Source: Bacteroidia bacterium
GTDB lineage: Bacteria > Bacteroidota > Bacteroidia > Flavobacteriales > Flavobacteriaceae
Reading direction: 5' to 3'
DNA: 64,000 bases
NCBI GenBank assembly: GCA_030430535.1
Contig: JAUIKY010000004.1
Span: 1 to 64,000 of the forward strand
A program made the translations under genes and the position numbers. Positions 1 to 64,000 of the stretch are shown in pieces; the first letter of the stretch is position 1; each line of letters starts with the position of its first letter. The notes beneath the pieces were generated by a model. The model was not told the DNA's origin. It searched no databases and saw only the letters and a list, made by a program, of their open reading frames with translations.

Positions 1-2
1 TC

Positions 3-3000
3 GATTTTTATATAACGGCCATAGGGGACAATGCGTTGTTGGAAAATCAAGGGAACAATACTTTTAAAAATAGAGGCCGGGAGTTGAGCGTTTATAATAC
101 GGGATGGGCTTGGGATGTGAATTTTTCGGATTTCGATTTAGATCGCGATGAGGATTTGTTTGTATTGAACGGATTTGAATACGGAAGTTCGGGCGCTTAT
201 AAAAATACTTACTACGAAAATTGGCTCAATAAGAACGAAACAAGGTTGGTGGAGGCTTCCGATAAAGTAAAGTTGGGAGAAGAAACCATAAGCGTTACGC
301 AAGCTGTTTTCGATTATGATAATGATGGCGATTTGGATTTGTTTGTGTCGAACAACGTTGGACCATCATTTTTTTACGAAAATAAAACTACCGATTTTGT
401 TCAGCCGCAAAACGATTTGCATTGGCTAAAAGTAAAGTTAGAAGGCACAGTATCCAATCGCGATGCCATAGGCACAAAACTGACCATAAAAACCACAAGC
501 GGTACTTTAGTGCGCTATTACTCGGGCAAAGGCTTTTTGTCGCAACATGCAGTGCCTGTGCATTTTGGTTTGGGGGCTGATACCGAAATACTTGAGTTGA
601 GCATTACTTGGCCATCGGGCATTAAGGAAACTTATAGTGGTATTGCAGCAAATACTACCATTTTAGCTAAAGAAAACAATGGTTTTCAAACTTTAGAAGT
701 GCAACCGAGCATCAAACCTTATGGGTGTACAGACCAAAATTCCTGTAACTATAATCCGTATGCTACTGTTAGTACAGGAGTGTGTAATTATCTAAAAGCG
801 GGAAAAATTACGGGAACTGTTAAATCCCATAAAAATAGTGTGGAATCTTATCGTTATCCGCTTGAATCGGGTTATCAGTTAGATTGGCGAATTACCGGTG
901 GCGAGATATTGGAAAATCAGAACACAGGAATCATTATAGTAAAGTGGGGATCGGGAAGTAGCGGAAAAATAACATTAATAGTTTCAAACGAAAGATGTAT
1001 TTCAAAGCCAGTGGAATTGTTGGTAAGTTTGTTGGATGAAGAAATCAATTTCAAAGAACAATCCGTAGCCCGACTTTGGAATGAAACCTTGTTGTCATTA
1101 ATAAGAAAAGATTATGCACGCCCTACCGTACACGCACGCAATTTATTCCATACGGGTATAGCAATGTACGATGCTTGGGCTATTTATAACGAAACAGCTT
1201 CGCCATATTTGCTGGGCAACACGGTTCATGGGTTTACCAGTACTTTTGAAGGGTTTAGTACTTCAGAAAACGAAACGGAAGCCCTAAAGAAAACGGTTAG
1301 CTATGCCGTTTATAGGCTTTTATCCGAACGGTTTCGGCATGCGCCTAATCCATCGTTGTCACAAAACATTTTGGATGAAGCAATGAATGATTTGGGGTAT
1401 GATATCGCTATTACAGATGAAGATTATACCTCTGGAAATCCCATCGCTTTAGGAAATTATATAGCGGCGCAGGTTATTGCTTATGGGCTTCAGGATGGTT
1501 CCAACGAAGCCAACCTATATTCCAATAAGCATTACCAACCAGTAAACGCTCCTTTAAGTTTGTCATACCCAGAGAGTATCGAGAATATAAACCCCGATAG
1601 ATGGCAACCTTTGAGTTTTAACAGCTTTATCGATCAGAGCGGCAACGTTATTGGAGGCGCAACGCCAAGCTTTTTGAGTCCGGAATGGGGCAATGTGTTG
1701 CCCTTTTCATTAGATGATGAAGATAAAACCACTTACATGAGAAATGGTGAAAGTTATCAAGTGTACTACGATCCAGGGGCGCCTCCGGAGAGTAATAGTG
1801 AAGATTATAAATGGAATTTTTCATTGGTCTCTAAATGGGGTGCGCATTTAGATCCGCACGATGGTGTGCTCTGGGACATCTCCCCAAAATCAATGGGAGG
1901 GATATCGATAAATCAACTTCCCGAAGGATATGCTGATTATAAAAATTTTTATAATGAATTTGAAGGTGGCGATATTGGTGGGGGGTATTCCAAAAACCCA
2001 ATAACCCAATTGCCTTATAAAGAGCAAATCGTGCCAAGAGGCGATTATGCGAGGGTGTTGGCTGAGTTTTGGGCGGATGGGCCAGATTCAGAAACCCCAC
2101 CCGGGCATTGGTTTACTATTCTCAATTACGTAAACGACCATGAATTATTCAGGAAAAAATTTAATGGTAAAGGAAATGTTCTAACCGATTTGGAGTGGGA
2201 TGTGAAAGCATACTTTGTTATGGGCGGCGCTATGCATGATGCCGCTATAACGGCGTGGGGCATTAAAGGATGGTACGATTACATTCGTCCCATTTCAGCG
2301 ATTCGATATATGTGTGCTAAAGGGCAATGTTCGGACGTGTCTAAACCTAATTACGACCCTATGGGGATTCATCTTCAAGAGGGCTATGTAGAATTAATAA
2401 ATGAAGGCGACCCTTTGGCCGGAGAGGAAAATGAACATGTCGGTAAAATTAAACTCTATTCTTGGAAAGGGCACGATTATATTGAAGACCCCGATACCGA
2501 TGAAGCAGGTGTGGGCTGGATACTGGCAGAAAATTGGTGGCCGTACCAGCGCCCCACTTTTGTAACCCCTCCTTTTGCGGGTTATGTTTCAGGTCATTCT
2601 ACTTACTCGCGGGCTGCTGCCGAAGTTATGACCCTACTCACGGGTAGTGAATTTTTTCCTGGCGGAATGGGGGAGTTTATAGCGAAGAAGAATGAGTTTT
2701 TGGTTTTTGAGGAAGGGCCATCGGTAGATGTGGTATTGCAATGGGCTAGTTACCGAGACGCGTCAGATCAATGTAGTTTGTCCAGAATTTGGGGCGGGAT
2801 ACATCCGCCGGCCGATGATATTAATGGACGAATTATTGGAGAAAAAATCGGAAAAAAAGCCTTCAGTTACTCGGTTGAATATTTTGATGGCAAGCAAAAT
2901 GAGAATAAGATTGCCAATGGAAATATTGACATATATCCAAACCCTGTTGCCAATAAACTATATGTGACCAATACCACTTCAGTCGATTCATTTTATTTGT

Positions 3001-3149
3001 TCGATATCAATGGGAGGTTGATGCAGATACTTTCAAAAGTATTTAACGAAAGCAACAAGACCACAATACTACACTTTTCGGAGTCAATAGTGCCAGGAAT
3101 GTATATTCTAAAAACGGGAAACCATTCAATAAAAATTATAAAAGAGTGA
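3..3149 (+). CDS. FG-GAP/ASPIC-UnbV protein fused to vanadium-dependent haloperoxidase, T9SS-secreted (5' partial)
   Basis: The reading frame is open to the left edge, so the TTG at 36 in the ORF track is not the true start. Counting residues from base 36: VCBS/FG-GAP calcium-loop repeats (DFDLDRDEDLF, DYDNDGDLDLF) at about 30-105; an ASPIC/UnbV domain at about 130-208; a GCTDQNSCNYNP linker near 229; and a PKD-like segment at about 255-330. A vanadium haloperoxidase/PAP2 domain fills about 345-940. Its vanadate-binding signature looks complete: K-x6-RP (KGWYDYIRP), SGH (GYVSGHS) and SRxxxGxHxxxD (SRIWGGIHPPAD). A T9SS type A sorting domain (YPNPVANKLYV) ends the protein. Such enzymes oxidise halides with H2O2 in the family; the substrate here is not predictable. 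It converges on the LacI gene with 52 bp between them. Confidence 0.88.
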   Translation, partial: DFYITAIGDNALLENQGNNTFKNRGRELSVYNTGWAWDVNFSDFDLDRDEDLFVLNGFEYGSSGAYKNTYYENWLNKNETRLVEASDKVKLGEETISVTQAVFDYDNDGDLDLFVSNNVGPSFFYENKTTDFVQPQNDLHWLKVKLEGTVSNRDAIGTKLTIKTTSGTLVRYYSGKGFLSQHAVPVHFGLGADTEILELSITWPSGIKETYSGIAANTTILAKENNGFQTLEVQPSIKPYGCTDQNSCNYNPYATVSTGVCNYLKAGKITGTVKSHKNSVESYRYPLESGYQLDWRITGGEILENQNTGIIIVKWGSGSSGKITLIVSNERCISKPVELLVSLLDEEINFKEQSVARLWNETLLSLIRKDYARPTVHARNLFHTGIAMYDAWAIYNETASPYLLGNTVHGFTSTFEGFSTSENETEALKKTVSYAVYRLLSERFRHAPNPSLSQNILDEAMNDLGYDIAITDEDYTSGNPIALGNYIAAQVIAYGLQDGSNEANLYSNKHYQPVNAPLSLSYPESIENINPDRWQPLSFNSFIDQSGNVIGGATPSFLSPEWGNVLPFSLDDEDKTTYMRNGESYQVYYDPGAPPESNSEDYKWNFSLVSKWGAHLDPHDGVLWDISPKSMGGISINQLPEGYADYKNFYNEFEGGDIGGGYSKNPITQLPYKEQIVPRGDYARVLAEFWADGPDSETPPGHWFTILNYVNDHELFRKKFNGKGNVLTDLEWDVKAYFVMGGAMHDAAITAWGIKGWYDYIRPISAIRYMCAKGQCSDVSKPNYDPMGIHLQEGYVELINEGDPLAGEENEHVGKIKLYSWKGHDYIEDPDTDEAGVGWILAENWWPYQRPTFVTPPFAGYVSGHSTYSRAAAEVMTLLTGSEFFPGGMGEFIAKKNEFLVFEEGPSVDVVLQWASYRDASDQCSLSRIWGGIHPPADDINGRIIGEKIGKKAFSYSVEYFDGKQNENKIANGNIDIYPNPVANKLYVTNTTSVDSFYLFDINGRLMQILSKVFNESNKTTILHFSESIVPGMYILKTGNHSIKIIKE

Positions 3150-3201
3150 GTTTGATTAGGTTATAAATATTGAGTTTAAGAACAAGTAATCATTTGTTTT
3201 G

Positions 3202-4242
3202 CTATCTCTCTACTTCCCGATTTATTCTCATCGACGATTTTCTTTTTATGAGTTCTGGAGTTAAAACAACATGCTTTTCAGATTTCATTTTTTCATTGGA
3301 ACTAATTTCATCTAAGAAGATTTGGGCAGAAATTTTTCCTAATTCCAATGGCGATTGATTTACCGATGTTATTGAAAGTTCCATGAATTTAGAAAACGGC
3401 TCGTTACTAAAACCAACCACACAAATATCGTCAGGAACTTTCAAACCCTGAGCTTTTATTTCCTGTATAGCCCCTAGCGCAAGAAAATCGTGTGCTGCGA
3501 AAATAGCATCAGGCGGAGTTTTACTTTTTAGGATTTTTTTAGTTGTTTTTCGGCCATCTTCAACCGTGTATGGCGCATTTATTACCAACTCTGGATCAAA
3601 TTTTATACCGTGGTCTTCCAAAGCTTGTTTGTATCCTAAATAGCGGTTTTTAAATATTTCGAGTTGGTGGTTATTGGTAAAATGGGCGATGTGTTTGCAG
3701 CCTTGCTCAATTAAGTGGGTTGTGGCCAAATAACCGCCTTTAAAATCGTCAACGGTAACCGAACTGACCCCTTTTATGTTCTTTTTTCTGTCGAAGAAAA
3801 CAAAGGGGATGTTTTTGTTTGCCAAGTCACTAAACACTTCAGTGTTATCGGTTTTAGAGTTGGAAATGGACATAAAAATGCCATCAACTTGTATTTTTAA
3901 CAACGAATTAATGGTTTCAACTTCCAAGTGCGCTTTGTCATAAGTTTGACAAATAATAACGTGATATCCTTTAGGATTTAGGGCTTCCTGGATGCCCCGA
4001 ATGGCCGAACCAAAAAAATCAGTATCGATCCACGGTACTATAACACCAACATTATAGCTTTTACCGCTTTTTAGTGCTTTAGCAAAAATATTCCCTCGGT
4101 AGCCCATTTCTTGGGCCGTTTTGTTAACCAAATCGTAGGTAGATTTGCTCACCTTATCTGGGCCGTTCAATGCCCTAGAAACCGTAGCTGAAGAAATATT
4201 TAGCTTTTCGGCAATGTCATATATGGTTGTTTTTTTGGTCAT
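3202..4242 (-). CDS. LacI-family transcriptional regulator
   Basis: 346 aa, the usual length for LacI/GalR proteins. The N-terminal helix-turn-helix is clear (TIYDIAEKLNISSATVSRAL, residues about 6-25), followed by the hinge and a periplasmic-binding-protein-like effector domain (about 60-340; VGVIVPWIDTDFFGSAI, PDAIFAAHDFLALGAI). It is divergent from the SDR-uxuA pair across a 384-bp gap. By position it is likely the repressor of that pair, probably responding to a hexuronate or its catabolite; this is inference. The ATG at 4242 gives an N-terminus typical of the family (MTKKTTIYDIA). Confidence 0.9.
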   Translation of the reverse strand: MTKKTTIYDIAEKLNISSATVSRALNGPDKVSKSTYDLVNKTAQEMGYRGNIFAKALKSGKSYNVGVIVPWIDTDFFGSAIRGIQEALNPKGYHVIICQTYDKAHLEVETINSLLKIQVDGIFMSISNSKTDNTEVFSDLANKNIPFVFFDRKKNIKGVSSVTVDDFKGGYLATTHLIEQGCKHIAHFTNNHQLEIFKNRYLGYKQALEDHGIKFDPELVINAPYTVEDGRKTTKKILKSKTPPDAIFAAHDFLALGAIQEIKAQGLKVPDDICVVGFSNEPFSKFMELSITSVNQSPLELGKISAQIFLDEISSNEKMKSEKHVVLTPELIKRKSSMRINREVER

Positions 4243-4412
4243 TAAATTTTTTTTACGAAAAACGATTAAAAATACTTAAGGTTTTTATTGAAATTATCCT
4301 GTTGTATCATGCCTATGTCTTTAAAAGAATAAGATGAAAGTTTAAAAACCCTGTAAAATATTAATGCCAATTTACGATTAATAAATGATGTAGGGAATAA
4401 AGCTCATTGTTG

Positions 4413-4516
4413 ATAATGAATCATTATGCAGTAAAACTAAGGATTTTTTTAATGGGCGTAGCTCTTACTTGTGAAAAAACTTAACAAGGCTTGTTCTTTG
4501 TGCTCTTAAGTAAGAG
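4413..4516. promoter_or_regulatory. Candidate LacI-type operators between lacI and the SDR-uxuA genes
   Basis: The 384-bp gap 4243-4626 has no gene. It holds three short inverted repeats: ATAATGAATCATTAT at 4413-4427, AACAAGGCTTGTT at 4483-4495 and CTCTTAAGTAAGAG at 4503-4516 (6-bp arms, AG spacer). They lie between the two divergent starts, where a LacI-family repressor would be expected to bind. None has the CG centre of classic LacI operators and the region is AT-rich, so chance palindromes are possible. Confidence 0.35.
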
Positions 4517-4574
4517 TTATTTTAGATTTTTAAATACTTCTGTTAAGTAGTAGACCTTATTCTTAAACTTTGTC

Positions 4575-4582
4575 TAAATTTG
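4575..4582 (+). promoter_or_regulatory. Putative Bacteroidota -7 element (TAAATTTG) for SDR-uxuA
   Basis: TAAATTTG matches the Bacteroidota -7 consensus TAnnTTTG, 44 bases before the ATG at 4627. No good TTG is seen at the -33 position, so the assignment rests on the -7 element alone. It argues against the upstream TTG start at 4570 in the ORF track. Confidence 0.45.
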
Positions 4583-4626
4583 CTTTTTTGAAAATTTCAA
4601 AAGGCAATCAAAAAAACATTCTAAAC

Positions 4627-5439
4627 ATGAATTTATTTGACTTAAAAGATAAAGTAGCCTTAGTTACTGGTGGTGGTGGTGTGCTTGGTGGCAGTATGGC
4701 AGAGTATTTGCTGGCCAACGGAGCAACGGTTATTATTTTGCACTACAAAGAAAAAACGGTGCAGGAAACGGTCGAGCGAATGTCGGCCATTAGCAATAAA
4801 GTTGACGGCTATGTTTGCAATGTAGTGGAAGAAGAGAGCACCCAACAAACCTGTGATGCCATTATGGAAAAGTATGGCAGAATAGACATTTTAATCAATG
4901 CCGCTGGCGGAAACATGCCCGGAGCTACCATTGGACCCGACCAATCATTTTTTGATATCAACATGGACGACTTTAAAAAGGTGGTCGATTTAAACTTGTT
5001 TGGTAGCATTATCCCGTCCGTTATCTTCGGAAAGGAAATGGCAAAAAATAAAAAAGGCATTATCATTAATATTTCGTCTATGGCTTCTGAGCGTGCCATT
5101 ACCCGCGTTGCCGGATATTCGGCATCAAAAGCAGCGATAGATAATTACACCCGTTGGCTGGCTGTAGAGTTGGCCACCAAGTACGGCGACGGCCTACGCG
5201 TAAATGCCATTGCGCCAGGGTTTTTTATAGGAAACCAAAACAGAAAACTGTTGTTGAATGACGATGGCAGCTACACCGATAGGGGCAATACGATTATAAA
5301 AAATACCCCGATGAAGCGTTTTGGCAATGCCGACGAGTTACATGGTGCGCTACACTATTTATGTAGTGATGCCTCAAAATTTGTAACGGGTGTTGTTATT
5401 CCCGTAGATGGTGGTTTCAGTGCCTTTAGCGGTGTTTGA
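4627..5439 (+). CDS. SDR-family oxidoreductase, likely D-mannonate/fructuronate oxidoreductase
   Basis: 270 aa from the ATG at 4627; the 19 extra N-terminal residues in the ORF track come from a TTG and precede the Rossmann fold. The NAD(P)-binding motif is LVTGGGGVLGG (TGxxxGxG type), with an NAAGG motif and the catalytic Ser...Tyr-x3-Lys (ISSM...GYSASK). C-terminal PVDGGFSAFSGV is typical of SDRs. It lies 21 bp before uxuA. In Bacteroidota an SDR of this type often supplies the fructuronate/mannonate step that UxuB does in E. coli. The substrate is therefore inferred from the neighbour, not from a specific motif. Confidence 0.82.
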   Translation: MNLFDLKDKVALVTGGGGVLGGSMAEYLLANGATVIILHYKEKTVQETVERMSAISNKVDGYVCNVVEEESTQQTCDAIMEKYGRIDILINAAGGNMPGATIGPDQSFFDINMDDFKKVVDLNLFGSIIPSVIFGKEMAKNKKGIIINISSMASERAITRVAGYSASKAAIDNYTRWLAVELATKYGDGLRVNAIAPGFFIGNQNRKLLLNDDGSYTDRGNTIIKNTPMKRFGNADELHGALHYLCSDASKFVTGVVIPVDGGFSAFSGV

Positions 5440-5460
5440 TTTTTATTTTAATAAGAAATT

Positions 5461-6621
5461 ATGAAAGAAACATTTAGGTGGTTCGGGGTTTCAGACTCCG
5501 TAAAATTATCCGATATAAAACAGGCAGGCGCCACGGGCGTGGTAACCGCGCTGCACCATGTAGCTAACGGTGAAGTGTGGGAAGTGGAAGAAATCCAAAA
5601 GATGAAAGATGCCATTGAAGCCGCTGGTTTGGAGTGGACGTTCATCGAGAGCATCCCCATTCACGAAAACATAAAATTGAGAAAGGGCGATTACCTGCAA
5701 CGCATAGAAAATTACAAGCAAAGTTTAAGAAACGTGGCTTCCTGCGGAATAAAAAATGTGTGTTATAATTTTATGCCAGTGCTGGACTGGACGCGCACGC
5801 AACTGTTCTGGAGGTTGGAAGACGGCAGTACAGCACTGCGATTCGATAAGGTTGAAATGGCGGTTTTTGAAAAGTTTATCATGCAGCGCGAGGGCGTTGA
5901 AGCAGCCTATTCTCCTGAAATTTTGGCTTTAGCCGAAAAGCGTTTTGCGGAAATGACTTCGGAAGAAAAACAACAACTTGAAGACAATGTTTTAAAAGGA
6001 CTACCCGGCACGGTGGACGATTTGACCATTCCTGTGTTCAAGGAAATGATAGCCCAATACGATAACCTGACGCATGCCGATTTAAAGGCGAACCTATCAT
6101 TTTTCTTAAATGAAGTGATTCCGGTTTGTGAAGAGAATGGCATTGTGATGGCTATCCACCCAGACGATCCGCCAATGGACATTATGGGGCTTCCAAGGAT
6201 TATAAAATCGGAAGCCGATCTGGACGATTTGGTGAACTTTATTGACAGTCCTTCAAACGGAATAACTTTTTGTACGGGCTCGCTCGGTGCCAATGCCGAT
6301 AACGATTTGCCAAAAATGATACGCAAATTTGCCGATAGGATTCACTTTCTACATTTGAGGAACGTAAAGCGTGAGCCCGATGGTAGTTTTTTTGAGGATA
6401 ACCATTTGGAGGGCTCGTCTGATATGTACGAAGTGGTAAAGGCCGTTCTAGAAGTTGAAAAGCAACGGAACATCCAACTGCCCATGCGTCCCGACCACGG
6501 CCACCAAATGCTCAACGATTTAGAGAACAATAAGGCCTATGCGGGTTACACTGCTATTGGCCGATTGCGTGGTTTGGCCGAAATACGAGGCCTGGCTCTT
6601 GGGATTTCAAGAAGCGTATAA
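5461..6621 (+). CDS. uxuA: Mannonate dehydratase
   Basis: 386 aa against about 394 for E. coli UxuA. It dehydrates D-mannonate to 2-keto-3-deoxy-D-gluconate in glucuronate breakdown, in the cytoplasm. The family is clear along the whole length: MKETFRWFGVSD start, NVCYNFMPVLDWTRT, MAIHPDDPP, GITFCTGSLGA and the C-terminal RPDHGHQML segment that contributes metal and substrate contacts. It follows the SDR oxidoreductase as a two-gene unit. A strong symmetric terminator begins 25 bp after its stop. No kdgK or kdgA is in the window, so the rest of the pathway lies elsewhere. Confidence 0.95.
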   Translation: MKETFRWFGVSDSVKLSDIKQAGATGVVTALHHVANGEVWEVEEIQKMKDAIEAAGLEWTFIESIPIHENIKLRKGDYLQRIENYKQSLRNVASCGIKNVCYNFMPVLDWTRTQLFWRLEDGSTALRFDKVEMAVFEKFIMQREGVEAAYSPEILALAEKRFAEMTSEEKQQLEDNVLKGLPGTVDDLTIPVFKEMIAQYDNLTHADLKANLSFFLNEVIPVCEENGIVMAIHPDDPPMDIMGLPRIIKSEADLDDLVNFIDSPSNGITFCTGSLGANADNDLPKMIRKFADRIHFLHLRNVKREPDGSFFEDNHLEGSSDMYEVVKAVLEVEKQRNIQLPMRPDHGHQMLNDLENNKAYAGYTAIGRLRGLAEIRGLALGISRSV

Positions 6622-6646
6622 AAATGTTAAGAAAAAAGACCAATCA

Positions 6647-6674
6647 AAAAGCCCCAACAATTGTTGGGGCTTTT
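6647..6674. terminator. Bidirectional intrinsic terminator between uxuA and the RND gene
   Basis: A perfect 28-bp palindrome: GCCCCAAC and GTTGGGGC arms around AATT, flanked by four A on the left and four T on the right. It can therefore act on transcripts from either side. It sits between the convergent uxuA (+) and RND pump (-) genes. Confidence 0.85.
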
Positions 6675-6688
6675 CTTCGCTATTAACT

Positions 6689-6748
6689 AATCCTTTTTTA
6701 TTTAAGAAAAAGGATTCTTTTAAAGCAACTAAATGCTGTTGCTTTAAA
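6689..6748. terminator. Two further hairpins in the uxuA/RND convergent gap
   Basis: Hairpin one pairs AATCCTTTTT (6689-6698) with AAAAAGGATT (6707-6716). Hairpin two pairs TTTAAAGCAAC (6719-6729) with GTTGCTTTAAA (6738-6748) over an 8-nt loop. With the palindrome at 6647 this makes three stem-loops in about 100 bp. The last is nearest the RND stop codon and may serve as that operon's terminator or as a 3'-end stabiliser. Confidence 0.55.
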
Positions 6749-6766
6749 TTGTGACTAGATGTTACT

Positions 6767-9700
6767 CTAGCCTTTTTCCATATTTAAAACTTCTTCAGTA
6801 AGAGGTTCTTCCTGTTTGGCAACACGATTTTTAAATAACCACATTTTCAATTTCACTGAAAGGAAAAACAAAACGGGCACTATTATTAGTGTTAAGAATG
6901 TAGCAATAAGCAATCCGTAAATTACCGTCCATGCTAACGGACCCCAAAATACTACATTATCTCCACCCATGTAAATATTCGGGTTAAAATCTTTAAATAG
7001 CGAAAAGAAGTTGATGTTCAAACCAATAGCCAATGGAATTAACCCTAGTATAGTGGTTATGGCTGTAAGCAATACCGGACGCAAACGTGCTTTTCCTGCT
7101 TTTACAATGCTTTCAAATAGATCTTCGTTGGTTAAATATTGGTCGTCGTCCAAATCTCTAAGCGCTTTTTTTCGGTCAATCAACAGTTGTGCGTAATCGA
7201 GTAGCACCACCCCGTTATTTACCACGATTCCAGCAAGTGAAATAATACCCACCATGGTCATCATAATAACGAAGGCTTTTCCGGTGATAACCAATCCGCC
7301 AAACACACCAATAAAACTCAGGAAAATAGCCAACATAATTATAGCGGGTTTTGAAACGGAGTTGAACTGAAAAATCAAAATAAAGAAAATCAACCCAAGA
7401 CCAGTAAAAAACGCTCCCATTAAAAAGGCCATTTGTTTGTTCTGCTCCTCAATCTGTCCGGTGTAATCAATTTTGATGCCTTCGGGAAGACCTTCGTAAC
7501 TTTTCATTTCGTTTTGAATCTGGTTTACAATGGCTCCGGCATCCGTGTAACCCGGTGCCAATGCCGAATACACCGTTACCACTCGCTTGGTGTCTTTGTG
7601 CTTAATGGCACTGAACCCTGAAGTGTTTTCGTATTTTGAAACTGCCGAAAGTGGAATCTCCTTCAACTGCCCGGTGTTGTCCCTAAAAGTGATATTCTGG
7701 TTGAACAGTGCACTGGTGTTGTATCGGTTGTCTTGATTAAAACGCACGTAAATGTCGTAATCATCACCACCTTCTTTGTAAATTCCGGCTTTAGCTCCAA
7801 AAATGGAGTTCCGTAATTGCTGTCCCACTTGTGCGGCACTTACTCCTAATTCTCCTGCTTTTTTTCTATCTACCGAAACTTGCATCGATGGTTTGTCTTT
7901 ATTCACATCAATTTTAAGCTCGTCAATTCCCGGGATATTTTTGGTATTGATAAACTCACGCATGTTTTCGGCCACGGCAATCAATTCGTTGTAATCGTCA
8001 CCTTCAATTTCAATATTGATGGGTGAACCAGCTGGTGGGCCGTTGGCATCTTTTTCAACCGAAATTAAAACTCCCGGATAAATGCCCACCAAGGCTTCCT
8101 GTACTTTTTGACGCAACAGCTCACTATCTTCACCTCGACGGTATTTGTACTCGCGCATGGAAGCCGTAATTTTGGCTTTATGTGGCATTTCGGCAGCAGA
8201 ACCGCCGTCGGTTTGAGGGTTTCCGGCACCTTCACCAACTTGAGAAACGGCACTCTCTACCAAAAAGTTGTAGCCGTTGTCTTGGTATTGATCTTGACTG
8301 ATAACTTTATAAACCCGTTTTTCAATTTCCTTGGTAATGGCATTGGTTTTTTCGATGGCCGTACCTTGCGGATATTCAATGTAAACAATGATCTGGTTGG
8401 GCTTATTGTCTGGAAAAAACTCCACTTTGGTTCGTTGCGTTGCCAATGAAATTCCGAAAGTGATAAATGAAACAATGAGCAACAGGAATATGCCAACACT
8501 TAAAAAATACGGTTTTCTACCTGAAAGCGCCCATCGTAACTGACTTTCGTACCATCTTTCCAACTTTACCAAAGTTTTGGTTTGGAAATTGTTTGCCCAT
8601 TTTCTTAAAAACAATCGATACACCCAAAGCATGATGGCGGTAAACACCATTAGTGTTCCCAATGCACGGTACTCGCCACCTGTAATGAATACCAGTATAC
8701 CGATAACGGCCATGATAACCGTAGTTCTGATTATTTTGTTCAGGGGCATGTCTTTGTCTTCGGTATTCATAAACTGAGAAACCAATACCGAGTTGAAAAA
8801 TATGGCTACGAATAACGATGACCCCAAAACAATGGATAAGGTGATGGGTAAAATCATCATAAACTCACCCATAATACCCGGCCACAATCCCAGAGGAATA
8901 AAAGCAGCTACCGTAGTTGCCGTAGAAATAATAATAGGAAAGGCGATTTCGCCAATACCTTTTTTAGCGGCTTCAATGCGGCTCATGCCTTCTTCATCCA
9001 TCAATCGGTACACGTTTTCAACCACCACAATACCGTTATCCACAAGCATACCTAAGCCCATAATTAAGCCAAAAAGTACCATGGTATTTAAACTATAGCC
9101 AAAAATGTTCAGAATCATGAGCGACATAAACATAGACATCGGGATGGCAAAACCAACGAAAATGGCGTTTTTAAATCCTAAAAAGAACATTAAAACGGTT
9201 ACTACCAATAATACCCCAAAAATGATGTTGTTTACCAAATCGTCCACTTGGCCTATGGTTACAGAAGATTGGTCGTTAGTGATGCTTACTTTTAAGTCTT
9301 GCGGAAACACGTTTTCAACGGCATCTTCAACAATAACCTGAATTTGTTCGGCGGCAGCCACCATGTTTTTTCCGGCGCGTTTTTTTACGTCGAGCATCAC
9401 AACGGGTTCACCATATTCGCGGGCATAAGTAGTTTTGTCTTCTTCCTTAAACGATACTTGTGCCACATCTTTTAGGTAAATGGCGTTTCCGTTTTCTGAT
9501 TTTACAACAAAATTTTCTAAATCGGAAGGCTTGTCTATTTCTCCTAAAATGCGGATGGTGCGTCGTTGTCCACTGGCTTTTAAGTTTCCGGCCGACATGG
9601 TCACGTTGCCATTGTTTATGGCCCCAATAATATCGCTGAAGGTCACTTTGGCAGCCATCATTTTGTAGATGTCAACTGCCACTTCAACTTCTTTTTCTTG

Positions 9701-10288
9701 AGCACCACGGATATCGGCCTTTTTAATTTCCAATAAATCCTCAATTTCGTCTTGAAGGTATTCGGCGTATTCCTTTAGTTTTTCAATAGGATAATCGCCA
9801 GAAATATTAATGTTTAGAATGGGCATTTCTTCCGAAAGACTCAACTCAAACACATCGGGTTCTACTTTTGCGCCGTTAAAGGTGGGCCAATCTTCACCAG
9901 AGGTTTCGGTGTCAATCTCGTCCTTTACCTTTTGTTTGGCCTGATCAACGGTGATGTTTTCATCGAACTCGACCATAATCATCCCATAATCTTCTTGCGA
10001 AGTTGAGGTGATTTCTACCACATTACTCACCGTTTTTAACTTGTCTTCAAGCGGATCTGTAATGAGTTTTTCAATGTCTTCAGCCGTATTTCCTGGAAAC
10101 ACCGAACTTACGTAGATTTTAGTCTCGTTTACTTCGGGGAAATTTTCTCGGGGCATATCGAAAAATGCAGAAGCACCAATATAGAAGAATACGGCAATAA
10201 GTACATACATCGTGGTTTTGTTGTTGATGGCCCACGATGATAAACCAAATTCTTTATCGACTTGTTTTTTGTTCTTTTTGTTAGTCAT
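6767..10288 (-). CDS. RND efflux pump, inner-membrane permease subunit (HAE1/MdtB-like)
   Basis: 1173 aa, slightly longer than AcrB-class pumps (about 1040), partly from an extra hydrophobic insert near the middle (TTVIMAVIGILVFITGGEY). It has the RND pattern: TM1 near residue 28, two large periplasmic loops, and TM2-6 and TM8-12 blocks. TM4 reads GMLVDNGIVVVENVYR. Asp417 of the proton relay is kept, but the usual second Asp is Asn418. TM10 reads GIVVNNGVVLLDY without the AcrB-type lysine. Last gene of a tetR-tolC-mfp-rnd operon; 11 bp after the adaptor gene. It would export toxic compounds by proton antiport together with the two upstream products; the substrate is unknown. Confidence 0.93.
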   Translation of the reverse strand: MTNKKNKKQVDKEFGLSSWAINNKTTMYVLIAVFFYIGASAFFDMPRENFPEVNETKIYVSSVFPGNTAEDIEKLITDPLEDKLKTVSNVVEITSTSQEDYGMIMVEFDENITVDQAKQKVKDEIDTETSGEDWPTFNGAKVEPDVFELSLSEEMPILNINISGDYPIEKLKEYAEYLQDEIEDLLEIKKADIRGAQEKEVEVAVDIYKMMAAKVTFSDIIGAINNGNVTMSAGNLKASGQRRTIRILGEIDKPSDLENFVVKSENGNAIYLKDVAQVSFKEEDKTTYAREYGEPVVMLDVKKRAGKNMVAAAEQIQVIVEDAVENVFPQDLKVSITNDQSSVTIGQVDDLVNNIIFGVLLVVTVLMFFLGFKNAIFVGFAIPMSMFMSLMILNIFGYSLNTMVLFGLIMGLGMLVDNGIVVVENVYRLMDEEGMSRIEAAKKGIGEIAFPIIISTATTVAAFIPLGLWPGIMGEFMMILPITLSIVLGSSLFVAIFFNSVLVSQFMNTEDKDMPLNKIIRTTVIMAVIGILVFITGGEYRALGTLMVFTAIMLWVYRLFLRKWANNFQTKTLVKLERWYESQLRWALSGRKPYFLSVGIFLLLIVSFITFGISLATQRTKVEFFPDNKPNQIIVYIEYPQGTAIEKTNAITKEIEKRVYKVISQDQYQDNGYNFLVESAVSQVGEGAGNPQTDGGSAAEMPHKAKITASMREYKYRRGEDSELLRQKVQEALVGIYPGVLISVEKDANGPPAGSPINIEIEGDDYNELIAVAENMREFINTKNIPGIDELKIDVNKDKPSMQVSVDRKKAGELGVSAAQVGQQLRNSIFGAKAGIYKEGGDDYDIYVRFNQDNRYNTSALFNQNITFRDNTGQLKEIPLSAVSKYENTSGFSAIKHKDTKRVVTVYSALAPGYTDAGAIVNQIQNEMKSYEGLPEGIKIDYTGQIEEQNKQMAFLMGAFFTGLGLIFFILIFQFNSVSKPAIIMLAIFLSFIGVFGGLVITGKAFVIMMTMVGIISLAGIVVNNGVVLLDYAQLLIDRKKALRDLDDDQYLTNEDLFESIVKAGKARLRPVLLTAITTILGLIPLAIGLNINFFSLFKDFNPNIYMGGDNVVFWGPLAWTVIYGLLIATFLTLIIVPVLFFLSVKLKMWLFKNRVAKQEEPLTEEVLNMEKG

Positions 10289-10299
10289 TAGTCTTCCGG

Positions 10300-11472
10300 T
10301 TAGTAGTTAATCACTTTAACGGTTTGTCCGTCTTTTACGCTTCTAGCACCTTCTTTGATAATTTCGGTGCCATTGCTAACGCCCTCTAAAATTTCAATGA
10401 CATCGCCCTGGGTTTTGCCCGTTTTTACAATCACTCTATTGGCAATACCTTCGTCGTTTCCGTTTTTATCTTTTATGGTGTAAACGTACTGCTCGCCGTT
10501 GGCATTTTCAGAAATGATACTTTGCGGTACCAAAATAGCCTCGTTATTAGTATAATCGTTAATTTTAAGTTTTGCCGTTAAGTTGGGCTTAATATTTTTG
10601 TTTTTATTGGGGATGCCCACTTCAATTTTAAAAGTTCTGTTATCAGGATTGATGAAATCGCTGGCTTGGCGCACTTCGGTTTCAACGCTTTCGCCCAAAA
10701 TAGGAAACTCGACCACAACGTGTTTTCCTTTGGTAACATCGGGGATGTAGCTTTCTGGTACGCTGGTTTCAATATACATATCGTTGAGGTTGACTAATCG
10801 CATTAACGGGGTTTGCCCTGCTGCAACTACGCTGCCTTGTTCGGTAATAACATCGTCGATAGTGCCAGAAAATGGAGCGGTTACATTGGTTTTAGCAACT
10901 TGTTTTTTTAGTTGGTTGACCGTTTCCTGTTGTGCTTCGTAATTAGATTTGGCTTGTAAATATTGTATTTCACTGCCAATATTTTGTTCCCACAAACGCT
11001 TTTGACGCTCGAAGGTGGTTTTTGCCAAATCGGCCTGAATTTGCAATTGAGCCAACTGTTGGCTAAGTCCGCCATCATCTATTTTTGCAAGTAGTTGCCC
11101 TTTGTTTACACGTTGTCCTTCTTTTACGTACACTTGAGTTAAAACGCCATTGTATTCGGGAGTGATTACTAAAAGGTTTTTGGTGGTAACGTTACCTTGA
11201 ATTTCCAAAACGTGTTTAAAAACTTCTTCCTTGGCCAAAAATGTTGTTATTAACGGTATGTGTCTTACCGTATCTAATTTTGATATGGCGGCGTCCAACT
11301 GTTTTATTTTGCTGTTGGTAATTTCCTGTTCGTTAACCAATTCCGCGCGTTTTTGGCGAATGGCTTCTAAATTATTGCTTTCTAAAACTTTTTCAACAGA
11401 GTTTTTTTTCGCTTCGCCCCCGCAGGAAACCAAAAGCAACGTGATTACGATTAAAGAAAATATATGTTTCAT
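10300..11472 (-). CDS. RND efflux periplasmic adaptor (membrane fusion protein), lipoprotein
   Basis: 390 aa. A signal peptide ends in a lipobox (LLLVSCGG; Cys17 would be lipidated). The order is typical of HlyD/AcrA adaptors: coiled-coil start (KRAELVNEQEITNSKIKQL), biotinyl-lipoyl half-motif (GVLTQVYVKEGQRVNKGQLL), alpha-hairpin (about residues 140-190), second lipoyl half (NVTAPFSGTIDDV), then beta-barrel and membrane-proximal domains. It bridges the inner-membrane pump to the TolC-like channel. It lies 24 bp after the tolC-like gene and 11 bp before the RND gene. Confidence 0.93.
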   Translation of the reverse strand: MKHIFSLIVITLLLVSCGGEAKKNSVEKVLESNNLEAIRQKRAELVNEQEITNSKIKQLDAAISKLDTVRHIPLITTFLAKEEVFKHVLEIQGNVTTKNLLVITPEYNGVLTQVYVKEGQRVNKGQLLAKIDDGGLSQQLAQLQIQADLAKTTFERQKRLWEQNIGSEIQYLQAKSNYEAQQETVNQLKKQVAKTNVTAPFSGTIDDVITEQGSVVAAGQTPLMRLVNLNDMYIETSVPESYIPDVTKGKHVVVEFPILGESVETEVRQASDFINPDNRTFKIEVGIPNKNKNIKPNLTAKLKINDYTNNEAILVPQSIISENANGEQYVYTIKDKNGNDEGIANRVIVKTGKTQGDVIEILEGVSNGTEIIKEGARSVKDGQTVKVINY

Positions 11473-11496
11473 TTTTAGTGTTTTTCTGATTGGTGA

Positions 11497-12837
11497 TTAG
11501 TTAATGGTATTAAGTGCGGTTTCTAAAGCGGCTTTTTTATTGATAACATCGAGCATGGCTTGAAGAAATTCTTGTTGCGCCGAATAGAGTTGTGTTTGTG
11601 CCTGTCTCAGTTCGAAACTGGATCCCACACCCTCAAAAAACTTGGTTTGGTTTTTGACTTCAATACGCTCGGCCAAGTTTAGGTTTTGCTTTTTGTTGTC
11701 GTAATCTTCAACGGCGTATTGGTAATCGCTTTTCGCGGAAGCAATTTGCAACCTGATTTTTTGCTCAGTTTCCGTAAGATCGTCTTTGGCTTTTTCTAAG
11801 TTGATTTTGGCACGTTGCGTAGCGGCACTTCTACCCAATGAACTGAAAATGGGAATATTTAAACTCACACCAAGTAATGAAGATCCGAACCATTTTTGGT
11901 CGCTATCGGTAAAATTGAATTCATTGCCAAAAGCCGAATAACCACCATTGATGAAAGAATTTAAAGTAGGCAGCGCTTTGCTTTTTTCGAGTTTTAAAAG
12001 CAGCTCTTTCGATTTTGTGTCGTTTTCCGCAATGCGGTAATCGATGGTGTTTTCAACCGATTCTTCGGCGACCAGCAAATCCAATGTAATGTTTTGTGCT
12101 GTTAACTGCTCCAATTTATCGGTTAGCACCGTGGGGTGGTTAATGTCTAGCCCCAAGTTGATGTTCAGCATTTGGTAGGCTAAATCTTTTAAACGGCTTA
12201 CATTTTTAAGGTTGCTCTGCACGCCCGAAAGGGTGATTTGAAGCTGCTCAACACTTTCCTGTTCTTCCAATCCGTTTTCGTAAATTTTTTGGGTTTCGAA
12301 CAGGTTTTTTTCCAAAGTTTCAATATTCCGTTGTAAAATATTAACGCTTTCTTCGGCCATTAGTACATTGCCATAGGCTTCAATAACGGCTTTTCTAACT
12401 TCAAGGTCGGTTTTTTCTTTGGCATTTTTTGAAATCTGTAAATACACCTTTGCCGATTGCAAACCAACAATGTACGAGCCATCAAAAATCTTTTGGGTTA
12501 AAGTGGCTGTTGCCGTCATGTTGTGTTTGGTGCCAAAAATAACCTCTTCAAACTGGCCTGGAGGGCCACCAAAGGCTTCGGCAGGGATTAACGATACCTG
12601 TTGTTTTAAAAAGTTTTGGTAGTCGATAGAGGCATCAATTTGTGGTAACCCCGTTGCTGTGGTTTCCCATTTTTGCTGTTTCGCAGCTTCAATGTCGCGG
12701 GCGGCATTTTTGGCCGTTCGATTATGTTCCAAGGCATAATCAATGGCTTCCTGTATTGAGAATTGGGTTGGGGTTTCTTGCGAAAACCCGTTTAGTGCCA
12801 ATAGAAAACCAAAGATTAAAATGAGTTTGTGCTTCAT
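11497..12837 (-). CDS. TolC-family outer-membrane efflux channel
   Basis: 446 aa with an N-terminal signal peptide (MKHKLILIFGFLLALNGFSQ). It shows the two repeated OEP regions rich in long amphipathic helices: FSIQEAIDYALEHN near residue 27 and a second helical half after about residue 240, ending in ELRQAQTQLYSAQQEFLQAM. It forms the trimeric exit duct for the pump encoded downstream. Only 3 bp separate it from the tetR stop codon, so the two are co-transcribed. Confidence 0.92.
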   Translation of the reverse strand: MKHKLILIFGFLLALNGFSQETPTQFSIQEAIDYALEHNRTAKNAARDIEAAKQQKWETTATGLPQIDASIDYQNFLKQQVSLIPAEAFGGPPGQFEEVIFGTKHNMTATATLTQKIFDGSYIVGLQSAKVYLQISKNAKEKTDLEVRKAVIEAYGNVLMAEESVNILQRNIETLEKNLFETQKIYENGLEEQESVEQLQITLSGVQSNLKNVSRLKDLAYQMLNINLGLDINHPTVLTDKLEQLTAQNITLDLLVAEESVENTIDYRIAENDTKSKELLLKLEKSKALPTLNSFINGGYSAFGNEFNFTDSDQKWFGSSLLGVSLNIPIFSSLGRSAATQRAKINLEKAKDDLTETEQKIRLQIASAKSDYQYAVEDYDNKKQNLNLAERIEVKNQTKFFEGVGSSFELRQAQTQLYSAQQEFLQAMLDVINKKAALETALNTIN

Positions 12838-12840
12838 GTT

Positions 12841-13446
12841 TTATGATTGATTTGTTGATAAATGATGATCTAATTGTTTGAGGCCTTCCGGAGTGCAAAT
12901 ACCACGCAAATGGTATTCTAAGTAATTGTTGTTTAGTGTTAACATTGAATAATTATTTAAAGGGAAAAGGTCTTTGTCTTTTAGGGCCATCATACAGGTA
13001 AAATAGATTTTGGAAATAAAATCGATATTAATATTCTTTCTGTAAAAGCCAAGTTTTACGCCACGTTCAAGGTTGCAGGCTACGCAATCTTCCATAACAC
13101 AAAATTGTTTTTCTTTAATATCCTTAAAAATTTTGGGGTAGTATTTTTCCAACTGATATTGTGGTGACGATTTTTCGTCTTTTAGATGCTGCATCAAGAA
13201 TTGCTTGATTTCCAAAATCTCCTCAATAGGGTTTTTTTCTAAGTCGCGAATGTCTTCAATACCGCTCGAAATGGTTTGAAACAAATACATAACGGCCTCT
13301 TCAACCAGAACTGTTTTGTTTTCAAAATATTGATAAATGGTTTTTTTTGAGATGCCTTGGGCACTGGCTATGTCGTCCATGGTCACACTCTTAAACCCAT
13401 AGTTTAAGAATAAATCAACAGCGCTTTTTAAAATATCTTCCTTCAT
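12841..13446 (-). CDS. TetR/AcrR-family transcriptional regulator of the efflux operon
   Basis: 201 aa from the ATG at 13446 (MKEDILKSAVDLFLNYG); the seven extra residues in the ORF track precede the conserved start. The TetR helix-turn-helix is clear (VTMDDIASAQGISKKTIYQYF, residues about 22-42). The ligand-binding C-terminal domain carries several cysteines (CVMEDCVACNLERG). It is the first gene of the efflux operon, with a perfect inverted repeat 22 bp upstream of its ATG. Autorepression relieved by a pump substrate is the likely mode. Confidence 0.92.
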   Translation of the reverse strand: MKEDILKSAVDLFLNYGFKSVTMDDIASAQGISKKTIYQYFENKTVLVEEAVMYLFQTISSGIEDIRDLEKNPIEEILEIKQFLMQHLKDEKSSPQYQLEKYYPKIFKDIKEKQFCVMEDCVACNLERGVKLGFYRKNINIDFISKIYFTCMMALKDKDLFPLNNYSMLTLNNNYLEYHLRGICTPEGLKQLDHHLSTNQS

Positions 13447-13467
13447 AATTTGGAGGCAAAAGTACAA

Positions 13468-13499
13468 CAGGAAACTTTAAAAACAAAAAAAGTTTCCTG
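13468..13499. promoter_or_regulatory. Probable TetR operator: perfect 11-bp inverted repeat
   Basis: CAGGAAACTTT (13468-13478) and AAAGTTTCCTG (13489-13499) are exact reverse complements, separated by an A-rich 10-bp spacer. The site lies between the divergent tetR-efflux operon and the polyprenyl synthase gene. Its size and position fit a TetR-dimer site that represses tetR and possibly touches the divergent promoter. Confidence 0.75.
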
Positions 13500-13569
13500 A
13501 GTTTTAACGATAATTTAATATTGTTGTTTTTTACTTTGTATAATGACGACAAAAACCGATTTTTGTTTC

Positions 13570-14544
13570 ATGCTTTCAATAGAAGAATACCAACAGCATG
13601 TTGTTGCTTATTTAAAAGAATACGCCACAACAAAAGATCCCGAAAACCTTTACCGTCCTATAGACTATATTTTAAATTTAGGAGGGAAACGTCTGCGACC
13701 AGTGTTGACATTAATCGCTGCCGAAATTTTTAACGGGCATTACAAAGAAGCCCTCAATGCCGCATTAAGTATTGAAGTGTTCCACAATTTTTCGTTGGTG
13801 CACGACGATATTATGGACGGGGCTCCATTGCGACGAGGCCAAAAAACAGTGCATGAAAAATGGGATGTTAATACAGGAATTCTTTCGGGTGATGCCATGT
13901 TGATTATGGCATATCAGTTGTTTGAAAATTACGAACCAAAAACGTTTCAAGCGCTGGCCAAGTTGTTCAGTAAAACAGCATTGGAAGTTTGCGAAGGCCA
14001 ACAATATGATATGGATTTTGAAACCCGAAATGATGTGTCTGTTGCTGAATACTTGAAAATGATTGAGTATAAAACGGCTGTTTTGGTAGCGGCTGCCCTA
14101 CAAATGGGAGCAATTGTGGCTAAAGCTTCAGGTGAAGACCAGCAAGCTATTTATGAGTTCGGTAGAAACTTGGGCATTGCATTCCAATTGCAGGACGATT
14201 ATTTAGACGCCTTTGGTGATCCCAAAAGTTTTGGAAAGCAAGTAGGCGGTGATATCATAGAAAATAAAAAAACCTATCTGTATTTGAAGGCGTTGGAGTT
14301 TTCAAATGAAAATGAAAGGGAAGAATTAATGGCTTTGTTTTCGGAAACCCCAAAAGATACCAATGCTAAAATTGAGGTTGCGAAAAAGGCTTTTGTATCG
14401 TCGGGTTCTGCTGAAGCCACAAAAAAAGCGATTGATGAATACACACATAAAGCATTCAAAACCTTGGAAATCCTGAATGTTTCAGAAGAGAAAAAAGAAC
14501 TTTTAAAACGTTTTGGTTTAAGTTTAATGAACCGCACTGTATAA
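13570..14544 (+). CDS. Polyprenyl diphosphate synthase (isoprenoid E-type prenyltransferase)
   Basis: 324 aa from the ATG at 13570 (MLSIEEYQQ); an ATG at 13543 would add nine residues and lies almost on the putative promoter (TTTACTTTG). Both aspartate-rich motifs are intact: LVHDDIMDGAPLRRG (first, DDxxD) and FQLQDDYLDAFGD (second), with GGKRLRP upstream. It condenses isopentenyl diphosphate onto an allylic diphosphate to make the side chain for quinones or related lipids. Chain length cannot be read reliably. The next small gene overlaps its stop codon by 1 nt. Confidence 0.9.
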   Translation: MLSIEEYQQHVVAYLKEYATTKDPENLYRPIDYILNLGGKRLRPVLTLIAAEIFNGHYKEALNAALSIEVFHNFSLVHDDIMDGAPLRRGQKTVHEKWDVNTGILSGDAMLIMAYQLFENYEPKTFQALAKLFSKTALEVCEGQQYDMDFETRNDVSVAEYLKMIEYKTAVLVAAALQMGAIVAKASGEDQQAIYEFGRNLGIAFQLQDDYLDAFGDPKSFGKQVGGDIIENKKTYLYLKALEFSNENEREELMALFSETPKDTNAKIEVAKKAFVSSGSAEATKKAIDEYTHKAFKTLEILNVSEEKKELLKRFGLSLMNRTV

Positions 14545-14891
14545 TGCAATTACCTGCAACTTTTGATGATTTGATTGAGGAAGCCAATCAGTGCAACCTC
14601 TACCAAAAACTAATTTTTCAGCTCAATAAAGATTTTCTTTTGGCTAATATCGATCTAGATTTCCATGAGGATATTTTGCCATCCAGTTTAAAATTGTTGC
14701 TTCACGAAACGGTTTATAAACTCATTCAGGAAAAATTTACCGAATACCTCAATTTACTTTATATTATCGATGTTTCGGAGCATGCCGTTAAAGCTTTGGA
14801 TGGGGAAGATGTACTAAAACTTTCAGAAGACGTTTCGTTTTTAATCCTAAGGCGAGAATGGCAAAAAGTGTGGTTTAAAAATAAATATTAA
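14544..14891 (+). CDS. Conserved small protein of unknown function, co-transcribed with polyprenyl synthase
   Basis: 115 aa. The ATG shares one base with the TAA of the polyprenyl synthase gene, so translation is probably coupled. It is soluble, with no signal peptide or membrane segment. It is helical and rich in Leu/Glu (LYQKLIFQLNKDFLLANIDLDF, then LPSSLKLLLHETVYKLIQEKF), with a basic C-terminus (REWQKVWFKNKY). I do not recognise a domain. The tight coupling suggests a role linked to isoprenoid synthesis or simply a shared operon. Confidence 0.75.
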   Translation: MQLPATFDDLIEEANQCNLYQKLIFQLNKDFLLANIDLDFHEDILPSSLKLLLHETVYKLIQEKFTEYLNLLYIIDVSEHAVKALDGEDVLKLSEDVSFLILRREWQKVWFKNKY

Positions 14892-14902
14892 ATTTTAATA
14901 AA

Positions 14903-14920
14903 GATAAATTTGTCCTATTT
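14903..14920. promoter_or_regulatory. Candidate Rrf2/NO-responsive operator upstream of rrf2-ric
   Basis: GATAAATTTGTCCTATTT at 14903-14920 matches 15 of 18 bases of the dyad GATAAGATTGTCTTATTT at 20945-20962 upstream of nirK. It overlaps the putative -33 TTG of the rrf2 promoter. The two sites are the only copies noticed in the window, both in front of NO/nitrite genes. Confidence 0.55.
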
Positions 14921-14940
14921 AAAATTTCTTTCTAAATTTG
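14910..14940 (+). promoter_or_regulatory. Putative flavobacterial promoter of rrf2-ric
   Basis: TTG at 14910-14912, a 20-bp spacer, then TAAATTTG at 14933-14940, matching the TTG-N17-23-TAnnTTTG pattern of Bacteroidota sigma factor. The ATG of rrf2 is 19 bases further on. Confidence 0.65.
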
Positions 14941-14959
14941 TCTCAAATAAATAATCAAT

Positions 14960-15394
14960 ATGTTTTCAAAAGCTTGTGAATATGGTATAAAGGCAGCCAT
15001 ATTTATTGCAACCAAATCTTATGAGGGCCAACGTGTAAGCCCCAAAGAAATTGCAAGCGAAATTAATTCGCCCCAAGCTTTTACTGCCAAAATTTTACAG
15101 GCACTGGTTAGAAACAACGTAATAAATTCCATAAAAGGGGCTTACGGCGGTTTTGAAATAGAAAAGCATAGAATAGCCCAGGTTAAATTGGCCGAAATAG
15201 TAAATGCCATTGACGGCGATAGTATTTATAGTGGTTGCGGATTGGGGCTGGAAAAATGTGATGAAAACCATCCCTGCCCTGTACACGATAAATTTAAAGG
15301 GGTTAGGGAAGAGTTAAAAATGATGTTAGAAAATACCACTTTAGAAGAATTAGCACTTAACATAAAATCTGGGACCTCATTTTTAAGGGTTTAA
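14960..15394 (+). CDS. Rrf2-family transcriptional regulator (NsrR/IscR-like, Fe-S)
   Basis: 144 aa, normal for Rrf2 proteins. A winged helix fills the N-terminal half (EYGIKAAIFIA, VSPKEIASEINSPQAFTAKILQAL). The cluster-binding loop CGLGLEKCDENHPC gives C-x6-C-x5-C, suited to a [2Fe-2S] or [4Fe-4S] cofactor. The gene stands directly before ric and near nirK, which suggests NO sensing of the NsrR type. It probably represses itself, ric and nirK through the shared dyad; that is inference from the DNA. Confidence 0.88.
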   Translation: MFSKACEYGIKAAIFIATKSYEGQRVSPKEIASEINSPQAFTAKILQALVRNNVINSIKGAYGGFEIEKHRIAQVKLAEIVNAIDGDSIYSGCGLGLEKCDENHPCPVHDKFKGVREELKMMLENTTLEELALNIKSGTSFLRV

Positions 15395-15442
15395 AAAAAT
15401 TTGAATATAAATAGGATAAAAACATCCGAAATAAATAATATT

Positions 15443-16180
15443 ATGGAAATATTAAGCAATAACACCCAAAAACAAATCGGTCAATTTGTGGCCGATGATT
15501 ATAGAACAGCTGCTATTTTTAGCAAATACGGTATCGATTTTTGCTGTAAAGGGCACAGAACTATCGAAGAGGTTTGTAATAAAAAAGGGATTGATGCCAA
15601 TCAATTATTGGATGAACTTGAAGCTTTGTTAAACTCGAAAACCGACCAATCTATCGATTATAAATCTTGGCCCATGGATTTGTTGGTAGATTATATTGAA
15701 AAGAAACATCACAGGTACGTGGAAGAAAAAGTACCGGTGTTGCGTCAATTTTTAGATAAGTTATGCCGAGTGCATGGAGAAAGGCATCCTGAACTGTTTC
15801 AAATTAATGAACTTTTTACGGCTTCGGCAGGAGAGTTGGCCGCCCACATGAAAAAGGAGGAATTGATTCTGTTTCCTTTTGTAAAGAAAATGGTTTCGGC
15901 TGTAATCAATCAAGGTGGAGTGGAAGCACCACATTTTGGAACGGTTGAAAACCCCATTGCCATGATGATGGAAGAACACGATAACGAAGGCGAACGTTTT
16001 AGAAAAATAGCAGAGCTTACCAATAATTACAATCCGCCCGCCGACGCGTGTAACACTTATCGTGTAACCTTCGCGATGTTGGACGAGTTTGAAAAAGATT
16101 TGCATCTTCACATTCATTTAGAAAACAATATTTTATTCCCTAAGGCAATAAAACTAGAACAGCAGTTTACAAAAGAATAA
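15443..16180 (+). CDS. ric: Iron-sulfur cluster repair di-iron protein (RIC; YtfE/ScdA family)
   Basis: 245 aa from the ATG at 15443; the TTG start in the track adds 14 residues with no family support. The N-terminal ScdA/DUF542 domain carries the CC motif (YGIDFCCKGHRTIEEVC). The hemerythrin-like domain follows with the ligand histidines: HHRYVEEKVP, VHGERHPE, HMKKEELILFPF, EEHDNEGERF and HIHLENNILFP. It repairs Fe-S clusters damaged by NO or oxidants in the cytoplasm. It lies 48 bp after the Rrf2 gene and is followed by a terminator. Confidence 0.94.
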   Translation: MEILSNNTQKQIGQFVADDYRTAAIFSKYGIDFCCKGHRTIEEVCNKKGIDANQLLDELEALLNSKTDQSIDYKSWPMDLLVDYIEKKHHRYVEEKVPVLRQFLDKLCRVHGERHPELFQINELFTASAGELAAHMKKEELILFPFVKKMVSAVINQGGVEAPHFGTVENPIAMMMEEHDNEGERFRKIAELTNNYNPPADACNTYRVTFAMLDEFEKDLHLHIHLENNILFPKAIKLEQQFTKE

Positions 16181-16220
16181 CTGTTGCATAGCAACCTTTA
16201 AAGCTAGTTTTATATTTTTA

Positions 16221-16256
16221 AATTCCAGAGAGGCCAACTTTTCTGGAATTTTTTTA
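16221..16256 (+). terminator. Intrinsic terminator after ric
   Basis: AATTCCAG (16221-16228) pairs with CTGGAATT (16243-16250) over a 14-nt loop and is followed by a T run. It separates the rrf2-ric transcript from the next gene, which has its own TAAATTTG about 45 bp before its ATG. Confidence 0.75.
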
Positions 16257-16309
16257 TCGAGTAAATTTGCTTGTTTGAAAACAAATAAAATCAATTTATA
16301 AAAACCAAA

Positions 16310-17512
16310 ATGCCTAAAAACCTTGTTGTAACCTGTTTAATCAATTTTTTAGTGGCCGCTTTAATGGGGGTGGTGTTGCGTTACGCATTTGTTGGCGAGG
16401 TAGGTTTCAACTTTCGGTTTTTAACACATGCGCATTCGCATTTGGCCATGTTGGGTTGGGTGTATTTAATGCTTTACGTATTGTTTGTGCATTTTTTTGT
16501 ACCTGAGAAAAAGGCTGTTTTCAATAGACTGTTTTGGCTCACCCAATTGGCTGTAGTTGGAATGATGTTCAGTTTTCCGGTTCAAGGGTATGCGGCAGTT
16601 TCCATTTCGTTTTCCACCTTGCACATTTTTTGCAGCTATTATTTTGTGTATTTAATTTGGAAACACCAAAAAACTGAACAGCCCGTTGCCGAAAAACTAC
16701 TAAAAACGTCATTGATTTTTATGCTGATTTCAACAATTGGTGTGTGGTGTTTGGGGCCTGCGGTTTCTATGCAGGGGCAAGCTTCGGCCTTTTACCAAAT
16801 TGCTATTCAGTTCTTTTTGCATTTTCAGTTTAACGGCTGGTTTCTTATTGCCGTTTTGGCTGTATTTTTTTATAAATTGAAATTGGAACCATCCCCAACT
16901 TTCAAGCGCTTTTTTCAACTTTTATTGGCTTCTACTATGCTAACCATGGCGTTGCCCGTTTATTGGTTTGTGCCTTTGAAAATATTCTTATGGATTAATG
17001 GTTTAGGCGTTTTATTGCAGTTGTTGACCTTGGTGCTTTTAATTAAATTGATAAAACCATATCGAAAGTCATTCATAAAAAACAACACGAAACTTACCAT
17101 TGCTGTTTTTTGTTTTGCTTTGGTTAGTTTGGTGCTTAAAATGGCACTGCAATCGCTATCTCTGGTGCCCGAAATTGCCGCTGCGGCTTATCAACAGCGC
17201 AACTTGGTTATCGGGTTTATCCATTTGCTGATGCTCGGAGCCATTACCGGGTTTTTGTTCGGTTTTATTTTGCAAAGCAGGTTGACTAATTTCAATTTTA
17301 TTCTTAAACTTAGTCTGCTCCTTTTTATTTTGGGATTTGTGCTAACCGAATTGCTGTTAATGTGGCAAGGGGTAATGCTGTATTTTGGAGTGGGCATTTT
17401 GTCAAATTATTTCATACTGCTGTTTACATCGAGCACACTTTTGCCTTTGGGTATTTTAGGGATTACAGTTAACATTTTAAAAAGAAAGATATATGGAACG
17501 GAAACCTCTTAA
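16310..17512 (+). CDS. Twelve-TM histidine-rich membrane protein, heme-copper-oxidase/NnrS-like, in the NO module
   Basis: 400 aa with about twelve hydrophobic segments and almost no soluble domain. Histidines fall where metal or heme ligands sit in heme-copper subunit I proteins: THAHSHLAMLGW in helix 2, FFLHFQFNGWF in helix 6 and GFIHLLMLGAITGF in helix 10. The overall plan also recalls NnrS, a heme/copper membrane protein of NO stress. I cannot assign a named family from sequence alone. It lacks the classic HPEVY and HH motifs of true oxidases. The hemerythrin gene starts inside its last 20 bases, and ric precedes it, which supports a role in NO or nitrite metabolism. Confidence 0.7.
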   Translation: MPKNLVVTCLINFLVAALMGVVLRYAFVGEVGFNFRFLTHAHSHLAMLGWVYLMLYVLFVHFFVPEKKAVFNRLFWLTQLAVVGMMFSFPVQGYAAVSISFSTLHIFCSYYFVYLIWKHQKTEQPVAEKLLKTSLIFMLISTIGVWCLGPAVSMQGQASAFYQIAIQFFLHFQFNGWFLIAVLAVFFYKLKLEPSPTFKRFFQLLLASTMLTMALPVYWFVPLKIFLWINGLGVLLQLLTLVLLIKLIKPYRKSFIKNNTKLTIAVFCFALVSLVLKMALQSLSLVPEIAAAAYQQRNLVIGFIHLLMLGAITGFLFGFILQSRLTNFNFILKLSLLLFILGFVLTELLLMWQGVMLYFGVGILSNYFILLFTSSTLLPLGILGITVNILKRKIYGTETS

Positions 17513-17957
17513 ACGACATAAAGCCTTGCAACCCCTAAGCCGCGAACATCATCACGGTTTGCTTTTGTCTTGGAAAATAAGAATGGGATTAAACAAAAAC
17601 GTAGAAGCGCACCGCATCGGGAGATATGCTCTTTGGTTTTACAAAACCCATTTAATTCCCCATTTTGAAATGGAAGAACAACACATTTTCCCCATTTTGG
17701 GAAGCGACCATAAATTGTTGAAACGCGCTTTGGCCGACCACAGACGGTTGGGGCGATTGTTTGCAGCAGAAATTGAGCATGTTGAAACACTCAGTAAAAT
17801 AGAAGAAGAACTGGATAATCATATTAGATTTGAAGAACGCGTATTGTTTCCGGAGATTCAAAACGTAGCGACTGAAGCACAATTATTGCAAATTGAAAAA
17901 ATCCATCGGCCCGATGAAAAATTTGAGGATAATCTGAATGATGAATTTTGGAAATAA
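17493..17957 (+). CDS. Hemerythrin-domain protein
   Basis: 154 aa, soluble. Hemerythrin-like helices with candidate di-iron ligands: REHHHGLLLSWK, HLIPHFEMEEQHIFPIL, DHRRLGRLF and HIRFEERVLFPEIQ. It starts inside the 3' end of the twelve-TM gene (20-nt overlap), so the two are translationally linked. Such proteins bind O2 or NO or handle iron in nitrosative stress. Its stop is only 10 bp from the convergent sco gene. Confidence 0.87.
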   Translation: MERKPLKRHKALQPLSREHHHGLLLSWKIRMGLNKNVEAHRIGRYALWFYKTHLIPHFEMEEQHIFPILGSDHKLLKRALADHRRLGRLFAAEIEHVETLSKIEEELDNHIRFEERVLFPEIQNVATEAQLLQIEKIHRPDEKFEDNLNDEFWK

Positions 17958-17967
17958 TTTTCCGAAG

Positions 17968-18678
17968 TTATGGGGTAACTTTTAAGATACTCTCAATAGT
18001 CGCTTGGTTGTCAACGCCCAAACCTTCCTGTTGATGCACCAGTTCGCCTTTTGCATCAAACACCGAAATGATGTTGGAATGCGAAAAATCTATCGGAGAA
18101 ATTTCTTTGTACTTAACCGAAAGTACGTTGGCAAATTCACGAACACCGCTTTCGGTGCCCTGTAAAAATGTCCATTGTGCGCCGTCCATTAGGTTTTCTA
18201 TGGCAAAGGCTTTTAGTTTTTCAGGCGTGTCGGTTTCTGGGTCGATGCTCACCATAATAAATTGGATATTTTCAATTTTATCGTCCGGAATTTTACTTTC
18301 AATATTCCGCATATCGGCCACCAATCTGGGGCAAGCGGCTTTGCACGAGGTGTAAATCATCACCATTACCAAAGTTTTTCCTTTTAGGTTTTCCAACTGA
18401 ATGGTTTCGTTTTCCTCGGTATGCCATGTAGAAGTGAGGTTAAAAATGGAAGCCTCGGAAATGAGGCCATCATCAATTGCTTTTTCAGAAGAGTTTTCAA
18501 TAGGCTGTAATTCCATTTTACAAATGGGGCAGCTTCCGGTTTCATTATAGGTTTTTGAGCCTTCACATTGCATGGGGCATTGGTAAACCTGTGCCGTTTG
18601 GTCTTTTTTGCCCGAATTGCAATTTTGGAGCATAAATAGGGCAAATAATATAAAGGTGATATGTTTTAGTGATTTCAT
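17968..18678 (-). CDS. SCO1/SenC copper chaperone with N-terminal heavy-metal-binding domain, lipoprotein
   Basis: 236 aa. The signal peptide ends in a lipobox (LFMLQNCNSG). Next is a short heavy-metal-binding domain (YQCPMQCEG...GSCPICKMEL, about residues 32-60). The SCO thioredoxin fold carries the copper ligands CKAACP and a distal His (DFSHSNI). Third gene of the nirK-nirV-sco operon, 6 bp after nirV. It probably delivers copper to NirK in the periplasm, as SCO proteins do for the CuA site; this assignment rests on operon context. Confidence 0.9.
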   Translation of the reverse strand: MKSLKHITFILFALFMLQNCNSGKKDQTAQVYQCPMQCEGSKTYNETGSCPICKMELQPIENSSEKAIDDGLISEASIFNLTSTWHTEENETIQLENLKGKTLVMVMIYTSCKAACPRLVADMRNIESKIPDDKIENIQFIMVSIDPETDTPEKLKAFAIENLMDGAQWTFLQGTESGVREFANVLSVKYKEISPIDFSHSNIISVFDAKGELVHQQEGLGVDNQATIESILKVTP

Positions 18679-18684
18679 AATGGG

Positions 18685-19458
18685 TTATTTTACAATGTCT
18701 TTTACGCAACGGAATCCCAAGTTTTTCATCGAATATTTTGCTTTTAAACTGCCACGGATGGCGTAGCGCATAAAGGCAGCATAGTTCATCAAATCGGTGG
18801 CGTTAACAGCGGCACTTCCGCAGAACAAATTTGAGTCTTTGTCCACATCCTTTCTCGATTCGCCCGTAATCAAAACCGAGTTGAAGTCCAGCGTCCATTC
18901 CCAAACCAAACCGTGCATATCGTAAACACCCCAAACATTTTTTTGGGTTTTTCCAATAGCGTTTTGGTTGGTTCGTGGCGTTTCGTACCACGCCAAAATC
19001 TGTTGGTTGTATGATGGTTTGTTTCGCGCATCTTTGGTGGTTTCGTCGGCCATGGCTACATATTCCCATTCATCAACGGTGGGCAATCGCTTGCCTTGGC
19101 ATTCGCAATAGGCTTTGGCTGCAAACCATGATACGTAGGTGACCGGGCTGTTGGGGTTTTCAATCGCTTTCAATTCTGAATGGCTTTTCCAGTTGGACAG
19201 ATAGCTTTTGTCTGCAAATAGTGAAATGACGTTGTTTTTCTGCCATTTGGGATATTTTTGAACAAAGGCCATGTAATCGGCGTTGGAAACGGGGTAAACA
19301 TCCATTTGAAAATCGTTCACTTCAACTACTGTGGAATCGCGACCGTACAACGGAATGTAACGACTGCCTTTAATGAAAACCATACCTTCAGGCTGGGCAT
19401 AAAGCCCCATTTGAAACACTAATAAAACAAACATTAATCTGAAGGCTGGAGCTTTCAT
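18685..19458 (-). CDS. nirV: SUMF1/formylglycine-generating-enzyme-like protein, NirV type
   Basis: 257 aa with a signal peptide (MKAPAFRLMFVLLVFQMGLYAQ). SUMF1 fold motifs are present: MVFIKGSRYIPLYG, PVTYVSWFAAKAYCECQGKR, RLPTVDEWEYVA, VWEWTLDF and the C-terminal GFRCVKD. It lies 10 bp after nirK and 6 bp before sco. NirV proteins are SUMF1 relatives encoded beside nirK in several denitrifiers; their exact role is not settled. The catalytic cysteine pair of true sulfatase-activating enzymes is not obvious here. Confidence 0.86.
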   Translation of the reverse strand: MKAPAFRLMFVLLVFQMGLYAQPEGMVFIKGSRYIPLYGRDSTVVEVNDFQMDVYPVSNADYMAFVQKYPKWQKNNVISLFADKSYLSNWKSHSELKAIENPNSPVTYVSWFAAKAYCECQGKRLPTVDEWEYVAMADETTKDARNKPSYNQQILAWYETPRTNQNAIGKTQKNVWGVYDMHGLVWEWTLDFNSVLITGESRKDVDKDSNLFCGSAAVNATDLMNYAAFMRYAIRGSLKAKYSMKNLGFRCVKDIVK

Positions 19459-19468
19459 AATTCTCTAT

Positions 19469-20914
19469 TTATCGATTTTTTACTTTATCTACCATGGCTT
19501 TGGTAACTACCGTTTTATTGTTGTCCCAACTGTTGTAAACATAAGTGAGTACGTTGGCGATTTCTTCAGAAGACAACATTTGGCGGGTCATAACACTGTT
19601 GTATTTTTGGCCGTTTACGGTAATTTCGCCGGTTAATCCATTAACAACGGCGTTTATCGCTCTATTCACATCGGCATTCAAATAATCTGATTTTGCCAAT
19701 GGCGGAAACGCATTGGGAACACCTTGACCCTCGGCTTGGTGGCAAGCAAAACAGGTTTGCATGTAAATTTGTTTTCCGAATTTCATTTGTTCGTCCAAAT
19801 TTTTTGCGGGTATTTCGGCTTCTACAATTTCATCGGTGGTTGGCATTTCTTGAATTCCGCCGCCTTCCGGAAGGTAAATATCGTCCCGCAACTCACCCGA
19901 ATATATTTTTTTATCCTCTTCGCCTTCCACTTTCAGCATGCCCAGCGCCCCTTTGTTAAAAGCCCTGAAGATGGAGTGGTCTACCAAAATAAAGGTTCCG
20001 GGTACATCAACCGTAAATTCTACGATGGCGGCACCACCAGCGGGAATCAAAGTGGTCTGTACGTTTTCGTTTATTTTGTCGCCACCTTCAATGTGTACTT
20101 TGTCAAATATTTCACCAATAACATGAAACGAAGACACCAAACCGGGGCCGCCGTTGCCCACAAAAAGCCTCACCGTTTCGCCTACTTTAGCCGTAATAGC
20201 ATTGTCGCCCGTAAGTGAGCCAACACTTCCATTGAATACGACGTAATCGGCCTTTTCGTCAACGGCTTTTTGCATATCGAAGGGTTGCAGGCCGCGTTCG
20301 CCGTTTTTTCCTTTGGTATAAAAATCGCCCTGCATGATGTAGTATTCTTTATCGACAATAGGCAAACCGCCTTCGGGTTCAACCAAAATCAACCCGTACA
20401 TGCCATTGGCAATGTGCATGCCCACGGGTGCTGTGGCACAGTGGTAAACGTAAAGTCCGGGATTTAAGGTTTTGAACGAAAATGTTTTTTCATGACCGGG
20501 TGCCACAAACGACGATTCGGCGCCGCCACCAGGGCCAGTTACAGCATGCAAATCGATGTTGTGGGGCAATTTGTTGTCGGGGTGATTTTGCAGATGGAAT
20601 TCCACTTCATCACCCACGCGGGTTCTGATAAAACTTCCGGGCACGGTGCCTCCAAAGGTCCAATATACATAAGTAACCCCATCGGTCATTTCGCCCTCCT
20701 TTTCAAGGATTTCCATTTTAACGATTAGTTTCTTTGCTTGTCGTCTTCCAACGGGAGTGGGTACATGGGGTGGCGATGTGAGTTCGGCAACCATTTCCCT
20801 GCTTACAGGAATGTCGGCCGAATTTTCATAGTGCTTTTCTTTGTTGTTAAAGCATGAAATAAGCAAAAAAGTGCTGCAAAATGTCAGGGTAATGTGAAAG
20901 AGCGAACGTTTCAT
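19469..20914 (-). CDS. nirK: Copper nitrite reductase with C-terminal cytochrome c domain, lipoprotein
   Basis: 481 aa, longer than ordinary NirK (about 350) because of a fused heme domain. A lipobox follows a signal peptide ([10 protein letters not shown]). Copper ligands: LPHNIDLH (type 1 His, catalytic Asp, type 2 His), [18 protein letters not shown] (His, Cys, His, Met of type 1/2), FHVIG and VDHSIFRAF (distal His). The cytochrome c motif is CFACH near residue 393, with a Met ligand probably in SVMTRQML. It reduces nitrite to NO in the periplasm, with the fused heme likely feeding electrons. First gene of nirK-nirV-sco. No NO reductase genes are visible, so removal of NO must rely on genes elsewhere or on the module at 15-18 kb. 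Confidence 0.95.
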
Positions 20915-20944
20915 GTTATCAATTTTTAGTGATTTTTAAATTAG

Positions 20945-20979
20945 GATAAGATTGTCTTATTTGTATTCCCTCAAATTTA
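20945..20979 (-). promoter_or_regulatory. Putative nirK promoter with overlapping dyad operator
   Basis: On the minus strand a TAAATTTG -7 element lies at 20979-20972. Directly downstream, over the expected start point, is the dyad GATAAGATTGTCTTATTT (20945-20962), whose core ATAAGA-TTG-TCTTAT is a perfect inverted repeat. A close copy lies upstream of rrf2. The position fits repression by blocking initiation. Confidence 0.6.
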
Positions 20980-21052
20980 CTAAAGATGAAGAATGCTAAA
21001 TATGATAAAAGTCAGTTTTGGAAAGAGATAACAAAGATTAAATGGTTTATTA

Positions 21053-21583
21053 TCAAAAATAAAACCGCACAAAAGGCATCCATGGGTCGGCGTAAATACT
21101 TTTGTTACTGTTGTACAGCACGTCGTACCTAACTCCAAATGTCACGTTTCCGCTTCTATAGCCAGCTCCTAAAAATAAGGCAGGCGACCAATAGTTGTCG
21201 TCTTCAATGTTCAGGTTTACGTTGTATCTTCTGTTAACGTGTAATTGTTCAAATTCTGCAGAAAGTTGAAGCGCATTAAAAATATTACCAAGCCCAATTA
21301 GGCTTCCTCCCAAGACGGTAGATTTATAAAAACTCTTCTGATTGTTGAATGTAGCATTCAGCCCCAAACCTGCGGCAAATGTGTTGTTAAACTGATAGAT
21401 GGCACTTGGGGCAACGGTAGCGCTAAAAAAGTTATCGCCAAAGTTTAGGCCAAATCCGCCACCAAAACGAACGTTTTCCCAAAACGCATTGTTGCTGTTT
21501 TGTGATGTTCCAACTAAAGTGAAAAACGAGAAGATGGTAAAAAGAACGACGTGTTTTTTGTTAATTGAAAAAAATGCATTCAT
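21053..21583 (-). CDS. Outer-membrane beta-barrel-like protein, unknown function
   Basis: 176 aa from the ATG at 21583 (MNAFFSINKK), with a signal peptide ending at about GTSQ. The mature part alternates hydrophobic and polar residues with many Gly and aromatics (FGGGFGLNFGDNFFSATVAPSAIYQF; FGVRYDVLY) and ends in an aromatic residue (FVRFYF), as outer-membrane barrels do. It is divergent from sucA. Homologues in this position are sometimes labelled alpha-ketoglutarate decarboxylase, which the sequence does not support. Confidence 0.75.
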   Translation of the reverse strand: MNAFFSINKKHVVLFTIFSFFTLVGTSQNSNNAFWENVRFGGGFGLNFGDNFFSATVAPSAIYQFNNTFAAGLGLNATFNNQKSFYKSTVLGGSLIGLGNIFNALQLSAEFEQLHVNRRYNVNLNIEDDNYWSPALFLGAGYRSGNVTFGVRYDVLYNSNKSIYADPWMPFVRFYF

Positions 21584-21673
21584 AAAAGTGAGGAATTGAT
21601 AAAAAATTAACAAATAATTAAAACATGTTTATTTAACAGGTTTTCAAGCTATAAATATAGCTAAACGAACTTC

Positions 21674-21699
21674 TAATTTTGCCAAATGTTGTATTTTTG
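21674..21699 (+). promoter_or_regulatory. Putative sucA promoter -7 elements
   Basis: Two matches to TAnnTTTG lie before the ATG at 21741: TAATTTTG (21674-21681) and TATTTTTG (21692-21699). A short inverted repeat (AGCTATA-AA-TATAGCT, 21647-21662) lies just upstream. Which element is used cannot be decided from sequence. Confidence 0.4.
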
Positions 21700-21740
21700 A
21701 AAAATATTTTGACTAAACCTACACGGGATTAAAACAAACA

Positions 21741-24482
21741 ATGGATAAATTTTCATTTTTAAACGCAGCACATACCGCATTTTTTGCAGATTTATACGAA
21801 CAATATCTTGAAAACCCTGATGCCGTAGAGCCTAGTTGGAGAGCCTTTTTTCAGGGTTACGATTTTGGCAGTGAAAACTACGGATTGGATGGTGAAATTG
21901 TAGAAGGTGTTTCGGCCCAAATGCCAGAATATCTTCAGAAGGAATTTCAAGTTATCAAACTTATTGATGGCTACCGAATGAGGGGGCACTTGTTTACCAA
22001 AACAAACCCAGTTCGAGACAGAAGAACGTATTCGCCCACTTTAGATATTGAAAATTTCGGACTAACGGAAGCCGATTTGGATACCGTTTTTAATGCTGGA
22101 GAAATTTTAGGTATTGGAGCACAGACCCTGCGTGAAATTTTAGTGCATTTAGAACGTATTTATTGCAGTTCTATTGGTGTGGAATATATGTACTTGCGTA
22201 ACCCAGAAGTGATTTCGTGGTGGCAGGAAAAATTGAATTTAAATGATAATCAACCTAATTTTTCGGTTGAAAAAAAGAAATATATCCTATCAAAGTTAAA
22301 CCAAGCGGTAACCTTCGAAAACTTTTTGCAGACCAAATATGTGGGCCAAAAACGTTTTTCGCTTGAAGGTGGCGAGTCGCTAATACCGGCGATTAGTAAC
22401 GTGCTTTTTTACGCATCTGAAAAATACGATGTAAAAGAGTGTGTTTTAGGGATGGCACACCGTGGCCGATTGAATACTTTGGTGAATATCTTCAGAAAAC
22501 CATTAAACGAATTGTTCAACGAATTTGATGGTTTGGATTTTGAAGATGAAAATATTGATGGCGACGTAAAATACCACTTAGGATTAACGCTTGATAAAAC
22601 CTATCAAAACGGTAAAAATATCAAAATGAACTTGGTGCCAAACCCGTCGCATTTGGAAACCGTTGCGCCAGTGGCCGAGGGTATTACACGCGCCAAAATC
22701 GATAACGATTATGGTGGTGACGATTCAAAAATCATTCCTATTATCGTTCATGGTGATGCTGCTATTGCAGGGCAGGGTGTGGTTTACGAAGTAGCCCAAA
22801 TGAGCCAGCTAAACGGTTACAAAACTGGCGGTACGGTTCATATTGTGGTGAATAACCAAATTGGATTTACTACTAATTATCTTGATGCCCGTTCAAGTAC
22901 CTATTGTACCGATGTGGCCAAAGTAACTCTTTCGCCTGTAATGCACGTAAATGCTGATGATGCCGAGGCTGTGGTGCATGCCGTTGAAATGGCTTTAGAG
23001 TACAGAATGCGCTACAAAAAAGATGTGTATATCGATTTGTTGGGCTATAGAAAATATGGGCATAACGAAGGTGATGAGCCTCGATTTACCCAACCTAAAT
23101 TATATAAGGAAATTTCAAAACACCCAAATCCATTTAAAATCTATTCCGATAAGCTAATTGCTGAAAATACGGTAGATAAAGATTATGTGGATGGTATTGT
23201 TAATGAGTTTAAAGACACCTTAGAGTCTGAATACGAAAAGTCGAAAGAGGCCGAATCCTCCAAAGTAAGGGAGTTTATGCAAGAACGCTGGAAAGGGTTC
23301 GAGCGTAGAGGCATTGAAGCAATGTTGGAATCGGATGAAACCGGTTACGACGAGTCTAAGTTGAAAAACATTTCAAAAATAGTTTCTAATGTTCCCGACG
23401 GCGTTAAGTTTTTAAGAAAAGCCGAACGTATTTTAGAAGGTCGTTCTAAAATGGTATTCGAAACTGATAATTTGGATTGGGGTATGGCCGAGACTTTAGC
23501 CTACGGAAGTTTGTTGGAAGAAGGCTATAACGTACGTATTTCTGGGCAGGATGTGGAGCGTGGTACTTTTAGCCACCGTCATGCTATTTTAAGGGACGAA
23601 AAATCTGAAGAGCGTATCAACCTATTAAATACCAACCCAGAGAATAAAGGCGAAATGTATATTTACAACTCGTTTTTATCAGAGTACGGCGTATTAGGTT
23701 TCGATTACGGTTATGCATTGGCCAACCCGAATACCCTAACCATATGGGAAGCTCAGTTTGGTGATTTCAGTAACGGCGCACAGATTATTTTCGACCAATA
23801 TTTATCGGCTGCCGAAGACAAATGGAAATCGCAAAACGGCATTGTGGTATTGTTGCCACATGGATACGAAGGGCAAGGTTCAGAGCACTCGTCTGCAAGA
23901 ATTGAACGCTACCTCCAGTTGTGCGGAAACGACAATATGGTTGTGGCCGATTGTACTACACCAGCAAACTTCTTTCACTTGCTGCGTCGCCAAATGAAAC
24001 GCGATTTCAGAAAGCCTTTAATTGTGTTCACTCCTAAGAGTTTATTGCGTCACCCAAAAGCGGTGTCGTCCATTAGCGAGTTAACCTCAGGAAAATTCCA
24101 AGAAGTTATCGACGATACGATAAACCCAGAAAACGTAAAGAAATTGGTGTTCTGTACCGGTAAATTCTATTACGATTTGTTGGAAGAAAGAGAATCGTTG
24201 GGCAGGGAAGATGTGGCATTGGTAAGATTAGAGCAGTTGTTCCCGCTTCATTTAGATAAAATACAAGGCGTGATTAATCGTTATAGCAACGTTGAAAAAT
24301 ACGTTTGGGCGCAAGAGGAACCTAAAAATATGGGGGCTTGGACGCACATGGCGCAACGCATGGATTTAGTGAAGTTAGAAGTGTGCTCAAGACCATACAG
24401 TTCGGTTCCAGCACCAGGATCCAGCACCCGAGATAAAAGAAGACAAAGACAAGTGATAAACGCTGTTTTTGATATAGAATAA
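21741..24482 (+). CDS. sucA: 2-oxoglutarate dehydrogenase E1 component
   Basis: 913 aa, normal for E1o. The N-terminal E1o-specific segment is present (FFADLYEQYLENPDAVEPSW). Thiamine-diphosphate-domain motifs follow: GMAHRGRLNTLVNIF, the GDAAIAGQGVVYE segment and VVNNQIGFTT. The transketolase-like pyrimidine and C-terminal domains come next (SEYGVLGFDYGYA, LPHGYEGQGSEHSSARIER). It decarboxylates 2-oxoglutarate in the TCA cycle and transfers succinyl to the lipoyl group of the E2 encoded 34 bp downstream. Confidence 0.97.
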   Translation: MDKFSFLNAAHTAFFADLYEQYLENPDAVEPSWRAFFQGYDFGSENYGLDGEIVEGVSAQMPEYLQKEFQVIKLIDGYRMRGHLFTKTNPVRDRRTYSPTLDIENFGLTEADLDTVFNAGEILGIGAQTLREILVHLERIYCSSIGVEYMYLRNPEVISWWQEKLNLNDNQPNFSVEKKKYILSKLNQAVTFENFLQTKYVGQKRFSLEGGESLIPAISNVLFYASEKYDVKECVLGMAHRGRLNTLVNIFRKPLNELFNEFDGLDFEDENIDGDVKYHLGLTLDKTYQNGKNIKMNLVPNPSHLETVAPVAEGITRAKIDNDYGGDDSKIIPIIVHGDAAIAGQGVVYEVAQMSQLNGYKTGGTVHIVVNNQIGFTTNYLDARSSTYCTDVAKVTLSPVMHVNADDAEAVVHAVEMALEYRMRYKKDVYIDLLGYRKYGHNEGDEPRFTQPKLYKEISKHPNPFKIYSDKLIAENTVDKDYVDGIVNEFKDTLESEYEKSKEAESSKVREFMQERWKGFERRGIEAMLESDETGYDESKLKNISKIVSNVPDGVKFLRKAERILEGRSKMVFETDNLDWGMAETLAYGSLLEEGYNVRISGQDVERGTFSHRHAILRDEKSEERINLLNTNPENKGEMYIYNSFLSEYGVLGFDYGYALANPNTLTIWEAQFGDFSNGAQIIFDQYLSAAEDKWKSQNGIVVLLPHGYEGQGSEHSSARIERYLQLCGNDNMVVADCTTPANFFHLLRRQMKRDFRKPLIVFTPKSLLRHPKAVSSISELTSGKFQEVIDDTINPENVKKLVFCTGKFYYDLLEERESLGREDVALVRLEQLFPLHLDKIQGVINRYSNVEKYVWAQEEPKNMGAWTHMAQRMDLVKLEVCSRPYSSVPAPGSSTRDKRRQRQVINAVFDIE

Positions 24483-24516
24483 AAATTAGATTTAGATACC
24501 ATTAAAATTATAAAGA

Positions 24517-25728
24517 ATGATTTTAGAAATGAAAGTTCCCTCGCCAGGGGAATCCATCACAGAAGTTGAAATAGCAACATGGTTGGTTGAAGAAGGAGAT
24601 TATGTTGAAAAAGACCAAGCCATTGCAGAGGTAGATAGCGACAAGGCTACTTTAGAATTGCCTGCCGAAGCCAGTGGAACCATTACTTTTAAAGCAGAGG
24701 AAGGCGATGCCGTTGCCGTAGGTGCAGTGGTTTGTTTGATTGACACAGCTGCCGAAAAACCAGAAGGTGGTGATGCTCCAAAGGCTGAGAAAAAGGAAGA
24801 AGCTCCAAAAGCTGAAGCGCCTAAAGCACCTGCTGCCGAAACCAAAACCTATGCTACTGGTAGCGCAAGCCCAGCTGCAAAAAAGATTTTGGCCGAAAAA
24901 GGTATGGATGCCGCTTCTGTTACCGGAACAGGTAAAGATGGTAGGGTAACTAAAGATGATGCCGTTAAAGCGGTACCGTCTATGGGAACACCAACTGGTG
25001 GAAACCGAGGAACTTCACGTACTAAAATGTCAATGCTGCGCCGTAAGGTAGCCGAGCGTTTGGTGGAAGCCAAAAACACTACGGCTATGTTGACGACCTT
25101 TAACGAGGTAGACATGTCGCCTATTTTCGCATTGCGTTCAGAATATAAAGAAACTTTCAAATCGAAGCACGGCGTTGGTTTAGGTTTTATGAGTTTCTTC
25201 ACTTTGGCTGTGGTTAGGGCATTAAAAATGTACCCTGCGGTGAATTCCATGATTGATGGGAAAGAAATGCTTACTTACGATTTTTGCGATATCAGTATTG
25301 CCGTTTCTGGGCCAAAAGGTTTAATGGTACCTGTAATCAGAAATGCCGAAAACTTAAGTTTCAGAGGTGTGGAATCTGAAGTGAAGCGTTTGGCTTTGCG
25401 TGCCAGAGACGGACAAATCACTGTTGATGAAATGACTGGTGGTACTTTTACCATCACCAACGGTGGTGTTTTCGGTAGTATGTTGTCCACGCCAATCATT
25501 AACCCACCGCAAAGTGGTATTTTGGGTATGCACAACATTGTTGAGCGTCCAGTAGCGGTTGATGGTAAGGTTGAAATTCGTCCAATCATGTACGTGGCGC
25601 TTTCTTACGACCATAGAATCATCGACGGTAAGGAAAGTGTTGGGTTCTTGGTAGCGGTTAAAGAAGCTTTGGAAAACCCAACCGAGTTATTGATGGATAA
25701 CGACGTTAAAAAAGCGTTGGAATTATAA
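24517..25728 (+). CDS. sucB: Dihydrolipoyllysine succinyltransferase (E2 of 2-oxoglutarate dehydrogenase)
   Basis: 403 aa. One N-terminal lipoyl domain carries the modified lysine in [17 protein letters not shown] (about residue 43). An Ala/Pro/Lys linker follows, then the E3-binding domain ([15 protein letters not shown]...[10 protein letters not shown], about 115-152) and the catalytic acyltransferase domain ending in DHRIIDGKE with the HxxxDG motif. It forms the core of the complex and makes succinyl-CoA. It follows sucA in the same operon; E3 is not in the window. Confidence 0.97.
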
Positions 25729-25778
25729 AAACAGAAAAGGAAACCTACCCTTTTTAAAATTCAAATTATAGAACAAAG

Positions 25779-25811
25779 AGCATTCCGGTTTATTCGGAAT
25801 GCTTTTTTATT
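25779..25811 (+). terminator. Intrinsic terminator after sucAB
   Basis: AGCATTCCG (25779-25787) pairs perfectly with CGGAATGCT (25795-25803) over a 7-nt loop and is followed by an 8-T run. It lies 50 bp after the sucB stop and just before pth. Confidence 0.88.
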
Positions 25812-25827
25812 TTTGCAACCAAAATGA

Positions 25828-26460
25828 ATGTTTATGTGGTCATTTTTAAAAGGGTTATTTGCAAAGAAAACAAAGGTTGAAGAACAGGACGTTATGAGGA
25901 AATTTTTAATAGTAGGTTTAGGGAATATTGGTGAAAAATATGAAAACACCCGTCACAATATCGGTTTTAAGGTGTTGGATTATTTTGCCAATAAGGAAGG
26001 CTTTTCATTTGAAACCCAAAAACTGGGCGATGTAGCTACTTATAAGTTAAAAGGGCGAACGTTTATATTTATGAAACCCAATACTTATATGAATTTAAGT
26101 GGAAAGGCGGTGCAGTACTGGCTAACCAAAGAAAATATCCCGATGGAAAACCTTTTGGTGATTACCGACGATTTAAACTTGCCTTTTGGGAGCATCCGAT
26201 TAAAAACCAAAGGGAGCGATGGCGGCCACAACGGTTTGAAAGATATTCAAGATAAACTCAATACCGTAAAATACAACCGCTTCAGATTTGGCATTAGCGA
26301 TGCGTTTAGCAAAGGTAGACAAGTGGATTACGTTTTGGGCGAATGGACCGATGAGGAAAATAGTAAACTCAAAGAGCGCTTGGAAAAATCAACTGAACTG
26401 ATAAAATCGTTCGTGCTGGCCGGGGTCAATAATACCATGAATGCTTTTAATGGGAAGTAA
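25828..26460 (+). CDS. pth: Peptidyl-tRNA hydrolase
   Basis: 210 aa including an N-terminal extension (MWSFLKGLFAKKTK...) before the conserved MRKFLIVGLGNIGEKYENTRHNIGF. The extension is in frame from the ATG at 25828 and starts just after the sucAB terminator. The catalytic His (RHNIGF), substrate-binding Asn (KPNTYMNLSG), Asp (TDDLNLPFG) and GGHNGLKDI are all present. It recycles peptidyl-tRNA released from stalled ribosomes. An internal start at the MRKF methionine (25894) would give a standard-length 188-aa enzyme. Confidence 0.94.
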   Translation: MFMWSFLKGLFAKKTKVEEQDVMRKFLIVGLGNIGEKYENTRHNIGFKVLDYFANKEGFSFETQKLGDVATYKLKGRTFIFMKPNTYMNLSGKAVQYWLTKENIPMENLLVITDDLNLPFGSIRLKTKGSDGGHNGLKDIQDKLNTVKYNRFRFGISDAFSKGRQVDYVLGEWTDEENSKLKERLEKSTELIKSFVLAGVNNTMNAFNGK

Positions 26461-26590
26461 TCAATCCATTAAATAGTTAAAAGAAATTCTGTTGAAATTG
26501 TTGGTTTCAAGTTTTGATAGTTATTTTCACTAAAGTAGTATTGGAATAAAACCTCTTTATTTTTTTAAATATACATTTTAATAAAATTCG

Positions 26591-26705
26591 TCAATTCGAG
26601 TGGATTTCACCAAAGAATGAGTGAAATTTGTATCGAGAATTAGAATTTTCGTAAACAAAAAAGTTCTCGATATAATTTTTCGTTCCTCAAAATCACTCGA
26701 ACTGA
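26591..26705. repeat. Inverted pair of TCGAGTG...TATCGAGAA intergenic repeats
   Basis: Two diverged copies of an approximately 45-50 bp unit face each other in the pth/protease convergent gap: 26591-26641 (TCAATTCGAGTG ... TATCGAGAATT) and, on the other strand, 26662-26705 (TCAGTTCGAGTG ... TATCGAGAACT). TATCGAGAA (26631-26639) and TTCTCGATA (26664-26672) pair perfectly, so transcripts from either side can fold a long nested hairpin. The rest of the gap (26461-26590) shows nothing further. Confidence 0.65.
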
Positions 26706-26725
26706 TTATGCTAAGCTAAACTTAA

Positions 26726-29700
26726 TCAATCAACAACTATCTTTTTAGTAGTCCGTCTTAATCCATCACTCACGCGTAAAAGATAAATGCCCGATTGCGC
26801 ATGTTTTAATGAAACGGTTTCATTAAAATCGCCCCCTTCTTCATAAAGATTTTGATAAATCATGCGTCCACTAACGTCGTAAACTTCCACATTTATTTTG
26901 CTGGTTGAAGCGCTATCCAGTTTGATGTTGAATTCACCTTGATTCGGATTGGGGAAAACGTTAAAATTGGCGAACCCAAATTCTTGAATGCTCAATGCAG
27001 TTTCAACGTTTATAGTATAATCTTCCACTTCACCGTCAAAATCATTTTCACACGAAGTTGGCGCCCCATCCTGTTTATATTTGGTGGCTACACGCATGAT
27101 GGTATTTCCAAGAATGGCATTATTCGGAATAGTGATTGAAACCGGTGAATTGCCTGTTGGCTCATCAGAAACATCGGTAGCATCTCCTAAATTGTATTCT
27201 TCACCCGGGTCGTCAAAACTACAGTTTTGGTTCCAATCTATCCATACTTTCGTGTTGGTGGTAAAATTGCCATCAGTGTTGACGTTGACTGTTAAGTTAT
27301 AGCTGCTGTTTCGGTTCACGTCGGTTGAAATGTTCGTGAAATCTGAATAGGCAGATTTTGTAGAAGCATTATCAATAGTATTGAACTGAACGCGTGTAGC
27401 ACTGGTTTCATACTCCAAACTACCCGATGCGACACAGATAGAATTGAAAAAGGGAAAATCCACATTTTTGTTTTTGGTTTGCGTAGTGGCCGTTCCCGTG
27501 ATGATAATCGTGTAATCGCCTTGGGATACACCGTCTAAGTTTCCGAGGGTTAATGTGACTGCGCCCGAGCTGCTCAAATTGGTTGGCGAAAACGAAGCGG
27601 TGGCACCACCCGGAATGTTGGACGCGCTAAACGTGGTATTTTCAGAAAACCCGTTGGCCGTTACGTAATCAAAAGTCAATACCGCACTGTCGTCACCGCA
27701 ATTTACTGGTGTTAGTTCGGTTTCAACAATAAAGAAATCGGGGTTGGTTGAAATGGTGAAATCAAAATCGGAAACATCATAAAAAATATTGTCGGCAGCC
27801 TCAATAAGCAATCTTGCAGAATTGGTATCTGAAATAGACGGAACAGTAAAAGTATGTTCGCCGTCGTTTGGTGTGTTTGAAGCGATTGTGGTAGGGAAGG
27901 TCAGTCCACCGTCGGTAGACAGCTTAATATTTACAAACTGACAATTAATAGTGCCAACATCAGCGGTTTGCCCCACGTTCCAGTTAATGGTTTCTGTGGT
28001 GGTTTGAGCCCAATTTACTGGGTTGGTAACGGTAAAAGGTTCGCTGCTGTTTACGGTAACATCCATAAAATCGACAGCGGTTTGTCCGCCGCCGTCAGTG
28101 CCAACCACATCATTATCTCTTACGGTTAGAGCAAAAGTCATGGTTCTGTTAACCGAAGGTAGTTTTTCCCAATCGGTAGAGCCGTTTGTGGTGAGATAAT
28201 CTCCAAAATCTGGAAAATATCTTACGGGGTCTGTCGTGCCTTCAAAAGAACGAAACAATGGGCCAGTGGTATTTGTTTCTTCAGGGGCGCCGGCAGGCCC
28301 TAAATCATATTGTTCCCAAGTGTAAGTGTGGGTGCCCGTGCCGTCTGGATCGGTGGAGTTTCCTGTAAGCTTAAATGCTGTTGAAATAGGAATGGTGTAA
28401 TCGGCACCGGCATCAGCAATGGGTGCATTATTTCCGGTTGCGGTTAGTGTGCCACAGGTGCTTGCCCCTGTAGAGATATTGTCCCACATCATTTGGATGC
28501 TTTTTTGATGGAAATAGGAATCACTGCTCGATTGTAAATTTTGGGAAGAACAAAGTCCAGCATAGCCCATAATAGTACTGCCACTTCCCGGTTCGTAGGC
28601 GTTATTTGAATTTCTATTACCGCTACAGCTTCCGGTATTGCCGTTAAACGTATGGGGTGCCCCAAATTGGTGTCCCATTTCGTGGGCTACAAAATCAATG
28701 TCGTAAGCATCGCCAACGGGAATGGCAGCTCCGGTAACACCCATGGCTTTGCGGTTGTCTACGCAAGGTGAATTTAAAGACGCTAAACCACCGGCGCCTG
28801 TACTAAAAGTGTGGCCAATATCATAATTTTCAGGTTGAATGACGCTATTGATGACCGACTGGCTTTGGTCAATCAATACATCAGCATCATCATTATCAAA
28901 ATTGTCAGCGTTGATGAAAATAATATCGGTATTATCTACCAAAACCATTTTAACAGAGAGGTCGCGTTGAAAAATACCATTTACTCGTGTCATCGTAACG
29001 ACCATGGCATTGAGTACAGCATTTTTTTTATCGGCTTCGCTATCGCCAGCATTAAGTCCTGCCGCAGTCCAATGAAATTGGGAATATTCAATGGTTGAAG
29101 CCAGTGCCAATCGAAATGTTCTCAACATGCCGTCGTCTGCATTTTTAAAGGCTTTGGAATGGTTTTCAGACTTGCTCGCAACGGTGGCATTTTCGGGCAA
29201 ATAACATTCAAATCCTTTTTTCAAAGTAGGTAAGTCACCTTTGTTGTAAATAATATACTGATTGGTGTTTTTTGAATAGGGATCAATAAATTGTACGCCA
29301 TTTTCGGTGGCGAATGTCATGGCGTGCAGCCCCTGTGGTGTTAAACTAAACGCTATGGTTGAGGCTGGATGGTTAACGTTTTGCCCGATATAGGTTCTGA
29401 TTTCGGGATGTTTCGTTTGGAAATCGGCTTCTAAAATAGAAGATTCGGTGATGCGGAATGTTTCTAAATTCCCATCGCTATTGGGGAAGTTTACCAGAAC
29501 ATTTTCCGCCGTTTTTGTTTTGTTTTTATGGACTTTACTCAAAACTGTTTTTAAACTTTCAATATCCAATTGATAAAATTTTGCTTTTTTGGGCTCAGTT
29601 TTTCTAGCCAGTTTCTTTGCGTTTGATGCTTTTTCAGAAGATATTGCTGTCCAAATTGGATTTTGGTTTTGTGCTGTAAGATTAAAAACAAAGCAGAAAA

Positions 29701-29743
29701 AAAACAGAGACAGTAGGGCGGCTTTTGAGTAAAAACGTTTCAT
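26726..29743 (-). CDS. Secreted reprolysin-like zinc metalloprotease with T9SS sorting domain
   Basis: 1005 aa from the ATG at 29743 (MKRFYSKAALLSLFFF signal peptide); the 25 extra residues in the track precede it. An N-terminal propeptide-like region is followed by a metzincin catalytic domain with HEMGHQFGAPHTF (HExxHxxGxxH, near residue 353). After that come PKD/Ig-like segments (GADYTIPISTAFKLTGNSTDPDG), a GEVED domain (FDGEVEDYTI, near 900) and a T9SS type A domain (VFPNPNQGEFNI). It is probably exported and anchored or released outside the cell to degrade proteins. It converges with pth and stands alone. Confidence 0.92.
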   Translation of the reverse strand: MKRFYSKAALLSLFFFCFVFNLTAQNQNPIWTAISSEKASNAKKLARKTEPKKAKFYQLDIESLKTVLSKVHKNKTKTAENVLVNFPNSDGNLETFRITESSILEADFQTKHPEIRTYIGQNVNHPASTIAFSLTPQGLHAMTFATENGVQFIDPYSKNTNQYIIYNKGDLPTLKKGFECYLPENATVASKSENHSKAFKNADDGMLRTFRLALASTIEYSQFHWTAAGLNAGDSEADKKNAVLNAMVVTMTRVNGIFQRDLSVKMVLVDNTDIIFINADNFDNDDADVLIDQSQSVINSVIQPENYDIGHTFSTGAGGLASLNSPCVDNRKAMGVTGAAIPVGDAYDIDFVAHEMGHQFGAPHTFNGNTGSCSGNRNSNNAYEPGSGSTIMGYAGLCSSQNLQSSSDSYFHQKSIQMMWDNISTGASTCGTLTATGNNAPIADAGADYTIPISTAFKLTGNSTDPDGTGTHTYTWEQYDLGPAGAPEETNTTGPLFRSFEGTTDPVRYFPDFGDYLTTNGSTDWEKLPSVNRTMTFALTVRDNDVVGTDGGGQTAVDFMDVTVNSSEPFTVTNPVNWAQTTTETINWNVGQTADVGTINCQFVNIKLSTDGGLTFPTTIASNTPNDGEHTFTVPSISDTNSARLLIEAADNIFYDVSDFDFTISTNPDFFIVETELTPVNCGDDSAVLTFDYVTANGFSENTTFSASNIPGGATASFSPTNLSSSGAVTLTLGNLDGVSQGDYTIIITGTATTQTKNKNVDFPFFNSICVASGSLEYETSATRVQFNTIDNASTKSAYSDFTNISTDVNRNSSYNLTVNVNTDGNFTTNTKVWIDWNQNCSFDDPGEEYNLGDATDVSDEPTGNSPVSITIPNNAILGNTIMRVATKYKQDGAPTSCENDFDGEVEDYTINVETALSIQEFGFANFNVFPNPNQGEFNIKLDSASTSKINVEVYDVSGRMIYQNLYEEGGDFNETVSLKHAQSGIYLLRVSDGLRRTTKKIVVD

Positions 29744-29916
29744 TCGGTTAAATTTTTGTGGCAATTTACTTTTTAAAATGTTGTCAATCCTTGCCAAATG
29801 ACCGTTAAAAGCTATCATGGCAAATGCGATTTGGGCATTACAATTGGCTAAAAATACTCTGTATAAATATCAATTGCAAAAAATACTCCGTCATTTTAAA
29901 ATACATATATTTGTTT

Positions 29917-30435
29917 ATGAAGCATTTGAATCTACTGATTTTACTTGTTTTTACGCTTTCCTGTAAAAGTAAAAACATAGCGGCAACCCAAAAAAACAGT
30001 GAAGTAAATTCCGTTGTTTGTCCCGAAAACGGCGTGTGTTCATTTAAAGTTTTACAGAACAAATCATTGGCAGTAAAAACCGATGGATTGGGGGATTTGT
30101 TTTTGGAAACCGTTGAAGGAGAAAATCTGGTTTCAAAATTTGAGTATAGTAAAAATCACGATAAAAAACTCGCAGACGGCAGTTACAGAGAGGAAGTGTT
30201 TTTAGAGCTGAACCCAAACGATTTAAAAATAGAAACTAAAGACTTGGTAAATCAGAAACTCTATTTTGCGCGATGGTGCTATTGCAAGGGGCAAACGGGG
30301 TTTTACAAAATTAATGAAGGCCTGTTGAAAGTGGCTAAGCAAACTAACGGGGGCTTTCAGCTTTATTTAAGTTTTAAAATAGGCGACGTGCCGCAAGTAA
30401 TAACAAAAATAAACGAAACCTTCAGTTTACAATAA
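29917..30435 (+). CDS. Hypothetical lipoprotein
   Basis: 172 aa from the ATG at 29917 (MKHLNLLILLVFTLSCKSK), a clear signal peptide with lipobox LSC; the 31 upstream residues in the track are not signal-like. The mature domain has four cysteines (CPENGVC and WCYCKGQ) and a beta-rich pattern. No recognised family. It lies before ribF with a 56-bp gap and may share its transcript. Confidence 0.8.
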   Translation: MKHLNLLILLVFTLSCKSKNIAATQKNSEVNSVVCPENGVCSFKVLQNKSLAVKTDGLGDLFLETVEGENLVSKFEYSKNHDKKLADGSYREEVFLELNPNDLKIETKDLVNQKLYFARWCYCKGQTGFYKINEGLLKVAKQTNGGFQLYLSFKIGDVPQVITKINETFSLQ

Positions 30436-30491
30436 ACGCTTTCAGTTTGTTTTAATAGGTATTATACCTAGTTTTGTAGAAAATTTTCAGC

Positions 30492-31424
30492 TTGAAAACG
30501 AAGAGTAATTTAAATGTCCTAGGCAAAGAAGAAACCGTAGTAACCATTGGTACTTTTGATGGTGTGCACATTGGGCACCAAAAAATAATAAAGCGCCTCA
30601 TTAAAACCGGGGAGCAGTTTGGATTAAAATCGGTGATTCTTACTTTTTTTCCGCACCCGCGAATGGTTTTGCAGAAAGATTCCAACATCAAACTGATTAA
30701 TACTATTGAGGAACGCCACCGCATTTTAAACGATTTGGGCTTGGATTATTTGCTCATAAAAGAGTTTACGCAAGAGTTTTCAAGGCTTTCGGCCGAAGAT
30801 TTTGTAAAGCAAATATTGGTCGATAAACTGCATGCCAGAAAGGTGATTATTGGTTACGACCACCGTTTTGGCCGAAATAGAAATGCCGACATTAACGATC
30901 TGAAAAAATTTGGGGAAGCGTATGGTTTTGAAGTTGAAGAAATTTCAGCACAGGATATTGATGATGTTTCGGTGAGTTCCACTAAAATTAGAACAGCGCT
31001 TCAAGAAGGGGATATTGCTAAGGCCAATGCTTATTTGGGCTATTCTTTTATGCTAACCGGTGTTGTGGCCAAAGGCAAAGGTTTGGGTAGGCAGCTTAAC
31101 TACCCAACGGCAAATATTCAAATTGCGGAAGACTACAAACTTATACCAAAACAAGGTGCGTATATTGTCAGTTCAAAAATTAATGATAACACGTTTTTTG
31201 GTATGATGAATATCGGTACCAACCCCACGGTAAACGGCAGGCAGCAAACTATAGAAGTCCACTTTTTTGATTTTGATGCCGACATTTACGGAGAGACCAT
31301 TCAAATTGACTTGTTGCAGCGCATTCGCGACGAACAAAAGTTCGAATCGGTGGAGGCGTTAAAAACACAATTGTCACTCGATAAACAAACCGCATTGCAT
31401 TTTATTTCAAACCAAAATGGGTAA
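30492..31424 (+). CDS. ribF: Bifunctional riboflavin kinase / FAD synthetase
   Basis: 310 aa, standard length. The N-terminal FMN adenylyltransferase domain has GTFDGVHIGHQKI and GYDHRFGRNR; the C-terminal riboflavin kinase domain has GKGLGRQLNYPTANI and the GMMNIGTNPT segment. It makes FMN and FAD from riboflavin. The start must be TTG at 30492: an in-frame TAG lies at 30477-30479 and no ATG or GTG occurs before the conserved nucleotide-binding motif. The next gene overlaps its end by 8 nt. Confidence 0.95.
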   Translation: MKTKSNLNVLGKEETVVTIGTFDGVHIGHQKIIKRLIKTGEQFGLKSVILTFFPHPRMVLQKDSNIKLINTIEERHRILNDLGLDYLLIKEFTQEFSRLSAEDFVKQILVDKLHARKVIIGYDHRFGRNRNADINDLKKFGEAYGFEVEEISAQDIDDVSVSSTKIRTALQEGDIAKANAYLGYSFMLTGVVAKGKGLGRQLNYPTANIQIAEDYKLIPKQGAYIVSSKINDNTFFGMMNIGTNPTVNGRQQTIEVHFFDFDADIYGETIQIDLLQRIRDEQKFESVEALKTQLSLDKQTALHFISNQNG

Positions 31425-32742
31425 TAATGGGCTGTTCAAGCGAATTGATAATTCGGCATTAATTGTTTTCCGAATTATTTTTGGACTGCTTTGCTTTTTG
31501 GAATCGGTGGGGGCAATTTTTACCGGGTGGGTAAAAACCACATTAATTGAACCCCAATTTACATTTTCTTTTATTGGTTTTGAGTGGTTGCAGCCATTGC
31601 CAGGAAACGGCATGTACATTTATTATGTACTGATGGGTGTTTTTGGCCTGTTTATTATGTTGGGCTATAAATACCGATTGAGCATGATGGCCTTTACGTT
31701 AATGTGGTCGGCCACCTATTTAATGCAAAAATCGTCCTATAACAACCATTATTATTTGCTGATGTTGGTCAGTGCCATTATGGTGTTTCTTCCGGCCAAT
31801 CGCTATGCTTCTGTCGATGCTAAATTCCATCCCGAAATCAAAAGTATTTCCATGCCACAATGGTGCCGATGGGCGATTATTTTACAGCTTTTCATCGTTT
31901 ATACTTATGCTTCGGTGGCCAAGTTTTATCCCGATTGGTTGGATACCACGGTTATTGAAGTGTTTATGAAAAACAAGCAAAACTATGTTTTGGTGGGCGA
32001 TTTGTTGCAACAAAAATGGATGCATTACATTATCGCTTATGGTGGCATTTTGTTTGATGGATTGATTGTTCCGCTGTTATTGTACAAACCCACGCGAAAG
32101 TATGCTTTTGCGGTTGCGGTGTTTTTTCATCTGTTCAATTCGGCGGTATTTCAAATTGGTATCTTTCCGTATTTGGCCTTGGCGTTCACATTGTTCTTTT
32201 TTGAACCGAAAACCATTCAAAAGTTATTCTTAAAAAAGAAATCGTTTTATGAAGGAAATGAAATTGAACTTCCGAAGTATAAAAACGCATGGATAACGGT
32301 TTTTTCAATCTATTTTATCGTCCAAATAGCTTTGCCGTTGCGACATCATTTTTTTGAGGATGATGTGTTATGGACAGAAGAAGGCCACCGACTTTCATGG
32401 CGCATGATGCTACGAACAAAAGGTGGACAAGTAGCCTATTGGGTGGAAGATAAGCAAACGGGCAAGCGTGAATACATTAATTTAAACAACTACCTCACCC
32501 CAAAGCAAAAACGCTCTGCCAGTACCAAACCCGATGTAATTTGGCAATTTTCCCAACGTTTAAAAAACAAGTATAAAGCTGAAGGAAAAGACGTTGCGGT
32601 TTATGTAAACTGTAAAGTAAGTGTTAACGGAAAGCCGTTTAAACCTTTGATAAATCCCGATGTAGATTTGGCCAGCGTAAAATGGCATCCGTTTAAACAC
32701 AGCGATTGGATTTTACCTTCAAAAACAGGGGCGATTAAATAA
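31417..32742 (+). CDS. HTTM-domain membrane protein, vitamin K-dependent gamma-carboxylase-like
   Basis: 441 aa with several membrane segments in the first 270 residues, then a soluble C-terminal part. FFHLFNSAVFQIGIFPYLAL closely resembles the conserved HTTM/gamma-carboxylase motif, and SSYNNHYYLLMLVSAIM matches the family. Bacterial HTTM proteins have no proven common substrate. It overlaps ribF by 8 nt and ends 36 bp before serS, so it sits in a ribF-httm-serS run. Confidence 0.85.
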   Translation: MGNNGLFKRIDNSALIVFRIIFGLLCFLESVGAIFTGWVKTTLIEPQFTFSFIGFEWLQPLPGNGMYIYYVLMGVFGLFIMLGYKYRLSMMAFTLMWSATYLMQKSSYNNHYYLLMLVSAIMVFLPANRYASVDAKFHPEIKSISMPQWCRWAIILQLFIVYTYASVAKFYPDWLDTTVIEVFMKNKQNYVLVGDLLQQKWMHYIIAYGGILFDGLIVPLLLYKPTRKYAFAVAVFFHLFNSAVFQIGIFPYLALAFTLFFFEPKTIQKLFLKKKSFYEGNEIELPKYKNAWITVFSIYFIVQIALPLRHHFFEDDVLWTEEGHRLSWRMMLRTKGGQVAYWVEDKQTGKREYINLNNYLTPKQKRSASTKPDVIWQFSQRLKNKYKAEGKDVAVYVNCKVSVNGKPFKPLINPDVDLASVKWHPFKHSDWILPSKTGAIK

Positions 32743-32778
32743 CTATTTCCTTAAATTTGTCGCTTAAATTTTCAATGC

Positions 32779-34050
32779 ATGTTACAAGTTCCCTTTATTA
32801 GAGAAAACAAAGAATTAGTGATAAAGCGATTGGCAAAACGAAACATTGATGCCGCGCAAATGATCAACGATGTCATTACTTTTGATGAGGACAGAAGACG
32901 CCTTCAAACCGAATTGGACAATACTTTGGCCGAATCGAACACCCTTTCAAAAGAAATAGGGAATTTGTTCAAATCGGGTGAAGTTCAAAAAGCCAATGTG
33001 CTGAAGGAAAAAACGAGCCAGTTGAAAGAGGCGTCGAAGGAATTGACCGAGGCTTTAAACCAAAAAGCCGAGGCGCTTAACGAGCTGCTTTATAAAATAC
33101 CCAATGTGCCCAACGACATTGTGCCACAAGGCGGTACTGATGCCGATAACGAAGAAGTGTTTCGGGCGGGCGATATCCCAAAATTGCACGAAGGCGCACT
33201 GCCGCACTGGGAATTGGCCAAGAAATACGATATTATCGATTTCGAATTGGGCAATAAAATTACGGGAGCCGGATTTCCGGTTTACAAAGGAAAAGGGGCA
33301 AGGTTGCAACGCGCGTTGATTGCTTATTTTTTGGATAAAAACACCGCGGCTGGTTATACTGAATACCAATTACCGCATTTAGTGAACGAAGCTTCTGGCT
33401 TTGGCACAGGGCAGTTACCCGATAAAGAAGGGCAGATGTACCACGTAACGGCCGATAATTTATATTTGATTCCAACGGCCGAGGTGCCAGGAACCAATAT
33501 TTTTAGGGATGTGGTTTTAAATGAAAGCGATTTGCCTATTGGCATTACGGGCTATACGCCGTGTTTCCGTCGTGAAGCTGGAAGTTACGGTGCACACGTT
33601 CGCGGACTGAACCGTTTGCACCAATTCGATAAGGTGGAGATTTTGCGCGTAGAACACCCAAGCAAATCCTATGAGGCTTTAGATGGTATGGTGGCGCACG
33701 TAAAAACCATTCTGGAAGAATTAAAATTACCTTACAGAATTTTAAGGCTGTGTGGAGGCGACTTAGGTTTTACCTCGGCACTGACTTATGATTTTGAGGT
33801 GTTTTCAACAGCGCAAGACCGTTGGTTGGAAATTTCATCGGTGTCTAATTTTGAAACTTTTCAAGCCAATCGATTAAAATTGCGATTTAAAAATAGCGAG
33901 GGTAAAAATGAATTGGCGCACACCTTAAACGGAAGTTCGTTGGCACTGCCACGTGTGCTTGCCGGAATTTTGGAAAATTGCCAAACCGAATCGGGTATCG
34001 TTATTCCTGAGGTTTTACAACCGTACACCGGTTTCAAAATTATTGATTAA
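32779..34050 (+). CDS. serS: Seryl-tRNA synthetase
   Basis: 423 aa, normal length. The N-terminal tRNA-binding coiled coil spans about residues 25-110. Class II motif 2 (TPCFRREAGSYGAHVRGL...HQFDKVEI) and motif 3 (GSSLALPRVLAGILENCQ) are complete. It charges tRNA-Ser with serine. Confidence 0.97.
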   Translation: MLQVPFIRENKELVIKRLAKRNIDAAQMINDVITFDEDRRRLQTELDNTLAESNTLSKEIGNLFKSGEVQKANVLKEKTSQLKEASKELTEALNQKAEALNELLYKIPNVPNDIVPQGGTDADNEEVFRAGDIPKLHEGALPHWELAKKYDIIDFELGNKITGAGFPVYKGKGARLQRALIAYFLDKNTAAGYTEYQLPHLVNEASGFGTGQLPDKEGQMYHVTADNLYLIPTAEVPGTNIFRDVVLNESDLPIGITGYTPCFRREAGSYGAHVRGLNRLHQFDKVEILRVEHPSKSYEALDGMVAHVKTILEELKLPYRILRLCGGDLGFTSALTYDFEVFSTAQDRWLEISSVSNFETFQANRLKLRFKNSEGKNELAHTLNGSSLALPRVLAGILENCQTESGIVIPEVLQPYTGFKIID

Positions 34051-34095
34051 AAAAGTAGGTTAAAACGTTCTTTTTTAGGAAGTTTGATTTAAAAT

Positions 34096-34146
34096 AATCG
34101 ACAAAATACACAAAACACATGTTGTTTGGTGTAATTTTTGTCGATT
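34096..34146. terminator. Stem-loop after serS
   Basis: AATCGACAAAATACAC (34096-34111) pairs with GTGTAATTTTTGTCGATT (34129-34146), nearly perfectly apart from a small bulge, over a 17-nt loop, and is followed by a T-rich run at 34151-34157. It may terminate serS or belong to the leader of the small ORF at 34210. Confidence 0.5.
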
Positions 34147-34209
34147 TTCTTGTTTTTTTAAGTTTTATTTCTCAAGTTCGTCTTCCCAAATCTAATTAAC
34201 CTGCTGATT

Positions 34210-34332
34210 ATGAAAAATGTTAAACGCATTGTTTTGTTAATTGCTCTCATTTTTTTCGCGACAAAAGTATTGTCTTCAGATTTCAAGCTGTTTAAATCTG
34301 AAGGTGAAACTACAGCGATTGTTAGCAAATAA
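34210..34332 (+). CDS. Small secreted or membrane peptide, 40 aa (candidate)
   Basis: ATG at 34210, TAA at 34330; too short for the ORF track. The product has a basic start and a hydrophobic core (MKNVKRIVLLIALIFFATKV) that reads as a signal peptide or membrane anchor. A short polar tail follows (SSDFKLFKSEGETTAIVSK). No family recognised. It sits alone in the 513-bp serS/TPR gap, between a stem-loop and a structured region closed by a strong terminator. Confidence 0.5.
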   Translation: MKNVKRIVLLIALIFFATKVLSSDFKLFKSEGETTAIVSK

Positions 34333-34360
34333 GAGTTTTTCTTTTATTTACTTGATACGA

Positions 34361-34487
34361 TAAAATAGCCTGTCTTGCAAAGCAGGAGTATAATGGCTGT
34401 CCCCAATCGAGTAGTTAATTAACAAGTAGTTAATAGAACATTATTTTTGGTTGGTTTGTGCCCGGATGTTTGTCCGGGCATTTTTTT
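34361..34487 (+). ncRNA. Candidate structured RNA or 3' UTR downstream of the 40-aa ORF
   Basis: This non-coding stretch can fold: AGCC (34367-34370) pairs with GGCT (34395-34398), enclosing CTTGC-AAA-GCAGG (34374-34386). A strong AGGAG at 34384-34388 sits five bases before an ATG (34393) opening a 9-codon ORF (MAVPNRVVN), unusual in a genome with few Shine-Dalgarno sites. AGTAGTTAAT is repeated at 34410-34434. The segment ends at the terminator at 34459-34487. It could be a small RNA, a leader or a long 3' UTR. Confidence 0.35.
34459..34487 (+). terminator. Strong intrinsic terminator
   Basis: TGCCCGGA (34459-34466) pairs perfectly with TCCGGGCA (34473-34480) over a 6-nt loop, followed by seven T. 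It ends whatever transcript covers the small ORF and the structured segment, and lies 77 bp before the TPR gene. Confidence 0.88.
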
Positions 34488-34563
34488 CCCATAGATTCCC
34501 AAAAACTTCTAAAAATATCGCCCCTTATCTAAAACTGAAATTCACATTTGTTATATTTACCGC

Positions 34564-36339
34564 ATGAGGCCTTTATTTATCATATTGTTTTTCATTACTA
34601 CGGTGGTTTTTTCCCAAAGCGATTTAATTGCGAAAGAATATTTTAAAAATGGGGAATACGAAAAAGCCTTGTTGGAATACAAAAAACTGTATGCCCAATC
34701 GCCATCCAATATTAATTTTATCAACCAAATTGTAAGTGCGCACCAGCAGTTGGAGCAGTATGATGAAGCCGAAACGTTTTTGTTGCAACTTATGGAACGG
34801 GTGAGGTACCCGGCCTTTTTTGTGGAGTTGGGCTATAATTACCAGCTTAAAAACGATTTAGAAAAAGCGCAGACTAATTACGGCATGGCTTTAAAGTCGA
34901 TAGACGAGCGGCCGTCGAATGTATTTACGGTAGCCCGAGGGTTTCAAAACCATTCGTTGTTGAAAGAAGCTGCAACGGCCTACGAAAAGGCGATGGCACT
35001 TAACCCCGATTATAATTTTAACATACAACTGGCGCAGGTTTACGGCGAGCAGGGGCAAATTGAAAAAATGTTTGGCAGCTACCTCGATTTTGCCATGTCG
35101 AACCCCATTGTTTTAAGCGATGTAAAACGAAATATAAACGAATTTATAACTGAAGATTCCAACAACGAAAACAACATCCTGTTCAGAAAAATGCTACTGA
35201 AAAAAATGCAGGAACAGCCCGACATATTGTGGAATGAATTGCTTAGTTGGTTATTTATTCAGCAAAAAGATTATAAAAAAGCATTTGTACAGGAAAAGGG
35301 GATTTACAATAGGGAGCAGGCCGGTTTGCAGCGTATTGAGGAGTTGGCAGGAATTTGCGTAAAGGAAGATGAGATAGAAACCGCCAAGGAAATATATCAT
35401 TACCTAATTGAAACGGCGCAAAACCCCGACACCAAACTCAATGCCCATTATCATTTGCTTCAGCTTCAAATAAAGGAAAGTTCGGCTAAAGATTATCAAA
35501 AGATTAAAGAGCAATATTTAGAACTACTGAACAATTTTGGGAATGAAGCTAACCTATTGAGCTTGCAAATATCGTATGCGCACTTTTTGGCGTTTTACAT
35601 GAACGACCCTAAAACCGCCAGTGGTTTTTTGGAAAACCTTTTGGAAGCACCGTTATCGCAAATGGAACAGGCACAACTTAAATTGGAACTCGGCGATATT
35701 TTAGTGCTTCAGGAAAAATTTAACCAAGCGTTGATTTACTACACGCAAATACAACGTAATTTAAAAAACAGTACCATTTCGCAAGAAGCCCGTTTTAAGG
35801 TGGCGAAGGCGAGTTACTACAAAGGCGATTTTAAATGGGCCGAGTCGCAACTTAAAATATTAAAATCGTCCACCTCACAGCTCATTGCCAACGACGCCCT
35901 CGATTTAAAGTTGCTGATAACCGATAACAAATACGAAGACTCGCTGCAAACCGCACTAAAAAAATATGCCAAGGCCGATTTGTTAGCTTTCCAAAACCGG
36001 AATGATGAAGCCATAAACTTGCTCAACACCATTTTGAGTGAACATAAAACCGAACCCATTATTGCCCAGGCTTTGTACAAACAAGCCCAATTGTTCGAGT
36101 TGAAAAAGGAATTTGAAAAAGCCAAAGCCAATTACGAGGTGCTTATTGAAAATTACCGCGACGGTATTTTGGTGGACGATGAGCTGTTCCATTTAGCAAA
36201 AATCTTCGAAAACCAATTAAGCCAACCCGAAAAAGCCAAACAGCTTTATGAAAACATTATTTTTAACCATGCCGATAGCATTTATTTTGTCGATGCCAGA
36301 AAACGGTTTAGGGCATTGAGAGGCGATGCGATAAATTAA
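34564..36339 (+). CDS. Periplasmic tetratricopeptide-repeat protein
   Basis: 591 aa with a signal peptide (MRPLFIILFFITTVVFSQS). TPR units cover most of the length, for example EYFKNGEYEKALLEYKKLYAQ, FLLQLMERVRYPAFFVELGYN, AATAYEKAMALNP and, near the C-terminus, EKAKANYEVLIENY and PEKAKQLYENIIFNH. It probably serves as a protein-interaction scaffold in the cell envelope. No neighbour points to a specific complex. Confidence 0.88.
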   Translation: MRPLFIILFFITTVVFSQSDLIAKEYFKNGEYEKALLEYKKLYAQSPSNINFINQIVSAHQQLEQYDEAETFLLQLMERVRYPAFFVELGYNYQLKNDLEKAQTNYGMALKSIDERPSNVFTVARGFQNHSLLKEAATAYEKAMALNPDYNFNIQLAQVYGEQGQIEKMFGSYLDFAMSNPIVLSDVKRNINEFITEDSNNENNILFRKMLLKKMQEQPDILWNELLSWLFIQQKDYKKAFVQEKGIYNREQAGLQRIEELAGICVKEDEIETAKEIYHYLIETAQNPDTKLNAHYHLLQLQIKESSAKDYQKIKEQYLELLNNFGNEANLLSLQISYAHFLAFYMNDPKTASGFLENLLEAPLSQMEQAQLKLELGDILVLQEKFNQALIYYTQIQRNLKNSTISQEARFKVAKASYYKGDFKWAESQLKILKSSTSQLIANDALDLKLLITDNKYEDSLQTALKKYAKADLLAFQNRNDEAINLLNTILSEHKTEPIIAQALYKQAQLFELKKEFEKAKANYEVLIENYRDGILVDDELFHLAKIFENQLSQPEKAKQLYENIIFNHADSIYFVDARKRFRALRGDAIN

Positions 36340-36472
36340 TTTTTGATTTTCTTCGGATGTAAACCCCTTTAAAATAGAGGTTCCGACATGGTTGACGTAA
36401 ACATGACGCATTAAAGGCGCTATTATATAGTGCGATGCGGTTGTAGTTTTACTCAAAATTAAAACTAAAAAA

Positions 36473-37069
36473 ATGAATCATTTCAATTTAGCTGAACGAG
36501 TAAAAGAATTAAGAAAACAAAAAGGGTTATCTCAAGAAAATTTAGCCGAAAATTCAGGTTTAAGTTTAAGGACCATTCAAAGAATTGAAAATAACGAAAC
36601 TGTTCCTAGGGGAGATACTTTGAAAAAGCTGGCACAAGCTTTAAATTGTACCCCTTCCGATATTGTTGAATGGGAAGTTCGGGAAGATAATTCGTATTTG
36701 GTAATTATGAGTCTATCAGCTTTAGGGTTTTTATTCTTTCCTATATTGGGCATCATAATTCCGTTAACACTCTGGATTTTAAAGCGTGAAAAAACAAAAG
36801 GAGTCGATCGGTTGGGAAAATCCATTTTAAACTTTCAGATAACTTGGGTGATATTACTGTTTTCCTTTTACATCATTTTTGTAACAGGAATGATGGGAGG
36901 TTTTCTAAGCGGTGTATTAAAAGCTGTTTCGCCCAATCCGTTTTTAAGTGTGCTTTTATTGTTGGGGATATTGTACGGATATAACATAGTGCTTACAATT
37001 GTAAATACGGTTAGGGTACATCAAAAAAAATCGGTAAAATATGTACCGGCCATACCAATTTTAAGGTAA
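36473..37069 (+). CDS. XRE-family HTH protein with C-terminal membrane domain (DUF4870-like)
   Basis: 198 aa. An XRE helix-turn-helix lies at residues about 7-60 (VKELRKQKGLSQENLAENSG, TIQRIENNETVPRGDTL). Three or four membrane segments follow from about residue 75 in a DUF4870-like arrangement (SALGFLFFPILGIIIPLTLWILKREK, FYIIFVTGMMGGFLSG). A membrane-tethered regulator is the simplest reading; its target genes are unknown. Confidence 0.83.
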   Translation: MNHFNLAERVKELRKQKGLSQENLAENSGLSLRTIQRIENNETVPRGDTLKKLAQALNCTPSDIVEWEVREDNSYLVIMSLSALGFLFFPILGIIIPLTLWILKREKTKGVDRLGKSILNFQITWVILLFSFYIIFVTGMMGGFLSGVLKAVSPNPFLSVLLLLGILYGYNIVLTIVNTVRVHQKKSVKYVPAIPILR

Positions 37070-37119
37070 ATTACTTTGATGATGTATCAGAACTGCGGTA
37101 ATTTGCAAAAAAAGGAAAC

Positions 37120-37443
37120 ATGTACATCTACAACGTAACCGTAAACATTGACGAAAGCATTCACGACGAGTGGCTAAAATGGATAAAAGAGCATATTCCG
37201 CAAGTATTGGGCACGGGCAAATTTGAAAAAGCCACATTAACCCGAGTGCTGGTTGAAGAAGACATGGGCGGTGTAACCTATTCCATTCAATACCGTTCGT
37301 ATTCCCGCGACGCCTTGGATGCCTATTACCGCGAGGATGCCGACAGACTACGTACTGAAGGTTTGAAAAAGTTTGCCGATAAAATGTTGGCCTTCCGTAC
37401 CGAACTTCAAATTATTGATGAATATACAGTGAATTTTAAATAA
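37120..37443 (+). CDS. DUF4286 family protein
   Basis: 107 aa, soluble, of the DUF4286 family (MYIYNVTVNIDESIHDEWLKWIKEHIP at the start). These look like small ferredoxin-fold dimers similar to antibiotic-monooxygenase or EthD domains, with no known function. It lies 50 bp after the HTH gene and before rsmA. Confidence 0.85.
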   Translation: MYIYNVTVNIDESIHDEWLKWIKEHIPQVLGTGKFEKATLTRVLVEEDMGGVTYSIQYRSYSRDALDAYYREDADRLRTEGLKKFADKMLAFRTELQIIDEYTVNFK

Positions 37444-37455
37444 AGGTCTCTCAAA

Positions 37456-37475
37456 ATTCCGATGACTATCGGAAT
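37456..37475. repeat. CCGAT-x-ATCGG palindromic repeat
   Basis: ATTCCGAT-GACT-ATCGGAAT, 8-bp perfect arms, just after DUF4286. Related palindromes occur at 50674-50691 and 59001-59018. It could also terminate the DUF4286 transcript, though no long T run follows. Confidence 0.5.
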
Positions 37476-37593
37476 CCGAAGACACCAAGTTTAAAAGTGG
37501 ATTTATATTCAATTTCGCTTTGGACCTCTGCGTTTTTGTGAGCGTTTTTTAGGGAAGAATACATAGTAGAGCGAGTTACTCGAAGCGCTTTTG

Positions 37594-37601
37594 TATCTTT
37601 G
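37594..37601 (+). promoter_or_regulatory. Putative -7 element of rsmA (TATCTTTG)
   Basis: TATCTTTG fits TAnnTTTG. It would place the transcript start near 37608, so the GTG at 37624 is a better rsmA start than the TTG at 37612. Confidence 0.45.
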
Positions 37602-37623
37602 CTAACTTAAATTGTTATATCCT

Positions 37624-38418
37624 GTGGCGCAACATTCCAATCAACATCAAGTAAAAGCAAAGAAACATTTAGGTCAGCATTTCTTAAATGACGAATCGGT
37701 GGCCCAAAAAATAGCCGATACCTTAAGCTTAAAAGGCTATAAGAATGTTTTGGAAATTGGTCCGGGTATGGGCGTGCTCACCAAGTATCTCTTAAAAAAA
37801 GACATCACCACGTATGTTATTGAAATCGATACCGAGTCGGTGGAGTACTTAAAAGCCAATTACCTGAATTTGGCACCTCGAATTATTGAAAAAGACTTTT
37901 TAAAATATGATTTAAATGAGGTGTTTAAAGGAGAACCTTTAGCCATAATTGGAAATTACCCGTACAATATTTCAAGTCAGATTGTTTTTAAGGCTTTGGA
38001 AATGCGCCATCAAATCCCTGAATTTTCGGGCATGTTCCAAAAGGAAGTGGCACAGCGCATCTGTTCAAAAGAAGGCAGTAAAGTGTACGGCATTCTTTCG
38101 GTACTTACCCAAGCGTTTTACGATGCCGAATACTTATTTACCGTACCGCCAAATGTGTTCAATCCGCCACCAAAAGTAGATTCGGGCGTGTTACGACTCC
38201 GCAGAAAAGAAAACTTTACTTTGCCATGCGATGAAAAACTGTTTTTTAAAGTGGTGAAAATGGCGTTTCAGCAACGCCGAAAAACCATTCGTAACAGTTT
38301 AAAAACATTGAATTTGTCCGATAATTTAAAAGCAAATAGTATATTTGGCAAACGCCCCGAACAATTGAGTGTCGCAGAGTTTGTAGCGCTCACCCAATTA
38401 ATCGAAGCAGATATATAA
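37624..38418 (+). CDS. rsmA: 16S rRNA (A1518/A1519) dimethyltransferase
   Basis: 264 aa from the GTG at 37624 (residues 2-5 AQHS), chosen over the TTG at 37612 because of promoter position and family length. SAM-binding motif [15 protein letters not shown], then the catalytic NYPYNISSQ (NxPY motif) and the C-terminal Q-rich helix region ([12 protein letters not shown]). It dimethylates two adenines of 16S rRNA late in 30S assembly. It is followed by mgtE 18 bp later. Confidence 0.94.
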
Positions 38419-38436
38419 TCCTTAAAACATTTCCAT

Positions 38437-39813
38437 TTGTCAGAAGAAAAAGAAAACATACAATTTCAGCTTACAGATGAACTCTTAGAGCAGGTTGAGC
38501 AACTTATCGAAACGCAAAATGATAAGCAGCTCAAAAAGCTTATGGACGATTTCCATTATGCCGATATCGCCGAAATCTTGGATGAGCTCGATTTGGAAGG
38601 TGCTATGTATGTGATCAAGCTTCTGGATTCTGAAACCACTTCCGATATTTTAATGGAATTGGATGAGGACAACCGTGAAAAAGTTTTAAAAAACCTGTCG
38701 GCCCAAGAAATAGCCGAAGAAGTTGAGGAACTCGATACCGATGATGCTGCCGATATTATTGCCGAGCTTCCCGAAGAACGCCGGCAAGAAGTTATTTCCA
38801 GAATTGAAGACGAAGCCCATCAGGCAGAAATCAGGGAACTTTTGGCTTACGATGAAGACACCGCTGGTGGACTTATGGCTAAAGAGTTGGTTAAGGTTTA
38901 CGATACTTGGACGGTGGCTGGCTGTTTGCGCCGCATTCGTGGGCAGGCCAGAGAAGTGACGCGGGTGCATTCGGTTTATGTGGTCGATAAGCAGGAAAAA
39001 CTCATTGGCCGTTTATCGCTAAAAGATTTAATTGTTGCCAAAAGCGACCAGAAAATCGCTGATATTTATATTTCCAGTGTCGATTACGTTAATGTGAACG
39101 AAGATGTGGAAGAAGTAGCCCGAATTATGGCCAAGTACGATTTGGAAGCTATTCCGGTAGTTGAAAGCGACGAGAATAAAGTCTTGTTAGGGCGCATTAC
39201 CATCGACGATATTGTGGATGTTATGAAAGAGGAAGCTGATAGAGATTACCAAATGGCTGCAGGTATTACGGGCGATGTCGATTCAGACGATAGTATCCTT
39301 CAGCTTACCAAAGCACGTTTGCCATGGCTCTTTTTGGGCCTTGTAGGTGGTGTGGGTGCTTTTTTAATTATGGAAGGGTTCCATGAGGCTTTCAATAAAT
39401 ATGCGGTATTGTTTTTCTTTACCCCACTAATCGCTGCGATGGCGGGTAACGTTGGGGTGCAGTCCTCCGCGATTATCGTTCAGGGTTTGGCCAACGACGA
39501 TGTAAAAGGAAGCATTAACAGCCGTCTGTTAAAGGAAATGCTTTTGGCAGCCTTAAACGGCGTGGTTTTGGCGCTGTTCTTATTTTTGTTCGTATGGGCA
39601 ATCGGCAATAGCGTCAACACGGCTTTTGCAGTGTCCATTTCATTGGTTGTCGTAATCGTGGTCGCAGGGCTAATCGGTACTTTTGTGCCGCTGTTTTTAG
39701 ATAAACGGGGCATTGATCCAGCCATAGCCACCGGGCCTTTTATAACCACCAGTAACGATATTTTCGGCATTCTTATCTATTTTTCAATAGCCAAACTTAT
39801 TTTAGGGATTTAA
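38437..39813 (+). CDS. mgtE: Magnesium transporter MgtE
   Basis: 458 aa. Cytosolic N-domain (acidic helices, MELDEDNREKVLKNL), two CBS domains (about residues 140-265; SVYVVDKQEKLIGRLSL, DLEAIPVVESDENKVLLGRI), then five membrane helices with the PLIAAMAGNVGVQSS and GPFITTSNDIFG pore segments. It imports Mg2+ and closes when cytosolic Mg2+ is high. The start is TTG at 38437, 18 bp after the rsmA stop; no ATG lies in frame nearby. Confidence 0.95.
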   Translation: MSEEKENIQFQLTDELLEQVEQLIETQNDKQLKKLMDDFHYADIAEILDELDLEGAMYVIKLLDSETTSDILMELDEDNREKVLKNLSAQEIAEEVEELDTDDAADIIAELPEERRQEVISRIEDEAHQAEIRELLAYDEDTAGGLMAKELVKVYDTWTVAGCLRRIRGQAREVTRVHSVYVVDKQEKLIGRLSLKDLIVAKSDQKIADIYISSVDYVNVNEDVEEVARIMAKYDLEAIPVVESDENKVLLGRITIDDIVDVMKEEADRDYQMAAGITGDVDSDDSILQLTKARLPWLFLGLVGGVGAFLIMEGFHEAFNKYAVLFFFTPLIAAMAGNVGVQSSAIIVQGLANDDVKGSINSRLLKEMLLAALNGVVLALFLFLFVWAIGNSVNTAFAVSISLVVVIVVAGLIGTFVPLFLDKRGIDPAIATGPFITTSNDIFGILIYFSIAKLILGI

Positions 39814-39851
39814 CCTAGATATGCTGAATTTGTTTTCGTTTTCATATTTGA

Positions 39852-40015
39852 GCGTTACCCTTTCGGCAAGCTCTGGGTCGGGCTTTCCGCTTTATCTTTT
39901 TTAAAAAGGTTGTTGCGAATACGTAACAGCAAAGCCATTCATTAAATTTCAGTTCGGCACAAAGAGTTTAGTCGTTTAACTTTTTAAAAAAGGATGCCGC
40001 TACAATCCCTAACGC
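39852..40015. repeat. GCGTTA...TAACGC intergenic element, apparently interrupted
   Basis: The 422-bp gap 39814-40235 holds no gene. An element begins GCGTTACCC (39852) and ends ATCCCTAACGC (40015), giving short terminal inverted repeats. Its left part (GGGTCGGGCTTTCCGCTT, then a T-run/A-run) and right part (AAAAAAGGATGCCGCTACAA) resemble the two halves of a compact hairpin repeat. They are separated by about 75 bp of unrelated sequence with a direct GTTG/GTTTAAC context. The rest of the gap (40016-40235) is AT-rich with no clear signal. Confidence 0.5.
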
Positions 40016-40235
40016 AAACATCGGTAGCCCTTAAATTTGTTCGGTGCTACATTATTTTTAATTTTGGGTGATATAAAAATTCAAAATGAAACGGGCATTC
40101 ATAAATTTTAAAAATTCATTAAACAAAAGGGATGTTTAAAATTTTTAATGCGAGAACGTAGGGCAACAAAGTGGTTGCACATGTTCTTTATTTTGTAATT
40201 GTTTTAATTTCAATTAATTATTAAAATTTAAACTT

Positions 40236-41216
40236 GTGAAAATTCTTCACTTAGATACCAATCACGAACTTATTATTAATCAGTTAAACGATTTAGGCTT
40301 TCAAAACGACGAAGATTATGAATCCTCAAAAGAAGCCATCGAAAAGAAAATTGACCAATACGACGGTATTATCATTAGAAGCCGTTTTACCATCGATAAG
40401 CAGTTTCTCGATGCGGCCACAAACCTAAAATTTATTGGAAGGGTAGGTGCCGGACTTGAAAATATAGACTGCGAGTACGCCGAAAAAAAAGGCGTGTATT
40501 TAATAGCGGCGCCCGAGGGAAATCGTAACGCCGTAGGTGAGCACGCTTTGGGCATGCTGCTCTCACTGTTCAATAAACTCAACAAAGCCGATGCCGAAGT
40601 GCGTTTGGGCCAATGGCTGCGCGAAGATAACCGCGGCATAGAACTCGATGGCCGTACGGTGGGCATTATTGGCTACGGGAATATGGGTAAGGCTTTTGCG
40701 AAAAAGTTACGCGGATTTGATGTTGAGGTACTGTGTTACGATATTAAAGACAATGTGGGCGACAACAATGCCAGACAAGTGTCGTTAAAGGAATTTCAGG
40801 AAAAGGTAGATGTGGTGAGCCTAAACACACCGCAAACGCCTCTGACATTAAAAATGGTAAACGCCGAGTTTATCAACCAGTTTAAAAAACCGTTTTGGTT
40901 TATCAATACCGCCCGCGGAAAAAGTGTGGTGACCCAAGATTTAGTGGAAGCCCTCCAATCGGGTAAAATTCTGGGTGCCGGACTCGATGTTTTGGAATAT
41001 GAAAAAGATTCTTTCGAGAATTTATTCAAAACGCCCGATACCTCCGGAAATGTAGAAAAAGGGTTGCTTAGCGAAGTGGAAGCCACCAAAGCCTTTCAGT
41101 ATTTAATCCGTTCGAAAAGAGTATTGTTAACCCCACATGTTGCGGGCTGGACGGTGGAAAGCAAAGAAAAACTGGCCCAAACTATTGTTGATAAGATTAA
41201 GGCAAAATTTTGTTAA
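40236..41216 (+). CDS. D-isomer-specific 2-hydroxyacid dehydrogenase (SerA-like)
   Basis: 326 aa from a GTG. NAD-binding GIIGYGNMGKAFAKKL lies near residue 145. The catalytic Arg (INTARGKSVV), Glu (GLDVLEYEK) and His (LLTPHVAGWT) are present, as is GRVGAGLENID in the substrate domain. It resembles 3-phosphoglycerate dehydrogenase but lacks the C-terminal ACT domain. Substrate is uncertain; phosphoglycerate or a related 2-hydroxyacid is likely. Confidence 0.88.
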   Translation: MKILHLDTNHELIINQLNDLGFQNDEDYESSKEAIEKKIDQYDGIIIRSRFTIDKQFLDAATNLKFIGRVGAGLENIDCEYAEKKGVYLIAAPEGNRNAVGEHALGMLLSLFNKLNKADAEVRLGQWLREDNRGIELDGRTVGIIGYGNMGKAFAKKLRGFDVEVLCYDIKDNVGDNNARQVSLKEFQEKVDVVSLNTPQTPLTLKMVNAEFINQFKKPFWFINTARGKSVVTQDLVEALQSGKILGAGLDVLEYEKDSFENLFKTPDTSGNVEKGLLSEVEATKAFQYLIRSKRVLLTPHVAGWTVESKEKLAQTIVDKIKAKFC

Positions 41217-41243
41217 CTTTAGGTTCATAAAAAAAAAGAACCG

Positions 41244-41699
41244 ATGCAATATAAAGCCACCTCCCCAGAAGATTATATTAGCCAAGTGCCCGAAGAACGG
41301 CAGGAGGCCTTAAAAAAGCTTCGTAAAATTATAAAAGAAAATCTGCCGAAAGGTTTTGAGGAAGGCATCCAATATGGGATGATTGGCTATTATGTGCCGC
41401 ATTCCGTTTATCCCGATGGGTATCATTGCAACCCCAAAGAGCCGTTGCCGTTTATGAGCTTCGCTTCACAGAAAAATTCGGTGAATCTTTACCATAGCGG
41501 AATTTATGCTGTGCCCGAAATCCATGATTGGTTTGTAGCCGAATACCCGAAGTATAGCAAACGTAAACTGGATATGGGCAAAAGTTGCATTCGGTTTAAA
41601 AATGTGGACGATATCCCTTTGGAATTAATTGCCGAACTGTGCCAAAAGCTATCGGTTAACGAGTGGATAGATATTTACGAAACCGCCATTAAAAAGTAA
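41244..41699 (+). CDS. DUF1801 (YdhG-like) family protein
   Basis: 151 aa, soluble. It matches the DUF1801 fold: EERQEALKKLRKIIKENLPKGFEEGIQYG, PFMSFASQKNSVNLYHSG and the C-terminal KSCIRFKNVDDIPLELI. These are YdhG/iron-chaperone-like proteins with poorly defined function. It lies 27 bp after the dehydrogenase and 17 bp before a VOC gene, in an operon-like run. Confidence 0.85.
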   Translation: MQYKATSPEDYISQVPEERQEALKKLRKIIKENLPKGFEEGIQYGMIGYYVPHSVYPDGYHCNPKEPLPFMSFASQKNSVNLYHSGIYAVPEIHDWFVAEYPKYSKRKLDMGKSCIRFKNVDDIPLELIAELCQKLSVNEWIDIYETAIKK

Positions 41700-41716
41700 C
41701 TAACAAAACCATTATT

Positions 41717-42088
41717 ATGAAACTAGGAGCATTTTCGGTAAGTCTTAATGTTAAGGATATTAAGGCTTCAAAGGCATTTTACGAAACCTTGGGCTTTTCG
41801 CAATTTGCAGGCGGTATCGAGCAAAATTATCTCATTATGAAAAACGGCAATGCTTTAATAGGGCTTTTTCAGGGGATGTTCGAGCAAAATATTTTAACCT
41901 TTAACCCTGGTTGGGACGAGAATGCGCAAAAGGTAGAGCCCTTTGATGATGTTCGTGCCATTCAAAAGCATCTGAAAAACAATAACATTAAACTGGAAAG
42001 CGAGGCTGATGAAAGTACTTCGGGCCCAGCAAGCACCGTACTGTTCGACCCCGACGGAAATACCATTTTAATCGATCAACATGTTTAA
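41717..42088 (+). CDS. VOC-superfamily (glyoxalase-like) protein
   Basis: 123 aa with one VOC fold: FSVSLNVKDIKASKAFYETLGF at the start and SGPASTVLFDPDGNTILIDQH at the end. Glyoxalase, dioxygenase and resistance proteins share this fold, so substrate is unknown. It follows DUF1801 by 17 bp. Confidence 0.87.
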   Translation: MKLGAFSVSLNVKDIKASKAFYETLGFSQFAGGIEQNYLIMKNGNALIGLFQGMFEQNILTFNPGWDENAQKVEPFDDVRAIQKHLKNNNIKLESEADESTSGPASTVLFDPDGNTILIDQHV

Positions 42089-42118
42089 TCTTAAAAATGG
42101 GGGCTGTCTGTAAACTAT

Positions 42119-42188
42119 GTCATTCTGAACAAAGTGAAGAATCTCAGAAGAGATTAGAAAGGAGATGCTTCGGCAAGCTCAGCATGAC
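42119..42188. repeat. GTCATTCTGA...GCATGAC hairpin repeat
   Basis: A 70-bp imperfect inverted repeat between two VOC genes: left arm GTCATTCTGAAC...AGAATCTC (42119-42145), right arm GAGATGCTTCGG...AGCATGAC (42162-42188). It is the type of small palindromic element scattered through flavobacterial genomes. A related copy lies at 52449-52524. Confidence 0.7.
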
Positions 42189-42224
42189 AAAAAATTATTT
42201 TTCAGACTGTCTTAAAAGAAAACA

Positions 42225-42611
42225 ATGAAAAAACGAGTAACAGGCATAGGCGGATTGTTTTTCAAAACCAAAGACCCCAAAGCCACAAAAGCGTGGTACA
42301 AAAAACATCTGGGATTTAATACCGACGATTACGGTTGTACTTTTTGGTGGAAGGATAAAAACGGTAAGGATTGCTCTACGCAATGGAGTCCGTTTCCTGA
42401 AGACACCAAATATTACGAGCCTTCCAAAAAAGATTTCATGTTCAATTATCGGGTGGAGAACTTGGAGGAACTATTAAAAACTTTAAAAACAGAAGGAGTC
42501 ACCATTGTAGGCGAAATTGAGGAATACGATTACGGAAAGTTTGGCTGGATTTTAGATAACGACGGCAATAAAATCGAGCTTTGGGAACCCGTTGACCAAG
42601 CTTTTTTGTAA
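42225..42611 (+). CDS. VOC-superfamily (glyoxalase-like) protein
   Basis: 128 aa; VOC fold with GIGGLFFKTKDPKATKAWYKKHLGF at the start and FGWILDNDGNKIELWEP at the end. The last Glu is at the usual metal-ligand position of the fold. It is not closely similar to the VOC protein before it. It is followed by the TauE/SafE gene after 24 bp. Confidence 0.87.
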   Translation: MKKRVTGIGGLFFKTKDPKATKAWYKKHLGFNTDDYGCTFWWKDKNGKDCSTQWSPFPEDTKYYEPSKKDFMFNYRVENLEELLKTLKTEGVTIVGEIEEYDYGKFGWILDNDGNKIELWEPVDQAFL

Positions 42612-42635
42612 TTTCGCTGCTTCAAAAAAGAGCCA

Positions 42636-43400
42636 TTGTCTTATTTAGAAATTCTACAATCTTTTCACTTATCCGTTTGGCAATGGATGGCCATTGGTTT
42701 TGCCGTTTTTCTTTTGGGCTTATCGAAGTCGGGTATTAAGGGCATCGGTATTATCATCGTGGTTATTTTAGCTTTTGTGTTTGGTGAAAAAGCATCCACT
42801 GGGGTTTTGCTGCCCATGCTTATCGCCGCAGATATTTTTGCGGTCACCTATTATTTCAAACATGTAAAATGGGATATCATTAAAAAACTAATTCCCTGGA
42901 TGATTGTTGGGGTGCTGGTTGGCGTGTGGGTAGGTAACGATATTTCGGAGTTGCTTTTTAAACGCATGATAGCTGTTATTATTATCGTTTCGGTGTTTAT
43001 CATGATTTATACTGAAAGGCGCGCATCGCCCAAAGTGCCCACCAGTAAATGGTTCGGAATTATTATGGGGTTTTTGGCGGGGTTTACCACCATGATAGGG
43101 AATTTGGCCGGACCTATTTCAAACATCTATTTTTTGGCCATGCGTTTTCCGAAGAATCAATTTATTGGAACGGCGGCTTGGTTGTTTTTTATTATCAATG
43201 TATTTAAACTGCCCTTTCATATTTTAGTTTGGAAAACCGTTACCACCGAAACTTTGGTGCTTAATTCGGTACTTATTCCCATGGTGATTGTTGGGTTTTT
43301 CTTGGGAGCAAGAATAGTTAGGTTAATTTCAAACACCCACTACAGGCGTTTTGTGTTTTTGGTAACGGCATTGGGCGGCATTATTATGTTGTTCAGGTAG
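42636..43400 (+). CDS. TauE/SafE-family sulfite/anion exporter-like membrane protein
   Basis: 254 aa with about eight membrane segments in two repeated halves. The family motifs are visible (GLSKSGIKGIGIIIVVILAF and GFLAGFTTMIGNLAGP). It may export sulfite, sulfoacetate or another organic anion; no neighbour identifies the substrate. It starts at TTG 42636, 24 bp after the VOC stop; the next in-frame ATG (residue 18) would cut into the first helix. Confidence 0.86.
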   Translation: MSYLEILQSFHLSVWQWMAIGFAVFLLGLSKSGIKGIGIIIVVILAFVFGEKASTGVLLPMLIAADIFAVTYYFKHVKWDIIKKLIPWMIVGVLVGVWVGNDISELLFKRMIAVIIIVSVFIMIYTERRASPKVPTSKWFGIIMGFLAGFTTMIGNLAGPISNIYFLAMRFPKNQFIGTAAWLFFIINVFKLPFHILVWKTVTTETLVLNSVLIPMVIVGFFLGARIVRLISNTHYRRFVFLVTALGGIIMLFR

Positions 43401-43506
43401 CTTGTACATTTCTAGTCAATAAAAATTTTATTATTTGTAGGGGTATAAAGCAAACTTATTTTTCATTACATTTATAATCAGATTACTAACCAATAATTAT
43501 ATTTTT

Positions 43507-43875
43507 ATGTCTGATGAAAAAAATCTAGGCGACGACCTAAACGATATGTTGGGCGACGCCAAAGAAGGTGCTAAAAAAGCGGCCAATGAGGCTAAGGAAA
43601 CAGCATCGGAGTTTGCCAGTAATGCCAAACAAACATTTGATTCTACTGATAACAAGAAAATTTTAGCAGGTGTTTTAGGAATCCTTTTTGGAGGATTGGG
43701 CATACACAAGTTTGTGCTCGGTTATAATAAAGAAGGTGTGATTTTGTTAATAGCTACTATTTTAACTTGCGGTATTGCCAGTATAGTGGGCTTTATTGAG
43801 GGTATTATTTATTTAACAAAATCGGATGCTGAGTTTTATCAAACTTACCAAGTGGGCAAAAAACCGTGGTTTTAA
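43507..43875 (+). CDS. TM2-domain membrane protein
   Basis: 122 aa. A charged Ala/Lys/Glu-rich helix (about residues 8-45, KEGAKKAANEAKETASEFASNAK) is followed by a TM2 domain with two helices (ILAGVLGILFGGLGIHKFVLG and ILLIATILTCGIASIVGFIEG). Function unknown. A strong terminator follows 31 bp after its stop. Confidence 0.86.
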   Translation: MSDEKNLGDDLNDMLGDAKEGAKKAANEAKETASEFASNAKQTFDSTDNKKILAGVLGILFGGLGIHKFVLGYNKEGVILLIATILTCGIASIVGFIEGIIYLTKSDAEFYQTYQVGKKPWF

Positions 43876-43906
43876 TGTTTGTTAAACTACAATAGAAATA
43901 ATATGT

Positions 43907-43937
43907 AAAAGCCGAAAATTTAATTTTCGGCTTTTAA
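43907..43937 (+). terminator. Intrinsic terminator after the TM2 gene
   Basis: AAAAGCCGAAAATT (43907-43920) pairs with AATTTTCGGCTTTT (43922-43935). It closes the TM2 transcript; the A and T tracts would let it also work in reverse. Confidence 0.85.
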
Positions 43938-43944
43938 TTATAAA

Positions 43945-43974
43945 AAAACCAGTAAAGACAACTTCACTGGTTTT
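43945..43974 (-). terminator. Terminator of the acidic lipoprotein gene
   Basis: AAAACCAGT (43945-43953) pairs with ACTGGTTTT (43966-43974) over a 12-nt loop. Read on the minus strand the hairpin is followed by a run of T (the A7 at 43942-43948), 24 bp after the lipoprotein stop. Confidence 0.75.
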
Positions 43975-43997
43975 ATATAGTAACATTAAAATTAGAA

Positions 43998-44291
43998 TTA
44001 CTCTTCTAATTCTTTTGCTTTATTTTCAACGGCATCGCCAGCTTCTTTCATAGCTTCGCCAGTTTCTTTAATGGCGTTATCTGTTGCGTCAACGGCTTCG
44101 TCCATAGCTTTTCCAGCTTCTTCCAAAGCGCCTTCGGTAGCATCAGCAGCATCATCAGCAGCTTCTTCCATGGCATCGCCTGCATTTTCGATAGCGTCTT
44201 CAACAGAGTCGGCTTTTTTGGTATCTCTACAAGAGGTGAAACTTATGGCAAGTGCCACTAACATAACGGTACTTAATAATAATTTTTTCAT
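43998..44291 (-). CDS. Small acidic, Ala/Glu-rich lipoprotein
   Basis: 97 aa. Signal peptide with lipobox (ISFTSCRD), then a highly acidic helical repeat of the pattern DAxEEAxDxAxxA (for example ENAGDAMEEAADDAADATEGA). It should form a long amphipathic helix or coiled coil in the envelope. The repeat resembles the charged helix of the convergent TM2 protein in composition. Function unknown. Confidence 0.8.
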   Translation of the reverse strand: MKKLLLSTVMLVALAISFTSCRDTKKADSVEDAIENAGDAMEEAADDAADATEGALEEAGKAMDEAVDATDNAIKETGEAMKEAGDAVENKAKELEE

Positions 44292-44390
44292 TGGTTTTTT
44301 AATTTTAGTGTTAATTATTGAAGTTGATGGTTAATTTAATAACTTTTTTTATTAAAAACGTTAAAACTTTAACATATTATTTTTTCAACT

Positions 44391-45665
44391 TCAAGTGTAT
44401 ATACGAAGGTAGTTAAGTATTTGGATTACGGCACCTTTATTTTTGTTTATAAAACTAGAATTGGCCAATCCAGTTTCTTGACGTTTTACTTCGTTTTTAA
44501 TTAACTCGTTTAAAATGCTGTTGAGTTCCGTTTGATTGGAAATAGAAAACATGCCGCCGTTGGCAATAAGATCTTGAGCTTCAGGAAAATTGTCGTAGTT
44601 TTTGCCAATTATAACGGGCACGCCAAATACAGCTGGCTCTAAAGTGTTGTGCAGCCCGGTACTTCCCATGGCACCACCAACATAGGCGATATCGGCATAA
44701 TTATAAATTTTTGTTAGTAGGCCTATGGTGTCTATTATAAACACGTTTGTGTTTTGGAGGTGGGTTTTGTCCTTTTTTGAAAAAAGCACGTACGGCACTT
44801 TCAGTTGGTTTTCAATATTCTTAATGTGGGCGGGTTTAATGTCGTGAGGCGCAACAATAAATTTTACATGCGACGGAGCTTGGTTGTTGATGTATTCCAT
44901 TAAAAGAATTTCGTCCTCTGGCCATGAACTGCCTATTACCACGCAAAGTTGATCGTTTTTAAATTCTTCAATAAACGGTAATGTGTTGTTTTGTTCCAAT
45001 TGATTGGAAACCCTATCGAACCGCGTATCGCCACTAACGGTAACAGAGGTGTAGTTTATAGATTTTAATAATGTTTTTGAAATTTCGTTTTGGGTGAAAA
45101 TATGTTCGAAGGCAAAAAGGGCCTCGCGTAAAGGTTTGCCCAATGGTTTAAAATAGACTTGATTTTCCCTAAATGCAGCTGAAATTAAAATAGCCCGAAG
45201 TTGTCGTTTTTTTATTTCATTTAAATAATTGGGCCAAATATCATATTTTACAAATACGGTAAGTTCGGGTTTCAGCAAGCTGATAAAACGTTTGGCGTTT
45301 TTCGTGGTGTCCATTGGTAAGTAAACCACCACATCGGCAATGGGTGTGTATTTTCTAACTTCGTAGCCCGATGGCGAAAAAAAAGTCAGTATAATTTTAT
45401 GCTCAGGATAATGTTTTCTGAGGGCTTCAAAAATAGGAAGGCCTTGTTCGTATTCGCCCAAAGATGCACAATGGAACCACAGGGTTTTATCGTTGGGTGT
45501 TAAGGTCGATTTTAAGGTTTTAAATGCTTGTTTCCTGCCATTAACCCCACTCTTAATTTTGTCGTTAAGGCGCGCTGCGCAGTGTAGTACAAAGTTTGCT
45601 AAATAAATACCTATGTTGTAGATAAAGTTCAAAATACAGTTTTGTTTGCCGCTAAAATACATCAC
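44391..45665 (-). CDS. waaA: 3-deoxy-D-manno-octulosonic acid (KDO) transferase
   Basis: 424 aa, normal for KdtA/WaaA. N-terminal membrane anchor region (NFIYNIGIYLANFVLHCAARL), then glycosyltransferase-N motifs (WFHCASLGEYEQGLPIFEAL, FVKYDIWPNYL) and the C-terminal nucleotide-sugar site (GGAMGSTGLHNTLEPAVFGVPVIIG). It transfers KDO from CMP-KDO to lipid A precursors at the inner membrane. The true start could be a few residues downstream of the double methionine. Confidence 0.94.
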   Translation of the reverse strand: MMYFSGKQNCILNFIYNIGIYLANFVLHCAARLNDKIKSGVNGRKQAFKTLKSTLTPNDKTLWFHCASLGEYEQGLPIFEALRKHYPEHKIILTFFSPSGYEVRKYTPIADVVVYLPMDTTKNAKRFISLLKPELTVFVKYDIWPNYLNEIKKRQLRAILISAAFRENQVYFKPLGKPLREALFAFEHIFTQNEISKTLLKSINYTSVTVSGDTRFDRVSNQLEQNNTLPFIEEFKNDQLCVVIGSSWPEDEILLMEYINNQAPSHVKFIVAPHDIKPAHIKNIENQLKVPYVLFSKKDKTHLQNTNVFIIDTIGLLTKIYNYADIAYVGGAMGSTGLHNTLEPAVFGVPVIIGKNYDNFPEAQDLIANGGMFSISNQTELNSILNELIKNEVKRQETGLANSSFINKNKGAVIQILNYLRIYT

Positions 45666-45889
45666 TTTAAGTAAACAGGCTGTAAATTCCTAAGAAATCA
45701 AAAGCTTCAATTAAAATGTAATCGATGACCTTAAATAATAGCAAATGTTTGATTGTTTGTAGCCAATGATTTTTGTAGTTTTGAAAACTGTTTTTGAATT
45801 TGCATTCGGTTGAAAAGCATTTCAAATACAGGAAAAGGCTATAACGCTTTTAAATGGATTTTCGTTTGAAAGCTATAAATTTTGAGCGC

Positions 45890-47023
45890 GTGAGAAAAAT
45901 TCAAATGGTAGACCTAAAAGGTCAGTACAACGACATAAAAGATGTTGTTAATCCCTCAATCCACGAGGTTATTGAAACCACTGCATTTATAAACGGACCA
46001 AAGGTTCACGAATTTCAGAAAAATTTAGAGGACTATTTAGGAGTTAAGCACGTTATTCCGTGTGCCAATGGTACCGATGCGCTTCAGATTGCGATGATGG
46101 GCTTGGGGCTCAAACCCGGTGATGAGGTAATTACGGCCGATTTTACCTTTGCTGCCACTGTCGAGGTAATCGCATTACTGCAGTTAACGCCCGTTTTGGT
46201 TGATGTTAATGCAGATGATTTCAATATTAATATCGAAGCCATAAAAAAGGCTATTACACCAAAAACTAAGGCTATTGTTCCTGTGCATTTGTTCGGACAA
46301 TGTGCCGATATGGAGGCTATAATGAATATTGCTGAAGAACATAATTTGTATGTGATTGAAGACAATGCCCAAGCCATTGGAGCTACTTATACCTATAAAA
46401 ACGGAAAAAAGGTAAAAGTCGGGACTATTGGCGATGTAGGGGCGACGTCATTCTTTCCATCGAAAAACCTCGGTTGCTATGGTGATGGCGGTGCAATTTT
46501 TACCAATAACGATGGTTTGGCGCACACCATTCGCGGTATTGTAAACCACGGTATGTACGAGCGTTACCACCACGATGTGGTTGGGGTAAACTCTCGGTTG
46601 GATAGTATCCAGGCAGCAGTTTTGAATGCTAAATTACCTTATTTGGACAGGTATAACGAGCGAAGAAAGCAGGCCGCTACGAAATATGATGAAGCTTTAA
46701 AAAATATAGATAGCATTATAACACCGTTTAGGTCGGGTGATGCCGATAACCACGTATTCCACCAATATACATTGCAGTTGAAGGGCATTGATCGCGATGC
46801 ATTGGTGAAGCATTTAAATGAAAACGACATTCCGTGTGGGGTGTACTATCCCATTCCGTTGCACAGGCAAAAAGCCTATTTGGATGAAAGATATAACGAA
46901 GCCGATTTTGAGGTGACCAACCAATTGGTGAAAGAAGTTATTTCATTACCGATGCACACCGAATTGGACGACGAACAAATTGAATATATAACTTCAACCA
47001 TAATAAACTTTATAAATGGATAA
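45890..47023 (+). CDS. DegT/DnrJ/EryC1/StrS-family sugar aminotransferase
   Basis: 377 aa from the GTG at 45890 (VRKIQMVDLKGQY), which matches the usual start of the family; an ATG at 45854 adds 12 residues. PLP site: Asp in VIEDNAQAIGA and the Schiff-base Lys in FFPSKNLGCYGDGGA. Such enzymes aminate nucleotide-activated keto-sugars for LPS O-antigen, capsule or glycans. It overlaps galE by 8 nt, so the pair likely makes one amino-sugar building block. Confidence 0.92.
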   Translation: MRKIQMVDLKGQYNDIKDVVNPSIHEVIETTAFINGPKVHEFQKNLEDYLGVKHVIPCANGTDALQIAMMGLGLKPGDEVITADFTFAATVEVIALLQLTPVLVDVNADDFNINIEAIKKAITPKTKAIVPVHLFGQCADMEAIMNIAEEHNLYVIEDNAQAIGATYTYKNGKKVKVGTIGDVGATSFFPSKNLGCYGDGGAIFTNNDGLAHTIRGIVNHGMYERYHHDVVGVNSRLDSIQAAVLNAKLPYLDRYNERRKQAATKYDEALKNIDSIITPFRSGDADNHVFHQYTLQLKGIDRDALVKHLNENDIPCGVYYPIPLHRQKAYLDERYNEADFEVTNQLVKEVISLPMHTELDDEQIEYITSTIINFING

Positions 47024-48035
47024 AATTTTAGTTACTGGCGGCCTTGGCTTTATTGGTTCGCACACCGTTGTAGAATTACAGAACGAAGGCTACGAAGTAG
47101 TGATAATTGACGATTTATCGAATTCTTCTGAGAAGGTATTGGAAGGCATTACCGCCATAACCGGAAAAACACCCATTTTTGAAAAACTCGATTTAAAAGA
47201 AAAATCGAAGGTTGAAGCCTTTTTTGCCAAGCACAACGATATAAAAGGGGTTATTCATTTTGCAGCCAGTAAAGCGGTGGGCGAAAGTGTGAAAGAACCT
47301 TTATTGTACTACGAAAACAACATTGGTACGTTGGTATATATTTTGAAGGAATTGAAAAAACTGCCCGAAGCGAGTTTTATTTTTAGTTCCTCTTGTACGG
47401 TTTACGGTCAAGCAGATGAATTGCCAATCACCGAAAATGCACCAGTAAAGCAAGCTGAATCACCTTACGGAAATACTAAGCAAATAGGAGAGGAAATCAT
47501 TCGAGATACCTGTAAAGTGGTGCCTAGCCTTAAAGCCATTGCTTTGCGTTATTTCAACCCAGTAGGAGCTCACGAATCGGCTGAAATTGGAGAATTACCA
47601 ATAGGAGTGCCTCAAAACTTAGTGCCGTTCATTACACAAACGGCCATAGGATTGCGGGAGAAGCTGTCTGTTTTTGGAGATGATTATCCAACGCCGGATG
47701 GTACTTGCATCCGCGATTATATACACGTAGTTGATTTAGCAAAAGCACATGTTGTAGCACTTCAGCGTTTATTGGGCAATAAAAACAAAGCCAATTACGA
47801 AACCTTTAATTTAGGAACTGGTAAAGGAAGTTCTGTTTTAGAGGTAGTGAAGGCTTTTGAAAAAGTATCCGGAGAAAAACTGAATTACCAAATTGTTGGT
47901 CGTCGTGAAGGCGATATAATTTCAGCTTATGCCGACACTACAAAAGCTAATGACGAACTAGGCTGGAAAACCAAATTAACATTGGATGATGCCATGCGTT
48001 CGGCTTGGAAATGGGAACAGAAAGTTAGAGGATAA
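47016..48035 (+). CDS. galE: UDP-glucose 4-epimerase
   Basis: 339 aa, normal for GalE. NAD site VTGGLGFIGSH at the start, catalytic Ser/Tyr/Lys (SSSCTVYGQ...SPYGNTKQIGEE) and conserved ALRYFNPVGAH and DYIHVVDLAKAH. It interconverts UDP-glucose and UDP-galactose (or the N-acetyl forms). It overlaps the aminotransferase by 8 nt; a strong terminator follows. Confidence 0.95.
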   Translation: MDKILVTGGLGFIGSHTVVELQNEGYEVVIIDDLSNSSEKVLEGITAITGKTPIFEKLDLKEKSKVEAFFAKHNDIKGVIHFAASKAVGESVKEPLLYYENNIGTLVYILKELKKLPEASFIFSSSCTVYGQADELPITENAPVKQAESPYGNTKQIGEEIIRDTCKVVPSLKAIALRYFNPVGAHESAEIGELPIGVPQNLVPFITQTAIGLREKLSVFGDDYPTPDGTCIRDYIHVVDLAKAHVVALQRLLGNKNKANYETFNLGTGKGSSVLEVVKAFEKVSGEKLNYQIVGRREGDIISAYADTTKANDELGWKTKLTLDDAMRSAWKWEQKVRG

Positions 48036-48054
48036 ACTACCTTCAAATAATAAT

Positions 48055-48093
48055 AAAAAGAGGCTGTCTGAAAAGTAAAGACAGCCTCTTTTT
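48055..48093. terminator. Bidirectional terminator between galE and lspA
   Basis: A perfect 15-bp stem: AAAAAGAGGCTGTCT (48055-48069) with AGACAGCCTCTTTTT (48079-48093) over a 9-nt loop. A-run and T-run flanks serve both convergent genes. Confidence 0.9.
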
Positions 48094-48095
48094 GT

Positions 48096-48611
48096 TTATG
48101 CGGTTTGTGTTTTCTTTTTTCTGAAACTGACAAGAACCAAAATTATCATTCCCGCAGTGACCGAAAGGTCGGCCAGATTGAAAATTCCCGTTCTAAAAAC
48201 GCCGCCCAAATCAATAAACAGAAAATCGGTTACTTTTCCATAAACAATTCGGTCGTAAACGTTGGCGATGCCCCCACCAATAATACTGGCAAAGGCAAAT
48301 AACGACCACTTATCCAAGCTTTTGTCTTTGATAATATAGCGCAGTACAAACCCCAAAACCAAAATTGGAAGTACGAGCAATAAAATAACACGCAGGGTTT
48401 CGTTCAGTTCGCTGCCCATGCCCAAAAAGGCACCGGTGTTTTCAACATGCATTAAAACAAAAGCATCACCAATTAATGGAATGCGTTCGCCAGGGCTAAT
48501 TTCATTTCTTAACCCGACGTTGGCTCGAACCAATACTTTTGAAATTTGATCGGCAGCAATGGTTAAAGCAATAACCACGATAATAAAGATGGAGCGTTTG
48601 CTGAGCTTCAT
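48096..48611 (-). CDS. lspA: Lipoprotein signal peptidase (signal peptidase II)
   Basis: 171 aa, four membrane helices. Conserved boxes: AADQISK, HVENTGAFLGMG, GGGIANVYDRI (catalytic Asp) and FNLADLSV (second catalytic Asp). It cuts signal peptides before the lipobox cysteine of prolipoproteins, several of which are encoded in this window. It follows fabD directly, with its ATG next to the fabD stop. Confidence 0.95.
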   Translation of the reverse strand: MKLSKRSIFIIVVIALTIAADQISKVLVRANVGLRNEISPGERIPLIGDAFVLMHVENTGAFLGMGSELNETLRVILLLVLPILVLGFVLRYIIKDKSLDKWSLFAFASIIGGGIANVYDRIVYGKVTDFLFIDLGGVFRTGIFNLADLSVTAGMIILVLVSFRKKKTQTA

Positions 48612-49505
48612 TTAGCTGTTGGTTTCAAAAGTTGCAGAAATGGTTTCAGATTCACGGTTTATCTTTTTTACCAAGCCCTGCAGTACTTTACCCGGTCCTA
48701 CTTCTGTGAAAAGGGTAGCACCATCAGCAATCATTTGTTGTACCGATTGCGTCCAACGCACCGGAGCGGTAAGTTGTGAAATTAAATTGGTTTTTATCGC
48801 CGCCTCATCAATCACGGCATTGGCCGTTACGTTTTGATAAATAGGGCAGTTGGGTTTATTAAAAGTAGTACTCTCAATGGCTGCTGCCAATTCTTCGCGC
48901 GCAGGCTCCATTAATGGTGAGTGGAATGCACCGCCAACAGGCAATACCAAAGCACGTTTGGCGCCTTCAGCTTTTAAAGCTTCACAAGCTTTGTTTATGG
49001 CTTCAACTTCACCCGAAATCACTAATTGCCCGGGGCAGTTGTAGTTTGCAGCAACCACTACACCTTCGGTAGTTGCGCATATTTTTTCAACAATATCATC
49101 GTCCAAACCTAAAACGGCAGCCATAGTACTTGGTTGTAATTCGCATGCTTTTTGCATCGCTAAAGCACGTTGCGAAACCAATTTTAAACCGTCTTCGAAA
49201 TTTAAAGTACCATTGGCTACTAAAGCTGAAAATTCACCTAGCGAATGCCCGGCAACCATATCGGGCTTAAAGCTATTGCCCAAAGTTTTGGCTAAAATTA
49301 CGGAGTGTAAAAATATAGCCGGCTGGGTCACTTTAGTTTGTTTTAGGTCTTCGGCAGAACCTTCAAACATGGTGTCGGTAATGGAAAAACCTAATATCTC
49401 GTTGGCTTGTTCAAACAATTCTTGAGCCAATGGCGAGTTTTCGTAAAGGTCTAAACCCATTCCTGAAAATTGTGCCCCTTGGCCCGGAAAAATATATGCG
49501 TTCAT
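48612..49505 (-). CDS. fabD: Malonyl-CoA:acyl-carrier-protein transacylase
   Basis: 297 aa from the ATG at 49505 (MNAYIFPGQGAQFSGMG). Catalytic Ser in GHSLGE (near residue 89), the GQLVISGE segment and the His in GGAFHSPLM. It loads malonyl onto ACP for fatty-acid synthesis. The stop is immediately followed by the lspA ATG, so the genes are co-transcribed. Confidence 0.96.
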   Translation of the reverse strand: MNAYIFPGQGAQFSGMGLDLYENSPLAQELFEQANEILGFSITDTMFEGSAEDLKQTKVTQPAIFLHSVILAKTLGNSFKPDMVAGHSLGEFSALVANGTLNFEDGLKLVSQRALAMQKACELQPSTMAAVLGLDDDIVEKICATTEGVVVAANYNCPGQLVISGEVEAINKACEALKAEGAKRALVLPVGGAFHSPLMEPAREELAAAIESTTFNKPNCPIYQNVTANAVIDEAAIKTNLISQLTAPVRWTQSVQQMIADGATLFTEVGPGKVLQGLVKKINRESETISATFETNS

Positions 49506-49541
49506 AATGTTGTCTTTTTTGTGGAGCAAAAATAAGAATAA

Positions 49542-50102
49542 TTAACTATTATCGATGCTTTTAATGATTTTAGCTGGATTTCCCGCAATGACCACATCAT
49601 CGGGAAAATTTTTGGTGACCACCGACCCCGCACCAACCACCACATTATTGCCCAAAGTAATGCCGGGGCAAATGGTACTGTTGCCACCAATCCAAACGTT
49701 ATCGCCAATTTTGATGGGCTTGCCCAATTCTTTTCCGCTATTTCGGGCTTTGAATTCTATGGGATGCGTGGCTGTATAGATTTGTACGTTGGGTGCGAAC
49801 ATGCAATTATCACCAATGGTAACTTCGGCGACATCCAAAATACAGCAGTTAAAATTCATAAATACGTTTTTGCCCACTTTGATGTTCGAGCCGTAATCGC
49901 AGAAAAATGGCGGTTCCACAAACAAGTTTTTACCCGCTTCACCAAAAATTTCATAAAGTACTTTGGTGCGTTCCTCCAAGTGTTCTTCACTTAAATGGTT
50001 GAATTTATGAAATAACAAACGCACTTTGTGGCGTTCGGCCATTAATGTGGGGTCCGACGGACTGTACATCAAACCGGCGAGCATTTTTTCTTTTTCGGTC
50101 AT
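49542..50102 (-). CDS. Maltose/galactoside O-acetyltransferase-like protein (Maa/LacA family)
   Basis: 186 aa. Maa-type N-terminal helical domain (MTEKEKMLAGLMYSPSDPTL) and a left-handed beta-helix of hexapeptide repeats with the catalytic His in IYTATHPI. The C-terminus is VVIAGNPAKIIKSI. Acetyl-CoA-dependent acetylation of a sugar is expected; the acceptor is unknown. It lies 36 bp upstream of fabD in the same direction. Confidence 0.9.
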   Translation of the reverse strand: MTEKEKMLAGLMYSPSDPTLMAERHKVRLLFHKFNHLSEEHLEERTKVLYEIFGEAGKNLFVEPPFFCDYGSNIKVGKNVFMNFNCCILDVAEVTIGDNCMFAPNVQIYTATHPIEFKARNSGKELGKPIKIGDNVWIGGNSTICPGITLGNNVVVGAGSVVTKNFPDDVVIAGNPAKIIKSIDNS

Positions 50103-50120
50103 GAGTGTTTTTTGAGGTTT

Positions 50121-50537
50121 CTATTTCGATTCGACGTAAGCCTTAAAGTTATTGAGGATGGCTTGCCACCCGTCGCGTTGCATGTCAATAGGATTCATGT
50201 TTTCGGCTTCAAATACAACGGTTATTTTGGTTTTTCCGTTTTCATCCTTAAAATCGATGTTCACTGTTCTGCCGTCTTCAATGGTATAAACGATTTTTTT
50301 GAATTCTGAAATAGCGTTGTAAGTCGCCTCAAAATCGAAACCAAAACTGCCATCTTTGGCTTCCATTCTGGATTTCATTTTCCCGTTTACTTTTAAATCG
50401 ATTTCAGCTTTTGGGCAATGCCAGTCTTCTGAAGCAAAATTCCAATTAACAATGTGCTTGGGCTGATTGTAGTATGTCCAAACGACTTCAATCGGTCTAC
50501 CAATTGTGGTTCCAATAGTGATTTTTTCGTGTTGCAT
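50121..50537 (-). CDS. SRPBCC/AHSA1-domain protein
   Basis: 138 aa from the ATG at 50537 (MQHEKITIGTTIGRPIEVVW); the 38 upstream residues in the track run through a repeat and are not family-like. AHSA1/START-like fold with HIVNWNFASEDWHCPKAEIDL and the C-terminal helix GWQAILNNFKAYVES. Ligand unknown. It sits 18 bp before the acetyltransferase gene. Confidence 0.87.
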   Translation of the reverse strand: MQHEKITIGTTIGRPIEVVWTYYNQPKHIVNWNFASEDWHCPKAEIDLKVNGKMKSRMEAKDGSFGFDFEATYNAISEFKKIVYTIEDGRTVNIDFKDENGKTKITVVFEAENMNPIDMQRDGWQAILNNFKAYVESK

Positions 50538-50595
50538 TTTCTTTTGAATTGAAATGAGTTTTATACCATTTTTAGTTTCTGAATTTTTACATATG

Positions 50596-50639
50596 CCACG
50601 AATACACGAATCATTAAAAGCGTGTTCGCAGATTTGTGG
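50596..50639. repeat. CCACGAA...TTTGTGG inverted-repeat element
   Basis: CCACGAA (50596-50602) pairs with TTTGTGG (50633-50639) around TACACGAATCATTAAAAGCG, in the gap between the AHSA1 gene and the FAD dehydrogenase. It is likely a dispersed intergenic repeat; only one copy is seen here. Confidence 0.35.
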
Positions 50640-50673
50640 TAAAACCGACAATCAAAAGCTTTATGCCTTTCCG

Positions 50674-50691
50674 TCCTGATAGTTGTCAGGA
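50674..50691. repeat. CCTGATAG-type palindromic repeat
   Basis: TCCTGATAGTTGTCAGGA has 6-bp perfect arms and the same plan as ATTCCGATGACTATCGGAAT at 37456 and TCCCGATAGCTGTCGAGA at 59001. No gene lies in this 217-bp gap. Confidence 0.45.
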
Positions 50692-50754
50692 TTTTGAGAA
50701 TGGTAAAGCAAGAAGCAAGTCTGCCGTTTTTCGAGACTAAAAGATATAAAAAAA

Positions 50755-52311
50755 TTACATGCTCCCGACAGCTGCTTCGGCACAACGTTCGCCATCCATA
50801 GCCGCCGAAACAATACCCCCGGCATAGCCAGCACCTTCGCCACAGGGGTAAAGATTGATAATTTGTAGGTGCGCCAATTTTTCATTTCTCGGAATGGAAA
50901 CCGGCGATGAGGTTCGCGATTCTACCCCAACAATATTGGCTTCATGGGTGTAGTATCCTTTCATTTTTTTTCCGAAGGCATCAAAACCTTTTCGCAATCG
51001 GCTGCCAATCAATTTGGGCAAAAGCGAATGTAAAGGTGAGGAATTTAATCCCGGTTGATACGATGAATCGTTTAAGCTGTTTGATAGTTTGCCTTCCACA
51101 AAATCGGTGAGTCGTTGGGCGGGCGCGGTTTGGCTTTTTCCACCCGCGGTAAAGGCCAGTTTTTCTAAATCTTTTTGGTATTCCAAGCCTTTTAAAACGC
51201 CGAATTTTTCATATTTCGGCAAATCTTTATCCACGTTAATTTCAACCACAATGCCCGAATTGGCGTAAAGGTTGTTCCGTTTGGAGGGCGACATTCCGTT
51301 AACCACTACTTCGCCATTGGCGGTAGCTGCCGGCACGATAAATCCGCCCGGACACATACAGAAGGAATATACCCCACGATTGTTGACCTGCTGCACCAAG
51401 CTGTAGGATGCCGCGGGTAAAAGTTCGTGGCGCTCGCCCGAACAATGGTATTGAATGGCATCGATAATATGCTGCGGATGCTCCACCCGCACGCCCATGG
51501 CAAACGATTTGGCTTCCAGAGTCACTTCCTTTTCGTGAAGCATGTAAAAGATGTCGCGTGCCGAATGGCCCGTAGCTAAAATCACTTGGTTTACCGGAAA
51601 CTCATCGCCATTTTTTAAATGAATGGATTGAATTTTATTATCTCTTATTTTGAAGTCGGTAACACGGGTTTCAAAATGAATTTCGCCACCGTGTTTCAAA
51701 ATGGTTTCACGGATATTTTTTACCACTTTGGGCAGTTTGTTGGTGCCGATATGCGGGTGGGCATCCACCAAAATTTGGTCGGTGGCCCCATGATACACCA
51801 GATTTTCGAAAATACGGCGTACATCGCCCCGTTTTAAACTTCGGGTGTAGAGTTTGCCGTCGCTGTAGGTGCCCGCACCGCCCTCGCCAAAGCAATAATT
51901 GGAATCTTCGTTTACAACATGGTGTTGGTTAATGGCCCTTAAATCGCGGCGGCGGTCTTGCACGTTTTTACCGCGCTCCAATACAATGGGTTTAAACCCC
52001 AATTCGATACAGCGAAGTGCGGCGTACATGCCCGCGGGGCCAAAACCGATAATGTGAATAGGTTTGGCATTAGAAACGTCTTTGTAATCGAAATGGTATT
52101 CGGAGGTTTGCGGAACGTCCTCGTTGATAAAAACCGAAACTTTATAATTGAAAACAATATTGGGTTTTCGGGCGTCAATCGATTTTCGAAGCACTTTAAT
52201 ACCCGAAATATCAGCTTGTTCAATGGCTAATTTTTCTGCAGATTTTAATAAGAGAATGTTACTGATTTCTTCTTCCTTTAAACTAACCCGAAGCTGAATG
52301 TCTTTTATCAT
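50755..52311 (-). CDS. NAD(P)/FAD-dependent dehydrogenase (COG2509-like)
   Basis: 518 aa from the ATG at 52311 (MIKDIQLRVSLKEEE); 13 track residues are dropped. A short N-terminal domain is followed by an FAD site HIIGFGPAGMYAALRC (near residue 85), CFGEGGAGTYSDGKLYTR, NQVILATGHSARD, and a C-terminal FAD contact YPCGEGAGYAGGIVSAA. This matches widely distributed NAD(FAD)-utilising dehydrogenases of unclear substrate. It stands alone. Confidence 0.9.
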   Translation of the reverse strand: MIKDIQLRVSLKEEEISNILLLKSAEKLAIEQADISGIKVLRKSIDARKPNIVFNYKVSVFINEDVPQTSEYHFDYKDVSNAKPIHIIGFGPAGMYAALRCIELGFKPIVLERGKNVQDRRRDLRAINQHHVVNEDSNYCFGEGGAGTYSDGKLYTRSLKRGDVRRIFENLVYHGATDQILVDAHPHIGTNKLPKVVKNIRETILKHGGEIHFETRVTDFKIRDNKIQSIHLKNGDEFPVNQVILATGHSARDIFYMLHEKEVTLEAKSFAMGVRVEHPQHIIDAIQYHCSGERHELLPAASYSLVQQVNNRGVYSFCMCPGGFIVPAATANGEVVVNGMSPSKRNNLYANSGIVVEINVDKDLPKYEKFGVLKGLEYQKDLEKLAFTAGGKSQTAPAQRLTDFVEGKLSNSLNDSSYQPGLNSSPLHSLLPKLIGSRLRKGFDAFGKKMKGYYTHEANIVGVESRTSSPVSIPRNEKLAHLQIINLYPCGEGAGYAGGIVSAAMDGERCAEAAVGSM

Positions 52312-52448
52312 GTTGCAAAAGTACTTGAATTTTTTCATTCGGAAATTCACAAAAACTGAATAAAAAAATCATGGACTAACGAAGGGGTTACTGATGTGGA
52401 ACTAAATTTTGCAATTTTTATTATCTATAAACCTTCTGCATACTGACT

Positions 52449-52524
52449 GTCATTTCGAGCATAGTGAGAAATCTCATCACGCATCAAAATTATGAGATTC
52501 CTCTTCGTGCCTCATCGGAATGAC
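52449..52524. repeat. GTCATTTCGAGC...GGAATGAC hairpin repeat
   Basis: The 312-bp gap 52312-52623 holds no gene. A 76-bp imperfect inverted repeat has arms GTCATTTCGAGC...GAAATCTCAT (52449) and ATGAGATTCC...CGGAATGAC (52524). It is related to the repeat at 42119. A half copy of a similar element (ACACTTCGACTGCGCTCAGT, 52609-52628) overlaps the stop of the next gene. Confidence 0.7.
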
Positions 52525-52623
52525 AACTCAACTTCATAAATAATTTTGTGCTTTGTTTAAAACTATGCGTTTCTAATACTTAGTGATTTATTTAATGAGG
52601 CCAAAACAACACTTCGACTGCGC

Positions 52624-53586
52624 TCAGTGTGACAATTCAGGTGACGAAGAATTTTTATATTCCTCATAAATAGAGGCAAGGTTTATGGCATTGGCGTTAC
52701 CGTTATGAACGATTAACCGATATTTTAAAACCGTGGGTTGTGTTTGGGAAAGTGGGACAGGTTCTGCCCCTGGAAACGGATACACGGCATTTTGCATGCT
52801 GCGTTTAGAGCGTAAAATCCAACGGTTAATAGGCTCGGGGTTTTCGGGGTGACATAAAATAGCTATTCCCGAAGGTGCTCCGTTGTTTTCCAATGAACCT
52901 GAAATATCCATCCAATTTCCAGCTTTTACGGGTAAGTTTTTGGGTTCAACTATCCCTGTTGAACTGGTAAATGTTACATCGTCAGGCAGTTTTATTCGGG
53001 GCGAAAATCCGCCGTAGCCCTTTTCGTTTTCCGAGCCGCCAATGCGTAAACTGTCTTCCAAAGCCAATAATGAAATAGCGATGTCAATTTCACGATAATT
53101 GGTCTTTTTCGGATACACCGTAATGGTCGTGGTTTCTTTTACAAATGGTTTTTGTTTGCCGTTTTCGTCCAGCCATAAATTCGATTTCCAAAACACCTCG
53201 GCTTGTATCGCTTTCGCGGAAGTGGTTTGCGGAAGGACTTTAACCGAGTTGACTTCCCATGAAAAACCCTTGATTTCCCAGCCATCGCCAATACGTTTGT
53301 TGCCAATGTACAATTGGTGCCAGGCCCAAAAAATACCACGGTGGTGCAGGTGGTCTTCGGGGAAATCTTCCGTTAAAACTTGGCCGTCCAAAGTATAAAG
53401 TGGATGGATATAATTCGCTCTTTTGAAGTTGTCGTTAAAGCTTTTTTCGGCGATTTGATATTTTAAAATACTATCGCTCCCTTCGGTAAAATAAGCGCCT
53501 TCAGAATTTATTTGAACATGTATTTCCGTTGAATTTGAGCAACCTAAAACGGTAAAAACGGATGTTAAAAGGAGGAGCCATTTCAT
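52624..53586 (-). CDS. DUF6807 (PmoA-like) family lipoprotein
   Basis: 320 aa. Lipobox in TVLGCSNS. The DUF6807 signature HLHHRGIFWAWHQLYIGNKR lies near residue 82. The domain is beta-rich and resembles carbohydrate-interacting folds, but no activity is proven. Its ATG overlaps the end of the hydrolase gene by 4 nt, so they form one unit. Its last codons and stop lie inside a repeat-like sequence, so the C-terminus may have been reset by a repeat. Confidence 0.86.
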   Translation of the reverse strand: MKWLLLLTSVFTVLGCSNSTEIHVQINSEGAYFTEGSDSILKYQIAEKSFNDNFKRANYIHPLYTLDGQVLTEDFPEDHLHHRGIFWAWHQLYIGNKRIGDGWEIKGFSWEVNSVKVLPQTTSAKAIQAEVFWKSNLWLDENGKQKPFVKETTTITVYPKKTNYREIDIAISLLALEDSLRIGGSENEKGYGGFSPRIKLPDDVTFTSSTGIVEPKNLPVKAGNWMDISGSLENNGAPSGIAILCHPENPEPINRWILRSKRSMQNAVYPFPGAEPVPLSQTQPTVLKYRLIVHNGNANAINLASIYEEYKNSSSPELSH

Positions 53587-54956
53587 TTTAAATGGGTTTT
53601 AAAAAAGTTATAAAGTACTTCTAAATCGGATGCCTTTTGTGGTATCGAATGCCCTTCGCCATAATCGACTAAGGTTGAAGTCGGCACGTTGAGGCTGTCC
53701 AGCTTGGTTTTAAAATGTTTGATTTGGTCTGAGTAATACGGTGCATCCGTAGTGTTGTAAAAAAATAGGGTAGGGGCTGTTTTTTGCGATTCCACCAAAT
53801 AACTCGCACCCATGCTTTCCCAGAGTTTTCGATTGTTTTTTAGGTCGCCCCATGCCCACGGACAACGCAGTTCCAAGTTTTTGTCGCCATCGTCCAAAGT
53901 ATTGTAAATTTGTGTGTAATCAAAAACGCCAGGGCCGAGGGCTGCTGCCTGAACATCGTCAGAAACCCCCAAATGAAAACCAGCGTTTTCAAATTCGGAA
54001 ACAGTTTTATCGCCAATAGCTAAAGAACCTGCCGTTGATCCACGCGAAAACCCGTAAATACCAATGTTGCCCGAAAGCCTAAGAGCATCACTTTTAGCAC
54101 GAAGCGTTCGGATGGCCGATTTCACTTTTTGAACCGCATCGGGGTTGGTTTGGTAAGATTTGTAAGTGTCGTTTTTTCCGCCGACGGGTTTGCCGCTGCC
54201 CCACGGCGCGTATTTCGGGTGGTCGGCAATGGCCCAGGCCATGCCGTGTGCCGGTGCGCCTTCCAAAAACGAGTCGTTAAACCCTGCAAAGGTGTACGGC
54301 AGAAAGGTGCGTTTGTTTTTATTGTCGTTGGTGAGTTGATTTTTGTCTTCATTAAAAGTGGCGTAGCTGTTACTGTATGAAAATGACAGCACTACGGGAA
54401 CTTTCTTTTTCGGGTTGGCCGGATAAATAATATCCATGTTTAGGGAGTCACCGATGTTATATTCTTTTAGGGTGTTGTACACCGTCGGGTCGTCCTTGAA
54501 ATAGGGCAGGTTTCTGGCGAGGCGGTAACCCTCAAAAAGCACGTACGATTGTAGCACCGAACAATCGTTTAATCCGCAAAACGACCCATTGGCAATGGAA
54601 TCGTTTATGGCGATAATCTCGTGGTTTATTTTGGTAGGAACGTTATTTGGATGGTTTTTATAATCGAGTTCCACAACCCGATAGCCTTGATTAAGTAGCC
54701 AATTGACATCTTGGTTGTTGCTGTTTTGTCCGATTCTTTCAAAAGATAAATTTTCAAGATACACTATGGTGAGTTGATTTCCTGAATCGTCTTTTATTGG
54801 GGTTTTGGATTCGGAGATTTTGTAGGGAACATTTTGGGCTGTTTTAGCGTTTTGCCATTCACCCTTTAAAACCGAACGGCACGAAGTAAAACAAAACACA
54901 AGGCACAACAGATAAATGCTGTTTTTTTGAAAACGAAAGAAAACTGTTTTTTGCAT
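53583..54956 (-). CDS. Alpha/beta-hydrolase lipoprotein
   Basis: 457 aa. Signal peptide with lipobox (FCFTSCRS). Alpha/beta-hydrolase fold with nucleophile elbow GFSRGSTAG (near residue 299) and catalytic His in GEGHSIPQK near the C-terminus; the acid is likely the Asp in NTTDAPYY. Substrate unknown; with DUF6807 a carbohydrate or ester substrate is plausible. First gene of the pair. Confidence 0.87.
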   Translation of the reverse strand: MQKTVFFRFQKNSIYLLCLVFCFTSCRSVLKGEWQNAKTAQNVPYKISESKTPIKDDSGNQLTIVYLENLSFERIGQNSNNQDVNWLLNQGYRVVELDYKNHPNNVPTKINHEIIAINDSIANGSFCGLNDCSVLQSYVLFEGYRLARNLPYFKDDPTVYNTLKEYNIGDSLNMDIIYPANPKKKVPVVLSFSYSNSYATFNEDKNQLTNDNKNKRTFLPYTFAGFNDSFLEGAPAHGMAWAIADHPKYAPWGSGKPVGGKNDTYKSYQTNPDAVQKVKSAIRTLRAKSDALRLSGNIGIYGFSRGSTAGSLAIGDKTVSEFENAGFHLGVSDDVQAAALGPGVFDYTQIYNTLDDGDKNLELRCPWAWGDLKNNRKLWESMGASYLVESQKTAPTLFFYNTTDAPYYSDQIKHFKTKLDSLNVPTSTLVDYGEGHSIPQKASDLEVLYNFFKTHLK

Positions 54957-55098
54957 GTTGCAAAGCTAGTGAATATTGATGATGCTTTTTTGGGGGTATT
55001 TATAGGAACAACTTCATTTTATTTTCCAGAAGCTTCTGTTGGAAATTCCCCGAGCCCAAATTTATACTACCTTTGTGGATTAGCTAAGGTTTTTATTG

Positions 55099-55557
55099 CT
55101 ATAGTTTTTTTAATTTTATTTTCGGTTTGAATACGATTCCTTTGCAAGCGTTTAGATTTTCATTGAATTTACAATTTTCTTCTGCATTATATTTAGTTTT
55201 ATAGGTTTCGTATCCTTTTTTTGAAACCTCGAAATTTGCGTAACAATAAACAATTGGTAAGTCGATTGGTGTATGTATCCAATCAATTTTTGATCTTGCA
55301 CTAAGTTCAAAATTTCCATTAAGGTCAGTCTTAACTATCTGTGATTTGAATTGCTCATATTCATAATGTCCATATTCTTTGTTTTTTGTCTCATTTTCTT
55401 CAACTCGTGCGACTGTAGCGTTTTGAATTGGGTTACCATTTTGGTCAACTACTTGTCCAGTTATTTTGGGTTCATATATAACTTTTTCAGGACGAATAAA
55501 CATTCCTAGCAAAAATATCAGAACACAAATAATAATGATATCGCCTAATTTTTTCAT
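55099..55557 (-). CDS. Small anchored protein with carboxypeptidase-regulatory-like domain
   Basis: 152 aa. One N-terminal membrane segment (IIIICVLIFLLGMFI) without a cysteine lipobox, then a CarboxypepD_reg-like beta-sandwich (ITGQVVDQNGNPIQNATVARV ... LNGNFELSARSK). Such domains occur on envelope proteins of Bacteroidota. No operon partner is evident. Confidence 0.8.
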   Translation of the reverse strand: MKKLGDIIIICVLIFLLGMFIRPEKVIYEPKITGQVVDQNGNPIQNATVARVEENETKNKEYGHYEYEQFKSQIVKTDLNGNFELSARSKIDWIHTPIDLPIVYCYANFEVSKKGYETYKTKYNAEENCKFNENLNACKGIVFKPKIKLKKL

Positions 55558-55738
55558 AGTTTATAGCTAATTATTTTGGATATGAATATGAAACTGTTTT
55601 ATGACCATCGCTAAACGAAGTTAGTTGAAAAATTTTACAATTCAAATTAGTCAATCTAAAAACCGAATAGCAGGCAAGTACCAAACTTGAGGTTTAGCAC
55701 TTATCTGCTACTTTTGTCGGCTTCATCAGTGACGATAA

Positions 55739-56188
55739 TCAGGATTTTACTTGGTAATTTCCGGGCGTAAATTTAAAAGTCTTGACCAATTTGGTCCATG
55801 TGTTCAATTGGGAAATGGCTAAGGTTAAATGGCAGATTTCATCCCTATTGAAGAATTTAGTCAATGCGTTGAAAACCTCATCCGATATGGTTTCGTTTGC
55901 CGCAGTCAATAGCTCGGTAAATTTAAGCACCACTTTTTCTTTTTCGGTGAAAAATGGAGTTTCATTCCAAACGCTCACCGTTGCCATGCGCAATTCGGTT
56001 TCTCCAGTATGTTTTAGCTCTTTGTAGTGCATATCGATGCAGTAAGCACACTTGTTAATTTGTGCCACACGCAAACGCATAAGCTCTAAAAGTTGTAAAT
56101 CTAAGGTCGATTTGTTGATGTCATTTTCAATGGCCATTAGTTTTTCGACCATTCCTTTGGGAATCTGGTTGAATGGTATTCGTTCCAT
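55739..56188 (-). CDS. Carboxymuconolactone decarboxylase/AhpD-family protein
   Basis: 149 aa, all-helical. The AhpD-like redox motif is NKCAYCIDMHYKEL (CxxC and His, near residue 50), followed by SVWNETPFFTEKEK and the LTLAISQLNTW helix. It may act as an alkylhydroperoxidase-like disulfide reductase. It lies downstream of the broken Crp/Fnr gene, same strand, a pairing common for this family. Confidence 0.9.
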   Translation of the reverse strand: MERIPFNQIPKGMVEKLMAIENDINKSTLDLQLLELMRLRVAQINKCAYCIDMHYKELKHTGETELRMATVSVWNETPFFTEKEKVVLKFTELLTAANETISDEVFNALTKFFNRDEICHLTLAISQLNTWTKLVKTFKFTPGNYQVKS

Positions 56189-56272
56189 AATTTTATTGTT
56201 TTAATAAGTTATGGAGCAAATTTATTGCGAACCCGAATCGTAAAAATTAAGATGTCTTAAGAAAGGAATTTT

Positions 56273-56838
56273 TTAACCTTTCCGTAGTTCACTTAAATAT
56301 TCGGGTGTGATTTCCAAATACGAGGCAATCATATATTGAGGGATCCTTTGGGCAAAATCTGGGTAATGCTGCAATAGGCTGGAGTACCGTTCTTTGCTCA
56401 TCATTTGCAGATAAATATTATTTCTGCGTTGAATGGCAATTAACATATTTTCGGTGATGATCCTAAAAAGCGTTCCAATTTGGGCATGGAAACGTAAAGG
56501 TTTTCCAGCTGCTCTTTGCTAATAGATAGCACTTGGGTGTCCTCCAAAGCTTGAATGGATAGCAGCGAAGACGTTTGGTTAATGAAGCTTTCCATATTTG
56601 TTACCCACCAATTTTCAAGGGCGAATTGGGTTATTTTTTCATTCCCTTTATGGTCAATATAAAAAGAGCGAACCAATCCGTTTAGAATAAAATAATTGTT
56701 CCTGCAAACCTGACCTGCCTTGAGAATGTATTGTTTTTTTCGATAGGTTTTTAGGGACAGATGATGGTAAAACTCATCAATTTCGGTGTCGGTAAACTTA
56801 ACATAGCGGTTAAAGTAGGCTTTGATTTGTTCCTTCAT
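56273..56838 (-). pseudogene. Crp/Fnr-family regulator broken by a one-base frameshift
   Basis: The ORF from 56838 stops early at 132 aa (...FLGSSPKIC). After the sequence for PKLERF the minus strand continues in another frame: RIITENMLIAIQRRNN, then MSKERYSSLLQHYPDF, IPQYMIASYLEI and TPEYLSELRKG. This frame ends at TAA 56275-56273. Restoring one T to the T5 run (A5 at 56465-56469 on the plus strand) would give about 188 aa, the normal length for this cyclic-nucleotide-binding-domain family, including the C-terminal helix-turn-helix. Either a real pseudogene or a homopolymer sequencing error. Confidence 0.88.
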
Positions 56839-56920
56839 GAAGGTTAATATTTTTGCCGTTTAAAGATACGGGCTTTTTACTTTTTTAAATTCGAGTTACT
56901 ATACGATGAAATCTTATTGA

Positions 56921-58906
56921 TCAATCCAAAAACCGAATTCTGCCTTTTCCACTTAATCCCATCAAATCTTGTAAATCGTAAAATTTTAAAACGCCGTACA
57001 GCACATTGGTGTACACATCTTTTTGTATTGGGGTTTCCAGAAAGTTGTAAAACGATTTTATAGATCGGTATATTTCGGTACGGTATATTCGGTTGTCGAG
57101 GTAGGCGGCGTGAATGGCCGTTGGGCCGTAAAGTCCGTTGGCGATAAGCTTGATGTTGTGATTTTTTAGTTTTTCATGTTGTTCAATAAAATCAAGTACC
57201 GTCATCACATCCACCACACGCTGCCCCAAAATGGGTTTGCCAATGTGCATGCTGGCCATGGCGTTGCGGTATTCCCGATTCCAATATTTGGAGTCGTTGA
57301 GGTGTGCTGGATCAGCCGTTTCGCCAAACCCTCGTAAATCGGGAACCACCAAAATATGGTTTTGATTGATGTTGTGGTCAATCAGCGCTTCGTTATTGAG
57401 TACATCAGTTTTTCCGCTTTCATTTAAATACAGAATGAGTTCGCTTTTTGGGTTCGCACTTTCGGGCATAAAAACCAAACAAGGCACGGGCATTTGTCCA
57501 TTTCTATTGATTTGAAATTTATGCAAATCGAATTTTCGATAGGCTTTGGAACCCGTTGTAAGGACTTCGATGTTTTCCTTTGGTAGCATATCAATGCCCA
57601 AAAGTTTCAATACTTGTGTTCGTATTTCTGCACTATCTTTTTTCAAAAAAGATGTTCTGTCGTTTTTCAATTTGTGGAATTGCTGTCTGTGGAATTCGGG
57701 AATGGAAATATTATCAGTATTGGAGGTAATGACCTGTCCCGTTTCAGTGCAATTTAGGTTTTCAATAGCGGTGGTACGGGTTTCGGTTTCCGTTATTGGG
57801 GTGTCATCGTCATAAAACCACGTTTTGAACCAAGTCGCCATTGCTTCGCGTTTGGGTTGGGGCATGCCGTGGCCTGCTTCCACCGAAACCATTTTTACGT
57901 TTTCAGGTTTGCCAAAAACGTTGTAAGCTTGCTCTAAATCCTTAAACGCTTGTGTGGCACCCCAAAAATCGACAAAATCGTATTTGCCTGCCATGATCAA
58001 TACGGGTTTGGGCCCCATCATCAATACAAAATCGGCGAGTTCCAAATGTTCGCGACCTTCATGCGGGACGTGCTGGCAGCCATCGGATGCTCCATAAACC
58101 TCTAAAACCTTTTGGCGTTTTGTGAAATAGCTACAAACGGTAGCGACTTTTATGCGGTCGTCCAAACCGAGCATATACGTGGTTTGTGTGCCGCCGCCCG
58201 AGCTGCCGTAAACGCCTATTCTGTTTTTGTCGATGTCTGTTCGGGTTTCCAAATAATCGATGGCACGGTGGTTGTCCCAAAATTCGTAAGCTGCCAAACT
58301 GGAACCCAAAAGATTGGCTCCGGCATTGAGTAAAGTATGTTCGGTGGTGGCGCCCCGGGTTAATGATAAGCTGTTTTGGTCAACAAACTGAATCCGTTCA
58401 CCTTGGCCTATGGGGTCGACCACCAGAACAGCGATGTTGTTCAGAGCCATTAAAGTGGCGGCTTTTGACAGCGGTGCTTTACCGCGAAGTCCGTGTCCGC
58501 AAAGATGAAGTGTTACAGGAAACGGGCCGTTGCCATCGGGAATGTAGAGATTGGCCGTAACATAACGCTTCGGAATACTCTCAAAAATAATGTTCTCCAC
58601 CCGAAAGCCTTCCAATTGTGTAACGCCCACTACCTTGGCGTTGAGTTTACTTTTTTCGGGAAAATCGCCAATGATGCTTTTGTAGCGTTCGATGGCTTTG
58701 TCCCTGTAATTTTTAAGGTTTTCTTTCGATTGCAGAGCTTCGGCAAATTCAGTGTCGCGTTGACTGTATTGCTGCTGTATATCTCGCAATAAAAAGTTGT
58801 TGTATGCCGTATCCATTCGCCACGACAGCGCATTGCCCGACTCTTGCGCCCATCCTTTTAAGCAGAAAAAAAGCATGGCAACACAGGCATATCGAAAAAG
58901 TTTCAT
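56921..58906 (-). CDS. Secreted two-domain alpha/beta-hydrolase (acetyl-xylan-esterase-like)
   Basis: 661 aa with a signal peptide (MKLFRYACVAMLFFCLKGWAQ). The N-terminal hydrolase domain has HLCGHGLRGK, the nucleophile elbow GVYGSSGGG (near residue 233) and catalytic His in VEAGHGMPQP. The C-terminal half repeats the fold (LILYLNESGK, VVPDLRGFGE) but its elbow reads ANGLYGPTA with no serine, so it is probably inactive. It likely de-esterifies a carbohydrate outside the inner membrane; the substrate is not shown. Confidence 0.84.
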   Translation of the reverse strand: MKLFRYACVAMLFFCLKGWAQESGNALSWRMDTAYNNFLLRDIQQQYSQRDTEFAEALQSKENLKNYRDKAIERYKSIIGDFPEKSKLNAKVVGVTQLEGFRVENIIFESIPKRYVTANLYIPDGNGPFPVTLHLCGHGLRGKAPLSKAATLMALNNIAVLVVDPIGQGERIQFVDQNSLSLTRGATTEHTLLNAGANLLGSSLAAYEFWDNHRAIDYLETRTDIDKNRIGVYGSSGGGTQTTYMLGLDDRIKVATVCSYFTKRQKVLEVYGASDGCQHVPHEGREHLELADFVLMMGPKPVLIMAGKYDFVDFWGATQAFKDLEQAYNVFGKPENVKMVSVEAGHGMPQPKREAMATWFKTWFYDDDTPITETETRTTAIENLNCTETGQVITSNTDNISIPEFHRQQFHKLKNDRTSFLKKDSAEIRTQVLKLLGIDMLPKENIEVLTTGSKAYRKFDLHKFQINRNGQMPVPCLVFMPESANPKSELILYLNESGKTDVLNNEALIDHNINQNHILVVPDLRGFGETADPAHLNDSKYWNREYRNAMASMHIGKPILGQRVVDVMTVLDFIEQHEKLKNHNIKLIANGLYGPTAIHAAYLDNRIYRTEIYRSIKSFYNFLETPIQKDVYTNVLYGVLKFYDLQDLMGLSGKGRIRFLD

Positions 58907-59000
58907 CTGTAAACGTTTTAAAAAAAGTGTTTACAAATTACATAAATAAAATGAGTGTAGGGAAGCAATCTTGTGTTTGTTGGAAAGAATACTTCGTCGT

Positions 59001-59018
59001 TCCCGATAGCTGTCGAGA
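59001..59018. repeat. CCCGATAG-type palindromic repeat (degenerate)
   Basis: TCCCGATAGCTGTCGAGA, two mismatches from a perfect palindrome of the CCGATAGCTATCGG type seen at 37456 and 50674. It lies in the 247-bp gap upstream of the two-domain hydrolase; no gene is visible in that gap. Confidence 0.4.
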
Positions 59019-59153
59019 CTCCTCGTAATAGCGTTAACAGTTTTGTTATGGCTCGTTTCCGGAAATCCATGAGGATTTTCCACTGTAGAAATAAGATAAT
59101 AAATTCCAACTATTAGGAATTCAGTGGCAATGAGCTATAAAGGGGGCTGTTTT

Positions 59154-59612
59154 TTACTCCGTTATTTTTCTAAAATATAAATCCGATTTTTTGTTATCAG
59201 GCCCATAAATTTCCAAACTTAGTTTGAGTTCATTATTTTCCAATCCAATATTTAATTTGTATTTATTTGTATTCCAATTATTCATTTTGAAATGTCCAAA
59301 TTCATAAACCTGTTTCCCTTTCCAAAACAATTCAAATGAGCAATGACCATATTCGTTTTTAATTCCTTTTCGGTATTTTCCGTCTGCAAAGATTGTCTTT
59401 CCGCTATTTTGGTTCACAACCTTAAAATCAGATAAATTCAGAGTTGAGTCAACTTTTAATTCAAACGTGTTAAAGTCAAACAGTCTTGATGAAATTTGAG
59501 TCGTAAGACAATGTTCGTTTTTTACTTTTGCCGCATAGTTTTTAAAACCATAGAAGCTTAAAATTCCGATTATCAGAATTGAAATTAAAATCAGATTTTT
59601 CTTCTTTTGCAT
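59154..59612 (-). CDS. Hypothetical membrane-anchored protein
   Basis: 152 aa from the ATG at 59612 (MQKKKNLILISILIIGILSFYGF), one N-terminal anchor helix. The soluble part (LFDFNTFELKVDSTLNLSDF, GKYRKGIKNEYGHCSFELFWKG) is beta-rich; no family recognised. It lies 46 bp downstream of the DHFR gene on the same strand and may be its operon partner. Confidence 0.72.
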   Translation of the reverse strand: MQKKKNLILISILIIGILSFYGFKNYAAKVKNEHCLTTQISSRLFDFNTFELKVDSTLNLSDFKVVNQNSGKTIFADGKYRKGIKNEYGHCSFELFWKGKQVYEFGHFKMNNWNTNKYKLNIGLENNELKLSLEIYGPDNKKSDLYFRKITE

Positions 59613-59658
59613 TGGGTTTCTCAAATTGCTTACAACAGAATACTGTTGTTGAGTAGGC

Positions 59659-60579
59659 TTACTTCCTTTCGTAAGTAATAAACGAAAACTCAAATTCGTT
59701 GTCGCTATCTTTTTTGTGGAAGGTGTTGTTGGTTTCTTTCCAAAGGTTCGAGTCTATTTCTGGGAAAAAGGCATCGGCCTCAAAACTCTCATGTACACGA
59801 GTAAGCTCGATTTTATCTGCAATGCCCATGGCTTGCTTGTAAATTTGTCCGCCACCAATAATAAACGGTTGTGCATCGCTTTTAGAGGCATCAATAGCAT
59901 CTTCCAAACTGTTTACAATAATTACCCCGTCCGGGGCTTTATAGTCGGCTTGGCGCGTAATCACCACGTGCGTTCTGTTGGGTAATGGTTTAGGGAAACT
60001 CTCAAAGGTTTTGCGTCCCATAATAATATGATGTCCGCTGGTTAAGGCCTTAAAACGTTTTAAGTCGTCACTTAAATGCCAAATGAGTTGGTTGTCTTTC
60101 CCGATGGCATTGTTTTCGGCTGCGGCAGCAATAATGGTCAATATCGATCTCTTTTTAACCGAGGGTTTCGCTTTAGTTTCGTTATAAACCTCGCTTTTGG
60201 CCAAAACGGTTTCTTCCTTTATAAGGCCCTGTTTTATTTTTTCAATGCGGTCTTGCTGTTTGGCCACAAGTTTTTCAAGTTGTTGCTTTTCCCATGCTTT
60301 TCCCATGAATTTGTGTGTTACAAAAACATTAAAAAGATGGTACAAAAAGAAAAATAACCATAACATGATAGCGAACAAAAACCATTCTTTTCCAAAAAGG
60401 GTAACATCTTCACCAATACCCAAAACGGTGTTGGCCACAATCAAAAAAATGGCACCTATTAAAAACAGTACAAAATGAACGTAAAGGCGTTTTTTTTGCC
60501 TGATGCGTTTTTGGGCATTTTCAATAAGCTCTAACTGCTCTTTGTCTATTTGCGGACTGGCTTTTTTCTTTCCGAACAT
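59659..60579 (-). CDS. folA: Dihydrofolate reductase fused to an N-terminal 2TM membrane domain
   Basis: 306 aa from the ATG at 60579 (MFGKKKASPQ). Residues about 25-90 form a 2TM domain (RLYVHFVLFLIGAIFLIVAN; FAIMLWLFFFLYHLFNVFVTH), then a charged linker to about residue 140. A complete DHFR follows: IIAAAAENNAIGKDNQLIWHLSDDLKRFK (catalytic acidic residue in the LSDDL loop), IIMGRKTFESF, GGGQIYKQAM and FITYERK. It reduces dihydrofolate to tetrahydrofolate. DHFR is normally soluble at about 160 aa, so this is a membrane-tethered version. thyA lies about 1.1 kb away. Confidence 0.9.
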   Translation of the reverse strand: MFGKKKASPQIDKEQLELIENAQKRIRQKKRLYVHFVLFLIGAIFLIVANTVLGIGEDVTLFGKEWFLFAIMLWLFFFLYHLFNVFVTHKFMGKAWEKQQLEKLVAKQQDRIEKIKQGLIKEETVLAKSEVYNETKAKPSVKKRSILTIIAAAAENNAIGKDNQLIWHLSDDLKRFKALTSGHHIIMGRKTFESFPKPLPNRTHVVITRQADYKAPDGVIIVNSLEDAIDASKSDAQPFIIGGGQIYKQAMGIADKIELTRVHESFEADAFFPEIDSNLWKETNNTFHKKDSDNEFEFSFITYERK

Positions 60580-60847
60580 ATCTAAATCTATAAGGGTTGT
60601 AAAGTTAAAGTCTTTTTTGGTGAAAGCATAATGATTGTGCAAATACAGGAAAATAAAACAATAATAAATTTTTGGGAAGTTTAAATAGGCTGAAAATCAG
60701 TGAAAAACGGAAAAGTTGAGGTTGCTAATAATATAAATTAGTTGGCATTTTTTTTCTTTGCTTTAATTTTAATCGATTGCATGTTAACAAAATGATAATT
60801 CTTTAGGCTAAAGTGGCTTAAAGTGAAGGCTGTAGTAAATTGTTTTA

Positions 60848-60855
60848 TAAATTTG
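60848..60855 (+). promoter_or_regulatory. Putative -7 element (TAAATTTG) of the CBM48-like gene
   Basis: TAAATTTG lies 39 bases before the ATG at 60895 in the 315-bp divergent gap 60580-60894. The rest of that gap is AT-rich and shows no gene or clear repeat. Confidence 0.45.
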
Positions 60856-60894
60856 TACCATATTACAACATACAACACAATTAAAATTTGAATT

Positions 60895-61191
60895 ATGGCT
60901 ATTAAAAAACAATTCTTAAAAAGCAAGCCGGTTTGTAAGGTGACTTTTTCGTTACCTGCTGAAGATGCAAAAAAAGTTTCTGTAGTGGGGTCTTTTAACG
61001 ATTGGAACGAAAAGAAAGCGGTGCTTAAAAAATTAAAAAACGGAACATTTAAAGGTACTGTAGATTTAGAAACAGGAAGCTCTTACGAGTTTAAATATCT
61101 TGTTGACGGTGTTTATGTAAACGATGCTGAAGCCGATGGTTATGCATGGAACGATTTCGCCGGAGCAGAAAACAGTGTTATAAACCTGTAA
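60895..61191 (+). CDS. Small glycogen-binding (CBM48/isoamylase early-set) protein
   Basis: 98 aa, one domain: CKVTFSLPAEDAKKVSVVGSFNDWNEKKAVL, then ETGSSYEFKYLVDGVYVNDAEADGYAWNDFAG. This is the early-set fold of glycogen-branching enzymes and AMPK beta, here standing alone. It may bind glycogen or starch granules, or act as a regulatory module. It is followed by a bidirectional terminator. Confidence 0.88.
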   Translation: MAIKKQFLKSKPVCKVTFSLPAEDAKKVSVVGSFNDWNEKKAVLKKLKNGTFKGTVDLETGSSYEFKYLVDGVYVNDAEADGYAWNDFAGAENSVINL

Positions 61192-61211
61192 TTTTCCAAA
61201 ACATATAAAAC

Positions 61212-61242
61212 AAAAAATGCTTCCAATTTGGGAGCATTTTTT
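61212..61242. terminator. Bidirectional terminator between CBM48-like and TonB-like genes
   Basis: AAAAAATGCT-t-CC pairs with GG-g-AGCATTTTTT (61212-61242), with A and T runs on the flanks. It sits in the convergent gap 21 bp after one stop and 16 bp from the other. Confidence 0.8.
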
Positions 61243-61257
61243 GTTTGTGCTAGTTTT

Positions 61258-61710
61258 TTATTTTTTATACTTAGAATTGTCAACTAGAAACGCAATGGGT
61301 AAAGCATAGGGCACAGAAACAGGTTTTCCTCGAACGATTCCTGGTCTTGTCATTTTTGATATTTTTTTAATTACCCTAACAGCTTCTTTTTCTAAAACCA
61401 CATGGTCGGCGTTAGCCTTTATATCTTCCAATTTGCCTTTTTTGTTAACTTTAAAATTGGCATAAATTTTTGTGATTCCGTCAGGTAACCCCAGTCCCTT
61501 TACTAAATCTGTTCTAAAGTTTTTTGCGATGTGCTGAGATATTTTCTCAGACATGCATTTTCTCAGGACAGCATTGCTTAATTTTTCATCGCAACCTTGG
61601 TATACAGGTACATTTTCTACAACTTCAAAAGGAACCTCTGTATTACTCGAATCATTTTGAGCAAAAAAGTAGTTAGATATTAATAAGGTTAAATAAAATA
61701 GTTTTTTCAT
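61258..61710 (-). CDS. TonB C-terminal-domain-like secreted protein
   Basis: 150 aa with a signal peptide (MKKLFYLTLLISNYFFAQ). It shows the flavobacterial TonB-like pattern VVENVPVYQGCDEKLSNAVLRKCMSEKI, then ITKIYANFKVNKKGKLEDIKA and the C-terminal PVSVPYALPIAFLV. It lacks the membrane anchor and proline linker of true TonB. It lies 9 bp after thyA, so they share a transcript. Function unclear. Confidence 0.83.
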   Translation of the reverse strand: MKKLFYLTLLISNYFFAQNDSSNTEVPFEVVENVPVYQGCDEKLSNAVLRKCMSEKISQHIAKNFRTDLVKGLGLPDGITKIYANFKVNKKGKLEDIKANADHVVLEKEAVRVIKKISKMTRPGIVRGKPVSVPYALPIAFLVDNSKYKK

Positions 61711-61719
61711 AAGAAATAA

Positions 61720-62544
61720 TTACACCGCCACAACACCTTTAATATGCGGGTGCGGGTTATAACCTTCCAAAGTGAAATCATCAAAGGTAAAATCGAAAAT
61801 ATCGGTTACTTCGGGGTTTAAAATCATTTTAGGCAAGGGTCTCGGTTCTCTGGACAGTTGCAACTCCAATTGCTCGTAGTGGTTGCTGTAAATATGGGCA
61901 TCGCCAAAGGTGTGGATAAACTCACCAGCTTCGTAACCGCAAACCTGCGCCATCATCATAGTAAACAACGCATACGACGCAATATTGAAGGGTACGCCCA
62001 AAAAGATGTCGGCACTACGTTGGTACAATTGGCACGATAATTTGCCGTTGGCCACATAAAACTGAAAAAACGCGTGGCAAGGTGGAAGGGCTGCTTTACC
62101 ATTGGCCACGTTTTCGCTGAAACTTTTCGATGTGTCTGGCAATACCGAAGGGTTCCACGCAGAAACCAGCATACGTCGGCTATTGGGATTGTTTTTTAAA
62201 GTATCGATAACCTCTTTAATTTGGTCGATTTCGTCACTGTTCCAATTGCGCCATTGGTGACCGTAAACCGGACCCAAATCGCCGTTTTCGTCGGCCCATT
62301 CGTTCCAGATTCTGACCCCATTTTCGGTAAGGTATTTTATGTTGGTATCGCCTTTTAAAAACCACAATAGTTCATGGATTATCGATTTTAAGTGCAATTT
62401 TTTGGTGGTCACCATAGGGAAGCCTTCACTTAAATCGAATCGCATTTGGTAACCAAATACACTTTTGGTGCCCGTGCCCGTACGGTCGCCTTTTTCGTTG
62501 CCGTTCTCTAAAACATGCTTTACTAAGTCGTGGTATTGTTTCAT
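61720..62544 (-). CDS. thyA: Thymidylate synthase
   Basis: 274 aa, standard length for ThyA. Conserved [48 protein letters not shown], the catalytic Cys in [29 protein letters not shown] and HIYSNHYEQ. It methylates dUMP using methylene-tetrahydrofolate and yields dihydrofolate, which the nearby 2TM-DHFR regenerates. Confidence 0.97.
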
Positions 62545-62709
62545 GAGCCCATCTTACGTCTTCCCAAAGGGAAGAAACTATTTAAGTTGATAAATAAATT
62601 TTGGACTAAATTAAAAATATGTGCAGAATTTTTATGAATTCTAAACAGCATAATATCAAAAGTTATTAACGCTTAAAATTTGAGATGGGATGGTAAATTT
62701 TTAAACTTA

Positions 62710-64000
62710 TTATTTTTTAGAAATACGTTTTGCATAAGTTTGCCCATTATTGGTCACTTTCAATAAATAAATTCCAGAAGGGAAAGCGTTAATGTCAAGT
62801 TCTGCATTATTGCTGTTAAGTTTTTTGCTTGCTATTATTCTACCCGTAATATCGTAAATATGTAATTGAGCACCCACTAAAAAATCATCGCCTTCTATGG
62901 TAACTTTACTTGAACTTGGGTTGGGGTAAACTTTTAATTTTGATAATGATTCATCTTCAACACTTAATGAAGAACTTAATGTTTGTACCTCTTCCGAATC
63001 CATCAATAACCAACGTTGAATTGTTGCAGAATTTGCAATATTGAATGAACTAGTTGTGGTAACGGAATTATTTGTTGCGGCTAAGGTAGTAGGGAATTCT
63101 TTGGACTCTGGATGGATTATCCAATAACCTTTACCGGTGTACGTTTTGCCTTCAACAGTAACCGTAGATTCTACACGCGCCTGCATGAATTGAAAATAAT
63201 CATTTGCAGCTGGATTTGTTCTTGCGACTGTTCCAAATCCATTGGTCCCAGTATTTTTATAGGTGAAATAGCTTCCCGTGTCAACATTTTTTATCGTGTA
63301 ATAGGAATTGTTCGGATTAAAATCGATATACCACGCGGCTTTGTCATTACTCAATGCCTCGTCTGGAGTCATCATTTCATTCACGAGATTACCTGTGTCA
63401 TTAACCGTTAAAAAGGAAGTGTTTCGCCCCGTTGAAATTCCTTCGCTTTTTATGTAGTATTTAGTATCATCATTTTTCAACTTGAACGTGTATGCAGGCG
63501 TGGCATAGGTGTAGGTTGGGGGTAAACCGTCTTCTCCAAGCGCTTGGTGTACAAGGGCATTGGCTATATATGTAAACTCACTTCCGTTGTCTTCATGTGC
63601 TCCATTAATACCGTAGGGCCACATGTGGACGGAGTCTCCGGTTAAATGACTGCTAGTATCATTATTCAAAAACTGAACAACTGCGTCAGTTCTATCGCCT
63701 AACCAAATACCACCAGAACCTGTCTCCCTTAATGGAGAAGAAGGCCCATACCACATGCTGTGGGTGCCTACGCCTATGGTATGTCCCATTTCATGAAGTG
63801 CGGTGCCAGTTCTCTGGTAAGATTCGTTCGGTCCAAAGGTCATGTAACCTCCATATGAAGCTTCAGCAGTTGGAACTCCCGATGAATAGCCTACCGATAA
63901 ATGATGCCCTTGAATACTGGTGAGGTCGTTGAAATACCCAACAGCAGAAGACATGGCCTCATCAATTCTCGTTAGGATATCACCACTCATGCCGCTTCTT
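62710..64000 (-). CDS. Secreted zinc metalloprotease with T9SS sorting domain (5' partial)
   Basis: The frame is open to the right edge past the track ATG at 63990, so the N-terminus is missing. A metzincin zinc site HEMGHTIGVGTH (HExxHxxGxxH) lies near residue 67 of the track ORF, followed by SMWYGPSS, whose Met may be the Met-turn. A long beta-rich domain follows, with ricin-like features (YYTIKNVDTGSYFTYKN, YKN/YWIIHPESK). The C-terminus is a T9SS type A domain (VYPNPSSSKVTIEGDD). It is probably exported to act on extracellular protein. Confidence 0.85.
   Translation of the reverse strand, partial: RSGMSGDILTRIDEAMSSAVGYFNDLTSIQGHHLSVGYSSGVPTAEASYGGYMTFGPNESYQRTGTALHEMGHTIGVGTHSMWYGPSSPLRETGSGGIWLGDRTDAVVQFLNNDTSSHLTGDSVHMWPYGINGAHEDNGSEFTYIANALVHQALGEDGLPPTYTYATPAYTFKLKNDDTKYYIKSEGISTGRNTSFLTVNDTGNLVNEMMTPDEALSNDKAAWYIDFNPNNSYYTIKNVDTGSYFTYKNTGTNGFGTVARTNPAANDYFQFMQARVESTVTVEGKTYTGKGYWIIHPESKEFPTTLAATNNSVTTTSSFNIANSATIQRWLLMDSEEVQTLSSSLSVEDESLSKLKVYPNPSSSKVTIEGDDFLVGAQLHIYDITGRIIASKKLNSNNAELDINAFPSGIYLLKVTNNGQTYAKRISKK

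Follow-up and report, generated by a model that had tools for sequence, protein, structure and literature searches.

Organization of the serS-TPR gap

The window analyzed here is a stretch of 64,000 nucleotides from a member of the Flavobacteriaceae. Between serS and a TPR-repeat gene it contains a gap of 513 bp (34051-34563) without any annotated gene, at the coordinates that an earlier note on this DNA had given. On the plus strand of the gap we find, in order, an open reading frame (ORF) of 40 codons, then a hairpin and another structured segment, and finally a terminator of 10 bp with its T run (Table 1). Taken by sequence and arrangement, these features appear to form a compact gene, whose position is kept across the family.

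Table 1. Features of the serS-TPR locus, in window coordinates
Feature	Position	Strand	Evidence or remark
serS	32779-34050		upstream flank
Imperfect palindrome, overlapping the promoter-like block (window lineage)	34096-34146	.	opposite-strand self-match 85%, E = 1.7e-6
Promoter-like block, ATCGAt-n-AAatG ... cGTTGTTtaACGAtTTTTT ... TTTcTTTTG	34097-34152	+	48 upstream regions
Presumed 5' UTR, conserved GAAGTTAG ... ACC-AAA ... AACCTACT	34153-34209	+	column conservation, 48 sequences
40-aa ORF, hydrophobic micropeptide MKNVKRIVLLIALIFFATKVLSSDFKLFKSEGETTAIVSK	34210-34332	+	homologues, pN/pS
P0 hairpin, AGCC...CTTGC AAA GCAGG...GGCT	34365-34400 (nested stem 34367-34398)	+	fold, compensatory changes
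Core conserved RNA, models R1 and R2	34398-34486	+	R1 match, covariation, 95/301 family genomes
P1 helix, CCAATC/GGTTGG	34403-34408/34449-34454	+	core RNA model
P2 helix, ATTAAC/GTTAAT (window)	34418-34423/34429-34434	+	core RNA model
Unpaired conserved AU-rich strand AGAACATTATTTTT, between P2 and P1	34435-34448	+	
P3 intrinsic terminator, GTGCCCGGATGTTTGTCCGGGCAT then T run	34458-34487	+	10 bp; conserved pairing
TPR-repeat gene	34564-36339		downstream flank

The segment 34365-34487 is predicted to fold into three consecutive hairpins, ending in the terminator, with an energy of -40.6 kcal/mol. Dinucleotide shuffles of the same segment average -25.2 kcal/mol (sd 3.3; z = -4.69), and none of 200 shuffles folds as well. 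The foldable segment and the textbook terminator described in the earlier note are both present in this structure, the former as the nested stem of P0 and the latter as P3; a terminator scan finds one such element, against 0.6 expected in shuffles. That note had also singled out an AGGAG followed by an ORF of nine codons (ATGGCTGTCCCC..., 34393-34422). This pair is found only in the window's species and its nearest relative (L002), and the ATG is absent elsewhere; we reject the nine-codon ORF as a meaningful gene, given that it is not conserved.

The ORF is conserved as a protein

Homologues of the micropeptide occur in about 50 genera, placed between serS and the TPR gene, and share the consensus MKN[IVLF]KRI[VLI]xLxxLxxxxxKVLF, to which the window's lineage adds a tail such as SDFEIxKSENKTTAIVSK. 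The entropy at codon positions 1, 2 and 3 of the ORF is 1.01, 0.23 and 1.39 bits, respectively. Mean pS and pN are 0.71 and 0.18 in the long form's core, and 0.76 and 0.24 in the short form described below. The ratio pN/pS is 0.25 in the core and 0.40 in the tail, whereas the same DNA read in the other two frames gives 0.89 and 1.64. Judging from these substitution patterns, we conclude that the small ORF is real and that it evolves like a translated, selected protein, with purifying selection in its own frame only.

The short form, found in about 20 genera, comprises 21-23 aa, and its stop codon follows directly after the hydrophobic core (MKNIKRIVVLVSLVVMVSKIFF*). Since such a peptide ends where the hydrophobic core ends, nothing is left to secrete; secretion is therefore doubtful, and the product probably resides in the membrane instead. 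As a general function, cleavage of a signal peptide to set free a mature peptide is improbable, and the sequence suggests one membrane helix whose N terminus is basic. Thus, the ‘40-aa secreted peptide’ of the earlier note holds as regards a conserved ORF of 40 aa, but its secretion does not find support. Compared with Pfam and NCBIfam, the peptide and its homologues match no family at the cut-off, the only hit being DUF2633 at 15.7 bits, where 25 are required.

A structured RNA downstream of the ORF

When the 3' regions are aligned with MAFFT, blocks shared across genera emerge in the order CCCAATC ... AATTGAATCAT ... ATGATTAATAGCACATTTATTTTGGTTGGT ... terminator. From seven sequences of other genera we built a model, called R1, that consists of P1 (CCAATC/GGTTGG), P2 (ATT(g)AATCAT/ATGATTAAT) and the terminator P3. 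R1 finds the window's RNA with 57.4 bits and E = 1.1e-8, despite the differing P2 arms of the window.

We aligned 56 sequences to the model. In this alignment 90.2% of cells are paired (82.8% in shuffles), two-sided changes occur in 20 of 23 pairs (9.9 in shuffles), and the covariation score is 0.280, as compared with 0.153 for shuffled alignments and at most 0.070 for slid partners, all of these being figures that lean towards the model, to which the alignment was fitted. Clear independent compensatory cases can be seen by eye, as in P3, where CCTGAAC/GTTCAGG in some sequences corresponds to CCCGAAT/ATTCGGG in others. P3 as a whole is paired in 99.3% of cells, with two-sided changes in all 8 of its pairs, but such pairing is expected of any terminator, and the informative helices are P1 and the inner part of P2.

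The hairpin P0 is a feature of the window's own lineage. Its outer helix reads AGCC/GGCT in the window, AGTC/GACT in most of 23 aligned close relatives, and AATC/GATT in L214; among these relatives 98.9% of it is paired, and two of its four pairs change on both sides. The inner arms vary and yet pair (CTTGC/GCAGG, TTTTGTGC/GCACGAAA, TTCTTG/CAAGAA, TTCTTAT/ATAAGAA, TTTTCG/CGAAAA). Because MAFFT does not align the inner helix in register, we judged it sequence by sequence, and it reaches a shuffle p <= 0.05 in 17 of 46 cases. The earlier note had proposed a covariation test of this stem and a search of Rfam: compensatory changes are indeed found in relatives, in the outer helix and in the inner arms alike, and Rfam 15 yields no family at the locus at either gathering or relaxed thresholds, the best sub-threshold match being at chance level (22 bits, where 80 are required).

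Distribution and synteny

A DNA search of 40 relatives finds the same gap in both remaining genomes of the genus as well as in additional genera. The TPR gene could be placed in 132 of 151 genomes of the family, and we retrieved the regions upstream of it; its named relatives belong to Algibacter, Flaviramulus, Flavivirga, Tamlana, Confluentibacter, Seonamhaeicola, Mariniflexile, Hyunsoonleella, Gaetbulibacter, Bizionia, Lacinutrix and others. All 33 RNA loci inspected have serS on one side and the TPR gene on the other.

A second model, R2, matches 95 of 301 family genomes, once in each (E <= 0.002). At laxer settings the true matches (E <= 1.4e-7) are widely separated from the noise (E >= 0.018). 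The same search across the order, in 348 genomes, gives eight matches, all within the Flavobacteriaceae. Among the genomes listed for g148, a very large genus that is probably Flavobacterium, judging by how many of its genomes are sampled, R2 has no match, and an exact search of viral contigs for the RNA core motif returns no match.

On a weakly resolved tree of serS we could place 107 loci that have serS upstream. The ORF is present in 53 of them (34 long, 19 short), the RNA only in 7, and neither in 47; in most of these last, serS and the TPR gene lie close together, with little space left between them.

Two loci differ in the length of the gap. In L003 (genome G002, of the window's genus) the gap is 1251 nt, with approximately 730 bp of extra sequence between serS and the RNA/peptide locus. 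In L062, the 887-nt gap includes a further hydrophobic ORF of 37 aa (MNKLKEILADKDKQFNYVFFTGVTLGTLMMMYIVVMQ) between the terminator and the TPR gene, an arrangement seen in one genome.

The upstream region

The promoter-like block upstream of the ORF can also be given as ATCGATnAAATGC ... CGTTGTTTAACGATTTTTT ... TTTcTTTTG. It contains candidate -33 (TTG) and -7 (TnnnTTTG) elements together with an upstream box, and its length is nearly invariant among the 20 of 48 upstream regions that were realigned (57 nt in the window, 56 in the rest). The block may act as a promoter, but its TTG-20 nt-TnnnTTTG arrangement fits the Bacteroidetes pattern TAnnTTTG (PMC9723704) only loosely, as the -7 box departs from it. 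In 7 of 9 genomes searched, a sequence model of the block, R3, has a single strong match, which lies at the locus; the block is absent from G103 and G122, both of which bear the RNA without the ORF. It is thus practically unique to the serS-TPR locus, and we reject it as a regulon motif. The sole second match above noise outside the locus, a weaker one, lies at G007:C16:148286-148325 (L283; E = 2.4e-4).

We also considered long-range pairing between the 5' UTR and the 3' RNA. The native pairs have a mean energy of -9.40 kcal/mol versus -9.31 kcal/mol for pairs swapped between species, and 77 of 200 swaps are as good. There is therefore no co-evolution of the 5' UTR with the 3' RNA, and this pairing is rejected.

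Another promoter-like sequence, TTTGTTATATTTAC (34548-34566), ends only a few bases upstream of the TPR start codon. The aligned loci preserve it, and the TPR mRNA may have little or no leader.

RNA and peptide are separable

Six loci (L080, L082, L090, L104, L106 and L144) have the RNA without a recognizable peptide, and so does L098, in which the RNA is degenerate. In the weakly resolved serS tree, L080, L082, L090 and L098 fall among ORF-bearing relatives, as losses, and L104, L106 and L144 in the other part of the family. Conversely, one locus, L033, has the peptide without the RNA. Taken together, these cases indicate that RNA and peptide are separable and that the RNA is not a mere by-product of the coding sequence. 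Most RNA-bearing loci do carry the ORF, and the RNA might therefore work chiefly as its 3' UTR. The RNA part is nevertheless conserved and structured independently of it, as would be expected of a dual-function RNA.

Interpretation

We propose that the locus may encode a dual-function sRNA, composed of a structured RNA and a micropeptide, and we put this reading at about an even chance. A promoter roughly 60 nt upstream of the ORF would give rise to a transcript of about 330 nt ending at the terminator (34487). The 5' half of this transcript would be translated into a hydrophobic peptide of 22-40 aa in the inner membrane, and its 3' half would fold into P0 (in the window's lineage), P1 with P2, and the terminator, leaving the AU-rich single strand exposed between P2 and P1. 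The RNA half would have an activity of its own, for which base pairing with other mRNAs is the likeliest means, and could persist without the peptide. The computation shows conservation, purifying selection on the peptide, covarying helices, a single copy, synteny, and an RNA and an ORF that are independent of each other; we infer the promoter, both ends of the transcript, its translation, the location in the membrane and action in trans. More tentatively, and with somewhat less than even confidence, we suggest that marine Flavobacteriaceae possess here a family of bifunctional RNAs not catalogued before, in which the structured RNA half is older than the peptide half or survives it.

Searches for the complement of the exposed strand show no consistent enrichment over a reversed-pattern control (24 versus 10, 21 versus 15, and 44 versus 49). 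Elsewhere in the genome of the window, the complement has a single exact match of 16 nt, which lies over a possible start codon of a 502-aa ORF. Analogous start-codon sites in two sister species fall at unrelated positions, in different genes, and these searches yield no conserved target.

The main rival to a dual-function sRNA is an mRNA of the usual kind that encodes a small membrane protein, in which case the peptide is the sole product and the 3' structure is a stabilizing or processing 3' UTR with its terminator. Strong selection on the peptide, its presence at the majority of RNA-bearing loci, and the placing of the RNA directly 3' of the ORF with a terminator at its end agree with such an mRNA; yet the RNA persists without a recognizable ORF in the six loci named above, and the unpaired stretch after P2 is kept in sequence, beyond the need of a generic 3' UTR. 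We consider this rival unlikely, but with a substantial chance nonetheless. Far less credit is due to the idea that the gap is merely the terminator and spacer of serS with chance ORFs in it: the locus is intergenic, AT-rich and close to a terminator, but selection on the ORF, covariation and genome-wide specificity contradict this reading, which we regard as scarcely credible. The earlier suspicions of a region more organized than ordinary spacer, and of a small RNA, are well supported by a single-copy, syntenic and covarying RNA family.

A ‘regulatory leader’ had likewise been suggested, which here would mean a cis-acting leader or attenuator of the TPR gene, with the read-through of the terminator depending on whether the short ORF is translated and P1/P2 refold. 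Strict synteny, and a short ORF with hairpins and a terminator about 77 nt upstream of the TPR start codon, favor this view, but the TPR gene has, in all aligned loci, a promoter-like CATTTGTTATATTTAC of its own just upstream of the ATG, serS and TPR occur together without the RNA/peptide locus in 47 of 107 genomes, and there is no obvious anti-terminator, P1, P2 and P3 coexisting in the minimum-energy fold. The locus might also be a type I toxin-antitoxin system, with the hydrophobic peptide as toxin and, as antitoxin, an antisense RNA transcribed from the opposite strand. Type I toxins that act on membranes are small and have a single hydrophobic segment; the peptide resembles them in both respects, and its mRNA is structured. 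However, the position of the minus-strand TAnnTTTG is not conserved across species, with at most 13 of 48 in one 5-nt bin, and the locus is single-copy, at one fixed site, without an exact match of the RNA core motif in viral contigs, as opposed to the usual mobile, multi-copy pattern of such systems. Because of the points that count against each, both explanations are less likely: attenuation is improbable, and a toxin-antitoxin system slightly more so. Nothing specific supports the earlier description of the peptide as ‘toxin-like’, to which we likewise assign a low probability.

Relation to known systems and significance

In Flavobacterium psychrophilum, Rfp18 is an intergenic structured sRNA with several stem-loops, conserved beyond one species, that affects protease mRNAs, and the independent sRNAs of this organism are typically without coding potential (PMC9723704). 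The serS-TPR RNA is similar to Rfp18 in being an intergenic, structured Flavobacteriaceae RNA with several stem-loops and conservation beyond one species; unlike Rfp-type sRNAs, it carries an ORF, and it has no R2 match in the listed g148 genomes. By sequence, it may still be identical with Rfp18 or one of its companions. At gathering threshold, Rfam yields a single match in the window, Flavo-1 RNA (RF01705; 39872-40020, minus strand, 51.4 bits). It too is a flavobacterial structured RNA motif, but it has no match at the serS-TPR locus, whose RNA is single-copy at a fixed site. In the dual-function sRNAs SgrS/SgrT and RNAIII/delta-haemolysin, one transcript combines a short ORF with a structured RNA part; the layout is the same as that proposed here, and no sequence relation is claimed. 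TimP is a membrane-acting toxic protein of Salmonella that is repressed by the sRNA TimR (PMC7667032). The serS-TPR peptide can be likened to TimP as a very short and hydrophobic membrane peptide (its membrane location being predicted); TimP has TimR as its sRNA regulator, whereas we found no antisense or paired regulator for the serS-TPR peptide.

Both RNA and peptide are new to Rfam, Pfam and NCBIfam, the comparison with Rfp18 and its companions being by description only, and the kind, an sRNA with a small ORF, is already known. Flavobacteriaceae are major degraders of algal polysaccharide, and their regulatory RNAs and micropeptides are little catalogued. The serS-TPR locus adds a peptide outside the coverage of Pfam and NCBIfam. 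It also offers a well-delimited candidate that is single-copy and present in many genera of the family, and the models describing it can be run again. Its RNA-only, short-peptide and long-peptide lineages allow the functions of RNA and peptide to be separated by natural comparison. If the bifunctional reading is true, then RNA alone, RNA with a 22-aa peptide, and RNA with a 40-aa peptide would form a natural series, in which a membrane micropeptide can be seen to be acquired, extended and lost by a regulatory RNA.
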